Part shown: positions 1 through 51,219 of the stretch, in pieces
Position numbering within the stretch: position 1 is the stretch's first letter
Layout: every line of letters begins with the position of its first letter
Origin: Treponema sp.
GTDB lineage: Bacteria > Spirochaetota > Spirochaetia > Treponematales > Treponemataceae
Assembly (NCBI GenBank): GCA_016282835.1
Contig: JAEELR010000222.1
Location: 1-51,219, forward strand
DNA: 51,219 bases
Reading direction: 5' to 3'
Made by a program: the position numbers and the translations under genes
The notes under the pieces: generated by a model
What the model saw: only the letters and a program-made list of their open reading frames with translations
Database searches by the model: none
What the model was told of the DNA's origin: nothing

Positions 1-242
1 CATCTACTCTGGAAGAGTTCTTTAATTATGATTTTGAAACCTTAGTAAAAGAACTTTCAAAACAAAAGATAAAACTTTCTTTAAAACAAAAAGATGAATG
101 GGAAGATTATTTTACAGACTATAAAAACGAAATAACAGGAATAAACCAACAGATAGAAACAACAGATAAAGAAATCAATTCTTTGGTTTATAAACTGTAT
201 GAACTTACACCAGAAGAAATAGAGACGATAGAGAAATGCTAA
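1..242 (+). CDS. C-terminal end of probable type IIG restriction-modification protein (partial)
   Basis: The frame is open from the window edge (codons start at base 3) to TAA at 240-242 and gives the last 79 residues of a protein. The ending NSLVYKLYELTPEEIETIE is the typical tail of Eco57I-like type IIG restriction-methylases and related N6-adenine methylases, after the target-recognition domain. A charged, helical stretch precedes it. The catalytic parts lie outside the window, so whether the enzyme is intact cannot be judged. Identification rests on the C-terminal motif alone; other large DNA methylases of the PglX type end similarly. Confidence 0.6.
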   Translation, partial: STLEEFFNYDFETLVKELSKQKIKLSLKQKDEWEDYFTDYKNEITGINQQIETTDKEINSLVYKLYELTPEEIETIEKC

Positions 243-277
243 CTTAAAAAGTAAGTATATTACAAAAACTTAAGTTA
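240..277 (+). terminator. possible terminator of the restriction-modification gene
   Basis: Arms TAACTTAA (240-247) and TTAAGTTA (270-277) are perfectly complementary and overlap the stop codon. The following sequence is AT-rich but has no clean T-run, so termination is only possible. The rest of the gap to 481 is AT-rich with no gene that I can support. Confidence 0.3.
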
Positions 278-481
278 AATAATTTTAATAAAATTAAAAA
301 CTAAATTGTATTTCAATTTTGTTTTAATTCTTGTATATATAAGAAACTGTATAACCGCAGCAAGTTATAATTAATATAAAATTATTCATTATCCATTATA
401 AATTCTTCATTGCAAACGGAATTCCTTTGAAATTCTTTCCCAATATTGATAAACTTTAAGACAATAAACAATGGAGGTTAT

Positions 482-1240
482 ATGAAAAAACTAAACGTGG
501 TTATTATGGCGTTATGTCTTTTAGCGGCATTTACCGGCTGTAATAAAACAGAAAAAACAGATCCAGCACCAGTTGAACCAGAAAAGAAAATTACAATTAT
601 TAATTCCATTTCTTTATATGACGGTGCACCTTTGTACATTGAAAATGAAGATGGAAAAATGGTTTACAACGATGAAATGCTTCTTGGTGATTCATTGGGA
701 ATTTATTTTGTAGACAATCAGATGGAACAAAAAGAAGCTATCAGACTTTTAAGCTCTGGTAAGGAAGAAACCTTTAATTTTGTTCATGTAATCTATTACG
801 AAAAAGATTACTGGGTACGCGATATCTTTATTACTGACAATACAAACTTTAAAGCAGGAATCATTACACAGGATACATTAGTTTATTCTGCTGCTGACGG
901 AACTTCTGCAACTTCACAAAAGCTTAAAGAAGGAACTATTGTTGCTGTAGATATGGAGTCAAAACAGAAAGATACAGATCTTAATATTGATTTTGTAAAT
1001 GTTACTTATTACAGTGCTACTCCTTTTGGTAAATCTGTATTTATAAAAGCAGACGCTCTTTCTAATAGTCAGGCAGATATAATTGCAAATCAGACAATCA
1101 CTAGAATTCTTGCAAACAAATCTCTTAAACCGGAAATTGAAGATCTTCTTTTTGACTATTTAAAGCCAATGAAAGTTACATCTTATATGCAGGGTAAAAT
1201 TGAATCGGCATACGAAGAAGTATTAAAGAGGAGAAACTAA
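482..1240 (+). CDS. exported lipoprotein with SH3-like segments
   Basis: The product is 252 residues. It starts at ATG 482 because a GGAGG ribosome site at 473-477 precedes it; the frame can be extended to TTG 446 but without such a site. Residues 1-19 form a lipoprotein signal peptide ending LLAAFTG before Cys20, a spirochaete-style relaxed lipobox. The mature part begins with a Pro/Glu/Lys linker and then contains two beta-rich stretches resembling bacterial SH3 repeats, followed by a helical C-terminus. It is probably anchored at an envelope membrane. It is followed after one base by a second exported SH3-domain protein, so the two are probably co-translated and may act together. No enzymatic motif is visible and the function is unknown. 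Confidence 0.7.
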   Translation: MKKLNVVIMALCLLAAFTGCNKTEKTDPAPVEPEKKITIINSISLYDGAPLYIENEDGKMVYNDEMLLGDSLGIYFVDNQMEQKEAIRLLSSGKEETFNFVHVIYYEKDYWVRDIFITDNTNFKAGIITQDTLVYSAADGTSATSQKLKEGTIVAVDMESKQKDTDLNIDFVNVTYYSATPFGKSVFIKADALSNSQADIIANQTITRILANKSLKPEIEDLLFDYLKPMKVTSYMQGKIESAYEEVLKRRN

Positions 1241-1241
1241 T

Positions 1242-2195
1242 ATGAAAAAAGTAGCGTTATTATTTAGTCTGATTGTTTTATTTATCGTAAATACATTCGC
1301 CGCTCCTTCAAGAATCATTATGCTTCGTGATAACGGACCGCTTCGCAAGGACAATGGTTCAAACCAGGTTGAATGGGCAGAAGCTGTAAAAGCAGGAACT
1401 GAGTTAGAGCTGGCTTCAGAAGAAATTGTTGTTAAAGATCTTGTAACTTCGAACAAAACATATAAGGATGTAAAGTTCTTCGAAGTAAAATACAAGGACA
1501 AGACATATTATGTTCAGGAATCTGATGCAGAAAAAATAGACACTCAGCACTTTTTTGGAGTCCTTAAAGCAGACTCTCTTTTGTTCACTCGTCCAACCCT
1601 TGCTGCATTTAGAAATTCTATGCTTGAAACAGGAACCTTTGTTATTACAGGAGATAGTTTTTATCATTCCAGTCAGTTTCCTACAGAATTTATTGCAATA
1701 ACTTTTTATGATACAAATGACGGAATTAAAAGAAATCGTTATGTTAATAAAAATAATGTGAGTACAAATGATAAAGATGTTAAAGCAGTAATGCTTTTGG
1801 AAAATGCAAAATCAGCAAAGGATGAAGATCTTAAAAAAGAATTCTTGAAGAATGCAAAATCAATGGATACATCTGAAGCCATCAAAGAATACATTTCAAA
1901 AGAATATAATAAGATTCTTAACATAAGTTCTTTCTCTGATGATGAAATTGAATCTTTCTATAATGAAGGACAGCTTTATACAGAAGACGGTTCAAGAATC
2001 AATGTTAGAGATAATCCAGGTACTGCAGGAAGTGTTATTGGTCAGCTTGAATCTGTAGACCAGCCATATGTAACCGCATTTAAGCGCACAAACGTTAAAG
2101 ATGAAATCGGTGGCGAATCTGATTACTGGTATTATGTAAAAGATGATTCAACTGGTCTCGAAGGCTGGATTTTTGGCGCATTTATTCAGTTCTAA
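1242..2195 (+). CDS. exported protein with C-terminal SH3b domain
   Basis: The product is 317 residues. The start ATG has a GAGGAG site inside the end of the preceding gene, which stops at 1240. Residues 1-20 form a type I signal peptide (IVNTFA, cut before APS). The C-terminal 70 residues form a bacterial SH3 domain, recognisable by SRINVRDNPGTAGSVIG and the closing GLEGWIFGAFI. SH3b domains usually bind cell-wall peptides or other envelope ligands; in spirochaetes many such proteins are uncharacterised. A helical middle region separates the domain from an N-terminal beta-rich part resembling the upstream lipoprotein. Probably periplasmic and in an operon with 482-1240. Confidence 0.75.
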   Translation: MKKVALLFSLIVLFIVNTFAAPSRIIMLRDNGPLRKDNGSNQVEWAEAVKAGTELELASEEIVVKDLVTSNKTYKDVKFFEVKYKDKTYYVQESDAEKIDTQHFFGVLKADSLLFTRPTLAAFRNSMLETGTFVITGDSFYHSSQFPTEFIAITFYDTNDGIKRNRYVNKNNVSTNDKDVKAVMLLENAKSAKDEDLKKEFLKNAKSMDTSEAIKEYISKEYNKILNISSFSDDEIESFYNEGQLYTEDGSRINVRDNPGTAGSVIGQLESVDQPYVTAFKRTNVKDEIGGESDYWYYVKDDSTGLEGWIFGAFIQF

Positions 2196-2203
2196 TAAAT
2201 TGT

Positions 2204-2420
2204 GGTGGTGAATACAGATTCTGAAACACACATTTGTAGCAAGTACGTCCAAATGTGGCGTAGCGTTTAGAATGACCGGGTGGCTTTTGTCTCTGAGGAC
2301 TTCGTTGCTTCGTATTTTATTCAACGTATGGGGTAGTTTCGACAAGCTCAATCACCCCTGAAAAGACAAGCTCAGCCACCCCTGAAAAGACAGGTTAATC
2401 TTCCGCACGGAAACCTATCA
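2204..2420. repeat. cluster of dispersed palindromic repeats
   Basis: This gap holds three repeat types seen elsewhere in the window. 2210-2280 is nearly identical to 16682-16750 (TTCTGAA arm, a nested ACATTTG/CAAATGT pair, AGAATGAC end). 2335-2395 holds two copies of the CGACAAGCTCAA-type palindrome, each followed by CACCCCTGAAAAGACA, also found at 25029-25065. No coding sequence is visible between 2196 and 2510. Confidence 0.75.
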
Positions 2421-2445
2421 ACCACCCCTGTTTTTTTATCACTAT

Positions 2446-2488
2446 AAAAAAGAAACCCTGATACAGTTTTTGTACCAGGGTTAAATTT
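2446..2488. terminator. bidirectional intrinsic terminator
   Basis: AACCCTG (2454-2460) pairs with CAGGGTT (2476-2482), with GTA/TAC-like extension into the loop. Read on the minus strand the hairpin is followed by TTTCTTTTTT, which fits the end of the gene at 2511-2915. Read on the plus strand it is followed by AAATTTTT. Confidence 0.75.
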
Positions 2489-2510
2489 TTATTGGAGTGT
2501 ATAAAAAAAA

Positions 2511-2915
2511 TTATTTTGCATTAGGATCGTTTGATCTTGCTGTATTTTCATCCATTACGCGAAGTACTGTCATTACAGAAGAATCTCTATTGATAAATCC
2601 TTCTAGTAAAACTGTATTTCCTTCACAAGCCTTTAATGTTTCAAATTTTACTGCTTCAGGAGCTTTTTTCTTGTTCTTTTTATTTTTCTTAGCTTTAGGA
2701 TTTTCTGCAATTTTGCAAGCACCTGTTGTTAAGATAAAATTGCCATTGTCTGTTTCAACGATAAGAAAATCAGATTTGTTTAAGCTGATTGTAGATACTT
2801 TACCACTAACAAGTTCTGGCTGTGGAAGTGGAACTTCTTTCTGTTTTGCAAAAGTTGAAATGCTACCTAAACTAACGAGCATAAAAAAACATAATAAGAG
2901 TTTAATCTTTTTCAT
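2511..2915 (-). CDS. small exported protein of unknown function
   Basis: The product is 134 residues. I place the start at ATG 2915 because a GAGAGG site lies seven bases upstream; the longer TTG reading has none. Residues 1-23 are a signal peptide (LVSLGSISTFA). The mature protein is a compact beta-rich domain interrupted near residues 75-90 by a run of lysines (KKNKKNKKKAPEA). The pattern of a short strand-rich domain that mentions no metal or catalytic motif resembles an OB-like or periplasmic binding fold, but I do not recognise the family. It is transcribed alone toward a good terminator. Upstream, at 2980-2997, AGATGA and TCATCT form a possible operator. Confidence 0.6.
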   Translation of the reverse strand: MKKIKLLLCFFMLVSLGSISTFAKQKEVPLPQPELVSGKVSTISLNKSDFLIVETDNGNFILTTGACKIAENPKAKKNKKNKKKAPEAVKFETLKACEGNTVLLEGFINRDSSVMTVLRVMDENTARSNDPNAK

Positions 2916-3084
2916 AATAATACCTCTCAAAATTATAGTTGTAGGAATTCATAAACAAAATGTGTTCAGGTTATCCCTTAGATGACATACATCATCTTTC
3001 TAAAATTATAATAAATGAGATGCAAAATAGTAACAAAAAAAATTAAGAATTTTCTAAAATTTCCAAAATTTCTAAATTTTCTAA

Positions 3085-4044
3085 TTAGAGCTCTTCTAAA
3101 GGAATTTTATAAACGCTTCCACAGTTTCTGCAGACTATTTCTAAAGGATTGATTTTTCCGTTTTTTATTTCAGTTAAATCATTTTGTGGTAAGTGTTTTA
3201 TATAGTTCAGGTAAAAATCCTTGTTGCAGGGGCAGTCAAAAATGATATCGCGGTAAACAGGAACTGACGGTTTAAACTCTTCGAATAGTCCAAAGATAAT
3301 ATCATCAAGTGTGCCGTTTTCACTGAACCATTTTCCAAGTGAAGGGGCTGCACTGAATGCGTTTTCAACATTGGTAATCAATTCTTCATTCTTTTTTTGA
3401 TTTGATGCACTTTCTTTGTTTGAACCGTCTTTCTTATTTCCACCTGTTTCCGGAAGAATCTGTAAGAACATTCCGCCGGCACCGGTTACTTCACCTTTTG
3501 TGTTCATAAAAATGCTTGTGTTGAAAGCGGTTTGAATTTGTTCTGACTGCTGGAAAAACCATGCTAAATCTTTTGTTATATTCTGGTATAGAATTTCAAC
3601 AGAACTGTCACGGGCAAATTTATCACCCTCATGAATTGTAGACATTGTCATTGTTCCGTTGCCAAGAAATGGTTTTAAATCCCAGCTGTCGAGCGGCTTG
3701 TCGAGAGGAATTTTATCGTTAAAAAGATATCCCCTTACAAAACCGGAGCTGTCTGCTTCTATAGAAAATCCTTTTGCAGGACCATCGCAATCGTATCGCC
3801 AGGTTAAATGTTCCTTTCCTTTCATTGTAGGAATAAGGAGGGCTCCACATAAAGCTGCCTGGCCAAAAATCATTGTTTCAAGAATACCAAGATTATGCTG
3901 TTGTCTTGCCTGATTCACAAAGCGAGTTCCATTAAATAAAGCGCCACGCACTCTTCCTTCTGCCATGACAAAGATTGCCATTTTATCATTCTGAACATTC
4001 TTGAGATTATTCTCTGTAGATGAATCTAAATCTGCTTTAATCAT
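3085..4044 (-). CDS. hslO: Hsp33 redox-regulated chaperone
   Basis: The product is 319 residues. Hsp33 is a cytosolic holdase that binds unfolding proteins when its zinc-bound cysteines are oxidised. The four zinc ligands are visible at the C-terminus: C271-x-C273 in DCPCNKDF and C305-x-x-C308 in CRNCGSVY. The N-terminal substrate-binding domain carries family features such as RGALFNGTRFVNQ and FGQAALCGALL. A low-complexity Gly/Lys/Asn/Ser insert (around residues 200-220) precedes the linker and makes the protein slightly long. It lies nine bases downstream of the acyltransferase gene and is probably co-transcribed with it from the promoter at 4970-4998. Confidence 0.92.
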   Translation of the reverse strand: MIKADLDSSTENNLKNVQNDKMAIFVMAEGRVRGALFNGTRFVNQARQQHNLGILETMIFGQAALCGALLIPTMKGKEHLTWRYDCDGPAKGFSIEADSSGFVRGYLFNDKIPLDKPLDSWDLKPFLGNGTMTMSTIHEGDKFARDSSVEILYQNITKDLAWFFQQSEQIQTAFNTSIFMNTKGEVTGAGGMFLQILPETGGNKKDGSNKESASNQKKNEELITNVENAFSAAPSLGKWFSENGTLDDIIFGLFEEFKPSVPVYRDIIFDCPCNKDFYLNYIKHLPQNDLTEIKNGKINPLEIVCRNCGSVYKIPLEEL

Positions 4045-4053
4045 TTTTTATTC

Positions 4054-4947
4054 TTAGGAATTTTTTTCTTCAATCAATTTATGCTGTTCATCAAGAAGCG
4101 ACATTACATAATCAATAAATTTCTGTTTAGGGTCTTCTGTGTCTTCCGGTAAGCTTTCCATAAAATTCTTTCTGAAAGGCTTACATTCAATTACTTTACT
4201 TGCAGCAAAAATCTGCTTTGTCTGACATACTAAATCGTTAAGCATATCTTCATCCTGGATTTCAAGAATTGATCCGTGAACGCTTACTAAAATCACTATA
4301 TCAAAGAGTCGCAGGTACGAATCAATTTCACGAAGGCCTCTTTTTGTTTCTGGTTTTCCAGGTCTATAGCGGGTACCAGAAGGGAATACTAAAATTACTT
4401 CACCACGTCTTTTACATTTATCCATTGCACGCATAGCAGACAAGTTGATCTTTCTGGCTTTTAATTCTTCCTGCATAGCCTGTTCTTTGTCTTCTGCATT
4501 CTGTTCATTGTTAATTCTTGAGCGGGTAGGGTAAATAATTACGCGGGTGTAACTTTCAGCAAAAGCCCTTACATAAGGATCTGCTTCATTCAGTTTCATT
4601 CCTGCAATAGCAACTGTTCTTTTTGCCAGATCAACAAGCTTTTCGTTTCCGCTGTGTTCAAGCATATATAAAAAGGCAGGTAAATCTGTATTTGAATAAT
4701 GTTCTACAAGAATAAGACCGTGCTTTCCGTTTTTTACCTGATCATAAAAGTCTTCAAAGTTTTCTACGCCTTCAAGATGACTTTCGGGAAGCAAATTATC
4801 AGAAACAACTTTATCCATAATTGGACGTGTTTTTAAGTTGGCTGTTTGATATGTATTTTCTTCTGTTATTTTTGCATCAGCTGTTGAAAATTCCTTTAAT
4901 TTAGCAAAGTGTGCGCCATAAGCTTCTCGAAGTGTTTTTCGTTCCAT
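4054..4947 (-). CDS. PlsC-like glycerolipid acyltransferase
   Basis: The product is 297 residues, starting at ATG 4947 after a GGAGA site. The acyltransferase HX4D motif is seen as H83-YSNT-D88 and the second conserved block as FPSGTR at 188-193 (family form FPEGTR; Glu is replaced by Ser). There is no obvious transmembrane segment, which is more like soluble glycerol-3-phosphate acyltransferases than membrane PlsC. It probably transfers an acyl group to glycerol phosphate or lysophosphatidate at the inner membrane surface. It is first in an operon with hslO. The Glu-to-Ser change means that substrate and even activity are uncertain. Confidence 0.7.
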   Translation of the reverse strand: MERKTLREAYGAHFAKLKEFSTADAKITEENTYQTANLKTRPIMDKVVSDNLLPESHLEGVENFEDFYDQVKNGKHGLILVEHYSNTDLPAFLYMLEHSGNEKLVDLAKRTVAIAGMKLNEADPYVRAFAESYTRVIIYPTRSRINNEQNAEDKEQAMQEELKARKINLSAMRAMDKCKRRGEVILVFPSGTRYRPGKPETKRGLREIDSYLRLFDIVILVSVHGSILEIQDEDMLNDLVCQTKQIFAASKVIECKPFRKNFMESLPEDTEDPKQKFIDYVMSLLDEQHKLIEEKNS

Positions 4948-4969
4948 AAATGTCTCCAATTTTTGTATC

Positions 4970-4998
4970 ATTTTAAAGACTAAAAAAACTGATGTCAA
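4970..4998 (-). promoter_or_regulatory. sigma70-type promoter of the plsC-like/hslO operon
   Basis: On the minus strand TTGACA (4998-4993), a 17-base spacer and TAAAAT (4975-4970) lie about 22 bases before the acyltransferase start codon. Confidence 0.7.
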
Positions 4999-5045
4999 TA
5001 ATTTGGATAACGCATATAAATTAGTTTAACTTTTTGAGAAAATAA

Positions 5046-5051
5046 TATAAT
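5046..5051 (+). promoter_or_regulatory. -10 box of thyX
   Basis: TATAAT overlaps an in-frame ATG at 5050. A transcript starting about seven bases later would exclude that codon, which supports ATG 5071 as the true start. The -35 region is weak (TTTAAC-like, 15-base spacer). Confidence 0.5.
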
Positions 5052-5070
5052 GTATGAAAAGAGGAAAAAA

Positions 5071-5751
5071 ATGGGTGTGATTACAATTCTTGAAGAAACT
5101 ACAAAATATCCGATTACATTGATGGGAAAGAGAGCCGGCGTTTGCTGGGGTGCCGATGTAACAGACAACGAGAAAAACTATAAGCGTGGAATGGACTGTT
5201 TGATTTCAGGACATGGAAGAGTTCAGGAATATGTAAATGTTGAATTAGTAATTGACGGCTATAGTGCCCGAGTGATTAGAGAATATTATACACATATTGG
5301 TGCAAATCCAACCCGTCTGCAGGCTTCTACAAGATATATTAATTACGATGCTTTTGATGTTGTTACACCGCCTACAGTAAAACGAAATGAAAATGCCTTA
5401 AAGCTGTGGGATGATTTAGTCAAGCAGATTCAGAAAACCGTAAAACAGCTGGAAGAAGAAGAAAAAATTCCCCGCGAGGATAGTGCAATGCTTTTACCTT
5501 TGGGAATGACGACAAAGATAGTTGATAAGAGGAATTTGAGGTCATTTATTGATATGAGTCACCAGCGATTATGTACAAGGGCATATTGGGAATACAGACA
5601 GCTGATGCAGGACATTTGTAAAGCACTTTCTGATTATTCAGATGAATGGAAGTTTTTGGTGACAAATTACTTTAAGCCTAAGTGTGAATTAACTGGTTAC
5701 TGTACAGAAAAAAAATCCTGTGGAAGAATGCCTAAAAAAGAGGATTTATAG
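5071..5751 (+). CDS. thyX: FAD-dependent thymidylate synthase ThyX
   Basis: The product is 226 residues. ThyX methylates dUMP to dTMP with methylenetetrahydrofolate and FAD, replacing ThyA. Key stretch: residues 70-89, REYYTHIGANPTRLQASTRY, matching the short-form ThyX signature in which the terminal S-x-R-Y is kept but the classic RHR triad at the front is replaced by REYYTH. The length and the helical C-terminus with MSHQRLCTRAYWE also fit the family. Start 5071 is chosen for the AGAGG site at 5060-5064 and the position of the -10 box. The extreme C-terminus is Cys- and Lys-rich (CELTGYCTEKKSCGR). It is a single-gene unit followed by dispersed repeats. Confidence 0.88.
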   Translation: MGVITILEETTKYPITLMGKRAGVCWGADVTDNEKNYKRGMDCLISGHGRVQEYVNVELVIDGYSARVIREYYTHIGANPTRLQASTRYINYDAFDVVTPPTVKRNENALKLWDDLVKQIQKTVKQLEEEEKIPREDSAMLLPLGMTTKIVDKRNLRSFIDMSHQRLCTRAYWEYRQLMQDICKALSDYSDEWKFLVTNYFKPKCELTGYCTEKKSCGRMPKKEDL

Positions 5752-5789
5752 AAAAGGGTACAGATATAGGATACAGGTTTAGGGTACAG

Positions 5790-5925
5790 ATTTGTGGTTA
5801 TTGCGGTAGTTATGGTGATTGAGTAGCGCAAGTGTATCGAAATTACCATATTATGGCGAATACAGATTCTGAAACAAGTTCAGAATGACAGGGTTGTGAT
5901 GGGCTCAACTACCACATTTTGACTT
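5790..5925. repeat. dispersed palindromic repeats downstream of thyX
   Basis: A copy of the GGTGATTGAG...TATCGAAATTACC palindrome lies near 5815-5848 and a TTCTGAA...TTCAGAA copy at 5858-5892, followed by two GGCTCAACTA half-sites. Before it are three degenerate copies of 'GGNTACAG'. No gene is visible. Confidence 0.7.
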
Positions 5926-5928
5926 GGC

Positions 5929-7284
5929 TCAACTATCGAGCTTTCTGTAAGTATCAAAATACATTGTTAAGAAGCAGGCTGTACCCCCTATAAAATTTGA
6001 AATGGGTTCAGCTAAAAATACTCCCAGGACACCAAGACCTTGTATGTGTGGAAGCAAAAGCGTTAAAGGTAGAACAATAACAACTTTGCGGAACAATGAA
6101 AAGAAAATGGACTGTTTTGCCTTCCCTAAAGAAACTGTTGTAGACTGCCCGATGAACTGAAGCGACATAAAAATAAATCCTGAAAAGTAAATCAGTAAGG
6201 GAACTCGCCCTGTATCTATTAATTGCACATCTGAAGAAAAGAGGGACAAGAAAAACCCAGGAAAAAGCAGAATAATAATCCAGGCAACAAAAGTGTATAT
6301 GGTACCTGTTGCTGCCATAAATTTTATGCCCTGTTTTACCCTGTTAGTTTCTCCTGCTCCATAATTAAAACTAATGACCGGTTGGGAGCCTGCAGTGATT
6401 CCGTTTACTGCAAGACCAAAAATTTCGCGCACAGAATTTATGACTGTCATTATTCCAATGTATAAATCGCCGCCGTGAATGGAAAGCGTTGCATTACAGA
6501 CAGATTGAACCAGACAGTTTGTTGCAGACATAATAAAACCTGCGAGACCCAAAGTAATTATTTTTGGAAGCAAAGAAAAAATTGGTTTAAATAAATCGCT
6601 GAGGTTTAATTTGATGACTGCTTTTGGTCCTAACAAGAAGTGCATCACTAAAACCCAGGAAATAAACTGAGAAATAACAGAAGCAAGGGCAGCACCTTCA
6701 ACTCCCATCTTGAAAGTGAAAATAAAAAGCGGATCCAGGGCACAGTTTATAATTGCACCGGCAATCATGTATTTCATGGCTTTGGAAGCGTATCCCTGCA
6801 GGTTTATAAAGCCATTCATTCCTGTACCCATGGTGACAAATAAAGTACCTGCGAGATAAATGGAAAGATAGTTTGAAGCATAAGTATAAGTGTTGTCACT
6901 CGCGCCAAGCAGATACAGAAGCGGCTTTTTTAATGAAAAAATAATCAGTGCGCACAAAAGCCCGTTAAGAAACTGCATAGTCATTGTTGTAGCTTCTATT
7001 GAGTGAGCCTTTTTTTCATCGCCCTGTCCCCTGGCAATAGAGCATAGGGGAGCACCACCCGTTGCAAAAAGATTTGTAAAGGCAGCAATTAGTGAAATCA
7101 CCGGGAATGTTAAGCCGACACCAGTTAAAGCGAGTGCTGAAGTATCTCCCGGTATGTGGCCTAAGTAGATGCGGTCGACAATATTGTAAATGAGTTGAAC
7201 AAGCTGTGCCAGAGTGAGGGGAACTGCCTGTGATAATATTAAGCGGCTGATTTTACCCTCTTTAAAATTACCTTTCTCTTTCAT
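5929..7284 (-). CDS. MATE family multidrug/cation efflux transporter
   Basis: The product is 451 residues with about twelve hydrophobic segments in two homologous halves, the MATE layout. The N-terminal signature SQAVPLTLAQLVQLIYNIVD is typical of the DinF/NorM-like branch. MATE proteins export cationic drugs or metabolites in exchange for Na+ or H+ across the inner membrane. No regulator is adjacent and the gene stands alone between two repeat-filled gaps, so the substrate cannot be inferred. Confidence 0.88.
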   Translation of the reverse strand: MKEKGNFKEGKISRLILSQAVPLTLAQLVQLIYNIVDRIYLGHIPGDTSALALTGVGLTFPVISLIAAFTNLFATGGAPLCSIARGQGDEKKAHSIEATTMTMQFLNGLLCALIIFSLKKPLLYLLGASDNTYTYASNYLSIYLAGTLFVTMGTGMNGFINLQGYASKAMKYMIAGAIINCALDPLFIFTFKMGVEGAALASVISQFISWVLVMHFLLGPKAVIKLNLSDLFKPIFSLLPKIITLGLAGFIMSATNCLVQSVCNATLSIHGGDLYIGIMTVINSVREIFGLAVNGITAGSQPVISFNYGAGETNRVKQGIKFMAATGTIYTFVAWIIILLFPGFFLSLFSSDVQLIDTGRVPLLIYFSGFIFMSLQFIGQSTTVSLGKAKQSIFFSLFRKVVIVLPLTLLLPHIQGLGVLGVFLAEPISNFIGGTACFLTMYFDTYRKLDS

Positions 7285-7675
7285 TTTTTGTGAATTATTT
7301 TATTGAATTTAAAATTTTATCTCAATCAAGTATTTTTTTAATTCTTTTGGGCGCTGGTTTATTATTTAACCTAATAGAAGAAAATTGCAAAGAATTTAGA
7401 AAACACAAATTCCGCCGTTACGCACTTCGCGTGTCCGCTCATAGGCTTTGCCTACTTCGGTGCTCCATGGCGAGCTAATAAAAATTGATTTGGTGATTTC
7501 ATTTAGGTATTGTTTTACAATTTGACTAATAATGACTTAGCACTAATTGAAATTTTAGATATAATAATAGTTCTTATGGAGATGATTTATTCACTGCAAC
7601 TTAACCGCGTTCTTATGTAAAACCCCTTTCACAAATTAGAAACGATTAAATTGCAATGAATTATCTCCTGTTTTT
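7285..7675. other. gene-free interval with a GC-rich repeat-like patch
   Basis: About 390 bases without a supportable gene. 7410-7480 is a GC-rich island in AT-rich DNA containing short inverted pieces (CGCACTTCGCGTG; GGCTTTGCC), similar in style to the other intergenic repeats. An open frame over 7290-7478 exists but lacks a ribosome site and runs through the repeat, so I do not call it. Confidence 0.5.
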
Positions 7676-9415
7676 TTAATAAGCTTTATCATGAACTCCA
7701 GAAATTGCTCTTCCTGAAGGTTCATCCATGTTTTTCCAGGCTGCATCCCATTCCAGAGCTTTTGCTGTACTGCAGGCAACACCGGCTTCGTGAGGAACCA
7801 CTTTTGCAGCGCTGTCACTTGGGAAGAATCTGCTGTAAATTTCCCTGTAGTAATATTCCTCTTTTGTCTTTGGAGGATTTACAGGGAAGCGGTTTTCTCT
7901 TCTGGCAAATTCTGCATCACTGATTTTTTCTTCTGTGATTTTCTTTAAGGTATCAATCCAGTTATAACCTACACCGTCACTAAACTGTTCTTTTTGTCGC
8001 CAGCAAATATCCTGTGGAAGCATATCTTCAAAAGCCTTACGCAGAATCCATTTTTCCATTCGCTGTTTACCGTCCGGAAGCTTTATGTTCATTTTGTCGC
8101 AAGGATTCAAGTTCATGGCAATATCAATAAAGTCTTTGTCCAGGAAAGGAACTCTGCCTTCTACACCCCAGGCCATTAAAGACTTATTTGCACGCAGACA
8201 GTCATAAAGATGAAGCTTACTCATTTTTCTAACTAATTCCTCGTGGAACTCCTGTGCATTTGGTGCTTTATGGAAATATAAATAACCGCCGAATAATTCA
8301 TCAGAACCTTCGCCGGAGAGAACCATTTTAATTCCCATTGATTTAATAACGCGTGCAAGCAAATACATAGGGGTTGAAGCTCTTACTGTTGTAATGTCGT
8401 AAGTTTCTATGTGATAAATTACATCTGGCAGGGCGTCCAATGCTTCCTGTATAGTAAAATGAACTTCGTGATGAACTGTGCCTATGTAATCAGCGGCTTT
8501 TTGTGCTGCAATTAAATCCGGGCTTCCTTCAAGACCAACTGCAAATGAGTGAAGCTGCGGCCACCAGGCACTTTCTTTAGAATCAGATTCAACGCGCTTC
8601 TTTGAAAACTTTTGTGTAATGGCTGCGATGATGGAAGAATCTAATCCGCCAGAAAGAAGAACGCCATAAGGAACATCAGACATAAGCTGTGCTTTTACTG
8701 CAGCTTCAAGTCCGTTCTTTACTTTATCAATAACACTTGGATTAATTACATCGCCTTTTTCATCGCAGGCCTTTGGATTGTTTTTAACCGCATCAAATTT
8801 TTCCCAGTCACGGAAATACCAGCGCTTTGGCTTTTCGTCTTTAGAATAAAAATAATGACCGTTCGGAAATTCTTCTATTGAAACACAATGTCCTTCTAAA
8901 GCTTTAAGTTCAGAAGCAACATAGTAGCGGCCCTGTTTGTCCCATCCCTGATATAATGGAATAACACCAATTTCATCGCGGGCAATAAGGTACACATCTT
9001 TTTCACTGTCATATAAAGCAAAGGCAAAAATACCGCTGAGCTTTTCTAAAAATTCTTTTCCGTAAGTTTTGTATAAAGGAATAATTACTTCACAGTCAGA
9101 CTTAGTTTTAAAATTATATTTTCTTTCGAATTCTTTTCTTATTTCCTGATGATTATAAATCTCACCGTTAGCAGCTAAAATGATTTTTCCATCGTCGCTA
9201 ATCAGAGGCTGTTTTCCAGAAAGAGGGTCTACAATTGAAAGTCTTTCGTGACTGAGAATTGCATTATTATCAGAATAAACGCCGCTCCAGTCCGGACCTC
9301 TGTGACGGATTTTTTTTGACATTTCTAAGACTTCATTTCTAAGCTGTTCGCGTAATCCTTCGTCGATTGGTACAGAACCAGTGTTTAAATCAAAAGCACC
9401 TACAAATCCACACAT
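7676..9415 (-). CDS. asnB: asparagine synthetase B, glutamine-hydrolysing
   Basis: The product is 579 residues, starting MCGFVGAFD so that Cys2 becomes the nucleophile of the class II glutamine amidotransferase domain (residues 1 to about 200, with RHRGPDWSG and NGEIYNH). The synthetase domain carries the PP-loop SGGLDSS near residue 252 and GEGSDELFGGY near 366. It makes asparagine from aspartate, ATP and glutamine in the cytosol. The start is fixed by the need for Cys2 and by a GGAGG site five bases before it. Its 5' leader carries a hairpin and U-run also found before gltD-purF, so it is probably controlled by attenuation. Confidence 0.95.
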   Translation of the reverse strand: MCGFVGAFDLNTGSVPIDEGLREQLRNEVLEMSKKIRHRGPDWSGVYSDNNAILSHERLSIVDPLSGKQPLISDDGKIILAANGEIYNHQEIRKEFERKYNFKTKSDCEVIIPLYKTYGKEFLEKLSGIFAFALYDSEKDVYLIARDEIGVIPLYQGWDKQGRYYVASELKALEGHCVSIEEFPNGHYFYSKDEKPKRWYFRDWEKFDAVKNNPKACDEKGDVINPSVIDKVKNGLEAAVKAQLMSDVPYGVLLSGGLDSSIIAAITQKFSKKRVESDSKESAWWPQLHSFAVGLEGSPDLIAAQKAADYIGTVHHEVHFTIQEALDALPDVIYHIETYDITTVRASTPMYLLARVIKSMGIKMVLSGEGSDELFGGYLYFHKAPNAQEFHEELVRKMSKLHLYDCLRANKSLMAWGVEGRVPFLDKDFIDIAMNLNPCDKMNIKLPDGKQRMEKWILRKAFEDMLPQDICWRQKEQFSDGVGYNWIDTLKKITEEKISDAEFARRENRFPVNPPKTKEEYYYREIYSRFFPSDSAAKVVPHEAGVACSTAKALEWDAAWKNMDEPSGRAISGVHDKAY

Positions 9416-9429
9416 AAAAACCTCCAAAT

Positions 9430-9490
9430 AAAAAAGGCCGTAGACAGTTCTCCGTGCCTTTTACACGAAAAATTATCTACGACCTCTTTG
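9430..9490 (-). promoter_or_regulatory. structured leader / attenuator candidate of asnB (copy A)
   Basis: On the minus strand, AAAGAGGTCGTAGA pairs with TCTACGGCCTTTTTT to close a long stem that ends in a U-run, like an intrinsic terminator. Its loop of about 30 bases holds a second stem (CGTG/CACG) followed by GGAG. The same outline, with a different but still paired inner stem, stands before gltD (46072-46142). It begins 15 bases after the -10 box and ends about a dozen bases before the asnB ribosome site. I do not recognise it as a known riboswitch. Confidence 0.7.
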
Positions 9491-9503
9491 CCTTAGTGAT
9501 TTT

Positions 9504-9532
9504 ATTTTAGACATTTTTTTTAATAATGACAA
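9504..9532 (-). promoter_or_regulatory. asnB: sigma70-type promoter of asnB
   Basis: TTGTCA (9532-9527), 17-base spacer, TAAAAT (9509-9504), all on the minus strand. The predicted start point is near 9497, just before the leader hairpin. Confidence 0.75.
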
Positions 9533-9549
9533 GTCCTTATGCGGCAGTG

Positions 9550-9585
9550 AAAAAAAATCCCGGAGAACCAGAAGGCCCTTCGGGA
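9550..9585 (-). terminator. intrinsic terminator after pheT
   Basis: Minus-strand TCCCG (9585-9581) pairs with CGGGA (9562-9558), followed by eight U residues (9557-9550). It separates pheT from the asnB promoter. Confidence 0.65.
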
Positions 9586-9645
9586 AAGGAAAAATACTTA
9601 TATGAAAAAAGTTTTATGAAAATGGCAAAAACTTTTTCTTCTGTT

Positions 9646-11985
9646 TTATTCTATTTCGCCGTTAACAACTTTTTCTAACGAAATAACTTTACCGTCAGCA
9701 ACAAGCTTCTTTCCTGCAGCAGTTGCACATTTTTCGCAAACCTTGTATTCAACTTTGCAGAAGCGGTCAATATCAATCTTTGCAGGTTTTTCACAAACTT
9801 CTTCGCCTTCAAGAGTAACCTGTGTTCCAGGAGCGGCCCAAGGAGCTGTGAGCAATTCAACCTTTTCTTTACCGTCTTCCATATAATCTGCAGCTAAAAG
9901 CATACCGTGACTTTCAACGCCTCTCATTTTTCTTGGAGCTAAGTTTGCAGCAATAATTACATGCTGACCTAAAAGCTCTTCTGGTTTTAAGTATGGTCTT
10001 AAGCCGGACTGAATGATTCTTGGTGTACCAGAACCGTCGTCCATTGTTTCAATATAAAGTTTTTCTCCCTCAGGGTTTGTATCAACTTTAATAATTTTTG
10101 CAACTTTTAATTCAATGTATTTGTTAAAGTGTTCAATTGGATTTTCTGCCATTTTAGGTTCAGACTTTTCTGCTTTAGGTGCGTCCTTGCTGTTAGCATT
10201 TGCAGCGTTTGCATTTTTGTCAGTCTTTGTGTTAGCAGAAGAAGCTTCTTTTGGTTCATTTTCCATTAAGAATTCTAAATCAATTTCGCCGGCAACACAA
10301 GGAACTCCAACCTGCCAGTTTTCAAGTACCTGTGGATTTATCTCACCAAAGATACCGGCAACTTTTCCTTTAACTAAAATTTCTGCCTGTCTTCCAGGAA
10401 TGAATCTTGAATCATTTGATTCCCTAACTTCGTACTTGTGATCGAGGTAATATAAAATTGTACTAACTTCTGCTGCAGCGTCGTTGAAGTTTGCGTTGTT
10501 GGCAGCAGTTAAAAATCCAAGTGACTGAATTGTTTTTGTTCCTGTGTTTTCAGATGGTTCAATAAAAGCAATTTTACCAACTTCAAAAATTTTATGAGGG
10601 TAAACGGCATTTGCACTCTGGCTTTCTGACTCAAACAAAGAAGCAATAATTGAAGGACGAATAAACTGATAGTTTTCGCTCATAGGGTTTGCAATTTCAA
10701 TTACATCCTTTCCATCAATTCCCATGTTATCGATATAAGATTTTTTTGAACCGAGGTAGTTAAAAATCATTTCCTGATAGCCAAGACCTGCCATAATGTT
10801 TTTAACTTTTCTGCTGTAATATGTAATTGGAAGCAGGCGGCCGATTGTAAAATCATTTGGATTTTCTGGTTCAAATTTATCAAGTCCCCAGCCAATCATT
10901 ACATCTTCTATAACATCAACTTCATGAAGGAAGTCGTTTCTGTAAGGAGCTGGCATTACTGTGAATACAATGTCATCACCTTCCTGTTTAGAAGTAAATT
11001 TATTTCCCATTAAAGATAAAGCTTTTTCAACCTGGTCTTTTGTGAAAGCAACACCAAGCTTTCTGTTAATTGCTGAAAGGCGGGCGTCAGTTGTAGGCTG
11101 GAAGTAATATGGACAAACTACATCTTTTCCTAAGCCTGTTTCGTATTCGTGCTTAACCATAACAGGAAGAATTTCGTATCCGGCATCAAAGAAATCGCAG
11201 GCAACAATATTTGCAGCAAGCATAAGGTTTTCCATGTTGTCACCGGTAAGCTCTACCATTAATTCAGTATCACCAACTTCAATCTGTCCTAAAGTTGCAC
11301 TGTTAATAATTGGTGCCATACTCATTATTTCGCCAGAATCATCTTTTAAGAGAGGATATTTGTCGAAATCTTTTAGAATCCATCCGTAGTCTTTTCCCTT
11401 TGGATGATTTGCAACAATTTCACGGAGAGTCTGTTTTTTATCATCCTGGAGAGGTACAAAACTTGTAGCGTCAGGATCTGCTGCAACATAGTGAATCGGC
11501 CATTTTAAATTTGCTGCACGATAAACACCCATAGAAAGTGACTTGCGTTTTCTACCAAAGTTCCATGCAAGCTTTTCCTGTGTCTGCATGATATCAATAA
11601 GCATTGCATTATCGATTGGTTTTCCGCTGATTACAAATGCAACCATATAAGGGCGGATATTTTTGAGGGCAGAATCAACATAAACAATTCTTGAGCCGCA
11701 GTCTTTTTTATCTTTAGCAGTAGACATAAATTTTGAATAGTCAGAATGTGCCTTTCCTTCATGTTCGCGAAGGCAGCGTGTAATACCACCTGTAGACCAA
11801 AGATCAGGGCGGTTTGTATCATTAAGTTCAATCTTTATAACTCTGTCATCTTCTGAATCGTTTTCGTTTGGTTTTTCATCAAGCTCAGCTTTAGCAAAAG
11901 TAAGTTTCTTTTCAAATGTATCCCAGTCGTATTTAGCTTCTAAAAGGTTCCAGAAAAGTTTTTCATTAACTTCAATTTTTGGCAT
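9646..11985 (-). CDS. pheT: phenylalanyl-tRNA synthetase beta subunit with fused C-terminal tRNA-binding domain
   Basis: The product is 779 residues. The first 570 or so residues match the archaeal/spirochaete-type PheRS beta chain (B3/4, B5 and catalytic-core-like parts; it lacks the N-terminal EMAPII-like domain of common bacterial PheT). After an Ala/Asn/Lys-rich linker (about 573-612) comes an EMAPII/Arc1p-type OB-fold tRNA-binding domain (about 615-720, VAKIIKVDTNPEGEKLYIE, ANLAPRKMRGVESHGMLLA) and then a short tail with two Cys pairs near 743-757 (FCKVEYKVCEKC). It charges tRNA-Phe together with PheS, which is not in this window. The added domain probably supplies tRNA affinity lost with the missing N-terminal one. 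Confidence 0.9.
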   Translation of the reverse strand: MPKIEVNEKLFWNLLEAKYDWDTFEKKLTFAKAELDEKPNENDSEDDRVIKIELNDTNRPDLWSTGGITRCLREHEGKAHSDYSKFMSTAKDKKDCGSRIVYVDSALKNIRPYMVAFVISGKPIDNAMLIDIMQTQEKLAWNFGRKRKSLSMGVYRAANLKWPIHYVAADPDATSFVPLQDDKKQTLREIVANHPKGKDYGWILKDFDKYPLLKDDSGEIMSMAPIINSATLGQIEVGDTELMVELTGDNMENLMLAANIVACDFFDAGYEILPVMVKHEYETGLGKDVVCPYYFQPTTDARLSAINRKLGVAFTKDQVEKALSLMGNKFTSKQEGDDIVFTVMPAPYRNDFLHEVDVIEDVMIGWGLDKFEPENPNDFTIGRLLPITYYSRKVKNIMAGLGYQEMIFNYLGSKKSYIDNMGIDGKDVIEIANPMSENYQFIRPSIIASLFESESQSANAVYPHKIFEVGKIAFIEPSENTGTKTIQSLGFLTAANNANFNDAAAEVSTILYYLDHKYEVRESNDSRFIPGRQAEILVKGKVAGIFGEINPQVLENWQVGVPCVAGEIDLEFLMENEPKEASSANTKTDKNANAANANSKDAPKAEKSEPKMAENPIEHFNKYIELKVAKIIKVDTNPEGEKLYIETMDDGSGTPRIIQSGLRPYLKPEELLGQHVIIAANLAPRKMRGVESHGMLLAADYMEDGKEKVELLTAPWAAPGTQVTLEGEEVCEKPAKIDIDRFCKVEYKVCEKCATAAGKKLVADGKVISLEKVVNGEIE

Positions 11986-12172
11986 AGTATCCTCGAAAAA
12001 ATATATTTGATAAATAATAATATATTAAGAATTGAATGTCGAGCACAGATATATGTTTGTGAAATGAGGAATAATAGAAAGTGAAAAATTAGTATAAATG
12101 ACTTCATTGTATTTGTGATTTCTGATATTATATTTTTATATTAAGTTGAAAATTTTTTTATGAGGTATTTAA

Positions 12173-12292
12173 ATGAGATTAGCAAGACGCTTTAGACCAC
12201 GCGAATTGAACAAGGTAAATCAGAAAAAAAGAGACAAGGTAATTGCAGCAAATTATGCAGTAATCAAAGCACTTTCTTCTGAAAAGAAATAA
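12173..12292 (+). CDS. 39-residue basic protein
   Basis: MRLARRFRPRELNKVNQKKR begins a 39-residue product with about one third Arg/Lys and no hydrophobic segment. A GAGG site at 12162-12165 lies seven bases before the ATG, and a strong terminator follows at 12315-12354, so this is a compact, complete transcription unit. The Arg-rich start followed by an amphipathic Ala/Ile/Lys helix suggests binding to RNA, the ribosome or DNA, in the manner of small ribosomal proteins, but I do not recognise the family. It is divergent from pheT. Confidence 0.65.
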   Translation: MRLARRFRPRELNKVNQKKRDKVIAANYAVIKALSSEKK

Positions 12293-12314
12293 TATTTCTT
12301 GTTGAATTTAAAAA

Positions 12315-12354
12315 GGGGTTGTCAAAGTAATATAAAGGCAGCCCCATTTTTTTT
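12315..12354 (+). terminator. intrinsic terminator of the 39-residue gene
   Basis: GGGGTTGTC (12315-12323) pairs with GGCAGCCCC (12337-12345), nine pairs with two G-T, followed by A and eight T. Confidence 0.85.
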
Positions 12355-12383
12355 GTAAAAATTTTATTTGTAAAGTTAGTAAA

Positions 12384-13037
12384 ATGAAACTGTATATTTC
12401 TGACCTGCATTTCTATCATGAAAATGTTATCGCATTAGACAAAAGAAATTTCTGTGATGTAAAAGACATGAATGCATATATGATTTCTCAATGGAATTCA
12501 AAAATAAAAGGCGGAGATCAAATTTATGTGCTGGGTGATATGTTCGTTACAAAAGAAGCGAAGGAAGTAAATTTTATTTTAAACCGATTAAACGGGAAAA
12601 TTTTTTTAGTCGAAGGAAATCATGATTGTGTCTGGCTGAAAAAAGAAGGCATAAATTTAAATCGCTTTGAATGGATAAAACCCTATGCAGAGATTACAGA
12701 TGGAAACTCCAATGTGATTTTAAGTCACTATCCGACCTTCTGCTACAATCACCAGTACCTGCAAAAAAGTGACGGTAGCCCAAAGACCTTTATGCTTTAC
12801 GGTCATGTTCATAACACACACGACGAAGTTCTTGTAAATCAATTCCAGATTTTAACGCAAAAGACTGAGCTTTTGGGAAGTACGGGAACAAGAAAAATTA
12901 ACTGCAATATGATAAACTGCTTCTGCGGGTTTTCAGACTATAAACCGCTGAGCCTTAAAGAATGGATAGAGATAGATTCTGCTAGAAGAAAGAATTTACA
13001 GATTCCGGCCAATCAAAAAATTGCAGATGAAATGTAG
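12384..13037 (+). CDS. calcineurin-like metallophosphoesterase (YfcE/phage-type)
   Basis: The product is 217 residues. All metallophosphoesterase motifs are in order: SDLHFYHEN near the N-terminus (metal ligands Asp and His), GD in VLGDMF, GNHD near residue 79, an isolated His in LSHYP, and GHVH in YGHVHNTHDE. The hairpin DLHF-HEN spacing is typical of small cytosolic phosphodiesterases often seen in phages and bacteria. The substrate is not known; short family members hydrolyse model phosphodiesters. It is convergent with a membrane-bound metallophosphoesterase 18 bases downstream. Confidence 0.88.
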   Translation: MKLYISDLHFYHENVIALDKRNFCDVKDMNAYMISQWNSKIKGGDQIYVLGDMFVTKEAKEVNFILNRLNGKIFLVEGNHDCVWLKKEGINLNRFEWIKPYAEITDGNSNVILSHYPTFCYNHQYLQKSDGSPKTFMLYGHVHNTHDEVLVNQFQILTQKTELLGSTGTRKINCNMINCFCGFSDYKPLSLKEWIEIDSARRKNLQIPANQKIADEM

Positions 13038-13055
13038 AGACAGATGGGAACAGCT

Positions 13056-14240
13056 TTATTTCGTTTTAATCTGTGTCCTATAAAGTTCTATTCCTGATTT
13101 TTCATAAAAAGTTAAATCTAAGTGAGAGTCATATATTTTCAAATCGAGCCAGCCAAAAACTTCATTATTAATCCATTTAGAATATGGTGAAGAATAGGTT
13201 AAGTTTTCGTCGAGCTTTCCGCCCATAGTACCAAGAACCGCATAAGAAACATTTTCTTTTTCCAGGTATTCAAAAAAATGATTGTGTCCACTTAAGGATA
13301 AATCTACATTGTATTTTTCAAGAATAGGGCAAAGTCTGTTTATAACATCAGGAATATCGCCCCAGCTTCTTTGAGCCAGTACATCATAAAAGCCAGAGCC
13401 TGTTATGTAGCAGTGAGAAATTACAATAACAGTGTCTTCCTGAGGAATAGATTCCAGCTGATTAATAAGCCACTTTTCCTGCTTCTTAGAAAACTCTGCT
13501 GTATCCCACAAAATATTTAAAAAGATAAAATGTATGGTGCCGTTGTCCATCCTGAAGTAGAAAGTGTCACTTTTGTTCATAAAGGTTGATTTAAAAAGAG
13601 GGAGACCATTTATCAGCGCATCGTGATTTCCCGGGATTGCCCTAAGCTTTGTGTGTTTTAAATTTTCCTGTATGTCATTGACAGCTTTTTTGTAAATGCC
13701 CGGGATAATGCCTACTTCAGAAATATCACCAAGAAGGAAAAGGCAGTCATAATTGTTAAAGTCGATTTGTTTCAGGATTTGTTTTCTGGCTTCTGCATTT
13801 GAAGTTGAAGAACCCCAGTGAGGATCCGAAGTAAATGCATAGTGTGCAATTAAGTTTTCTGCCTCGTCAGTTTGCTTTATTTCGCTAACGGGCAGCGGGT
13901 TATTTATATCAAGAATATCAAGTCCGTTTCTGTTGATTTTAACTGATGATAGAATTGAAAGGGTCAGAAAAAGTGTACAGTAAAAAATTAAGCCAAGAGT
14001 AGAAATAATGATTAAAAAATTATGTGTGAATTTATTCGGCTTAAAATGATTTATAATCGACAATGCAACAGGTGAAAAAAGCAGAATAAAAAATATCAGG
14101 TAAATTAAAAGTCCTTCTTTGTGCCAGTGAAAAGTTCCCTGCATTCCGCAGAGTAATGAAAACCAGATGAAAACTGTTACTGAAAGAATAAATGTAATAA
14201 AGGCAAAAATTTCGCACTTTTTGAATTTCTTTATGAACAT
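13056..14240 (-). CDS. membrane-anchored metallophosphoesterase
   Basis: The product is 394 residues, starting at ATG 14240 after an AGGAA site. The N-terminal 120 residues hold three hydrophobic segments. The remainder is a metallophosphoesterase domain: DPHW (first motif with Asp and His), LLGDISEVG, PGNHD, VISHCY and SGHNHFFEY. The arrangement resembles YkuE/LpxH-neighbour type enzymes that act on lipid or cell-envelope phosphodiesters; which side of the membrane the domain faces was not determined. A helper role in lipid turnover is an inference from the membrane anchor. Confidence 0.85.
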   Translation of the reverse strand: MFIKKFKKCEIFAFITFILSVTVFIWFSLLCGMQGTFHWHKEGLLIYLIFFILLFSPVALSIINHFKPNKFTHNFLIIISTLGLIFYCTLFLTLSILSSVKINRNGLDILDINNPLPVSEIKQTDEAENLIAHYAFTSDPHWGSSTSNAEARKQILKQIDFNNYDCLFLLGDISEVGIIPGIYKKAVNDIQENLKHTKLRAIPGNHDALINGLPLFKSTFMNKSDTFYFRMDNGTIHFIFLNILWDTAEFSKKQEKWLINQLESIPQEDTVIVISHCYITGSGFYDVLAQRSWGDIPDVINRLCPILEKYNVDLSLSGHNHFFEYLEKENVSYAVLGTMGGKLDENLTYSSPYSKWINNEVFGWLDLKIYDSHLDLTFYEKSGIELYRTQIKTK

Positions 14241-14393
14241 ATGATTTCCTGCTGTTAATAGTTTATATATAGATTTTACACCAAAATTTTTATAAAGCAT
14301 TAAATATTTTTATGCATGGAAGAATATAAATTCCCTTTAAAAAATGATTTTGACCATGTTATATTTATAAAACAATTTGATTTGGAGAGAAAA

Positions 14394-15551
14394 ATGAAAG
14401 GTAAAAGAATAAATAAGCTGTGGTTTGTTATAAGTCTTTTGTTTTGTGCGGTAATTGTTTATTTCACATTTGGGGAAAACTTATTCAAAGGGAAAGAGAC
14501 AGAAGAGTCCTATAAAGACTTTTATGAAGAAGTTAAAAATAATGAAATTGAATCTGTCACCCTTAAAGAAAATGAAATTCTTTACAGTAAAAAGGATACA
14601 GAAAAGGCCTTGTATAAGACTATAAATCCGGATTCACAGGGGTTAAAAGAGTTTCTTTTGCTGAATGGGGTACAGATTAAAGAAGAGCAAAACTTTAGTG
14701 ATTTAATTTCTGCGATATTTGATGCTGCATTTTATATATTTTTCTTTGCAATTATATTATTTGTTTTTAAGAAGTTTATTTCACCAAATACTTTTAAAGT
14801 TGTGCGTAAAACAGGAAAGAATTTCTTGAATGTTATTGGAATGGAAAAGTTAAAGCTTGAAATGAAACAGGTAATGGAAATTATGAAAAATCCAGCTGAA
14901 TGGGCAAAAAAAGGTGTAAGGCTACCGAAAGGTATTTTACTGGAAGGGGATCCTGGAAACGGTAAAACGCTGTTTGCTCAGAGTCTGGCTGGTGAAGCAA
15001 GCGTTAATTTTATTCCAGCAAAGGCGACAGATTTCGAGAGTATGTTTATGGCAATTGGTCCTATGAAGGTAAAGCTGCTGTTCAGTAAGGCCAGAAGAAA
15101 AGCCCCATGCATTGTATTTATTGATGAATTTGATGGAATTGGTACAAGAAGAAATTATTCCGGTTCAGCAATAGAAACAGAAAATACCAGGATTGTAACG
15201 GCACTTTTGAATGAATTAGACGGATTCCAGCCAAATCAGGGGATTTTAGTTATAGCTGCTACAAATAATACAAAGGCTTTAGATGAAGCTTTAATAAGAC
15301 CAGGAAGATTTGATGCTAAATATACAGTGCCATACCCAGATGCTAATGACCGTTTGGAGCTGATTAAGATGTATACAAAGAACAAAAACCTGTCTGAGAG
15401 CATTAACTTACGAACGTTAGTTGATAAATTTAGTGGTTTCAGCTGTGCAAAGATAGAATCAACGCTAAACAGGGCTGCTTTACTGGCTAATCAGGCGGGA
15501 AAGACTTGTATAGAAGAAATAGATATTTCTACAGCATTGGAAAACTTATAA
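14394..15551 (+). CDS. FtsH-like membrane AAA ATPase lacking the M41 peptidase domain
   Basis: The product is 385 residues from ATG 14394, which has a GGAGA site (an in-frame ATG at 14316 has none). It has the FtsH layout: membrane segment 9-26, a small external domain with DFYEEVKNNEIESV, membrane segment 105-127, then the AAA module with Walker A GDPGNGKT (185-192), Walker B IVFIDEFD (240-247) and the second region of homology ending RPGRFD (302-307). The pore loop is MFMAIGP where FtsH has FVGVGA. The protein stops at ALENL, exactly where the peptidase linker would start, so there is no HEXXH. It could be an ATP-driven membrane unfoldase or a regulator of a true FtsH. The following DNA is repeats, not a lost peptidase. 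Confidence 0.85.
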   Translation: MKGKRINKLWFVISLLFCAVIVYFTFGENLFKGKETEESYKDFYEEVKNNEIESVTLKENEILYSKKDTEKALYKTINPDSQGLKEFLLLNGVQIKEEQNFSDLISAIFDAAFYIFFFAIILFVFKKFISPNTFKVVRKTGKNFLNVIGMEKLKLEMKQVMEIMKNPAEWAKKGVRLPKGILLEGDPGNGKTLFAQSLAGEASVNFIPAKATDFESMFMAIGPMKVKLLFSKARRKAPCIVFIDEFDGIGTRRNYSGSAIETENTRIVTALLNELDGFQPNQGILVIAATNNTKALDEALIRPGRFDAKYTVPYPDANDRLELIKMYTKNKNLSESINLRTLVDKFSGFSCAKIESTLNRAALLANQAGKTCIEEIDISTALENL

Positions 15552-15559
15552 ACGAACGG

Positions 15560-15757
15560 TAGTTAGTGGCAAACATAGTGGTTTCGACAGGCTCAACCAC
15601 CGCAATTCTTGCGAGGCTCAGGGACCGCAGGCTCAATCATCGCGCGTATGTAGTCATTGAGCGTAGTCGAAATGACGTGTTTCACTGGATATGATGGTGA
15701 AGTACGTGGTGGAGGGCGTTGCCCCGATACGCTTCGCCTACTCAACCACCGAACAAC
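15560..15757. repeat. dispersed palindromic repeats
   Basis: Includes GTGGTT/AACCAC arms around TCGACAGGCTC (15578-15600), GTCATT/AATGAC arms around the same core type (15653-15676), and further half-sites up to the 3' end of the acetyltransferase gene. The arms differ but stay complementary. No gene is visible. Confidence 0.75.
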
Positions 15758-15760
15758 TTC

Positions 15761-16372
15761 TTAGCAGCCGTAGAATTTGTTTTTGTCTTCTTCCGTAATT
15801 TTTCTCAATACACGGCAGGGATTTCCTACTGCGACACAATCACTTGGGATGTCTTTACAAACTACACTTCCGCCACCAATTACTACATTACTGCCGATTG
15901 TCACCCCGGGCATAATCTGTACCCCTCCGCCAATCCATACATTATCGCCGATTGTTATTGGAAGAGCATATTCTAAGCCCTGGTTTCTTCTCTCGTAGTC
16001 TATAGGATGTCCTGCTGTATAAAAGCCGCAGTTTGGTGCTATGAAGATATTGTTCCCAAACTTTACTTTTGCGCAGTCTAGAATTACTGTGTTATGGTTC
16101 GCATAAAAGTTCTCGCCAATTTCTATGTTGTACCCATAATCACACCAGAAAGGGCTTTCAACTGTTACATTGTTTCCGCATTTGCCTACAATTTTCTTGA
16201 AAAGCTTTCTACGTTTTTCTCTTTTAGAAGGAAGTGTATTGTTGAACTTAAAGCATAAATCCTTTACGCGGTGTCTGTCACCTACTAAAGATAAATCTGT
16301 ACCCGAGTCATATAACTGTCCGCGTAACATTTTTTCTCTTTCTGATAATTCGCTAGTTGATTGTTCAGACAT
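15761..16372 (-). CDS. sugar O-acetyltransferase, Maa/LacA type
   Basis: The product is 203 residues. The first third is the Mac helical domain (EREKMLRGQLYDSGTDLSL), followed by left-handed beta-helix hexapeptide repeats such as IGDNVWIGGGVQIMPGVTIG. The catalytic His lies in FYTAGHPIDYERR. Such enzymes move an acetyl group from acetyl-CoA to maltose, galactosides or related sugars in the cytosol. Its start overlaps the end of the DUF1653 gene by eight bases, so the two are translated together. The precise sugar is unknown. Confidence 0.9.
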   Translation of the reverse strand: MSEQSTSELSEREKMLRGQLYDSGTDLSLVGDRHRVKDLCFKFNNTLPSKREKRRKLFKKIVGKCGNNVTVESPFWCDYGYNIEIGENFYANHNTVILDCAKVKFGNNIFIAPNCGFYTAGHPIDYERRNQGLEYALPITIGDNVWIGGGVQIMPGVTIGSNVVIGGGSVVCKDIPSDCVAVGNPCRVLRKITEEDKNKFYGC

Positions 16373-16631
16373 TTAGTTCCTCCACATATTCGAATCGCCA
16401 TTTTTGTTTTACATCAGGATATTTTATTTTATCTACTTCAGACAAAAACATATTCTTTTCTCTAATCCAAAGTGAATTGTCACCATACAAGCGTCTGTAA
16501 ACAACATACTCTTCTTTTGTTTCAGAGTGATAAGCTACGTCTTCTACAATGTAATAATGATTTTTAAAATGCCTGTATACACCATGAATTTTTACAGTGC
16601 GGCCTTCTTTATTGAATTTATTTTCTTCCAT
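16365..16631 (-). CDS. DUF1653 family protein
   Basis: The product is 88 residues. GVYRHFKNHYYIVEDVAYHS and the VVYRRLYGDNSLWIRE block are the DUF1653 signature, a small single-domain beta protein of unknown biochemical role often found beside metabolic genes. It overlaps the acetyltransferase start by eight bases. Many members are encoded with hydrolases or transferases, so a helper role is possible but unproven. Confidence 0.85.
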   Translation of the reverse strand: MEENKFNKEGRTVKIHGVYRHFKNHYYIVEDVAYHSETKEEYVVYRRLYGDNSLWIREKNMFLSEVDKIKYPDVKQKWRFEYVEELNV

Positions 16632-16681
16632 AAAAAATTACTTCCTGAAATTTTAGATTTGTATAGTAAAAGTGTTATGCT

Positions 16682-16750
16682 GAATACAGATTCTGAAACA
16701 CACATTTGTAGCAAGTGCGTGCAAATGTGGCGTAGCGGAGGAATGACGGG
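16682..16750. repeat. dispersed repeat, near-identical to 2210-2280
   Basis: Begins with GAATACAGATTCTGAAACAC and ends AGGAATGACGGG, with the nested ACATTTG/CAAATGT pair inside. Matches 2210-2280 except for a few changes. Confidence 0.8.
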
Positions 16751-16754
16751 TTGT

Positions 16755-17528
16755 TTACAAAGACTGTCTGTGGCGTTCGAAAAGAAGAACTCCGGCAGCA
16801 ACGGAAACATTAAGGCTGTCGATTTTTCCGCAGGTTGGAATTGAAACTACAACATCACTGTTTTCTTCAAGTAAGCGGGAAATGCCTGTTCCTTCACTAC
16901 CCATTATAATACAGGCTTTATCTGCAAAGGAAACATTCTGAAGTGACTGGCCGCCTGCATCTGCTGCGTAAATCCAAAATCCATTTTCCTTCAGAATTTG
17001 AACTGCTCTTACAAGATTTTTTTCTTTACAAAGATTTACCCAGCCGGAAGCTCCTGCGCTTGTTCTTGCAATTATGTCGTTTTCCTGAATTGAAGAAGTA
17101 GTGTTTCTCTCAGGTACAACTAAAAGGTTACAGCCAAACTGATCACACGAACGGATAATGGCACCAATGTTATGTGGATCAGTTACACTGTCCAGGATTA
17201 AAACAGTTGCTTTTTCAGGGCAGGTTTTTATCCAGGCGTCCAGTGACAAAAGATTTTCTGAAGTCTGTTTTTCACCTTCTGTAACTAAAACAATTCCACG
17301 GCTGTCCTGAAGTTCTAAAGGTAAATCTTTTACAAGGTTGGAAATATATTCGTCATCAACTTTTATACATTCAAAGCCGGCATCTTTTGCATTAAATAAA
17401 ATTTTCTTTATTCTCGGACCAATCTTCGAATAATAAATTTTAAGAGTTACAGCTTTTGACTTTTGGTTTTCATATCGTCTGATTCTTTCTTCTACGGCAT
17501 GAAAACCTGTATAAATATTTTGTGCCAT
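16755..17528 (-). CDS. rlmB: SPOUT-type RNA 2'-O-methyltransferase, RlmB/TrmH family
   Basis: The product is 257 residues. N-terminal part IYTGFHAVEERI matches the substrate-binding domain of RlmB-like enzymes. The SPOUT knot shows all three motifs: DSVTDPHNIGAIIRSCDQFG, IIMGSEGTGIS and VVSIPTCGKIDSLNVSVAAG. RlmB adds a methyl group to G2251 of 23S rRNA; TrmL/TrmH relatives act on tRNA, and I cannot separate these with certainty. It lies 19 bases after the ychJ-like gene and is probably in its operon. Confidence 0.85.
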   Translation of the reverse strand: MAQNIYTGFHAVEERIRRYENQKSKAVTLKIYYSKIGPRIKKILFNAKDAGFECIKVDDEYISNLVKDLPLELQDSRGIVLVTEGEKQTSENLLSLDAWIKTCPEKATVLILDSVTDPHNIGAIIRSCDQFGCNLLVVPERNTTSSIQENDIIARTSAGASGWVNLCKEKNLVRAVQILKENGFWIYAADAGGQSLQNVSFADKACIIMGSEGTGISRLLEENSDVVVSIPTCGKIDSLNVSVAAGVLLFERHRQSL

Positions 17529-17547
17529 TTAATTTTCCTAACGGGAA

Positions 17548-18054
17548 CTAATTATTTTTACCGCAGCAGTTTTTGTATTTCTTTCCACTACCGCAAGGAC
17601 AAGGTTCATTTCTTCCGATTTTTTTGCCTTCCCTTACAACAGTAGTAGGTCTCATCATTCCTTCGCTATAGAACCACTCGCCGTTAATTTTCTTAAAGCC
17701 GGCAATTTCATGGTGTATATCGCGAATTCCTTTCTGTGTATAAGTTGCTTCGAATTCAACAATTCCTTCTTCGTCTGCTTCAGTTCCTTTTTCTGTTCTA
17801 AGAATCTTTAAGCCATGCCAGGTACTTTTATTGCTCCAGTCTTCTGTTGCTTTCTTGTCGATTTCAGCAATTTTTTCACCGGTTTCACAGGAATTAATAA
17901 TGAAATCAATTTCATGCTTTACATAAGAGGTGTATCGCGCTCTCATTAAACTTTCTGCGGTAGGAGCTTTTTTCGAACCTTTAATAATTGGTTCACAACA
18001 TTCGCCATAAACTTTTCCGCTACCACACGGACATAAATCTTTATTTTCACTCAT
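17548..18054 (-). CDS. ychJ: YchJ-like protein with two SEC-C metal-binding motifs
   Basis: The product is 168 residues from ATG 18054 ([13 protein letters not shown]), which matches where relatives begin; an in-frame ATG at 18063 is also possible and neither has a strong ribosome site. One SEC-C motif ([13 protein letters not shown]) lies at the N-terminus and another ([13 protein letters not shown]) at the C-terminus, each a zinc site. The middle is the NTF2-like YchJ domain ([12 protein letters not shown]). SEC-C motifs are known from SecA, where they bind zinc and contact ribosome or SecB; YchJ itself has no assigned reaction. Confidence 0.82.
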
Positions 18055-18125
18055 GAGTGGCATTTTACTGTTTATCGTTATAGACTTCAACCACCATATT
18101 AGTTACTGCATAAGATAAACAAATT

Positions 18126-18212
18126 CACTAAAAGCCTAGCCCTGGGTGGAGAGGCTGCGAAGCAGTAGAAGGGGCTCTTAACAGCACCTTCTATGAAACC
18201 TCGCAACACAGG
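18126..18212. other. GC-rich structured element of unknown nature
   Basis: Nested helices: TAGAAGG/CCTTCTA with an inner GCT/AGC pair, a CTGC-GAA-GCAG hairpin next to it, and closing GAGG/CCTC and GCCTAGCC/GGTTAGC pairs. This gives a three-way-junction outline on either strand in the 260-base gap before the GNAT-type gene. It may be another repeat or an RNA; nothing else in the gap is recognisable. Confidence 0.35.
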
Positions 18213-18314
18213 TTAGCAGTATAAAATGTGCTCCAAAAAGATAAAAAAAGACAGGCTCTTTCATATAGCGACATAAAATTGTTCTCGTGATAAACTGTGC
18301 GTATAGGAATAAAA

Positions 18315-19247
18315 ATGAAAGCAGTTTTATATACCCAGGAAAAAGAAAACGAATGGAACGAATTTGTTAAGAATGCAAAGAATTCACTTTTTATGTTTAA
18401 CCGTTCATTTATGGAATATCACAAAGACCGTTTTACAGACAATTCACTTTTATTTTACGACGAGGAAGAACTTGTTGCTCTACTGCCGGCAAGCCTAAAA
18501 GAAAATAAACTGTATTCGCATGGCGGGCTCACCTATGGCGGATTCATTACAAGTACTAAAATGAAGCAGCATCATATGAATGAATGTTTTGAGTGCCTTA
18601 AAGAATATATGCAGCAGAATAAAATCGAAAGCATTTTGTATAAAACAATTCCTTACATATACCACAAGCAGGGTGCACAGGAAGATATTTACAGCCTCTT
18701 TTTGAATGATGCAAAAACAGAAAAAATAGAACCTGCAACTGTGATTAATTTAAAAGACCCGCTTAAAATGCCAAAGGGAAGAAAAGCTCAGGTTTCAAGG
18801 GCAAAGCGTGAAGGCGTTGAGATTGTTGAATCGACTGATTTTAAAACATTTATAGAACTGGAAAACAGTGTCCTGTCTGAACATCACAATACAAAGGCCG
18901 TGCACACTGGAGAAGAGCTTGAACTTTTGCACAGCCGCTTTCCAGAAAACATAAAACTGTATGCTGCTATGTATAAAGATAAAATGATTGCAGGTACAGT
19001 TTTATTTATTTATGACACAGTTGTTCATACCCAGTATCTGGCAGCAAATGATGAGGCCCGCGAGATTGGTGCGCTGGATTATGTTGTTGCTTCTGTAATC
19101 GAAAATTATAAAACGACAAAAGCTTATCTTGATTTTGGAATTTCATCTGAAGAGGGCGGTAAAGTTTTAAACGAAGGATTGATTTTCCAGAAAGAAGGCT
19201 TTGGCGGAAGAACGATTGTATACCAGACTTTTTCAATGAAGGCTTAG
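18315..19247 (+). CDS. FemAB/GNAT-fold transferase
   Basis: The product is 310 residues from ATG 18315, five bases after an AGGAA site. The architecture matches the FemAB-like or BioF2-like group: an N-terminal acyltransferase-like half with AYNNPFM-type replaced by NRSFMEYHKDRF, then a central segment with RKAQVSRAKREGVEI and a C-terminal half with MIAGTVLFIYDTVVHTQYLAA and LDYVVASVIEN. FemAB-type proteins transfer amino acids from charged tRNA to peptidoglycan precursors, whereas GNAT relatives acylate small molecules. Which applies here cannot be judged from sequence. The gene lies just before the liv cluster but is separated by its own gap. Confidence 0.65.
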   Translation: MKAVLYTQEKENEWNEFVKNAKNSLFMFNRSFMEYHKDRFTDNSLLFYDEEELVALLPASLKENKLYSHGGLTYGGFITSTKMKQHHMNECFECLKEYMQQNKIESILYKTIPYIYHKQGAQEDIYSLFLNDAKTEKIEPATVINLKDPLKMPKGRKAQVSRAKREGVEIVESTDFKTFIELENSVLSEHHNTKAVHTGEELELLHSRFPENIKLYAAMYKDKMIAGTVLFIYDTVVHTQYLAANDEAREIGALDYVVASVIENYKTTKAYLDFGISSEEGGKVLNEGLIFQKEGFGGRTIVYQTFSMKA

Positions 19248-19351
19248 TGAACAGGTTTTAAGTTTAAAGATTTTTCAGGGTTTGCTTTAATTTATTTTAC
19301 ATACTTTCCTCTATATATAGATAAAATATTTATTTTTACTTCATCATATAG

Positions 19352-19357
19352 TATAAT
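19352..19357 (+). promoter_or_regulatory. -10 box of the liv operon
   Basis: TATAAT lies 37 bases before the TTG start of livH. The -35 region is not close to consensus. Just upstream (19310-19321) is the perfect 12-base palindrome TCTATATATAGA. Confidence 0.5.
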
Positions 19358-19393
19358 TGTAGAGTTTTTATATTTTGTTATTTGGAGAAAATT

Positions 19394-20305
19394 TTGGATA
19401 CATTTTTAAAACAAATAGTGAACGGCCTTTCCCTGGGAAGCATCTACGCGTTGATTGCGCTTGGCTACACTATGGTTTACGGTATTGTTAAACTGATTAA
19501 CTTTGCTCACGGCGATGTTATGATGGTTGGAGCATATGCAGGATATTTTGTCTTAAGGGCAGTTGGTGCAACTCCAACCGGTATGGTTTTAGCATTTGCA
19601 GCAGCGATGGTTACTTGTGCTTTATTGAGCCTTGTTATAGAACGATGTGCGTACAGGCCTTTGCGTTCTGCGCCCCGCTTGAATTCATTGATTACTGCAA
19701 TTGCGGTTGAATTGATTCTGCAGAATTTAATGCGTGTTCTGCCTTTTGTTGGTCCTGATCCGCGACAGTTCCCTACAATGCCAACTCACAATATGACTTT
19801 AGTTACAAAGCATTATCCTAACGGTTTAGTTTCAATTTCTAACATTCAGGTTATTGTTATTGTTGTTTCTGTAATCCTTATGCTGCTTTTGAATTATATA
19901 ATTAATTATACAAAGACTGGAAAATCTATGCGAGCCGTTAGTCACGATATGGGTGCCGCAAGTCTTATGGGAATCAGCGTTAATAAAACGATTGCCATTA
20001 CATTTGTAATCGGCTCTGTTTTAGCTGGTGCCGGTGGTGTTTTGTATGCAACTGCTTATCCACAGATAGATCCAATGATGGGATACATTCCGGGACTTAA
20101 AGCTTTCGTTGCTGCGGTTTTGGGAGGAATTGGTTCTGTGCCTGGCGCTATGGTTGGTGGTGTAATTCTGGGAATCGCTGAGACCATGACAAAGGCATAC
20201 ATTTCTTCTCAGTACGCTGATGCAATTTCTTATTGTATTTTGATTGTAATCCTTTTAGTTAAGCCTGCAGGTCTTTTAGGCAAGAAACAGGTTATAAAGG
20301 TTTGA
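19394..20305 (+). CDS. livH: branched-chain amino-acid ABC transporter permease LivH
   Basis: The product is 303 residues with eight or so membrane segments and the LivH signatures NGLSLGSIYALIALGYTMVYGI, NFAHGD and LGGIGSVPGAMVGGVILG. It forms half of the inner-membrane channel for leucine, isoleucine and valine. I place the start at TTG 19394 because GGAG at 19384-19387 lies six bases upstream; no ATG is available. It overlaps livM at TGATG. The cluster continues livM, livG, livF and a CBS-ACT gene with gaps of -4 to +3 bases, a single transcription unit. Confidence 0.93.
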   Translation: MDTFLKQIVNGLSLGSIYALIALGYTMVYGIVKLINFAHGDVMMVGAYAGYFVLRAVGATPTGMVLAFAAAMVTCALLSLVIERCAYRPLRSAPRLNSLITAIAVELILQNLMRVLPFVGPDPRQFPTMPTHNMTLVTKHYPNGLVSISNIQVIVIVVSVILMLLLNYIINYTKTGKSMRAVSHDMGAASLMGISVNKTIAITFVIGSVLAGAGGVLYATAYPQIDPMMGYIPGLKAFVAAVLGGIGSVPGAMVGGVILGIAETMTKAYISSQYADAISYCILIVILLVKPAGLLGKKQVIKV

Positions 20306-21405
20306 TGAGGGCTAAAGCGATGAAAAATAAACACACAAGAAATACATTGATTTTAACCGTGATTTCACTTCTGGTTGTTATAGTTCCATCTTTACTGATT
20401 CAGATAAAGGCAATCAATTTTTCTAGTCCAATCGGTATAGACGGTTATTGGGCACAGATAATTACACTTGCCGGCGTTAATGCGATTATGGCTATCAGCG
20501 TAAATATGGTCTGCGGTATTACAGGCCAGCTTTCTTTGGGTCAGGCAGGATTTCAGGCACTGGGTGCGTATGCTGTAATATTCTTGACTTCTACCTGTCA
20601 TATCCCTCTTTTTGTAAGCATTATTTTAAGCGGTTTAATTGCAGCTTTCTTTGGGTTCTTAATTGGATTCCCTACTTTAAAACTTGAAGGCGATTATCTT
20701 GCAATTGTAACTTTAGCTTTTGGTGAAATAATCCGCGTTGTTTTAGTTAACTTAAAGCAGTTTACAGGTGGTCCTATGGGCCAGCAGTTTACAACGGTAT
20801 TTACTTCATCATTACAATATGGCGCTTTAATTTCTTATGTTTCTATAATCGGTTCTCTGGTTTTAATTATTGTCTTTTTACAAAACTTTTTACGCTCAAC
20901 TTATGGTCGTGCAATTTTAGCTGTAAGGGAAGATGAAGTTGCAGCAAACAGTACAGGAATTGGAGTTTTCAAATATAAGATGACAGGCTTTGTTATTGCT
21001 TCATTCATTGCAGGAATTGCCGGTGCTTTATATGCTCCGTTTATCGGCTTTGTTAAACCTGAACTTGCAAGCTTTAATAATTCCATCAACGCTTTGATTT
21101 ATGTTGTTTTAGGCGGAATGGGAAGTATTACTGGTGGAATTCTTGCGGCATTTGTTTTAACAATTTTACAGGAGTTCCTGCGCTTCTTAAAGAACTACAG
21201 ACTTTTGATTTATCCGGTAATTTTGATTTTCGTAATGCTGTTCAGACCTCAGGGACTTTTGGGAACAAAGGAATTGAGTTTTATCGGTATATGGGAAAAA
21301 GCACCTGCCTTTTTCAAGAAATTGTTTTCAAGAAAAAATAAAACCCAGGCAAAAGAAGCTGCTGCAGAAAACGAAAGCGGCGAAGAGATTAAGGAGGAAA
21401 AGTAA
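20305..21405 (+). CDS. livM: branched-chain amino-acid ABC transporter permease LivM
   Basis: The product is 366 residues, about ten membrane segments, with LivM blocks ITGQLSLGQAGFQALGAYA and YVVLGGMGSITGGILA. The start ATG sits in the stop codon of livH (TGATG), so translation is coupled; ATG 20320 with a GAGG site is an alternative. The last 35 residues are charged and cytosolic (KKLFSRKNKTQAKEAAAEN), longer than usual and of low complexity. Confidence 0.93.
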   Translation: MRAKAMKNKHTRNTLILTVISLLVVIVPSLLIQIKAINFSSPIGIDGYWAQIITLAGVNAIMAISVNMVCGITGQLSLGQAGFQALGAYAVIFLTSTCHIPLFVSIILSGLIAAFFGFLIGFPTLKLEGDYLAIVTLAFGEIIRVVLVNLKQFTGGPMGQQFTTVFTSSLQYGALISYVSIIGSLVLIIVFLQNFLRSTYGRAILAVREDEVAANSTGIGVFKYKMTGFVIASFIAGIAGALYAPFIGFVKPELASFNNSINALIYVVLGGMGSITGGILAAFVLTILQEFLRFLKNYRLLIYPVILIFVMLFRPQGLLGTKELSFIGIWEKAPAFFKKLFSRKNKTQAKEAAAENESGEEIKEEK

Positions 21406-22229
21406 TGGACACAACTGAAAAGAAAGAACTTTTACTCCGCGCAAAAGATATTTCGATTGTATTTGGTGGATTAAGAGCTGTAAGTGAATTCAATCTTGAT
21501 TTGTACCAGGGCGAATTGATTGGTTTGATTGGTCCAAATGGTGCCGGAAAAACCACTGTATTTAATATGCTTTCTGGAATTTATAAGCCTACAGAAGGAA
21601 CTATTACTTTTGTTGGAAAAAACGGAAAGCTCGAAGTTACAAATAAAAAGTCACCGTCTGAATTGAACAGAATTGGAATTGCACGTACTTTCCAGAACAT
21701 CCGCTTGTTTGGTTCACTGACTGTTGCTGATAACATAAAAATTGCCCTGCATGAAAGCAGAACTGTAAACCCGCTTGATGTTTTATTCAGGACAAAGAAA
21801 TTTCGACGCGATGAAGAAATGATGCAGGAAAAAGCCCTTCACATTCTTTCGATATTCAATCTTGATAAAAAAATAAATGAACTTGCAAAGAATCTTCCGT
21901 ATGGAGAACAGCGTAAACTTGAAATATGCAGAGCCCTTGCAAGTAATCCTAAGCTTTTACTTTTAGATGAACCTGCAGCCGGAATGAACGGACAGGAAAC
22001 TCAGGAGCTTATGAATCTTATAGCATTTATCCGTAAAGAGTTTGATCTGACTGTTTTACTTATAGAACACGATATGAAACTTGTTATGGGAATCTGTGAG
22101 CGCCTTATGGTTTTAAATTATGGTAGAGTGATTGCGTCTGGAAGTCCAAAAGAAATTCAAGCAAACCCGGAAGTAATTAAAGCGTATCTTGGCAGCGGCT
22201 TTGAAGCAGGCGAAGGAGATAAACAATGA
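21405..22229 (+). CDS. livG: branched-chain amino-acid ABC transporter ATPase LivG
   Basis: The product is 274 residues. Walker A GPNGAGKTT, the family sequence GIARTFQNIRLF after it, signature-like LPYGEQRKLEICRAL and Walker B LLLLDEPAAGMN identify LivG; the signature has YGEQ where most ABC proteins have SGGQ, which is normal for LivG. It hydrolyses ATP to drive import with LivF. Start ATG 21405 overlaps the livM stop (TAATG) and is preceded by AAGGAGG. Confidence 0.95.
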   Translation: MDTTEKKELLLRAKDISIVFGGLRAVSEFNLDLYQGELIGLIGPNGAGKTTVFNMLSGIYKPTEGTITFVGKNGKLEVTNKKSPSELNRIGIARTFQNIRLFGSLTVADNIKIALHESRTVNPLDVLFRTKKFRRDEEMMQEKALHILSIFNLDKKINELAKNLPYGEQRKLEICRALASNPKLLLLDEPAAGMNGQETQELMNLIAFIRKEFDLTVLLIEHDMKLVMGICERLMVLNYGRVIASGSPKEIQANPEVIKAYLGSGFEAGEGDKQ

Positions 22230-22936
22230 GTATGCTGGAAGTAAAAGACCTTGTAGTTTCTTATGGAGCTATAAAAGCGTTACAGGGAATTTCGTTTAAG
22301 GTTGATGAAGGTGAGATTATCAGTTTGATTGGTTCCAATGGTGCCGGAAAAACAACAACCTTACATTCAATCAGTAATCTGATAAAAAAAGTTTCAGGAC
22401 AGATTTTGTTTGAAGGCGAAGACATAACAAATCTTGCTGCTGATAAAATTGTAAAGAAAGGATTAATTCAGGTTCCGGAAGGCCGTCGCGTTTTTGCTAA
22501 TATGTCAGTAAAAGAGAATCTTGAGCTTGGTGCATATTCAAGGACTGATAAGGCACAGATTAAAACTGATCTTGAGTGGACATTTGAACTGTTTCCCCGC
22601 TTAAAAGAAAGACTGAATCAGATTTCGGGAACCTTAAGTGGCGGCGAACAGCAGATGCTTGCAATGGCGAGGGCACTTATGTCAAAGCCGCGACTTTTGC
22701 TGCTGGATGAACCAAGTATGGGACTTGCGCCAATTCTAGTTGATGAAATATTCAATATCATTCAAAAGATTAGTTCTTCTGGTACAACAATTTTGCTTGT
22801 TGAACAGAATGCCTATAAAGCGTTGTCAATTGCGAATCGTGCTTATATACTAGAAACAGGAAATGTTACTAAAGAAGGTCTTGCAAAGGACTTGATAAAT
22901 GATAATTCCATTAAAGCTGCTTATCTTGGAGGTTAA
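22226..22936 (+). CDS. livF: branched-chain amino-acid ABC transporter ATPase LivF
   Basis: The product is 236 residues. Walker A GSNGAGKTT, the LivF sequence VPEGRRVFANMSVKENL, signature LSGGEQQMLAMARAL and Walker B LLLLDEPSMGLAP are all present. The start overlaps the livG stop as ATGA. With LivG it forms the ATPase pair of the importer. The usual periplasmic partner LivJ/LivK is not encoded next to the cluster. Confidence 0.95.
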   Translation: MSMLEVKDLVVSYGAIKALQGISFKVDEGEIISLIGSNGAGKTTTLHSISNLIKKVSGQILFEGEDITNLAADKIVKKGLIQVPEGRRVFANMSVKENLELGAYSRTDKAQIKTDLEWTFELFPRLKERLNQISGTLSGGEQQMLAMARALMSKPRLLLLDEPSMGLAPILVDEIFNIIQKISSSGTTILLVEQNAYKALSIANRAYILETGNVTKEGLAKDLINDNSIKAAYLGG

Positions 22937-22939
22937 ATT

Positions 22940-23584
22940 ATGCTTGTAAAGGATATAATGACAAAAAACCCAATTACAGTTAATCCTGAAATGTCTGTGC
23001 TTGAAGTAAAGGATGTTATGAATACAAATAAGATTAACAAGCTTCCGGTTCTTGATAAATCAGGAGCGTTAGTTGGTATTTTAACTAAAAACGATTTAAT
23101 TAAAGCTTCTCCAAGTGATGCGACAACTCTTGATATGTTTGAAGTGGGCTATTTACTCAGCAAGCTTACAGTTGAAAAAGTAATGTGCAAAAACGTAAAA
23201 TTTGTAACTGAAAACGAAACTGTAGAAGAAGCTGCCCGACTTATGAGCGATTTCAATATCGGTAGTCTTCCGGTTTTAAATGGAAACATAGTAGTAGGAA
23301 TTATTACTGAATCCGATTTGTTCAATAGCTTTGTAAATATGTTTAATTCAAGAACACCTGGAGTTCGTGTAACTGTTTTGCTGGATGAAAAGCCTGGAGT
23401 TCTTGCAAAAATCTCTGAGCTGATTGCTGAAAAAAACGGAAACATTGTGTCTCTTGTAACCTTTAATGCTGATGATTCTGCTCACAAAAAGGTGACAGTT
23501 AAACTCGAAAATATTAGTGAAGAAGATGTTAAAGAGATTATAGCAAGCTGCGGATACACAATCTGTGATATAAGAAGTGTCTGA
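22940..23584 (+). CDS. CBS-pair protein with C-terminal ACT domain (AcuB-like)
   Basis: The product is 214 residues. Two CBS motifs (VKDIMTKNPITVNPEMSVLEV and VEKVMCKNVKFVTENETVEEA) span about residues 1-135 and bind adenine nucleotides in known relatives. The C-terminal part from about 140 is an ACT domain (VTVLLDEKPGVLAKISELIAEKNGNIVSL), a usual sensor of amino acids. It starts three bases after livF, so it belongs to the operon. I infer that it senses branched-chain amino acids or energy state and adjusts the transporter or metabolism; no partner is shown. Confidence 0.85.
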   Translation: MLVKDIMTKNPITVNPEMSVLEVKDVMNTNKINKLPVLDKSGALVGILTKNDLIKASPSDATTLDMFEVGYLLSKLTVEKVMCKNVKFVTENETVEEAARLMSDFNIGSLPVLNGNIVVGIITESDLFNSFVNMFNSRTPGVRVTVLLDEKPGVLAKISELIAEKNGNIVSLVTFNADDSAHKKVTVKLENISEEDVKEIIASCGYTICDIRSV

Positions 23585-23587
23585 AGT

Positions 23588-23746
23588 GGCGGGCTGTACA
23601 GACCCTGAAACGAGTTCAGGGTGACAGATTCCTGTCATTCCGAATACTTCGACATGCTCAGCACATCGCTTGTTTCGGAATCTGTATGGGTAGAGATGCT
23701 GAAATGAATTCAGCAGGACTGTTTCATACAAGTTCAGGTGACAGAT
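23588..23746. repeat. dispersed palindromic repeats between the liv operon and the S1 gene
   Basis: CCCTGAA/TTCAGGG (23603-23621), then a nested copy with TTCCGAA/TTCGGAA arms around a CGACATGCTCAG core, then GCTGAA/TTCAGC. The arms differ from the copies elsewhere but remain complementary. Confidence 0.75.
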
Positions 23747-23747
23747 G

Positions 23748-24839
23748 TTATTTCTTTAATAGTGCTGCAAATGGATTGTATGTTTCGCCATCATCATTTT
23801 GAGAAGCGAGGTATTCTTTTGCATTATCTTCTTCTTCATTGCTTACAACAGGTGACAGAGAGATTCTTTTTTCCTGCACATCAATTTTGTCAATTATTAC
23901 AGCAATATCTGTACCCTCTTTGTACACTTTCTTTAAGTTTGTGTTTCTTTCTACATTCAGTTTTGAAATGTGAACAAGACCGTCAATTCCTGCAGCAAGA
24001 CTAACAAATATACCAAAATCTGTCACCCTTGAGATTTTAGAATCAATTCGATCGCCAACCTTGAAGCTGGCAGTAACATCGTCCCATGGATCTTTTTCTA
24101 ATTCTTTCATTGAAACGCTGATTCTTTCGTGTGTCCAGTCAGCTTTTATAACTTTAGCTTTAACTTTTTGACCTACAGAAAGAACTTCGTGTACATCGTT
24201 TACTCTTGCGCGTGAAATTTCGCTGATAGGTAAAACTGCCTGTACCCCGTCTAAGTCTATAAAGGCTCCATAAGATTCAATTGATTTAACTGTACCCTCT
24301 ACAACTGTACCCTCTTTAATAGATTTAGAGAGACTGTCGATTTTTTCATTTGCCTGTGCTTCTAGAATAGCTCTGTTTGAGACAATTATATTCTTGCCTT
24401 CGTTTTTGTATTCCTGGATTTTAAATACCTGATGTGTACCCACATATTCGGCAGGTTCTTTTCTTTGTCTGTACCCCATTTGTGAATAGGGACAGAATGC
24501 TTTTGTGTTTCCGATGATTACTTCGAAGCCGCCCTTAATTTCTGCTTTTACGCTGCCTTCTACAGGGATTCCGCTTTTATAGGCTGTTTCTAAAACAGAA
24601 GTGTCTGCGTTTTGACCTGCAAGCTTTGTTGTAAAACGATATTCCTCGTTTCTAGAAGAAACAAAATATACTTTGATTGTGTCTCCTTCTTTTACAGAGC
24701 AGTTGCCATTTTCGTCAGTTAATTCTGCTTTATCTAATATACCTTCGCTTTTTAATCCTAAGTCTAAAAAGATTGTATCTCCAGAAATTGCTACTACTGA
24801 TGTTTCAATTTGCTGTCCAACTTCAAATAAATTTTTCAT
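23748..24839 (-). CDS. S1-domain RNA-binding protein (ribosomal protein S1-like)
   Basis: The product is 363 residues made of four S1 OB-fold repeats, about 5-75, 90-160, 175-245 and 262-332, the last two well conserved (YGAFIDLDGVQAVLPISEIS and FGIFVSLAAGIDGLVHISKL). Full bacterial S1 has six repeats and about 550-800 residues, so this is a shorter form, as in several spirochaetes and Gram-positives. It probably binds mRNA on the ribosome. It stands alone, with a 10-base inverted repeat (24877-24886 with 24937-24946) in its promoter region. Confidence 0.85.
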   Translation of the reverse strand: MKNLFEVGQQIETSVVAISGDTIFLDLGLKSEGILDKAELTDENGNCSVKEGDTIKVYFVSSRNEEYRFTTKLAGQNADTSVLETAYKSGIPVEGSVKAEIKGGFEVIIGNTKAFCPYSQMGYRQRKEPAEYVGTHQVFKIQEYKNEGKNIIVSNRAILEAQANEKIDSLSKSIKEGTVVEGTVKSIESYGAFIDLDGVQAVLPISEISRARVNDVHEVLSVGQKVKAKVIKADWTHERISVSMKELEKDPWDDVTASFKVGDRIDSKISRVTDFGIFVSLAAGIDGLVHISKLNVERNTNLKKVYKEGTDIAVIIDKIDVQEKRISLSPVVSNEEEDNAKEYLASQNDDGETYNPFAALLKK

Positions 24840-24961
24840 TTTGTCCTCGTTTTGTTGCTTTAATATGGTTGTTCTATTTCACTTGAAATTATGTGTAATA
24901 GTATATGTTGAAATGTAAATAATAATGATGAATTTATCAAGTGAAATGTTTCTGTTTGCAA

Positions 24962-25130
24962 AATGTGGTTTCGACCCTTCGACTGGGCTCAGGGACTGAG
25001 TGCTCATCCACGTGTTTCACTCAATGTACTGGGTAGTTTCGACAAGCTCAACCACCCCTGAAAAGACGGCCTCAACCACCGCGGGTATAGCGAGTTCGAG
25101 GTGGTTTCGACGGGCTCAACCACCACGGCT
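24962..25130. repeat. dispersed palindromic repeats
   Basis: Contains at least three copies of the CGAC...GCTCAACCACC palindrome, one followed by the CCTGAAAAGAC extension also present at 2335-2395, and a CTTCGACTGGGCTCAGGGACTG half-site. Confidence 0.75.
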
Positions 25131-25514
25131 TTATAAAACAGCCAGACATACAAATGCGGTGAGTAAAAATATGGAAGCGTTGATTACTTCTTCAAGCGGG
25201 AATCTGGTTTCATTGGTTTTTGAGTTCGTATAGTCTGTGTGGGATTCAAGGGTTTCCTGTTTTCTATTTAAAATTAGTTTTATTTTTTTCAGCGTGTATC
25301 CTAAAAAATTAAAAGTGCCTTTCTTGGAAAAAAAACTCATCAGTGAAGTAAAAAATAAAAATACAGAAATTACAAAGCTTGAATCGCAAAGGCACCTTGC
25401 TGCAGGAAATTCTTTCTGTGAATTTGTATAAATGAATCTTGCCAGGAGTAAATCTAGAATAAGGGCAATTAAAAATTCAACAGAAAATTTTATAAGTCGT
25501 TTTGAATCTTTCAT
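25131..25514 (-). CDS. small membrane protein, DUF3899-like
   Basis: The product is 127 residues with three hydrophobic segments: near residues 10-28, 45-62 and 108-126. The core block SLMSFFSKKGTFNFLGYTL after the second segment resembles DUF3899, in which a small inner-membrane protein carries a short positively charged loop (KKIKLILNRKQ). No function is known. It is the last gene before the opp operon on the same strand and its C-terminal region overlaps the preceding repeat cluster. Confidence 0.6.
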   Translation of the reverse strand: MKDSKRLIKFSVEFLIALILDLLLARFIYTNSQKEFPAARCLCDSSFVISVFLFFTSLMSFFSKKGTFNFLGYTLKKIKLILNRKQETLESHTDYTNSKTNETRFPLEEVINASIFLLTAFVCLAVL

Positions 25515-25617
25515 TATTATATATTGCCTTTTATTAAGTTTAATGTCGAGTTTTATTTGACTCAGAGTTTATGCACATACAGATGCTGAAATAAATTCAG
25601 TATGACCAGACTGCCTG

Positions 25618-26439
25618 TTACCTTGAACTTGCATCAGGGTCTGGAACTGGAATTGCCCTCAATAAAGCTTTTGTGTATTCCTGTTCAGGATTTGCAAACA
25701 ATTCATCTGAAGTTTTCTGTTCAACAATTTTTCCCTTGTACATTACACCGATTCTGTCGCAGAAATATTTTACTATTGCTAAGTCGTGTGCAATAAATAA
25801 AATTGAAAGGCCTAATTCTTTTCGTAAATCATTTAGCAGATTGATTATCTGAGCCTTAATTGAAACATCAAGTGCACTTACCGGTTCATCTGCAATGATA
25901 AGTTCAGGCTTCATTATCAATGCTCTTGCAATTCCGATTCTCTGTCTCTGGCCGCCGCTAAATTCGTGAGGATAACGGTGAGCGTAGTCTTTTAAAAGTC
26001 CAACTTTATTCATAACGTCAAAAACTTTTTCATCAATCACTTTTTCATTCTTCTCGCCCTGAATCCTTAAGCCTTCAGAAATAATTTCCCTTACATTCAT
26101 TCTTGGGTTTAAAGAGCTTACAGGATCCTGAAAAATCATTTGTATTTTTGTTTCCATTTGATTTTTCTTTTGCAGAAGTTTAATTTGCTTCAGTTCATTT
26201 TTATCAGTGACATTCAATGTCCCGGCATTTATCAGTTTGTCATTAAAATAAATTTTCCCGCCGGTAATTTTATACAGCTTAATGATAGAGCGCCCTATTG
26301 TAGTTTTTCCTGAGCCGCTTTCACCAACAAGTCCATATACTTCACCTTTTTTTATTTCGAAGCTTACATCATCAACTGCTTTAAAATCTTTGTTAAAATA
26401 TTGAGATAAATGTTCTACGCGTAAAATTGTTTCTGCCAT
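25618..26439 (-). CDS. oppF: oligopeptide ABC transporter ATPase OppF
   Basis: The product is 273 residues: Walker A GESGSGKTT, NPRMNVREI after the Q-loop, signature FSGGQRQRIGIARAL, Walker B LIIADEPVSALDV. It lacks the long oligopeptide_HPY-type tail, ending soon after ALLRAIPVPDPD. It pairs with OppD to drive peptide import. The start directly follows the oppD stop and its ribosome site lies inside oppD. Last in oppBCDF. Confidence 0.93.
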   Translation of the reverse strand: MAETILRVEHLSQYFNKDFKAVDDVSFEIKKGEVYGLVGESGSGKTTIGRSIIKLYKITGGKIYFNDKLINAGTLNVTDKNELKQIKLLQKKNQMETKIQMIFQDPVSSLNPRMNVREIISEGLRIQGEKNEKVIDEKVFDVMNKVGLLKDYAHRYPHEFSGGQRQRIGIARALIMKPELIIADEPVSALDVSIKAQIINLLNDLRKELGLSILFIAHDLAIVKYFCDRIGVMYKGKIVEQKTSDELFANPEQEYTKALLRAIPVPDPDASSR

Positions 26440-27696
26440 TTATTTCTCCAGCTTTTTTCTATTTAAAAGAATTTTTTCAGGCGGGGTAACGCTTGGTGCA
26501 TCTGGATGCAAAAGCCATGTTGCTGCCTTATGTGTTGGTGTGATTTCAAAAAATGGCGGTTCCTGTTCAAAATCAATCTGCATTGCATATTTATTTCTTG
26601 GAGCAAATGCATCGCCCTTTGGAGCCTGTATAAGATTTGGTGGAGTTCCCGGAATAAATTCCAGCATTTTAGTTGAGTTTAAATCCGGTACAGACGAAAG
26701 CAGGGCCCAGGTGTAAGGATGTCTTGAGTCATAAAAAATTTCTCTAAGCATTCCGTATTCAACAATTTTTCCTGCATACATTACAGCAATTTTATCTGCA
26801 ATATTTGCAACAACTCCTAAATCGTGCGTTATGAAAATTACAGACATTTTTCTTTCATCTTTTAGTTTTTTTATTAAGTCCAGGATTTGTGCTTGAATCG
26901 TTACATCAAGTGCAGTTGTCGGCTCGTCACAAATTAAAAGCTCTGGGTTAGAAGAAATTGCTATTGCTATAACTATTCGCTGCCTCATTCCTCCAGACAG
27001 TTCAAACGGATACTGATAAAATCTTTTTTCAGGATTATCAATGCCGACTTCATTCATAAGCTTTATTGCTTTTTCGAAGGCGATTTTTTTTGTCACTTTG
27101 TATGCTGCTTTTTTTACTAAGAATTTCAAACCCTCAGAAAATTCTTCGCTGCTTTCAAAATAATCTGGAGCGGTAAAATAATCAGTGTTTGCATTTTGAT
27201 TTTCGCTAAAAAATTTTTCGTACTTTTTTGTAATCGCTTTGATTTCATTCTTTATGCTTTTATTGTCAGCCGAAAGCTTTTTTATTTCTGCTAAAAGTTC
27301 TTTCTTTGCCAAGTGCCTTTCAGTTTTGCCGTTTAGAATCATTGACTCTGTTAACTGATATCCGACTTTAACAATTGGATCCAATGCTGAAAGAGGGTCC
27401 TGGAAAACCATAGCGATTTTATTTCCTCTGATTTTAGTAAATTCTTTCTCGCTGAAGCTGAGTAAATTTTTCCCCTCGTATAAAATTTCTCCGCTTTCAA
27501 TAATTGCGTTTTCTGCTTCTATTCCTAAAATTGCTTTTGCAGAAACTGATTTACCGGAGCCGCTTTCTCCTACCAAGGCAAGTGTTTCTCCTTTTTCTAA
27601 ATCAAAATCAATTCCGCGAACTGCATGGAGAATTCCTTTTTCTGTCCTGAAGCTTACAGATAAATTTCTAACACTCAAATATTTTTTGTTCATCAT
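26440..27696 (-). CDS. oppD: oligopeptide ABC transporter ATPase OppD with internal insertion
   Basis: The product is 418 residues: Walker A GESGSGKS (43-50), Q-loop at 99, signature LSGGMRQR (233-240), Walker B LLICDEP (253-259). Between the Q-loop and the signature, residues about 123-207 are a charged, coiled-coil-like insert (Lys/Glu/Asn-rich, then aromatic YFTAPDYFESSEEF) that ordinary OppD (about 330-350) does not have. It lies in the helical subdomain that contacts the permease. The start ATG overlaps the oppC stop (ATGATGA). It couples ATP hydrolysis to peptide import. Confidence 0.93.
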   Translation of the reverse strand: MMNKKYLSVRNLSVSFRTEKGILHAVRGIDFDLEKGETLALVGESGSGKSVSAKAILGIEAENAIIESGEILYEGKNLLSFSEKEFTKIRGNKIAMVFQDPLSALDPIVKVGYQLTESMILNGKTERHLAKKELLAEIKKLSADNKSIKNEIKAITKKYEKFFSENQNANTDYFTAPDYFESSEEFSEGLKFLVKKAAYKVTKKIAFEKAIKLMNEVGIDNPEKRFYQYPFELSGGMRQRIVIAIAISSNPELLICDEPTTALDVTIQAQILDLIKKLKDERKMSVIFITHDLGVVANIADKIAVMYAGKIVEYGMLREIFYDSRHPYTWALLSSVPDLNSTKMLEFIPGTPPNLIQAPKGDAFAPRNKYAMQIDFEQEPPFFEITPTHKAATWLLHPDAPSVTPPEKILLNRKKLEK

Positions 27697-29147
27697 ACTG
27701 TTCCTTTTAGAGAAGGATTAAATGCATCCCTTAAACCGTTTCCAAATTCATTAAAGCAGATTAATAAAATTGAAATAAAAGATGCCGGGAAAAATACACA
27801 ATGCGGATGTGTTGATAAAACTGATTGTGCTGCATTTAACATTGTTCCTACAGAAGTCATTGTGTCTGACTGCAAGTTTACAATTCCAAGATAAGTTAGA
27901 TTTGCTTCCGAAAAAATTACTGCAGGAATTGAAAGTACGCTTGTTGTAATTATAAAACCGATTGCATTTGGAAGAATGTGTTTAAAGATTAAGCGTGAAT
28001 CTTTTGCTCCCAGTGTACGGCTTGCCATTACATATTCATGTCCCTTGAACCTGTAGAACTGTGCCCTTACTGTTGATGAAGTTCCAATCCATCCAAAGAA
28101 AATAAATGCGAAGAACATGCTTACAATAGGGCCGGCTTTTTTTGCAAAGTATAATTGAAAGAGTGTCATTAAGATTACAGATGGAACCTGACCTAAAATG
28201 TCTTTTATTCTTTCTATGACTAAATCCACTGTACCGCCATAATAGCCTTCAATTGAACCGATGATGATTCCTAAGAATAAATTTATTGCAGCAACACAAA
28301 TTGAAAGGATAAGTGAAAGTCGTGCACCGTATGCAAGTCGTGTAAAAATGTCGTAGCCTGATGAATCTGCACCAAATAAAAAGGAAGCAGAAAATCCGTT
28401 TTTGTATTTGTACCATTCCTTATATAAAACTCTTACTTCTTTTTGTTTGCCGTCCATTCTTTCTATAAAGAATAAAGGGCTTTCGTTTTCTTTTAAAAAT
28501 ATATCTTCTACAGAACCTGTCGCTGGGTTTTTTAATGCAATGCCTTTATCATCAGTTTTAAACCACGCATTCATATCATTTTTGTATGCAATATTAGTAA
28601 CTTTTTTTTCATCAATTACCGGATAAAAAATCTGCACGTTGTTTTTTTCTTCATATGCTTTTGCTTCATTAAATTCGCTGTCGGAAAGAATAAGTTTTTT
28701 CCAGCCGACTTTTGCGTAGGTGTCGATTTTAATTTTATGCCATTCCCTTAAGCGGCTTGCAATTTCAACTTTTTTTAACCCGTAATCTTTTACAACAGCG
28801 CCGGGAATGTTTATTAAATAGTCATAAGTTTGCTGATTAACTACTTGTGTTTCATATTTCATAAAGCTTGGATTTACATAAGCGTAATAAGCATCCTTGT
28901 CAGAGATTTTATATTTAGAAAAGATTGGTGCAAAAATTGAGTATAAGATTAGAATGAAAATAATTACAAAGCACAGGACAGAAGTTTTGTTTGTAAAGAA
29001 GCGGGTCATACAGTCAGCAAAGTAGCCTTTTGTTTTTCCTGCAAAAGTGATTTTTTCTGTTTCATTAAAACTCACGAACTGAAATTTTTCTTTCGGGATT
29101 TCTGGGATGTGATTAAAACTTCCTTCAGCAGATTCATTATAATTCAT
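27693..29147 (-). CDS. oppC: oligopeptide ABC transporter permease OppC with large external loop
   Basis: The product is 484 residues. The first membrane segment (about 50-70) is followed by an external loop of about 180 residues before the permease core, which starts near SFLFGADSSGYDIFTRLAYG and carries the EAA-type block ASRTLGAKDSRLIFKHILPN. The long loop is known from some Opp-like permeases, where it may contact the binding protein. It overlaps oppB by 11 bases and is coupled to it. Confidence 0.92.
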   Translation of the reverse strand: MNYNESAEGSFNHIPEIPKEKFQFVSFNETEKITFAGKTKGYFADCMTRFFTNKTSVLCFVIIFILILYSIFAPIFSKYKISDKDAYYAYVNPSFMKYETQVVNQQTYDYLINIPGAVVKDYGLKKVEIASRLREWHKIKIDTYAKVGWKKLILSDSEFNEAKAYEEKNNVQIFYPVIDEKKVTNIAYKNDMNAWFKTDDKGIALKNPATGSVEDIFLKENESPLFFIERMDGKQKEVRVLYKEWYKYKNGFSASFLFGADSSGYDIFTRLAYGARLSLILSICVAAINLFLGIIIGSIEGYYGGTVDLVIERIKDILGQVPSVILMTLFQLYFAKKAGPIVSMFFAFIFFGWIGTSSTVRAQFYRFKGHEYVMASRTLGAKDSRLIFKHILPNAIGFIITTSVLSIPAVIFSEANLTYLGIVNLQSDTMTSVGTMLNAAQSVLSTHPHCVFFPASFISILLICFNEFGNGLRDAFNPSLKGTV

Positions 29148-30105
29148 TTGTTTTATTTCCTCCCATTCTGATTCTTGGGTCTATAAAGCCGTAACTTAAG
29201 TCAAATAAAATTCCTGCTAAAAGACCAATTGTTATATAGAACATTGAGCATGCCATAAACACACTGTAGTCTTTCTGTTCGATTGAAAGCAGATATGTTT
29301 TTCCGATTCCAGGCACTGCAAAAATTTGTTCGATAATCATTGAGCCTGAAATGATGTATAGAAAATCTGCTAAGAAGGTAGGCACTAAAGGAACCATAGA
29401 ATTTCTGAATGCATGGCGGATGGTTGCCTGGGCTTTACTCAAACCTTTTGTTCTTGCGAGTAACATATAATCGCTTGTTAAAGTTTCTGATAATTCTGCC
29501 CTGATTAACCTCATGTCTCCTGCAATAGGGCAAAAGCTTAATGCAAGTACCGGCAGGATTGCACTGTGAAACATTTCCCATGAAAACCAGTTTGTTCCGC
29601 CGCTTAAAACTAAAGGGCATAAATTTAATTTGAAGCCCACAATGTACTGAAGTAAAAATGCATAGACGAAGGAAGGAACACTGATAAACACAATTATAAA
29701 AAACTGAACGAATTTGTCCTGCCATTTATTTTTGTTAACTGCAGCAATTATTCCGAATCCAATTCCGAGTGGCAGAGAAATTATTAATGAAAGAACATTG
29801 ATGTAAATTGTTGCTGGGAGTTTGCTTGCAAGATACTTATCTACCGGCTGAAGAAAAGTTCCCATAGTTGTGCAGAAGCCCCAGTCCCATTTTGTAAAAA
29901 CGTTCTTTAGAAAAATTCCGTACTGAACCATGATTGGTTTGTTATAGCCCCACGCTTCACGCATATCTTTCAGGCCTTTATCAAAGCCACCTTGTACTGA
30001 TTCAACTTGATTAGGGAGCAATCTTATGAGGACAAACAGAAGTGTCATGATTAAAAACAGGGAAATTATCATTAAAATAATTCGCTTAAAAACATACTTT
30101 AACAT
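29137..30105 (-). CDS. oppB: oligopeptide ABC transporter permease OppB
   Basis: The product is 322 residues with six membrane segments, the N-terminal block YVFKRIILMIISLFLIMT and the EAA loop ARTKGLSKAQATIRHAFRNS. First gene of oppBCDF; an oppA for the peptide-binding lipoprotein is not found next to it. The start has only a weak ribosome site (GCCGAAAATTTATGTATG), so an alternative start a few codons away is possible. Confidence 0.93.
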   Translation of the reverse strand: MLKYVFKRIILMIISLFLIMTLLFVLIRLLPNQVESVQGGFDKGLKDMREAWGYNKPIMVQYGIFLKNVFTKWDWGFCTTMGTFLQPVDKYLASKLPATIYINVLSLIISLPLGIGFGIIAAVNKNKWQDKFVQFFIIVFISVPSFVYAFLLQYIVGFKLNLCPLVLSGGTNWFSWEMFHSAILPVLALSFCPIAGDMRLIRAELSETLTSDYMLLARTKGLSKAQATIRHAFRNSMVPLVPTFLADFLYIISGSMIIEQIFAVPGIGKTYLLSIEQKDYSVFMACSMFYITIGLLAGILFDLSYGFIDPRIRMGGNKTNEL

Positions 30106-30185
30106 ACATAAATTTTCGGCTTTTCAACTAATTCACTGAACTTTATTAGGGATAAAATTTTCTGGATTTGTGTCTGTATAAGTTA

Positions 30186-30213
30186 TTGACAAGTATTATA
30201 TTTTCGATATAAA
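30186..30213 (+). promoter_or_regulatory. promoter of the tRNA cluster
   Basis: TTGACA (30186-30191), 16-base spacer, TATAAA (30208-30213), with the first tRNA base 18 bases further. Confidence 0.75.
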
Positions 30214-30230
30214 ATCAGTACATAATTTTT

Positions 30231-30317
30231 GGAGCGATGGCAGAGTGGTCGAACGCGGCGGTCTTGAAAACCGTTATACTCTTACGGGTATCGGGGGTTC
30301 AAATCCCTCTCGCTCCG
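30231..30317 (+). tRNA. tRNA-Ser (anticodon TGA)
   Basis: Acceptor GGAGCGA pairs with TCGCTCC; anticodon loop CTTGAAA contains TGA; long variable arm typical of serine tRNA (class II); T-arm GGGGGTTCAAATCCC. 87 bases, no CCA encoded. Confidence 0.95.
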
Positions 30318-30352
30318 TCCTAAATAATTAATATAGTTTCTTTAGGAATTTT

Positions 30353-30437
30353 GGAGGCGTGGTAGAGCGGTAATACAACGGTTTGCTAAACCGTCGGTTC
30401 CTAAAGGGCCGGGCAGGTTCAACCCCTGTCGCCTCCG
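30353..30437 (+). tRNA. tRNA-Ser (anticodon GCT)
   Basis: Acceptor GGAGGCG pairs with CGCCTCC; anticodon loop TTGCTAA contains GCT; extended variable arm; T-arm ends GGTTCAACCCC. 85 bases, no CCA encoded. Confidence 0.93.
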
Positions 30438-30444
30438 CTTGTTT

Positions 30445-30519
30445 GAGACTATAGCTCAGCTGGATTAGAGCATCACCCTGCGGAGGTGAGGGTCGCACGT
30501 TCGAATCGTGTTAGTCTCG
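30445..30519 (+). tRNA. tRNA-Arg (anticodon GCG)
   Basis: Acceptor GAGACTA pairs with TAGTCTC; the D-arm is normal (AGCTCAGCTGGATTAGAGC); anticodon stem CACC/GGTG with loop CTGCGGA gives GCG; T-arm GCACGTTCGAATCGTG. 75 bases, no CCA encoded. Its last 18 bases are repeated at 30720-30737. GCG rather than ACG implies no A-to-I editing is needed for this tRNA. Confidence 0.92.
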
Positions 30520-30528
30520 TAAGAATAA

Positions 30529-30554
30529 GTCTGTCAGTGAGACAGGCTTTTTTT
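30529..30554 (+). terminator. terminator of the tRNA cluster
   Basis: GTCTGTC pairs with GACAGGC (one G-T), loop AGTGA, then seven T. Confidence 0.85.
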
Positions 30555-30563
30555 GTTTTAAAA

Positions 30564-30737
30564 TAATAGTGTTGGGATTGTATAAGATTCGAACCGGAAT
30601 GAGTGGTCATAAAAAACGCGAGATGTCGCAGCGGTTTTTATGATTCAGTGACAGGAGGTCACTGAAAACGAATGCAGGCGCCGCAGAGGGAGTAAACAGG
30701 AGGTTTACGACCAGCGCGGCGAATCGTGTTAGTCTCG
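30564..30737 (+). repeat. hairpin-rich element ending in a copy of the tRNA-Arg 3' end
   Basis: After the terminator come a reversed tRNA T-loop motif (GATTCGAACC), the inverted pair TCATAAAAA/TTTTTATGA, the hairpins TTCAGTGAC-AGGAG-GTCACTGAA and GTAAAC-AGGAG-GTTTAC, and a GCCGC/GCGGC pair. The element ends with CGAATCGTGTTAGTCTCG (30720-30737), identical to tRNA-Arg 30502-30519. The DNA between is not tRNA. Confidence 0.7.
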
Positions 30738-30746
30738 GAGAAATTA

Positions 30747-30773
30747 AGTCTGTCAATGTGGCAGACTTTTTTT
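30747..30773 (+). terminator. second, diverged copy of the tRNA terminator
   Basis: AGTCTGTC pairs with GGCAGACT (eight pairs, one G-T), loop AATGT, then T-run. It is the counterpart of 30529-30554. Confidence 0.75.
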
Positions 30774-30914
30774 ATTTTAAATCAGTTGTGATGAAATAAA
30801 TTCAGCATTACCCAATAATAAAAAATTACTATATATAGTATTTTTTACTTTTCAAAAAATAAAAAAAAGTTTAGTATGGTTACTGTTGCTTTTGCAACAA
30901 GGGGTTTATTAATT

Positions 30915-32270
30915 ATGGAATACAAAATTACTAATGCTTATTGTAAACGTGTTTGGGATGAAATCAGTGCACGTTATGCAGATCAGGATCACTTTCTTCA
31001 GGCAGCTGGTTTAGTTTTAGAAACAATTTCACCAGTAGTTGCTAAAATGCCTGAACTCGAAAAAGCTGGAGTTCTTGAACGCTTTGTAGAACCAGAAAGA
31101 ATTATTATGTTCAGAGTTCCTTGGACAGATGACAAAGGTAAGCCACATGTTAACCGTGGTTTCAGAGTTCAATTTAACAGTGCAATTGGACCATATAAAG
31201 GAGGACTTCGTTTCTCTCCAGAAGTTGGATTAGATGTATTAAAATTCTTAGGTTTCGAACAGGTTCTTAAGAATTCTCTTACAACACTTCCTATGGGTGG
31301 TGGTAAAGGTGGTTCAGACTTCGATGCACACGGAAAATCAGATGCAGAAGTTATGAGATTCTGTCAGTCATTCATTACAGAACTTTACAGACATATTGGT
31401 GCTGATACAGATGTTCCAGCAGGAGACAAAGGTGTTGGTGGACGCGAAGTAGCATATATGTTTGGTCAGTATAAGAGAATTACAAATCAGTACACAGGAG
31501 TTCTTACAGGAAAGGGTCTTGAATTTGGTGGATCACTTGCAAGAACAGAAGCTACTGGTTATGGTTTAGTTTATTTCGTAGCAAGAATGCTTGAAATGAA
31601 GAACGAAACATTAGAAGGAAAAACAGCAATTATTTCTGGTGACGGAAACGTTGCTCAGTATGCTGCTGAAAAACTCATTCAGCTTGGTGCAAAACCATTA
31701 ACACTTTCTGACTCAACTGGATATATCTATGATGAAGAAGGTATCACACAGAAAAAGCTTGAATATGTTAAGAAGTTCCGTGCAGCACACAAAAAGATTG
31801 ATGAATACGTTAAGAAATTCCCTAAAGCAAAATTCTATAAGGGACAGAAACCTTGGGGAGTTAAAGCTGATATCGCTTTACCATGTGCAACACAGGATGA
31901 AATCTATCTTGAAGATGCAAAGAAACTTGTTGCTAACGGTGTAAGACTTGTAGCAGAAGGTGCTAATATGCCAACTCGTGCAGAAGCTATTGAATTCTTA
32001 CAGAAGAACAAAGTTATGTTCGCTCCAGGAAAAGCTTCAAACGCTGGTGGTGTAGCAGTTTCAGGTCTCGAAATGAGCCAGAACTCAGAACGCCTTTCAT
32101 GGTCTTTTGATGAAGTTGATGCAAAACTTAAAGACATTATGGTAAATATCCACGACAACGCTTACAATACAGCAAAGAAATATGCTACTGAAGGTGACTA
32201 CGTTGCTGGTGCTAACATTGCAGGCTTCGTAAAAGTTGCAAAAGCAATGGTTGCTCAGGGTCTTGTGTGA
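30915..32270 (+). CDS. gdhA: NADP-type glutamate dehydrogenase
   Basis: The product is 451 residues, the usual hexameric GDH length. It makes glutamate from 2-oxoglutarate and ammonium in the cytosol. Family blocks: RVPWTDDKGKPHVNRGFRVQ, PMGGGKGGSDFDAHGKSD (substrate Lys) and the nucleotide fold with ISGDGNVAQYAAEKL. Start ATG 30915 is chosen for the family N-terminus (YCKRVWDEI) and an AAGGGG site ten bases upstream. The leader has a small hairpin, TGTTGC-TTTT-GCAACA (30884-30899), directly before that site. A strong terminator follows. Confidence 0.95.
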   Translation: MEYKITNAYCKRVWDEISARYADQDHFLQAAGLVLETISPVVAKMPELEKAGVLERFVEPERIIMFRVPWTDDKGKPHVNRGFRVQFNSAIGPYKGGLRFSPEVGLDVLKFLGFEQVLKNSLTTLPMGGGKGGSDFDAHGKSDAEVMRFCQSFITELYRHIGADTDVPAGDKGVGGREVAYMFGQYKRITNQYTGVLTGKGLEFGGSLARTEATGYGLVYFVARMLEMKNETLEGKTAIISGDGNVAQYAAEKLIQLGAKPLTLSDSTGYIYDEEGITQKKLEYVKKFRAAHKKIDEYVKKFPKAKFYKGQKPWGVKADIALPCATQDEIYLEDAKKLVANGVRLVAEGANMPTRAEAIEFLQKNKVMFAPGKASNAGGVAVSGLEMSQNSERLSWSFDEVDAKLKDIMVNIHDNAYNTAKKYATEGDYVAGANIAGFVKVAKAMVAQGLV

Positions 32271-32300
32271 TCTAGTTTACTAAAGGCTTAAATTAATGAA

Positions 32301-32330
32301 ACCATCTGATGTATGTCAGGTGGTTTTTTT
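32301..32330 (+). terminator. terminator of gdhA
   Basis: ACCATCTGA pairs with TCAGGTGGT (one G-T), loop TGTATG, then T-run. Confidence 0.9.
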
Positions 32331-32344
32331 GTTTTTAAAAACAA

Positions 32345-32470
32345 GGCATGTGGTGACTGAATAGCGCAAGCGTATCGAAATTATAACGGAAGTTTTAGGT
32401 ACTTAGGTGGTGAAGGGCGTTGCCCCGACATGCTCAACCACCGCATTATTTCTTGGCTCAACTACCTAGG
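32345..32470. repeat. dispersed palindromic repeats
   Basis: Contains the GGTGACTGAATAGCGCAAGCG palindrome also seen near 5815 and a TGCTCAACCACC half-site, plus CGACATGCTC. Ends at the pepT stop. Confidence 0.7.
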
Positions 32471-32472
32471 TG

Positions 32473-33699
32473 TTAGTTAATCATTAAATTGATTAGGACT
32501 TTGCAGGCCAGAAGCATTTGGTCGAGTGAGGCCCATTCAAGACGGGAGTGAAAGTTATGGCCGCCTGTGAAAATGTTGGGGCAGGGGATTCCCATTTCTG
32601 TGAGGCGTGAACCATCTGTACCCCCTCTAATAGGCACAAAGACCGGTTCAATGCCAGCTGATTTATAAGCATTTATGAGTTTTTCGGTGACAGATGGATT
32701 TTTATCTAAAACGGTTTTCATATTTAGATATTGCTGTGTATGTTCAGTTTTAATCTGTCCCCCTGTTTCTTCTGCAACTTTTTTTGCAATAGAATCGACT
32801 GTCTGTATCCTGTTTTGAATTCCTTCGAGAGAAAAATCGCGTAACAATAGGGACACTTTTGCTGATTCAATAGAAGATTCTGTACCCATAACGGCGTAAA
32901 AACCCTCGTAGTTCTCTGTGGTTTCGGGTAATTCATTTTTCGGGAGCATAGAAATAAACTTTGCAGCCATTAAGTTTGCGTTTATCATTACATTTTTAGC
33001 ACTTCCTGTGTGGCAGGCTTTTCCTGTAAAAATTACATCGGATTTCCAGGCATTAAAGCATTCTGTTTCCAGTTCACATTTATGACCGCCGTCTACAGTG
33101 TAAGCATATTTAGATCTAAGTAATTCAAGAGGAACTTTATCCATTCCGTGTCCGGTTTCTTCATCTGGTGAAAAAATCACTTCTATAGAGTGGTGTTCAA
33201 TTTTATTTGTTATGACATATTCTATAGAAGAAATAATTTCTGCAACGCCGGCTTTATCATCTGCACCTAAAAGTGTGGTGCCGTCAGAAGTTATTATTGT
33301 TTCGCCAATTGCTTCTTTAAGAAAGGAATCAGTTTTTGTTGAATGAGTAACATTACAGGAAAGCTTTATATCTGTACCCTTGTAGTTTTCGTGAACTAAA
33401 GGATTTACATTTTTGCCAGTTACTTCATCAACTGTATCCATATGTGATAGGAGACAGAATGGTCTGTCACCTTCAAACTTTTTTGTTGCTGGTAAATATC
33501 CATAAACATAGCAGCCGGGTGTAATCTGCACATTTTCCAGACCTAAGGCTTTGAGCTCCTGTTCAAGAACTTTTGCAAAATCCCATTGCTGCGGTGTACT
33601 TGGGAAAACTCCTGAGTCTGCAGCTTCTGTATTGCTTTCTGAATAAATCTTTACGAATGAAAGAAATCTATTTAAGAGGTTTGATTTTAGGCGTTTCAT
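32473..33699 (-). CDS. pepT: peptidase T (tripeptide aminopeptidase)
   Basis: The product is 408 residues, as usual for PepT, a cytosolic dizinc aminopeptidase of family M20 that cuts the N-terminal residue from tripeptides. Metal and catalytic parts: SHMDTVDEV, GADDKAGVAEI, SPDEETGHGMD (catalytic Glu) and RGGTDGSRLTEMG. A GAAGG ribosome site precedes the ATG. A CTATATATATAG palindrome lies just upstream (33709-33722). Together with opp and liv it fits a peptide- and amino-acid-using lifestyle. Confidence 0.95.
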   Translation of the reverse strand: MKRLKSNLLNRFLSFVKIYSESNTEAADSGVFPSTPQQWDFAKVLEQELKALGLENVQITPGCYVYGYLPATKKFEGDRPFCLLSHMDTVDEVTGKNVNPLVHENYKGTDIKLSCNVTHSTKTDSFLKEAIGETIITSDGTTLLGADDKAGVAEIISSIEYVITNKIEHHSIEVIFSPDEETGHGMDKVPLELLRSKYAYTVDGGHKCELETECFNAWKSDVIFTGKACHTGSAKNVMINANLMAAKFISMLPKNELPETTENYEGFYAVMGTESSIESAKVSLLLRDFSLEGIQNRIQTVDSIAKKVAEETGGQIKTEHTQQYLNMKTVLDKNPSVTEKLINAYKSAGIEPVFVPIRGGTDGSRLTEMGIPCPNIFTGGHNFHSRLEWASLDQMLLACKVLINLMIN

Positions 33700-33822
33700 A
33701 TTTTACCTTCTATATATATAGTTTTATTTGTTAATAGATGATTAGTTAGATATTACTAATATTTTTGAATAGGGTCGAGTATATTTTATGGTTTATAGTT
33801 TTGAATTTTGCATGTAAAAAAA

Positions 33823-33852
33823 TTGACAGTAACAGAAAGTGACTTTTATAAT
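33823..33852 (+). promoter_or_regulatory. promoter of ravA-viaA
   Basis: TTGACA (33823-33828), 18-base spacer, TATAAT (33847-33852). The start codon is 54 bases downstream, giving an untranslated leader of about 45 bases. Confidence 0.75.
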
Positions 33853-33905
33853 AGAAGAAAGATAGTCAGCTGCTTAAGGCGCAAATCAAATAAAAAGAGG
33901 ATAAT

Positions 33906-35789
33906 ATGGAAGCTAAAGAGGAATTACTAGATCAAATAACAACAGTATTAAAATCTGAATCAAAACCAGTTAACCCATCTGTAATTACACAAAAACTTGG
34001 ATGGAATAAAGATAGAATTGATGAAGTATGTGACTTGTTCAAGGTAAAATCATTTATAGATATTGTACGAAAAATTGATGGTATTGAAATAAAAAAAGAT
34101 GTTCACGGAACAGCATATGTTTCTTTAAATAATAATAGTTCTACTACTGAGGTAAAGATTAGTCCGGTAACTAAAACAAGTGAAATTAACATTCGTGAAA
34201 GAATAAATAACCTTCTAAAGCTATTGAATTCCGGGCTTTACGAAAAAGAAGAAGCTATCAGGCTTGCATTGCTTAGTGCGGTTGCCGGTGAGAGCATTTT
34301 CTTTCTTGGCCCTCCAGGAACTGCAAAAAGTATGATTAGCTCAAGGATTCATCATGCGTTTAAAGACGGCACAAAGTATTTTGAATATCTTATGAATGAG
34401 TTTTCGACACCAGACGAAATATTCGGATCAGTAAAATTAAAGGGTCTTGATGAAGGTATTTATGAAAAGAACACAAGCGGATATCTGCCGGAAGCAAATG
34501 TTGCTTTTCTAGACGAAATTTGGAAAAGTGGACCGGCAATTTTAAATACCCTTTTAACCATCATAAATGAAAAGAAATTTCGTAATGGAAATACGATTAA
34601 TAAAGTACCGCTGCAGATATTGCTGTCAGCATCAAATGAACTTCCAAAAGAAAAAGCTGGACTTGAAGCACTTTATGACAGGTTTATAATCCGCACAATG
34701 GTGAACCCTGTTTCAATTGATAACGAAGAAGCATTTTTTAATCTGTGTGAAAAATCAGGGAAAGAACTTGTTGTACCGGAAAATATGAAGAACTCTCTTT
34801 TATCAATAGAAGAAGTTAATGGCTGGACTGAAAAGATAGATAAAGTTGTTCTTACCGAGAAAATTAAAAATGTAATAATGGAAATTAAACGCGAACTTGA
34901 GGTAAAGAATCAGGAAAAAAATCGCGATGAAAAAGAGAAGTTTTATGTTTCTGACCGCAGATGGAAAAAGATAATTCACCTTCTAAAAACTTCTGCATTC
35001 CTTTGTAATCGTAAAGAAGTTGATTTGATGGATATGCAGCTTGTGACATATTGTATATGGAGTACACCAAAACAGCGTGAAGAAGTTCAGTCTATTGTAC
35101 AAAATATTGTTCAGGAAAACGGGCTTGAGTGTACGACAGCTGTTGATGACATTGAGGAACAGATAAATGTGTTTAAAAAAGATATTGAAGCTACCTGGTA
35201 TAAGATGAATGAACAGATTACTCATGAGGAACCAGTTGAAAAGAAAATTGGGGGTAATAGAATTTTTTATGAAGTAGAAAGCAATAGTCAAGACATCGCA
35301 TACATTTCTAAAAATTATTCTGATGAAGATTACTATGCGCGAAATTATAGAAGGCGTTTTTACTATACAAAAGGTGATTCAAATTTCTCAAATCTTAGAA
35401 CTATAGATTATTATGAAAATATTGATGAAAATTTTATTATGAATAACCGTAATTATTCTTCTCCTTCAATCAAAATAAAAACTAAAACTGTTGTCGACCA
35501 AAAAGCAGGCCTTGTAAAAGATACTGTAATTTTCAACAATACAGCTGCATATTCCGCTACAAAAGAAAAGTTTGATTCTCAAAAATATACACCGATTGCT
35601 ACTTCCATTGAAAAAGAATTGAACTCGTTACAGGAGTTCCGAAATAAAACCGAAAAGCCTTATAGTGAAAATCTTTTTGCCATGCAGTCATTTAAAGAGG
35701 TGATAACTTCAAAGATTGAGGAAGAAAAGAAAAAGCTGGAAGATTTAAAAGTGGAATTGGATAAGCAGAAGAAACGTTATGAAAAATAA
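33906..35789 (+). CDS. ravA: MoxR-type AAA ATPase RavA with N-terminal extension
   Basis: The product is 627 residues. RavA is the MoxR-family ATPase that works with ViaA. Walker A GPPGTAKS is near residue 135 and Walker B VAFLDEIWK near 200, with LLSASNELP for sensor 1. E. coli RavA is about 500 residues; here an N-terminal part of about 95 residues (a helix-turn-like segment NPSVITQKLGWNKDRIDEV, then a Ser/Thr linker) is added, and a long C-terminal coiled coil ends the protein. It overlaps viaA by 11 bases. The pair is thought to act on membranes and respiratory complexes. Confidence 0.88.
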   Translation: MEAKEELLDQITTVLKSESKPVNPSVITQKLGWNKDRIDEVCDLFKVKSFIDIVRKIDGIEIKKDVHGTAYVSLNNNSSTTEVKISPVTKTSEINIRERINNLLKLLNSGLYEKEEAIRLALLSAVAGESIFFLGPPGTAKSMISSRIHHAFKDGTKYFEYLMNEFSTPDEIFGSVKLKGLDEGIYEKNTSGYLPEANVAFLDEIWKSGPAILNTLLTIINEKKFRNGNTINKVPLQILLSASNELPKEKAGLEALYDRFIIRTMVNPVSIDNEEAFFNLCEKSGKELVVPENMKNSLLSIEEVNGWTEKIDKVVLTEKIKNVIMEIKRELEVKNQEKNRDEKEKFYVSDRRWKKIIHLLKTSAFLCNRKEVDLMDMQLVTYCIWSTPKQREEVQSIVQNIVQENGLECTTAVDDIEEQINVFKKDIEATWYKMNEQITHEEPVEKKIGGNRIFYEVESNSQDIAYISKNYSDEDYYARNYRRRFYYTKGDSNFSNLRTIDYYENIDENFIMNNRNYSSPSIKIKTKTVVDQKAGLVKDTVIFNNTAAYSATKEKFDSQKYTPIATSIEKELNSLQEFRNKTEKPYSENLFAMQSFKEVITSKIEEEKKKLEDLKVELDKQKKRYEK

Positions 35790-37758
35790 AATTTCAGACC
35801 GCTCTCGTGAGTATTCTAAGGAAGCATTGCAGTGTATCGGGAATATTCAATCGAAATACAAGGTTTGTCCCTTATATGAAAAACTCACGAAAGAAGAAAA
35901 TGATGCTCTGCTTTTCAATATAATTCAATTAGGAAATGCAGTTGCTGCGACAAAATACAAAAATTTTTCTTTTTATAAAGATGCTGTAAAATATGCCAGA
36001 AACAATACGGCTCATTCAACGCAAAATAATCCGGCTGCAGTTAATGGCATTTATAAAAATGTATTCAGCTGGTTAAATTCTGCTAAAAAAGAATTGTCTG
36101 AAAATATTGTAAAAGCGTATTCACAAAATAAAGATATTCGCAGGGTAGAAAAATTCGGAACTGCTTTTGAAACAGAAGAAAAAAGAAAAGGCTTTGTAGA
36201 TACCGTTCAGAGCGCTTATCTTGGTGGAAAATTTCATGAAGAGTTTGATACTACAAAAGAAACAGTCCTTTGTGATGCCGCCATCTCTGCATTAAAGCCG
36301 ACAGATGACAGACAAAAAGAGTTACTGGTTTTTGCAAAATCACAAAGTTCATTAGAAGAGTCTATTAAAAAAGAAATTGTTGAATGGACAGAGAAAACAA
36401 ATCAAATTCTGGAAAAAGAAAATCCGTTTGTAGACGAGGCTATTTTCAATGAGAAAATTGCACAGCTTTCACCGCAGAATTTACAGACCGAAATTAATTC
36501 ACAGATTTCTGCTTACAATGACATTTCCTCAGTAAAAAACTACAGGCCGAACATTGATTTAGATTTCTACAGAAATGCATTTGAAGAAAATATTTCAACG
36601 GAAAAGAAAAAGAAAGCAGAAAAACAAATTGCTGAAGAAAATCAAATACTTGAGCGCAACTTAAAGTCAGAAATGCAAAAGGAACTTATTCGGCGTAAAA
36701 CTGAATGGGAACTTGCACAAATTGAAGAACAGCGAAAAAAGTTTATAAAAGAATTATATGAGAAAATTGAAAAGTTCAGAAAGATTTATGAACGATTGAA
36801 GTCATTTGCAAAAAGCTTTGGCCGTCTCTGGAATTTAGCTCAGGGAGAATTTAATGATAATGGTTTTGATATCATAGAAAAATATGCACAGCTTTTAGAG
36901 GATGATGAAGGGCTGACTGAACTTGCTCAAATGATTGGACGCCATTGTGAAGAAGAGAAGAAATTTCATAAGGAACTGCGGGCTAAAATTGTTGTTGAAA
37001 CTGTTTATAATCCTGAGCCTGCATATAAGGGAGAAATTTCTGGTTTACGATTATCTGATTCTTTGTCAGATGCATTACCTGCTGAACTGGCGCTATATAA
37101 TAATCCTACAACCCGCCAGATATTTAAAATGAAATATGCACAAAAGCAGCTTTTGTCATACTCGTATACCCGAAGTATTGAATATCAAAAGGCACATGAA
37201 GAAACAGAAGAAGTTGATGTAGGAGAAACAGTAGAACACAAAGGTCCAATGATTATTTGTGTTGATACTTCAGGTTCTATGCAGGGGACACCGGAAAGAG
37301 TTGCAAAGACAATAGCTTTTGCGCTGGCTCAAAAATCTCTTGAAGAAGAAAGAGGCTGTTATCTGATTTCATTTTCTACGGAAATAGAAACAATGGATTT
37401 GAGTTCTTTTAACAGTACCGATGGAATATCAAATTTGGTTAAATTTCTTCGAATGAGTTTTGATGGCGGAACAGATGCAAACCCGGCTCTTGAATATTCT
37501 GTAAAACTCTTAAACGAAAAAGAATGGAAAAATGCAGATGTTCTGATGATTTCAGATTTTTGCATGGGCTCTTTGGGAGAAGAACTGGAAGAGAAAATAA
37601 AAAAACTACAGGAACAAAAAACAAGATTTTTTAGTCTTGCAGTAACAAGTGGTGGTAATGATCAGGTTATAACCGCATTTGATAAAAACTGGATTTATGA
37701 TACAAACGCAAAAGATTCCGGTGCAAAACTTGTCAGGCAGCTGGAAGAAATGAAATAA
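35779..37758 (+). CDS. viaA: VWA-domain protein ViaA
   Basis: The product is 659 residues. The long helical N-terminal part (to about 480) is rich in Lys/Glu coiled coils. The C-terminal von Willebrand A domain starts near MIICVDTSGSMQG (about 488-498) with the MIDAS motif DTSGS, then Thr in FDGGTDANPAL and Asp in MISDFCMG. The start is inside the ravA end, a coupled pair. ViaA stimulates RavA ATPase in known systems. No terminator is seen before hicA. Confidence 0.88.
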   Translation: MKNKISDRSREYSKEALQCIGNIQSKYKVCPLYEKLTKEENDALLFNIIQLGNAVAATKYKNFSFYKDAVKYARNNTAHSTQNNPAAVNGIYKNVFSWLNSAKKELSENIVKAYSQNKDIRRVEKFGTAFETEEKRKGFVDTVQSAYLGGKFHEEFDTTKETVLCDAAISALKPTDDRQKELLVFAKSQSSLEESIKKEIVEWTEKTNQILEKENPFVDEAIFNEKIAQLSPQNLQTEINSQISAYNDISSVKNYRPNIDLDFYRNAFEENISTEKKKKAEKQIAEENQILERNLKSEMQKELIRRKTEWELAQIEEQRKKFIKELYEKIEKFRKIYERLKSFAKSFGRLWNLAQGEFNDNGFDIIEKYAQLLEDDEGLTELAQMIGRHCEEEKKFHKELRAKIVVETVYNPEPAYKGEISGLRLSDSLSDALPAELALYNNPTTRQIFKMKYAQKQLLSYSYTRSIEYQKAHEETEEVDVGETVEHKGPMIICVDTSGSMQGTPERVAKTIAFALAQKSLEEERGCYLISFSTEIETMDLSSFNSTDGISNLVKFLRMSFDGGTDANPALEYSVKLLNEKEWKNADVLMISDFCMGSLGEELEEKIKKLQEQKTRFFSLAVTSGGNDQVITAFDKNWIYDTNAKDSGAKLVRQLEEMK

Positions 37759-37803
37759 ATTTAAAACCTTGCTTTTAGTACCATTTAATAGTATCATTAA
37801 TTT

Positions 37804-38067
37804 ATGAATTCAAAGCAAAAAAAAGTGTACGAAAAAATTTTCAAGAATCCAGTTCTTTCTGATATTGAATGGGCAGAAATTGAAAATCTTTTAAAATCAC
37901 TTGGAGCGAATATTTCTGAAGGAAATGGTTCCCGGGTTCGTATTGAATTGAATGGAGAAAGGGCTGTATTTCATCGTCCTCATCCAGAACGAGTTACGGA
38001 TAAAGGTGCTGTAAAATCAATGCGAAGATTTCTAGAAAATACGGGGGTAAAAAATGATGACTTATAA
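37804..38067 (+). CDS. hicA: HicA-type mRNA interferase toxin
   Basis: The product is 87 residues with the HicA fold: VLSDIEWAEIENLLKSLGANI (dsRNA-binding-like helix and strands) and the catalytic His in AVFHRPHPE. It is the ribosome-independent RNase of a type II toxin-antitoxin pair. Its end overlaps the antitoxin start by 14 bases, toxin first, the standard hicAB order. Confidence 0.88.
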   Translation: MNSKQKKVYEKIFKNPVLSDIEWAEIENLLKSLGANISEGNGSRVRIELNGERAVFHRPHPERVTDKGAVKSMRRFLENTGVKNDDL

Positions 38068-38395
38068 GGGATTTGTTGGAGTTGTAGAATATGACGATGA
38101 GGCTCGTGTTTTTTCAGGCGAGGTAATAAATACAAGAACTGTAATTACATTTCAAGGTACAACTGTAGATGAAGTTGAAAATGAATTTCATAATTCTGTA
38201 GATGATTATCTTGAATGGTGCAAAGAAGATGGAATAGAACCTGAAAAACCGTATTCAGGAAAATTTAATGTTCGCCTTTCGCCTTTACTTCATAGTCAAG
38301 TAGCAGTTGCCGCAAAAAAAGTTGGAATGTCTTTGAATAGTTTCGTAGAAAAATCATTACACGATGAAATAAATTCAATGCAATTAGTTTTTTAA
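38054..38395 (+). CDS. hicB: HicB antitoxin with RHH-like C-terminus
   Basis: The product is 113 residues. The N-terminal HicB domain (YKGFVGVVEYDDEARVFSGEV, with FQGTTVDEVENEFHNSVDDYL) is an RNase H-like fold without the catalytic residues. The C-terminus FNVRLSPLLHSQVAVAAKKVG is a ribbon-helix-helix DNA-binding motif that would repress the operon. A GGGGG site inside hicA precedes the ATG. Confidence 0.9.
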   Translation: MMTYKGFVGVVEYDDEARVFSGEVINTRTVITFQGTTVDEVENEFHNSVDDYLEWCKEDGIEPEKPYSGKFNVRLSPLLHSQVAVAAKKVGMSLNSFVEKSLHDEINSMQLVF

Positions 38396-38401
38396 GAAAA
38401 A

Positions 38402-38599
38402 ATGAAAAAAAATTACTTATTATCATTTTTAAGTGTTTTTGTTATTCATTGCTTGTTTCTATTATTTTGGATAATTACTACAAAATCAGGCACAGATTTT
38501 TTTGTTGTGTATGTAACGCTCTCGGAATTATTAATAGATATATTACTTCCGCTTGGAGTAGTTATATTTCTTTTTATTAAAAACAGGAAAGTAAAATGA
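38402..38599 (+). CDS. 65-residue membrane protein
   Basis: Starts six bases after hicB and has two hydrophobic segments (about 6-26 and 41-60) with a basic C-terminus (IKNRKVK). There is no recognisable family. It is probably co-transcribed with hicAB as a passenger. Confidence 0.45.
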   Translation: MKKNYLLSFLSVFVIHCLFLLFWIITTKSGTDFFVVYVTLSELLIDILLPLGVVIFLFIKNRKVK

Positions 38600-38660
38600 T
38601 TGTATTAAGAACTTTAGCGGGCTGTGTGCATTATTTTTTCTTTTTATTCTTATAAGAACT

Positions 38661-38954
38661 ATGGTTATTCATGATAAGCGATATAAAGAATTTATTGATT
38701 TTTGTAGAAAGGAAGGTGATTCTGAAACGCCCACTTTTATTGGTTATAAAGAATTCTATGGCGAAGAATATGGATTAAGAGAATCTTATACTCTTAGTTC
38801 GGCTTTAAAAATGTTAGAATCCAAATACGAGAAAACCGGGAAAAAAGAATATTTTGAATATGGTGAATTTATTCGCAAGAATGGATGGAAAAGTATTCTA
38901 TATATACTGTATATAATTGTAATTTTTATATGTATTAGTATTGCAATTGGATAG
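38661..38954 (+). CDS. 97-residue protein with C-terminal membrane anchor
   Basis: The product has a charged N-terminal part (RYKEFIDFCRKEGDSETPTF, EFYGEEYGL) and a single C-terminal hydrophobic segment (about 75-95, SILYILYIIVIFICISIAI), a tail-anchored outline. No ribosome site is clear and no family is recognised. It lies in a run of small same-strand genes after hicB. Confidence 0.45.
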   Translation: MVIHDKRYKEFIDFCRKEGDSETPTFIGYKEFYGEEYGLRESYTLSSALKMLESKYEKTGKKEYFEYGEFIRKNGWKSILYILYIIVIFICISIAIG

Positions 38955-39026
38955 CTATAATAAATTTAAGAAAATTACATAATTAAGATTAGTCTGAACT
39001 TTTTACATGAACGGCTGGAAGTTAAT

Positions 39027-39239
39027 ATGAAAAAGAAACACATAATACTTTTGACAATTATTTTTGCTCTCTGTTTAATTCCTATACCGGCTTTTTATAA
39101 AGATGGCGGGACGGTAACATATTCTGCGGTTTTGTATAAAATAATAAAATGGAATCGGCTTGATGGAAAACAGGGTATAGAGTTTCATATCTTTCCAACT
39201 AATTTTCATCGGCTTGATTATTATGATAAACAGGGATGA
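39027..39239 (+). CDS. 70-residue exported or membrane protein
   Basis: Residues 4-22 are a hydrophobic segment (IILLTIIFALCLIPIPAFY). The remainder GGTVTYSAVLYKIIKWNRLD resembles a widespread small protein family of Gram-positive bacteria with the block DGGTVxYxAxLY, function unknown. It starts after a TGGAAG site and precedes a C39-like peptidase by 15 bases. Confidence 0.55.
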   Translation: MKKKHIILLTIIFALCLIPIPAFYKDGGTVTYSAVLYKIIKWNRLDGKQGIEFHIFPTNFHRLDYYDKQG

Positions 39240-39254
39240 TCCTTAAGGCTTATA

Positions 39255-39914
39255 ATGAAAAAAAGAAAAATGGTATTAAAGACTATTTTGATATTCTTCG
39301 CAGCTTTTGTAATATTTTTACTTTGTTTTGGCAGGGCAATACCTTCGTATATTTCAAAAGGAAATAATGTTTACCCCGATTCATACTATTTGCAAATGAA
39401 CAAGGAAATTTTTTACCGGCAGACACTGAATAACTGCGGACCTTATTCTGTAATGGCTGTCATGAATATTTTGCACGATGAAGAAAAGGATCCAGAGCTT
39501 CTTGCAAGGCAGATAAAATGGCGTATTTATAAAAATCTTACATTTCCTCAGGGCGTAGTAAATCAATTGCATGAAAACGAAATAAAAACAAAAGAATATG
39601 TTTTAAAAGGCAAATCTGAGAAGGAAAAAATCAACTGGATAAAAGAAACTGTTTACCAGAAAAAGCCGATTATCTGTCTTATAAAAGTTCGTCATGTTCT
39701 TCATTACGTAACGGTTCTCGGTTATGATAAAAATGGTTTTATGCTTTATGATTCAATGCAGGAAAAAGATCCGGACAATCAGCGTAAAACAATTATTGAT
39801 AAAGAGTGCACTGAAGGAAACCGGTATTACACTTATGATGAGTTTCTGCAGTTATGGAATGGCGGCGGATATAAACTGTTCTTTAGAAACTGGGCTATAG
39901 TTTGTGGTTTATAG
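39255..39914 (+). CDS. membrane-anchored C39-like cysteine peptidase
   Basis: The product is 219 residues. A hydrophobic segment at about 9-27 anchors it in the membrane. The catalytic Cys lies in QTLNNCGPYSVMAVMNIL, the His in RHVLHYVTVLGYD and the third residue in FMLYDS, the order of the peptidase C39-like fold, which cuts double-glycine leader peptides or acts as a general thiol peptidase. It is not joined to an ABC exporter, so a bacteriocin role is not supported. Confidence 0.75.
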   Translation: MKKRKMVLKTILIFFAAFVIFLLCFGRAIPSYISKGNNVYPDSYYLQMNKEIFYRQTLNNCGPYSVMAVMNILHDEEKDPELLARQIKWRIYKNLTFPQGVVNQLHENEIKTKEYVLKGKSEKEKINWIKETVYQKKPIICLIKVRHVLHYVTVLGYDKNGFMLYDSMQEKDPDNQRKTIIDKECTEGNRYYTYDEFLQLWNGGGYKLFFRNWAIVCGL

Positions 39915-39969
39915 AAAAACATATAGCACCAAGTACAAGGCTAACAGCAGATTGTTAGGGAGGATGTTT

Positions 39970-40782
39970 ATGAAAAAACTTATTCCATTATTTGTATGCA
40001 CTGCATTTTTATTGTGTGGATGCTTTGATGAAAAACTAAATGATGGTGTGATTTTATTTAACTGGAAAAAATACGAACTAACTTTCAGTGATGAATTTGA
40101 ATCTGCGAAACTTGATACAAAAAACTGGTCATATTGTCCTCAGCAGCAGCGTCAGGATGCAGGCGGATGGTGGAGCAATGAATGCAGCACTTTTGAAAAC
40201 GGAAACTATGTCATAACCTGTAAATTAAAAAACGAAACTCCGGTAAGCGGAGGAATCAGAAGCCGCGGAAGATTTGAATAGACTTATGGACTTTACAATA
40301 TACGCTTTAAAGTAGAAAAAGCAGAAGGGCTGTGGTATGCGTTCTGGCTCATGACGGATAAAATGAGTGATTCTACAGTTGGAAACGGTGCAGTTGACGG
40401 AGCAGAAATTGATATAATTGAAGTTGTTCCTCATGAAAAAGCTTATTACACAACAATCCACTGGGACGGATATGGTGATAACCTTAAGAGCGCACATCCT
40501 GATGGAAAGAGAATAAACAACAGTTTTTACGGAACATATCATGATCTGTGGTTTTTATGGGATAAAGGCGGCTACAAGCTTTATATGGATGGAACCGATA
40601 GTACACATCTTGTTTATGATATGCCGGGAAAGGACTATGGCAAAGGAACATGTCAGGTACCGTGTTATTTAAAGATTACTGCTGAATACGGAACATGGGC
40701 CGGTTCTATTGTTCCAGAGCAGCTTCCTGCACATTTTTATGTTGATTATGTAAGGGTTTATAAAGAAAAGAAAAAGCATTAA
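39970..40782 (+). pseudogene. GH16 family beta-glucanase-like lipoprotein, interrupted by an amber codon
   Basis: ATG 39970 follows a GGGAGG site. The first part (to TAG 40279-40281) has a lipoprotein signal ending TAFLLCG-C and the GH16 start FSDEFESAKLDTKNW. Directly after the stop the same frame resumes with TYGLYNIRFKVEKAEGLWYAF and the catalytic box EIDIIE, ending normally with VDYVRVYKEKKKH at TAA 40780-40782. GH16 enzymes usually have a residue such as Gln, Tyr or Phe just before TYG, so CAG-to-TAG is the simplest explanation. The full protein would be about 270 residues and cut beta-1,3/1,4-glucans or related glycans outside the cell. Confidence 0.85.
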
Positions 40783-40799
40783 CAATTTTTTTTAAAAAA

Positions 40800-40876
40800 T
40801 TTGGGTAGTGTACACTACCCAAAGGAATTGAAGAATTCCTTTGGGCGAAGTCTTGTTGCTCTCGCCTTCGCCCAAA
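40800..40876. repeat. chain of three overlapping hairpins
   Basis: H1: the 24-base palindrome centred at 40811/40812 (arm TTTGGGTAGTGT). H2: CCCAAAGGAATT (40818-40829) with AATTCCTTTGGG (40834-40845), four-base loop. H3: TTTGGGCGAAG (40840-40850) with CTTCGCCCAAA (40866-40876). H2 shares bases with both neighbours, so not all can form at once. Confidence 0.8.
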
Positions 40877-40905
40877 ATAAAAAGAGTAAACCCTAGGAGA
40901 TTTTA

Positions 40906-41331
40906 ATTAAGAAAAAATTTATTTATCTAATTGTTATGTCTATTTGCTTAGTACTTAACTTTACAGGCTGTAGTGATTTTTTTGCTAGTCACAATTATAG
41001 TGTTGAAAAGGGTATAGTTTCAAATTCAAGATACGAAATTGCATTAAAGCAGGCAAAATCTTATGGAGCTGATATTAATTATGAAAATATTAAATCAATA
41101 AGAGATTATTTATATGAAAGTTTAATATATGAAAATAGACTATCAGATCACGAAAAAATAAGTGATGTAGACAATAGTGAAATTCATAGTTTTCTAAAAC
41201 AACATGGATTTAGCAAAGAAGAAGCAAATTTCGAAATGGAATTTTTAGAAAAAAATGGTAATGATATACTTTTTTTTGAAAATACTAAATCATCATCTTC
41301 AAAAGTCTGGATGTATATTGAAAAAGAATAG
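40906..41331 (+). CDS. small lipoprotein with ATT start codon
   Basis: From ATT 40906 the product is 141 residues and begins (I/M)KKKFIYLIVMSICLVLNFTGC, a complete lipoprotein signal with the lipid Cys after NFTG. An AGGAG site at 40895-40899 lies six bases before this ATT. The nearest in-frame ATG (40936) would remove the positive n-region and has no ribosome site. So the start is either a rare ATT or a mutated ATG. The rest is charged and helical; no family is recognised. Confidence 0.6.
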   Translation: MKKKFIYLIVMSICLVLNFTGCSDFFASHNYSVEKGIVSNSRYEIALKQAKSYGADINYENIKSIRDYLYESLIYENRLSDHEKISDVDNSEIHSFLKQHGFSKEEANFEMEFLEKNGNDILFFENTKSSSSKVWMYIEKE

Positions 41332-41334
41332 GTC

Positions 41335-41400
41335 AGGCTTGGTGGTTGAGAGTGCTGCCTAGATGAACTCAACCACCGCGGAAATCTTTGTTTAACCACC
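41335..41400. repeat. dispersed repeat half-sites
   Basis: GGTGGTTGAG and ACTCAACCACCGC sit around a degenerate core, followed by another AACCACCGC. The pattern is the same as in the other gaps. Confidence 0.65.
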
Positions 41401-41422
41401 GCAGTTTTTTTTGTGAGATTAA

Positions 41423-41692
41423 CTAGGCCTGTAATTCTTGCTGGAGTTTTGTAACTTCTTCTATCGTAAGACCTTCAAATTCTGCGATTTCTTTAATGGT
41501 AAACCTAGTATCTTTCAGCATTCTAAGTGCAGCTTCTCTGGCACGTTTGTTTTCACCCTCAGCATAGGCTTCTTCGGCGTGAACTCTTATATCTGTTTCA
41601 TAATCGTAATTGGCTACTAACAAATTATTTACCTCCGTGCTATTTCGTTTAAGGTATTCTCTTAAAATATCACACTTGTTTAATACCGTCAA
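41423..41692 (-). pseudogene. C-terminal remnant of an Rpn-family (PD-(D/E)XK) recombination-promoting nuclease
   Basis: About 89 residues: LNKCDILREYLKRNSTEVNN and the helical tail with IKEIAEFEGLTIEEVTKLQQ are typical of the end of Rpn/YhgA-like putative transposase proteins. The nuclease half is missing. The open frame has no ATG and runs upstream without a stop into the GC-rich palindrome at 41700-41760, as if the element had cut the gene. It is likely non-functional. Confidence 0.7.
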
Positions 41693-41699
41693 AAGTTTT

Positions 41700-41790
41700 T
41701 CCTTTTGGGGGAACGCAAACCGCTACTTGCGAAGCGTGGTTTTCTTTCCCCCAAACCCCTAATCTTTCCCGCACGCTTTAAATGGTGATG
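41700..41790. repeat. GC-rich palindromic element, related to the purF insert
   Basis: Outer arms TTTTGGGGGAA and TTTCCCCCAAA flank hairpins with CGCTACTTGCGAAGCG. Read on the minus strand it starts TTTGGGGGAAAG, like the element inside purF (TTTGGGGGAGGAAAG). Confidence 0.6.
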
Positions 41791-41852
41791 CTATGAGTTT
41801 ATGGTGATATCAGGTGGTAGCGGGCGTTGCCGCGATTGGACTCAACCACCAT

Positions 41853-41932
41853 GTGAGTTTTTTATGCGGGGTATTCGCCGTTGAAGCAGCCTTCGCAGAA
41901 TGATGAAGAACCAAGTGCGTTTAGCATGCCTT
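41853..41932 (-). pseudogene. duplicate of the last 80 bp of purF
   Basis: Matches 42969-43048 with about two differences and, read on the minus strand, encodes MLNALGSSSFCEGCFNGEYPA then stop; purF itself has Q for the E. There is no upstream purF sequence. Both copies are preceded by TCAACCACC repeat ends on the plus strand. Confidence 0.9.
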
Positions 41933-41987
41933 AAATTTTTTGACAAATAGAAATTAATAAAATAGTATTAATAGAAGGGGGTGAAAA

Positions 41988-42147
41988 ATGGAGTTTATGA
42001 ATCATCGAAATATAGCATTGGTGGAGAGATTATTATTTTCCATACAGATATGAAATACATTATACAACAGAAAAAAACTTTGATCCTGTAATTGGTGATT
42101 ATAGTGGAATTTCTGGTGAAATATCAAATTTTAAGGTATTAAATTAA
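41988..42147 (+). pseudogene. short gene remnant with a frameshift
   Basis: AAGGGGG (41975-41981) precedes ATG 41988 and nine codons (MEFMNHRNI). One frame shift later the frame 42016-42147 is open and reads HWWRDYYFPYRYEIHYTTEK and on to VLN, stop. Read together this would be a 53-residue protein; as it stands it is broken. The family is not recognised. Confidence 0.4.
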
Positions 42148-42170
42148 TCGAATAAACAAAGGAGAGTTTT

Positions 42171-42686
42171 ATGAAAAGATTATTTTTGTGTGTTGTTCTT
42201 GCCCTTACAGTTTTTACAGGTGTTTATGCACAGGAAGCTGCAGATAAGGATCAGGTTGTAATTAAATTTAATGTTCTTGATCCTACTTGGGCACCAAATA
42301 TTTATGTTTCAAAATATGCAAACTTTATGGGTAAAAAGCTTATTGCAACAGGATCCGGCGAAGTTACTCTGGATAATGCTAATCAGTTTGGTTATATAGG
42401 CTTTGGAAAAAATACAGTACAGCCAATAAAATTTGACAGCAAATTTTTAGAGTTTGATGTTGAAAAAGGAAATCCTGGTATGTATAAGCTTGGTGTTGCA
42501 GGATCTTATATTGGTGCAATTGCCGGCGGAATTGGACTTGGATTGTTATTTGTATCGATGACTGAAGGTGATACAGATATGCTTGTTAAATCTGGTATTC
42601 TTGCCGGTTCCGGACTTAGCGTTATGGCTGGAGGTTTAGTTCTTTCTTATAAATACAAGCCAAGGTTGATTCTTACCAGTAAGTAA
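42171..42686 (+). CDS. exported protein with glycine-rich membrane segments
   Basis: The product is 171 residues with a signal peptide of about 20 residues (VLALTVFTGVYA, cut before QEA). A beta-rich domain (residues 25-100) follows, then a Gly/Ala-rich hydrophobic pair (LGVAGSYIGAIAGGIGLGLLFV and LAGSGLSVMAGGLVLSYKY) near the C-terminus. A GGAG site precedes the ATG. It lies inside the islet between the two purF 3' ends. I do not recognise the family; a periplasmic or outer-membrane role is inferred from the signal. Confidence 0.65.
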   Translation: MKRLFLCVVLALTVFTGVYAQEAADKDQVVIKFNVLDPTWAPNIYVSKYANFMGKKLIATGSGEVTLDNANQFGYIGFGKNTVQPIKFDSKFLEFDVEKGNPGMYKLGVAGSYIGAIAGGIGLGLLFVSMTEGDTDMLVKSGILAGSGLSVMAGGLVLSYKYKPRLILTSK

Positions 42687-42714
42687 TTATCTGATGAGTT
42701 TATTTTAGTATTTG

Positions 42715-42968
42715 TGTATACAGATCCTGAAATAAGTTCAGGATGACGGATTTCACTATATGTGGTGGTTTTGATCCCTTCGATTTCGCTCAGGAACCAC
42801 TCAGGGACTGCGTAAAGTTTTTGCTTTATCAGGTGATTTCGATACGGCGCTGCCTACTCAATCACCGTGTGTGATGAATACAGATTCTGAAATAAATTCA
42901 GAATGACGGAGTGGCTTTTGTTCCTGAGGACTTCGTGGCTTCATACTTCATTCAACCACCGCGGGGGT
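42715..42968. repeat. dispersed palindromic repeats beside purF
   Basis: TCCTGAA/TTCAGGA (42725-42743), a GGTGATT/AATCACC palindrome around the TCGATACGGCGC core (42832-42866), and TTCTGAA/TTCAGAA (42885-42903), then further half-sites. The two TGAA palindromes have different but paired arms. Confidence 0.8.
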
Positions 42969-42977
42969 GTGAGTTAT

Positions 42978-44480
42978 TTATGCGGGGTATTCGCCGTTGA
43001 AGCAGCCTTGGCAGAATGATGAAGAACCAAGTGCGTTTAGCATGCCTTTTAGTGAGATGAAGGTGAGACTGTCCGCGCCGATTTCCTGGCAGATTTCCTG
43101 TACTTCGTGAGCAGAGCTTATGAGTTCGGCTTTTGTCGGGGTGTCAATTCCTAAGTGACACGGAAACTTTACCGGTGGGCTTGATACCCTGAAATGTACT
43201 TCTTTTGCTCCGGCGCGGCGGAGTATGTGTACCAGACGGCGGCTTGTGGTTCCACGCACGATTGAGTCGTCAATTACTATTACACGCTTTCCTTCGAGAT
43301 CAGACTTTATGGCGTTTAGTTTTACAAAGACCATATTTTCCCTTTCCTGCTGGGTAGGGGCAATAAAGGTTCTTCCCGTATATTTATTTTTTACGATTCC
43401 CATTACGTAAGGAATTTTCTTTTCGCGCGAGTATCCTAAGGCTGCACCAATTCCGCTGTCAGGGACACCGATTACTACATCGGCTTCAACTGTGTCTTCG
43501 CGGGCAAGTTCTGCACCCATTCTTTCGCGGGCCTGCTGTACTGCAATTCCATCGATTACACTGTCCGGACGGGCAAAATATACATACTCAAAGATGCAGG
43601 TTTTTTTAGGAGCATGAGGCAATTTGTCGTAGCCTTCTTCGCCAGGTAGAATAGATTTGATTCCTTCTTTAGTGATGATTATGATTTCGCCGGGTGCAAT
43701 GTCTCTTTCGTAAGTTCCGTTAACTGCATCGATTGCACAGGTTTCGCTTGCCAAGATATAGCCGTTATCAATTTTTCCAAGAACTAAGGGTCTGATTCCG
43801 TTTGGATCGCGTACTCCTATGAGTGTGTCTTTTGTCATTATTGTTAAAGCAAAAGAGCCTTTTATTTGCTGAACTGCATTTTTTACTGCCTGTTCAAGAC
43901 CTGCTTTGTAGTCTCGTGCGATTAGTTTTAGTATTACTTCGGTGTCGCTTGATGAAGAAAATGTTGATCCGTTTAAGGCAAGGCTTTCTTCCAATTCTCC
44001 ATAATTTGTAAGCTGTCCGTTATGTGCGAGTGCGAGTGTGCCAAGGATAAAATTGTTTACCATTGGCTGTGCGTTTTCTACAGTTTTTCCTCCGGCGGTT
44101 GCATAGCGGACATGTCCTACTGCAATGTGGCCTTTTAGGTTTGCAAGTTCCTGCGGATTAAAAACTTCTGAGACAAGCCCCATCTGCTTGTGGATTCTAA
44201 TTTTTTCTCCGTCGCTTGCTGCAATTCCTGCGCTTTCCTGTCCCCTGTGCTGTAAAGCGTATAATGCAAAGTATGAAAGGTTTGCTGCTTTAGAAGAAAC
44301 AAGGGGGAGCGTTAGTCGCACGCAAGCGTGCTTTCCGACATTTTGCTGCGCAAAAGTCGCAGGGGGAGGTGAATAGCTAGCGAGACTTTCCTCCCCCAAA
44401 AAAATTCCTACGACTCCACACTCGTCGTGCAGCTTGTCTTTTTGTAAAAACTCTTCGCTTAGATTTTCAGTTTCAAACAT
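42978..44480 (-). CDS. purF: amidophosphoribosyltransferase with repeat-encoded insert
   Basis: The product is 500 residues. PurF starts purine synthesis by turning PRPP and glutamine into phosphoribosylamine. After a short propeptide comes the class II amidotransferase Cys in DECGVVGIF, then ALQHRGQESAGI and GHVRYATAGG; the PRTase part has VIVIDDSIVRGTT and the C-terminal CQGCFNGEYP. Between GIFLGEES and SSKAANL, about 32 residues (LASYSPPPATFAQQNVGKHA onward) are extra compared with relatives and are encoded by a GC-rich palindromic element. Start ATG 44480 overlaps the gltD stop by eight bases after an AGGAAG site. The enzyme is likely still made because the frame is kept. Confidence 0.93.
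   Translation of the reverse strand: MFETENLSEEFLQKDKLHDECGVVGIFLGEESLASYSPPPATFAQQNVGKHACVRLTLPLVSSKAANLSYFALYALQHRGQESAGIAASDGEKIRIHKQMGLVSEVFNPQELANLKGHIAVGHVRYATAGGKTVENAQPMVNNFILGTLALAHNGQLTNYGELEESLALNGSTFSSSSDTEVILKLIARDYKAGLEQAVKNAVQQIKGSFALTIMTKDTLIGVRDPNGIRPLVLGKIDNGYILASETCAIDAVNGTYERDIAPGEIIIITKEGIKSILPGEEGYDKLPHAPKKTCIFEYVYFARPDSVIDGIAVQQARERMGAELAREDTVEADVVIGVPDSGIGAALGYSREKKIPYVMGIVKNKYTGRTFIAPTQQERENMVFVKLNAIKSDLEGKRVIVIDDSIVRGTTSRRLVHILRRAGAKEVHFRVSSPPVKFPCHLGIDTPTKAELISSAHEVQEICQEIGADSLTFISLKGMLNALGSSSFCQGCFNGEYPA
44303..44404 (-). repeat. GC-rich palindromic element inside purF
   Basis: Outer GGGGGA/TCCCCC-type ends enclose GCACGC-AA-GCGTGC and CGAC/GTCG plus TTTTG/CAAAA hairpins. 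It is in frame with purF and resembles 41700-41790. See the purF entry. Confidence 0.7.
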
Positions 44481-46041
44481 TAGCACTTCCTGTAAAAAAC
44501 TCGTCGATTTGTTTAGCACATTCGCGGCCTTCTGTAATTGCCCAGACAACGAGTGACTGACCACGATGCATGTCGCCTGCGGTGAACACTTTGTGAATAT
44601 TTGTATGGTAGTTATTTTCGCCTGAAGTTGCTACTGTTCCGCGGGGACCCAGCTCTACATTAAATGCGTCTGCTGTATAATTTTCGCAGCCAACGAATCC
44701 TGCAGCAACCAAAAGCAAATCTGCCTTCAAATCTTTTTCTGTGCCTGCGCGTTCTACGAGGGTGCGTTTTCCGTCTATGGTTTTAAACTCAACTTCTACA
44801 GTTTTTACGCCTGTGATTTTTCCGTTGTCGCTGTAGATTTCCTTGATTGTTGTTTCGTATACGCGAGGGTCATGGCCGTAAACTGCAATTGATTCTTCTG
44901 CACCGTAATCGGTTTTGAGAACTTTAGGCCACTGCGGCCACGGATTGTTTGGTGCACGCTCAACCGGAGGACAAGGCATCATTTCGATTTGGGTAACACT
45001 TTTTGCTCCCAGGCGGATAGAGGTTCCGGTACAGTCGTTACCAGTGTCACCGCCGCCTACGATGATTACATTTTTACCTGCAACTTTAAGGCCGATTCTT
45101 TGCTCGAGGACCTGGTCAATCTGTTCATTTGCAGGAGTGATGTTCATATTTTCTAAAGCTTGTGTTGTGTATACTACAGACTTTGTGACTTCTTTGAGGA
45201 AATCAACTGCGAACATTACACCGCCTTCAGCTCCGTTGTGACCCTGTAAGATTTTGTCCATTCCGGCTGCGTTAAGGGCACGGGCTTTTTTTGCACCGCA
45301 GCAAAGTGCTACTGCATCGAAGTTTTTAAGGATATAGTCTCTGGAAGTGTTGTTTCCGACGTCTGCATTGAATACGAATTCAACGCCTTCTTCTTTCATT
45401 AAATATATTCTGCGTTCAATAATGTTTTTTTCTAGTTTCATATTCGGGATGCCATACATTAAAAGGCCACCGGCTTTATCTTCTCGTTCAAATACTGTTA
45501 CTGAGTGTCCGCGGTGATTGAGTGTGTCGGCTACGGCAAGTCCTGAAGGTCCAGCTCCGATTACTGCTACTTTTTTTCCGCTTCGCTTTGCAGGAATTTG
45601 TGGTTTCATGTATCCGGTAGAAAATGCTTTTTCGATGATGTAGAGTTCGTTGTCGTGAACGGTTACGGCTCCATCGCCACAAACCGGGTTTCCGCAGTTG
45701 CAGGCTTTTTCGCAGAGTGCAGGACAAACGCGGCCAGTGAATTCCGGGAAATTTGATGTCATTAAAAGACGCCAGGCAGCCATATCGTACTGGCCCTTGT
45801 AAAGTGCGTCGTTCCATTCAGGGATAAGATTGTGAAGAGGGCAGCCTGTTACCATGCCTGAAAGTTTTATGGCAGACTGACACATTGGAACACCACAGTT
45901 CATGCAGCGGGCGGCCTGTTCTCTTCTTGCAGTGTCGTCAAGCTTAGGGTGAAATTCCTTAAAGTTTTTGATGCGCTCTAAAGGCGGGATATTTCCATTT
46001 TCTGTTCTCTGATAATCTAAAAAACCTGTATTCTTTCCCAT
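44473..46041 (-). CDS. gltD: glutamate synthase small subunit / NADPH-dependent oxidoreductase
   Basis: The product is 522 residues from ATG 46041 (MGKNTGF), chosen for a GGAAGGA site. The N-terminal part holds the Fe-S cysteines (CMNCGVPMCQSA, CPLHN, CPALCEKACNC). Then come FAD binding AVIGAGPSGLAVADTL and NADPH binding NVIIVGGGDTGNDC. GltD passes electrons from NADPH to the large subunit GltB, which is not in this window. It is first in an operon with purF (8-base overlap). The leader carries the same hairpin as asnB. Confidence 0.93.
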   Translation of the reverse strand: MGKNTGFLDYQRTENGNIPPLERIKNFKEFHPKLDDTARREQAARCMNCGVPMCQSAIKLSGMVTGCPLHNLIPEWNDALYKGQYDMAAWRLLMTSNFPEFTGRVCPALCEKACNCGNPVCGDGAVTVHDNELYIIEKAFSTGYMKPQIPAKRSGKKVAVIGAGPSGLAVADTLNHRGHSVTVFEREDKAGGLLMYGIPNMKLEKNIIERRIYLMKEEGVEFVFNADVGNNTSRDYILKNFDAVALCCGAKKARALNAAGMDKILQGHNGAEGGVMFAVDFLKEVTKSVVYTTQALENMNITPANEQIDQVLEQRIGLKVAGKNVIIVGGGDTGNDCTGTSIRLGAKSVTQIEMMPCPPVERAPNNPWPQWPKVLKTDYGAEESIAVYGHDPRVYETTIKEIYSDNGKITGVKTVEVEFKTIDGKRTLVERAGTEKDLKADLLLVAAGFVGCENYTADAFNVELGPRGTVATSGENNYHTNIHKVFTAGDMHRGQSLVVWAITEGRECAKQIDEFFTGSANV

Positions 46042-46071
46042 ATTATCCTTCCTGTTGTGGCAGTTTAAAAC

Positions 46072-46142
46072 AAAAAAAGAGGCCGTAGACAAAACTCCTT
46101 TTCACTTGTGGTGAATAAAGAAATTTATCTACGACCTCTTTG
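46072..46142 (-). promoter_or_regulatory. structured leader / attenuator candidate of gltD-purF (copy B)
   Basis: Minus-strand AAAGAGGTCGTAGA pairs perfectly (one G-T) with TCTACGGCCTCTTT, which runs into seven U. The inner stem TTCAC/GTGAA has a different sequence from copy A (CGTG/CACG) but the same place, and is followed by AAGGAG. It starts 15 bases after the -10 box, exactly as at asnB. Confidence 0.7.
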
Positions 46143-46155
46143 TCGCTTTGTAAAT

Positions 46156-46184
46156 ACTATAATTTTTTTGTGATGAGGTGTCAA
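46156..46184 (-). promoter_or_regulatory. promoter of gltD-purF
   Basis: TTGACA (46184-46179), 17-base spacer, TATAGT (46161-46156), minus strand. Confidence 0.8.
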
Positions 46185-46223
46185 GATGGTGTGAGTTGTT
46201 GTTGTGCAGTGGTTGTGTGTGTT

Positions 46224-46334
46224 GAAAATGGGTCAGGTAATCCTACAATAAAAATATTAAAAAGATTGGCTGAAGGTCTAGGGATGAATTTAAAAATAGA
46301 ATTCACACCTAAATCTCAGTTTGCAAAGAACTAA
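46224..46334 (+). pseudogene. C-terminal remnant of an HTH antitoxin
   Basis: ENGSGNPTIKILKRLAEGLG and NLKIEFTP are the last helix and tail of XRE-family antitoxins of the HigA/HipB kind. The helix-turn-helix itself is missing upstream, where the gltD promoter lies on the other strand. It stands 150 bases before an intact higBA pair. Confidence 0.55.
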
Positions 46335-46385
46335 GCCTAACATAGATTTGAATAGATTTTGAATTGATATAACTCGCGGGGGATA

Positions 46386-46436
46386 GTTAAGCATCTGTGC
46401 TGGCAGATTCTGAAGCCGTGCTCAGAATGACAGGTT
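46386..46436. repeat. dispersed repeat, TTCTGA/TCAGAA type
   Basis: GCATCTGTGCTGGCAGATTC and the end AGAATGACAGG match 50574-50620. Confidence 0.7.
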
Positions 46437-46487
46437 GTTTGGATTTTTTATTTGACTTTGGTGTACCAATTATGATACACTTTTGAT

Positions 46488-46844
46488 ATGGAAATACAAA
46501 AGAAATTACAGGCAGATTTCTTCATAACAGAACATGGAAATGAACCTGTAAGGGAATTTTTAAAGTCCTTGTCATCCGATGATAAAAAATCAGTTGGAGC
46601 TGATATAATGGCTGTAGAAATGTCCTGGCCTATAGGGTATCCAAGAGTTAGAAAAATGGATAATGATTTATGGGAAGTAAGAACATCAATTTCTGATAAA
46701 AGAATTTGCAGAATCTTTTTTACAGTAAGTGGGAAAAAGATGATTTTACTTCATGGCATTATAAAAAAGAGTCAGAAGACTCCTTTGGAAGATTTAGAAT
46801 TAGCAAAAACTAGAAAAAAATTAGTTCTAGGAGGTAAGAAATGA
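46488..46844 (+). CDS. higB: RelE/HigB-type toxin (Gp49-like)
   Basis: The product is 118 residues. FITEHGNEPVREFLKSLSSD, RVRKMDNDLWEVRTSISDKR, CRIFFTVSGKKMILLHGIIKKSQKTP is the Gp49/HigB layout of ribosome-dependent mRNA interferases. It overlaps the antitoxin start by four bases, toxin first. A -10-like TATGATAC lies just before it. Confidence 0.88.
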   Translation: MEIQKKLQADFFITEHGNEPVREFLKSLSSDDKKSVGADIMAVEMSWPIGYPRVRKMDNDLWEVRTSISDKRICRIFFTVSGKKMILLHGIIKKSQKTPLEDLELAKTRKKLVLGGKK

Positions 46845-47122
46845 ATAACGAATATGTAGGAAGTTCTTTTAGCAGTTTTCTTGAAGAAGAAAATATTGCA
46901 GTAGATGTAAAAAATGAAGCTATCAAACGATTAATTTCATATAATCTCCTCGACGAAATGAAAAAACAGAATATAAATAAAACAGAAATGGCAAAAAAAA
47001 TGAGTACATCAAGAGCAGCGCTAGATAGACTTTTGAATCCATATAATGATTCTGTTACTCTTGCAACTTTAACAAAAGCAGCTAATGTTCTTGGAAAAAA
47101 ATTAGTCTTACAATTACAATAA
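46841..47122 (+). CDS. higA: XRE-family HigA-type antitoxin
   Basis: The product is 93 residues. The helix-turn-helix lies in KTEMAKKMSTSRAALDRLLN with the tail TLATLTKAANVLGKKLVLQL. It would bind the toxin and repress the pair. Start overlaps higB (ATGA) after AGGAGG. Confidence 0.88.
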   Translation: MNNEYVGSSFSSFLEEENIAVDVKNEAIKRLISYNLLDEMKKQNINKTEMAKKMSTSRAALDRLLNPYNDSVTLATLTKAANVLGKKLVLQLQ

Positions 47123-47128
47123 AATAAA

Positions 47129-47175
47129 TAAAAAAACCGCTCTACTCAGGGGCGGGGCCTCAAGGGTAGAACGGT
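47129..47175 (-). terminator. terminator of the C11 peptidase gene
   Basis: ACCG-TCTAC pairs with GTAGA-CGGT with one bulged base on each side; on the minus strand a run of seven T follows at 47136-47130. Confidence 0.75.
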
Positions 47176-47202
47176 TATAAATGGAACTAATGTGGCACTT
47201 AC

Positions 47203-50200
47203 TTATTCTTCAGGGAACCAGAGCTTTAAGAGAGCGTCCCAGTTAGAACAGTCGGCACCAAACTTGAGGTCGGTTGCATAGAAGTCAGGATAGTTTCCGG
47301 GTACAATTTGATTTGCATCAATCTTTATAGTTTCACCGCAGACATTAAGTCCGTAGTAATTGCTGTAAAGTTCATTTCCTGTCCAGGCGTTTGACCATTT
47401 TACTGTTGTGTCATAGGAAGCTTTTTGATATCCGTCTCTCCAGCTTGAAGTGATTGCATTCGAAAGAGCTTGCTTTATATTACCTATATCAATTTGTATA
47501 TTTAAGGCTGTAAATTCAATTCCAAAATCATAATGAAGATCTATAAGCCAGTCTATTACTGTGTTGCTGGTAAAGACTGTGTAGAGTCCGTCCATAATTG
47601 CGCCCATATCATAAAGCCAGGTAAAGGAACCCTGATAATAAATAGGGTCTCCAGGTCTTACAATATAATCGCGGAGATCTTCAAGGAATGTTGTTTCATC
47701 AGCTTCTGAAATTTTCTTGTCTTTAAGTTCAAGAAGCTTTCCTGCAAGACTGTTGAACTTTGTCATTACATCATTAAGTTTACTAAGGTTAGCAAAAGTA
47801 AGTCCGCAGGCACCAGGGTAAAGAAGAGAGATATCTTTGGCGGTTAAATCTTGTCCGTAATATGTACGGTATTCGCTAAGAATTTTACTCCATTCAGTTG
47901 GGCTTAGGGTGTTGGTGTTCTTATATGATTTTACGATTTCATTTCCAACAGTTGTTATGGCAGCACCGGACTTCATGTTTGGAACGAAAGTGTCGTAATC
48001 AAGTCCGAAGCCAGGAACAGTGTTTGGAGAAGCAATAAAGTATTCGGCATTGTCTTTATACTGATATGCTTCTTCGATTGTAGAACCAAGACATACATCT
48101 TCAATGATAAGTGAAAGTTTGTTTGAGTTTGTAAAGCCTGTGTTGTTTAACACTTCAGAAACTTCTTTTGTTTTCAGGAAGGTTTGATTTCCGCCTGCAT
48201 CTGTGCCGTTTGTGTCGTCCCAGCACATTGCGCGTCGTGCATAGTTTCCGCCAGGAATAAGTGAGCGTGGTCCGCCTCCGTGGTTAGAGAACTGCAGGAT
48301 TGTTTTAGTTCCTGTAAAGTGTGCGTTTACCCAGTTGAGGTAGTTTTCGAGCGTTGTCTTAGAACTCATGTCTGCTTCGCCTTCAGAAAGCCAGTCTGCG
48401 GTAAAGCTCCAGTCTTTTGTCTGGTCTGAAAGTTCAAGGAGGGTGTCATCTGTGCGGGAATCTGGACCAAGTTCGAGAAGGTGAGTTGTTTCTTTTCCCC
48501 ACAAAAAAGAGCGCGGATTCTGACTGTCGCCTTTGAAACCGTCCCAAAGTGCAATTATTCTTATGTGATCTGTTGTTGTAAATTTTGAAAGGCCGTATTC
48601 TGCTTCGTTCAAGTCCAGGTAAATAGGGTTATTGAGGTTGTTGTCTCCGTCCATGTACATGATTAAAAGCCATTCTGTATTCTGAGGACCAGCTGTTATT
48701 GTTTTAGTTGCAGCAACTGACGAACAGCCTTCTTCATCAATTGAATAGAGATTGACTGTGTATTCTGCACCCGGTTCAATATTTTCAAGGACTGCAGAGG
48801 TTTCTTTCTGGAAGTCAACAGCTGTAAGAGTTTCGCCAGTTTTTCCGTATTCAAGTCTGTAGCTGAAGTCTGCAAGATTTTTCCAGTTGAGGTAAAATTT
48901 TGTATCGTCAAAAAGATACTTTGTAAGTGTAGTTGCTTTTGGTTTGTAAACTGCTTTTAATACAATGTTTTCTGAAATTGTAGTGTTAAAGTCGTAAGGA
49001 ACACCGTTTAATAACCATGTGGAGCTGTCGAAAGTGTAAAGACTTGAGTATTCATTGGCAACGAGTACATAAGGCGTGTCATTAAAATCAGAAATGTCTG
49101 TTCCCTTGTCAAAGTATTTTGAAACAAACTGAGAAGGAGTGGAATTTGACGGCTTAAATTTATTTCCCAAATCAAAGGTGATGGAACATTTTGAACATGC
49201 ATCACAGGAAATTTCTTTAGTGTAAAGAAGGGTGCTGCCTTTATCGTAAACTTCAACTTTATACTGGTTTACTTTTCCTGCAATAAAGCTTTCATCAGAA
49301 TAGGTGCTTGTTCCTGTATCTGAATAATCATAAAGACCTGTCTTTTGTTCTATGATTTTTTCATATTCAGAATCTGAAGAAGTTTTTCTAGAAATTGTTA
49401 CAGGATATTCCTGGTATGCAGAAGTATAAGATGCCCAGCTTAATTTGATTTGCTGAGCTTCAAGTTCGCAGGCAAGGTTTTCCGGTTCACCAAAAGTTTC
49501 TGTCTGAACAGTTCGCTTTACTGTGGATTTCAATGCGCCGTCTTTATAACATTCAATGATAAACTGAATCATTCCATAAGCATTAGCTCTTACTTTATAC
49601 GGAATGTCAAAATGTAAAGGGGTGCCTTCCTGTAAATCAGATGCGTTATATTCTCCAATAACTGTAGGGGATGAATATGAACCTGCATTTCTTTCCTTGA
49701 TTTTGTAAGAATCATAAAGTGAATAATTCCAGAGAAGATCTGCATAAGAGTATCCGCACTGAATAAGCTTAAGGTCAAGATTGTCTTCTGTGTCTTGAGG
49801 AGTTACAGAAATTTCTGAGCCTGTACCAAGATCTTTTCCTTCGCTATCCAGCAGAACGATTTTATAATAGTTTTCTTTATTAGGTGTGTATTCGTAATCA
49901 GCATAACTTGAATCGTCATTGTTGCATTCACCGATTAAAGTCCAGTCAGAAGTGCTTTCTGTTTTTCTGTAGATTTTTATTAAAGCAATTTTTGATTTTG
50001 ATCCCGGCTTTGTAAATTTTATTTCAACAGCTTTTCCGTAAGAATTGTATTTGTTGAATTCACAAACAAGATTGTCTAAAGGACCGCTGTCTTTGGTGTG
50101 AATTGAGATGGTTGTATATAGATATTCATAGGCAGAAATATCTTCATATGTAAGGCGGATGTAATAATCTGTGTTGGGCTCAAGGTTTCTTATTGTCCAT

Positions 50201-50478
50201 GGGAGAGAATACTGAGCATAAGTTGGAAGAGAGTTGTAATTGTAGTCGCTGGAGAAATCCTGTGAGGTACTCCATTCGAGTTTTGTATAGTTATAATTGT
50301 CTGTCCAGTCCAAGTTGAGTTCACAATAAGACATTCCGATTTTTTCTGCCCTTAAGTTGAGCTTGAACGGTTCGGCTGGCTGGTTCTGGTTACCGAAGTT
50401 TTCAAATAAAGGACATCCGCTAAAAATGATTGCTGCGGATAATAAACTAATAAAATAAAGTGAGAGTTTTTTGTTCAT
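47203..50478 (-). CDS. clostripain-family (C11) cysteine peptidase lipoprotein
   Basis: The product is 1091 residues. Signal LLSAAIIFSG-C22 makes it a lipoprotein at the cell surface. Residues about 35-410 hold several fibronectin-type-III-like beta repeats, and about 425-510 a Listeria-Bacteroides-type repeat (ITFDLGNKFKPS to VLKAVYKP), then another Fn3 unit. The peptidase domain starts near 604 (LLIMYMDGDNNLNN), with the catalytic His in FSNHGGGPRS (about 730) and the catalytic Cys in IIEDVCLGSTIEEA (about 794). Clostripain cuts after Arg or Lys. It is a single gene with its own terminator. Confidence 0.9.
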   Translation of the reverse strand: MNKKLSLYFISLLSAAIIFSGCPLFENFGNQNQPAEPFKLNLRAEKIGMSYCELNLDWTDNYNYTKLEWSTSQDFSSDYNYNSLPTYAQYSLPWTIRNLEPNTDYYIRLTYEDISAYEYLYTTISIHTKDSGPLDNLVCEFNKYNSYGKAVEIKFTKPGSKSKIALIKIYRKTESTSDWTLIGECNNDDSSYADYEYTPNKENYYKIVLLDSEGKDLGTGSEISVTPQDTEDNLDLKLIQCGYSYADLLWNYSLYDSYKIKERNAGSYSSPTVIGEYNASDLQEGTPLHFDIPYKVRANAYGMIQFIIECYKDGALKSTVKRTVQTETFGEPENLACELEAQQIKLSWASYTSAYQEYPVTISRKTSSDSEYEKIIEQKTGLYDYSDTGTSTYSDESFIAGKVNQYKVEVYDKGSTLLYTKEISCDACSKCSITFDLGNKFKPSNSTPSQFVSKYFDKGTDISDFNDTPYVLVANEYSSLYTFDSSTWLLNGVPYDFNTTISENIVLKAVYKPKATTLTKYLFDDTKFYLNWKNLADFSYRLEYGKTGETLTAVDFQKETSAVLENIEPGAEYTVNLYSIDEEGCSSVAATKTITAGPQNTEWLLIMYMDGDNNLNNPIYLDLNEAEYGLSKFTTTDHIRIIALWDGFKGDSQNPRSFLWGKETTHLLELGPDSRTDDTLLELSDQTKDWSFTADWLSEGEADMSSKTTLENYLNWVNAHFTGTKTILQFSNHGGGPRSLIPGGNYARRAMCWDDTNGTDAGGNQTFLKTKEVSEVLNNTGFTNSNKLSLIIEDVCLGSTIEEAYQYKDNAEYFIASPNTVPGFGLDYDTFVPNMKSGAAITTVGNEIVKSYKNTNTLSPTEWSKILSEYRTYYGQDLTAKDISLLYPGACGLTFANLSKLNDVMTKFNSLAGKLLELKDKKISEADETTFLEDLRDYIVRPGDPIYYQGSFTWLYDMGAIMDGLYTVFTSNTVIDWLIDLHYDFGIEFTALNIQIDIGNIKQALSNAITSSWRDGYQKASYDTTVKWSNAWTGNELYSNYYGLNVCGETIKIDANQIVPGNYPDFYATDLKFGADCSNWDALLKLWFPEE

Positions 50479-50569
50479 TATTTTCTCCTGAGAAATATTG
50501 AATAAAAGCTGACAAGATTCGTGCTCGTAAATTCTATAGGTGGTTTAAGATAAATTCAAGCGTTTTTAT

Positions 50570-50645
50570 TTCAGCATCTGTGCTGGCAGATTCTGAAGGC
50601 TGGTCCAGAATGACAGGAGGCTGTCACTCTGAACTGGATTCAGGG
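50570..50645. repeat. dispersed repeat, TTCTGA/CAGAAT type
   Basis: GCATCTGTGCTGGCAGATTC, identical to the copy at 46386, then CCAGAATGACAGG and a second arm set CTCTGAACTGGATTCAG. Confidence 0.7.
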
Positions 50646-50666
50646 GATGTATGGGCAGGAGCGATT

Positions 50667-51218
50667 TTATTCTGCGTTACGAACTATACGGAAGGTTTAG
50701 TAATGAATTACTCGAAGACCTTGCTTTATATCTTGACTTTTACTACGCTCAAAAGGTTCTACGCCGTTGCTGTAATCTATAGCATCCTGATATGTATTTG
50801 GAGACATTCCTCTATAATCTTCTCCATAAACATCAAAGAACCATTCTGCAATAGAGCTCGACATATCATAAATACCTAAAGCATTTGGCATCTTTTGCAT
50901 TATTTTATGAATATTAAAATCTTCAAATCCAATATCACTATAAGTATCACTTCCACTATATTCTGTTTGAGTTTCTTGTAAACCATTTCCACCTCGAGCC
51001 GCATATTCCCATTCAATTTGAGAAGGAAGACGATAACCATTAGCAGTTGGATTAACATCAATACTTTCATAACCAGGAGAATCTGCTACCCAATTCCATT
51101 CTGAATTGTTTTCATCAGGACCGCAATATTTAATAGTTCCATTGATGGTTTGTGTTCCTATTCCATCCCATTCTGCTGGTTTTGTTGATTTCTCTGGTGT
51201 ATTTCCATCTTTTTTAAC
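50667..51218 (-). pseudogene. formylglycine-generating-enzyme-like protein, 5' end outside the window, broken near the C-terminus
   Basis: From the window edge the minus-strand frame reads YRLPSQIEWEYAARGGNG and PNALGIYDMSSSIAEWFFDV, the core of the SUMF1/FGE domain (usually MSGNVWEW). The expected RGGSW block is not found. TAA at 50699-50697 stops the frame after GLRVIHY, yet the same frame continues TFRIVRNAE to a second stop at 50669-50667, the usual family ending. So it is probably a decayed gene. Many Treponema lipoproteins carry this domain without sulfatase activation. Confidence 0.7.
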
Positions 51219-51219
51219 A

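Follow-up and report, generated by a model that had tools for sequence, protein, structure and literature searches.

Leaders in front of asnB and gltD-purF

The window, i.e., the whole stretch of DNA analysed here (51,219 nt), derives from a Treponema MAG and carries two leaders, one preceding asnB and another preceding gltD-purF, both read on the minus strand. Each of them consists of a promoter, 14 nt, a hairpin of 16-18 bp and a U-run. In the asnB leader, the -35 box TTGTCA (9527..9532) and the -10 box TAAAAT (9504..9509) are separated by a 17-nt spacer, and 14 nt lie between the latter and a hexaloop discussed below. Sequence, folding and alignment define an intrinsic terminator at 9430..9489, the 5' arm of which (AAAGAGGUCGUAGAUA, 9489-9474) pairs with the 3' arm (UGUCUACGGCCUUUUU, 9446-9431). 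The U-run (9435-9430) is directly followed by the Shine-Dalgarno motif GGAGG (9425-9421) and the start codon ATG (9415-9413) of the gene for asparagine synthase B (asnB, 7676..9415; NCBIfam NF006949, 880 bits). Promoter, stem and U-run, which an earlier, sequence-only reading had placed at 9430-9532 just before the asnB ribosome site, are all present, as is that site, on the minus strand. The same reading counted 15 bases from promoter to stem in both copies; the spacing is indeed equal in the two, with an actual length of 14 nt.

The second leader has the -35 box TTGACA (46179..46184), a 17-nt spacer, the -10 box TATAGT (46156..46161), again 14 nt to the hexaloop, and an intrinsic terminator (46076..46141) with an outer stem of 18 bp (46141-46124 paired with 46093-46076) and a U-run. 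It precedes gltD for the small subunit of glutamate synthase (44473..46041, ATG at 46041-46039; TIGR01317, 579 bits) and, as the second gene of this operon, purF for amidophosphoribosyltransferase (42978..44564; TIGR01134, 524 bits, matching from residue 91). The called start of purF overlaps gltD, and the true start probably lies further in.

The predicted folding energies are -35.9 kcal/mol (z = -7.9) for the asnB leader and -39.9 kcal/mol (z = -9.2) for the gltD leader, with none of 200 dinucleotide shuffles folding as well; the reverse strand folds much more weakly than the gene strand. Elsewhere in the window, an open reading frame of 1091 aa on the minus strand (47203-50478) has no NCBIfam match, and an archaeal-type PheT (9646-11985, minus strand) ends in a C-terminal tRNA-binding domain resembling MetG beta/Trbp111 (residues ~588-723).

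Homologous leaders and the genes behind them

A BLAST search with the 156-nt leader against its own genome returned only the leader itself, so that a pattern search and a covariance model were needed to find further copies. With two mismatches allowed in the stem, a third copy with compensatory changes in the outer stem was found before gltB in the source MAG; the other matches to the stem words in this genome are mostly due to chance, as control counts were higher. Altogether, the source MAG has leaders before asnB, gltD-purF, gltB and the gene for type III glutamine synthetase (GSIII), the last as a tandem (C50). The pattern search gave about 20 more copies in relatives. In an alignment of 22 copies, 97.1% of cells are paired and nine pairs have changed on both sides; the covariation score is 0.426, compared with 0.191 for shuffled and at most 0.132 for slid alignments. 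Covariation, which had been proposed from the two window copies, thus holds in 22. In contrast, the inner stem and the GGAG in the loop, to which the sequence-only reading drew attention, vary freely across copies, and the GGAG is not conserved.

The covariance model R1, built from aligned leader copies, matches 106 of the 146 genomes of the genus with up to 11 matches each, some of which are the reverse strand of the same palindrome; we refer to matches with E at most 1e-9 as strong. The genomes are mostly MAGs and related to each other, as are the sites, so the counts overstate independence. Across the phylum, R1 has matches in 39 of 393 genomes, of which 35 belong to the same family, and weak matches outside the family (G294, G343 and G270) fall in genomes without an ANTAR gene. 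Among the matches listed, a pattern scan of named genomes gave only Treponema and spirochaete records, including T. bryantii B25, T. ruminis RU1 and T. zioleckii kT3. A search of phages was without match. Of 198 homologous sites, 182 have upstream of them a -35/-10 pair with a score of 8 or more out of 12; AT-rich sequence blurs the histogram of -10 distances for the full set of sites, and the constant spacing hence rests on sequences read directly.

Behind about 100 R1 matches we identified GSIII, asnB, gltB, amtB, gltD, dapF, purF, pyrG and gdhA, along with single cases that include glnA (type I glutamine synthetase), an aminotransferase and carB (from a weak match). The structure first seen in the window is accordingly a leader terminator conserved upstream of nitrogen genes; the search by covariance model that had been suggested as a check returned homologues upstream of amidotransferase genes with an excess of compensatory change. 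One attenuator precedes a fusion of ammonium transporter and PII (L160:2718-4403, minus strand; PII at residues ~449-558). Others (L108:1468-1532; L107:3338-3403 and 470-530) lie before dapF and an aminotransferase resembling LL-diaminopimelate aminotransferase, and would tie diaminopimelate synthesis to the nitrogen regulon.

A predicted hexaloop hairpin at the 5' end

The leaders share the consensus ACGRC [AAAGAN] GNCGU, in which bases immediately upstream of the terminator are paired with bases within its 5' arm. The first ~20 nt can fold as a stem capped by a hexaloop, and this fold and the 5' arm of the terminator are mutually exclusive. In the asnB leader this candidate antiterminator, supported by the isolated fold and by the statistics of 198 sites given below, reads CUAAGGC [AAAGAG] GUCGUAG (9477..9496, minus strand; hexaloop AAAGAG at 9484..9489), with a core stem GGC/GUC, one A.G mismatch and then CUA/UAG. 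Folded alone, the first 22 nt are predicted to form the hexaloop hairpin with -3.3 kcal/mol; its counterpart in the gltD leader, GCGAC [AAAGAG] GUCGU (46131..46146, minus strand; hexaloop 46141-46136), has -6.0 kcal/mol. When folding of the growing RNA was modelled, both leaders adopted the hexaloop hairpin once ~22 nt were present and the terminator at full length. The 5' hairpin is imperfect in two copies of the source MAG, with the A.G in asnB and an A.C mismatch in gltB; the latter makes the hairpin less stable, and no hexaloop is predicted for the 5' end of the gltB copy when folded alone.

Over 198 distinct sites, loop position 1 is A in 196 and position 4 is G in 197, positions 3, 5 and 6 are variable, and 192 sites have C:G as the closing pair. 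At the -2/+2 stem position A-U, G-U and G-C exchange for one another, and 93.4% of sites are paired here as compared with 89.2 ± 1.4% after shuffling (0 of 500 shuffles as high), in a test that is partly circular, since R1 was trained on AAAGA. Pairing within the terminator cannot explain this covariation, because the 5' strand of the hexaloop stem lies outside the terminator.

These data bear on a rival reading, in which a transcription factor binds the inverted repeat as a DNA operator and the RNA structure is incidental. Such an operator would fit the strong sequence conservation of the outer repeat on both arms and its position next to the promoter, but would leave unexplained why the U-run sits on the 3' side of the gene strand, why folding favours that strand, why the exchanges are of RNA type (G-U, G-C and A-U) and why the 5' strand of the hexaloop stem covaries while lying outside the repeat. 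We consider an operator extremely unlikely.

The targets of the ANTAR proteins EutV (eut), NasR (nasF) and AmiR (amiE) have in common a hexaloop with A1 and G4 closed by a C:G pair, a short stem sharing bases with the 5' arm of an intrinsic terminator, a location before genes of nitrogen metabolism and a cognate ANTAR protein in the genome (PMC3369931, PMC8934654, PMC7496416). The Treponema leaders possess the A1/G4 hexaloop with a stem of 3 bp or more, and the hairpin overlaps the terminator 5' arm in the manner of P2. Judged by its sequence, the 5' hairpin is an ANTAR-target loop. It was overlooked when the leader was first described as unlike known ones, although a 5' A1/G4 hexaloop hairpin over the terminator 5' arm is the hallmark of ANTAR attenuators.

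Two differences from the EutV, NasR and AmiR targets were found: the latter have two hexaloops joined by a short linker, whereas the Treponema leaders have one per terminator, and the Treponema hexaloop is situated where the transcript is predicted to begin. No second hexaloop hairpin (P1) with a linker of ~2-25 nt was detected above background. In the 60 nt upstream, A..G hexaloops occur at 4 of 115 strong sites, fewer than other loop types; in the next 40 nt they occur at 9 of 115 (A..T, 36), and inside the terminator at 8 of 198 (A..T, 17). It could nevertheless be argued that these are canonical dual-hexaloop targets, the second loop of which was overlooked upstream or in the terminator loop or is supplied by a tandem unit. 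Indeed, in the 120 nt 3' of the terminator a further A..G hexaloop occurs in 47 of 198 leaders, many of these as part of a complete second (tandem) unit, and no other loop type occurs there in more than 13. However, in none of the three regions given above does the second loop exceed background, it is absent from about three quarters of the leaders, both window leaders included, and the promoter leaves no room for it upstream. A dual-hexaloop target is, in our view, unlikely.

The single loop is at odds with what is known from EutV, the targets of which require two hexaloops with a linker of 5-12 nt, deletion of the first abolishing induction (PMC3369931). One loop may hence not suffice, unless the Treponema ANTAR protein differs. 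A single hairpin is bound less tightly by NasR (~12 uM). The EutV dimer binds only one hexaloop at a time, and the single hexaloop was proposed as its minimal binding unit; the question of why two are needed was left open, single-hexaloop sites were proposed to exist where the time limit set by a moving polymerase is absent, and a bioinformatic search was called for (PMC8934654).

The ANTAR protein and the putative mechanism

Within the genus, 126 of 146 genomes encode the ANTAR domain (PF03861), namely 75 of 78 with a strong R1 match as compared with 51 of the other 68 (p = 2e-4); all 48 strong-match genomes with completeness of at least 85% are among them. In other families of the order no ANTAR was found in 17 genomes. 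The 51 ANTAR-positive genomes lacking a strong match are explained, at least in part, by divergent stems. In ANTAR-positive genomes without any R1 match, the GSIII leaders consist of a promoter, ACAUC [AAAGGC] GAUGU and a terminator, and the asnB leaders carry AGAC/GUCU or AGUC/GACU stems with the same loop and likewise a terminator behind them. In G427, from another spirochaete family, the GSIII leader contains CAGC [AAAGAC] GCUG with a terminator after it, and an ANTAR gene is located close by.

We collected 24 such leaders outside the model, registered by eye at the loop (two from the ANTAR-negative G096 and one from G427): 90.6% of cells are paired against 67.0 ± 3.8% after shuffling, and the covariation score is 0.639 against 0.242 (0 of 500 shuffles). 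Position 4 is G in all 24 and position 1 is A in 20, the four with G at position 1 all preceding asnB. Scored automatically, an A..G hexaloop precedes GSIII in 15 of 17 ANTAR-positive and one of nine ANTAR-negative genomes (Fisher p = 2e-4). Both this association and the stem covariation outside the model are free of the circularity of R1. In four related ANTAR-negative genomes (G166, G156, G143 and G131) no hexaloop was found in the GSIII leader and promoter and terminator are kept; the terminator-like hairpin upstream of GSIII (L345, L346, L348 and L349) reads GGCGAUGUAAAC...GUUUGCAUCG with a U-run. These leaders are either a relic or under other control.

One may ask whether any regulator is involved, as a constitutive 5' stabiliser or leaky terminator would agree with three fairly complete genomes with R1 matches in which ANTAR was not detected (G007, G013 and G034). 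It would account neither for loop positions 1 and 4 and the covarying 5' stem outside the terminator, nor for the ANTAR association and the nitrogen-centred regulon, and appears most improbable. A riboswitch, the leader binding glutamine or another small molecule with no protein, would suit the glutamine-centred genes and a structured leader ending in a terminator. Glutamine riboswitches and T-boxes in Rfam likewise occupy leaders of glutamine or amino-acid genes; the Treponema leaders match neither, and among all Rfam families none was matched at gathering score, nor did raising E to 10 yield a plausible match. Moreover, a conserved aptamer core is absent, the inner stem and loop being free to vary; constraint beyond the terminator stem is confined to the 6-nt loop with its stem of 3-5 bp, stem sequences are swapped wholesale while the loop stays, and presence of the leader tracks the ANTAR gene. 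We regard a riboswitch as very unlikely. The effector had initially been imagined as a bound ligand, protein or RNA; of these, a protein is retained, with the ANTAR protein as the best-supported candidate because the A1/G4 hexaloop hairpin overlaps the terminator 5' arm, and a small-molecule ligand is not.

In the source MAG the ANTAR domain is encoded at C70:4904-5062 and scores 55.5 bits (curated cut-off, 27.3), while the receiver (REC) remains below the Pfam cut-off (17.4 vs 30.2 bits). The nearest solved relatives of the protein are Rv1626, EutV, AmiR and NasR. In 36 proteins compared, the receiver half keeps the phospho-acceptor Asp in 33 and Lys in 20, Thr is often lost, and the first residue of the acidic pocket is replaced by T/S/C/L/A in all 36, which departs from a phosphorylatable REC-ANTAR protein of EutV type. 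The positions matching EutV K143, K147 and M172 (residues as in PMC8934654) are K/R, K/R and M in 36 of 36, and His and Glu occupy the places of Y164 and R168. At 48 of 50 loci, the ANTAR gene follows glnA immediately on its 3' side and on the same strand, with a few loci showing the same genome twice. Of the genomes tested in the genus, glnA is present in 10 of 10 with ANTAR and one of 12 without, while GSIII is found in almost every genome (26 of 27). That GlnA is probably the sensor partner of the ANTAR protein is suggested by gene order, co-inheritance and the degenerate receiver.

Taken from sequence, the most plausible reading, to which we assign a probability of roughly 0.87, is that each leader attenuates transcription under the control of a protein, in the manner of ANTAR systems and with a single hexaloop. 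To judge from the -10 spacing, RNA would start approximately at the 5' strand of the hexaloop hairpin, and the first ~20 nt would form a short stem capped by A-N-N-G-N-N. Without protein, the structure predicts that the stabler terminator of 16-18 bp captures the loop and the 3' strand of the 5' stem and that RNA polymerase terminates at the U-run, ahead of the gene. By analogy with EutV and NasR, an active ANTAR protein would bind the hexaloop and hold the 5' hairpin, permitting read-through. The signal, proposed with moderate confidence, may be glutamine or nitrogen status, conveyed by contact of the ANTAR protein with the neighbouring GlnA (cf. AmiC-AmiR); this is the likeliest route because the ANTAR gene is located 3' of glnA, is co-inherited with it and encodes a degenerate receiver. 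Going by the identity of the genes, the outcome would be a single regulon for nitrogen assimilation, the members of which are turned on jointly when nitrogen is limiting. Only tentatively, and at somewhat less than even odds, do we propose that a single hexaloop at the 5' end suffices without a recruitment hairpin and that direct contact between the ANTAR protein and GlnA sets the switch; if so, the feedback state of an enzyme would control RNA read-through of a whole nitrogen regulon.

The pairing resembles AmiC-AmiR of Pseudomonas aeruginosa, in which an ANTAR protein with a degenerate receiver is likewise encoded adjacent to a putative partner; AmiR is among the PDB sequences closest to the Treponema protein. 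AmiC controls AmiR. The neighbour of AmiR is AmiC, whereas that of the Treponema protein is glutamine synthetase, a candidate partner from gene order. Another likeness exists with Desulfotomaculum acetoxidans, the dual-hexaloop nitrogen regulon of which was found with a two-hairpin model (PMC3369931): ANTAR targets precede genes for glutamate and glutamine synthesis, ammonium transport and PII in several operons. Treponema differs in its single-hexaloop leaders and in a wider set of amidotransferase genes (asnB, purF and pyrG) plus dapF. NitR of Clostridium acetobutylicum is cited in PMC4676874 as an antiterminator for ammonia assimilation, and on that citation shares with the Treponema leaders the antitermination control of this process. 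Spirochaetes are unmentioned in the main texts of PMC3369931 and PMC8164766, and the literature searched, most subscription journals excepted, contains no such single-hexaloop attenuator and no ANTAR regulon in Treponema.

As read from its sequence, the leader is probably an attenuator that operates as ANTAR systems do, in a new form with a single hexaloop. With about 200 distinct copies, the leaders appear to be natural examples of attenuators that have one hexaloop and act under a moving polymerase; they suggest how abundant rumen and gut treponemes may set ammonia assimilation and supply a covariance seed for a family absent from Rfam. Tandem units in the same genomes allow comparison with single-hexaloop leaders. 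Such tandem attenuators were observed at L169:3346-3489, L118:11552-11698, L121:13054-13196 and L144:3899-4079 (minus strand) and at L130:412-550 (plus strand), and the second hexaloop-plus-terminator unit, apparently devoid of its own promoter, is often found before gltB and GSIII.
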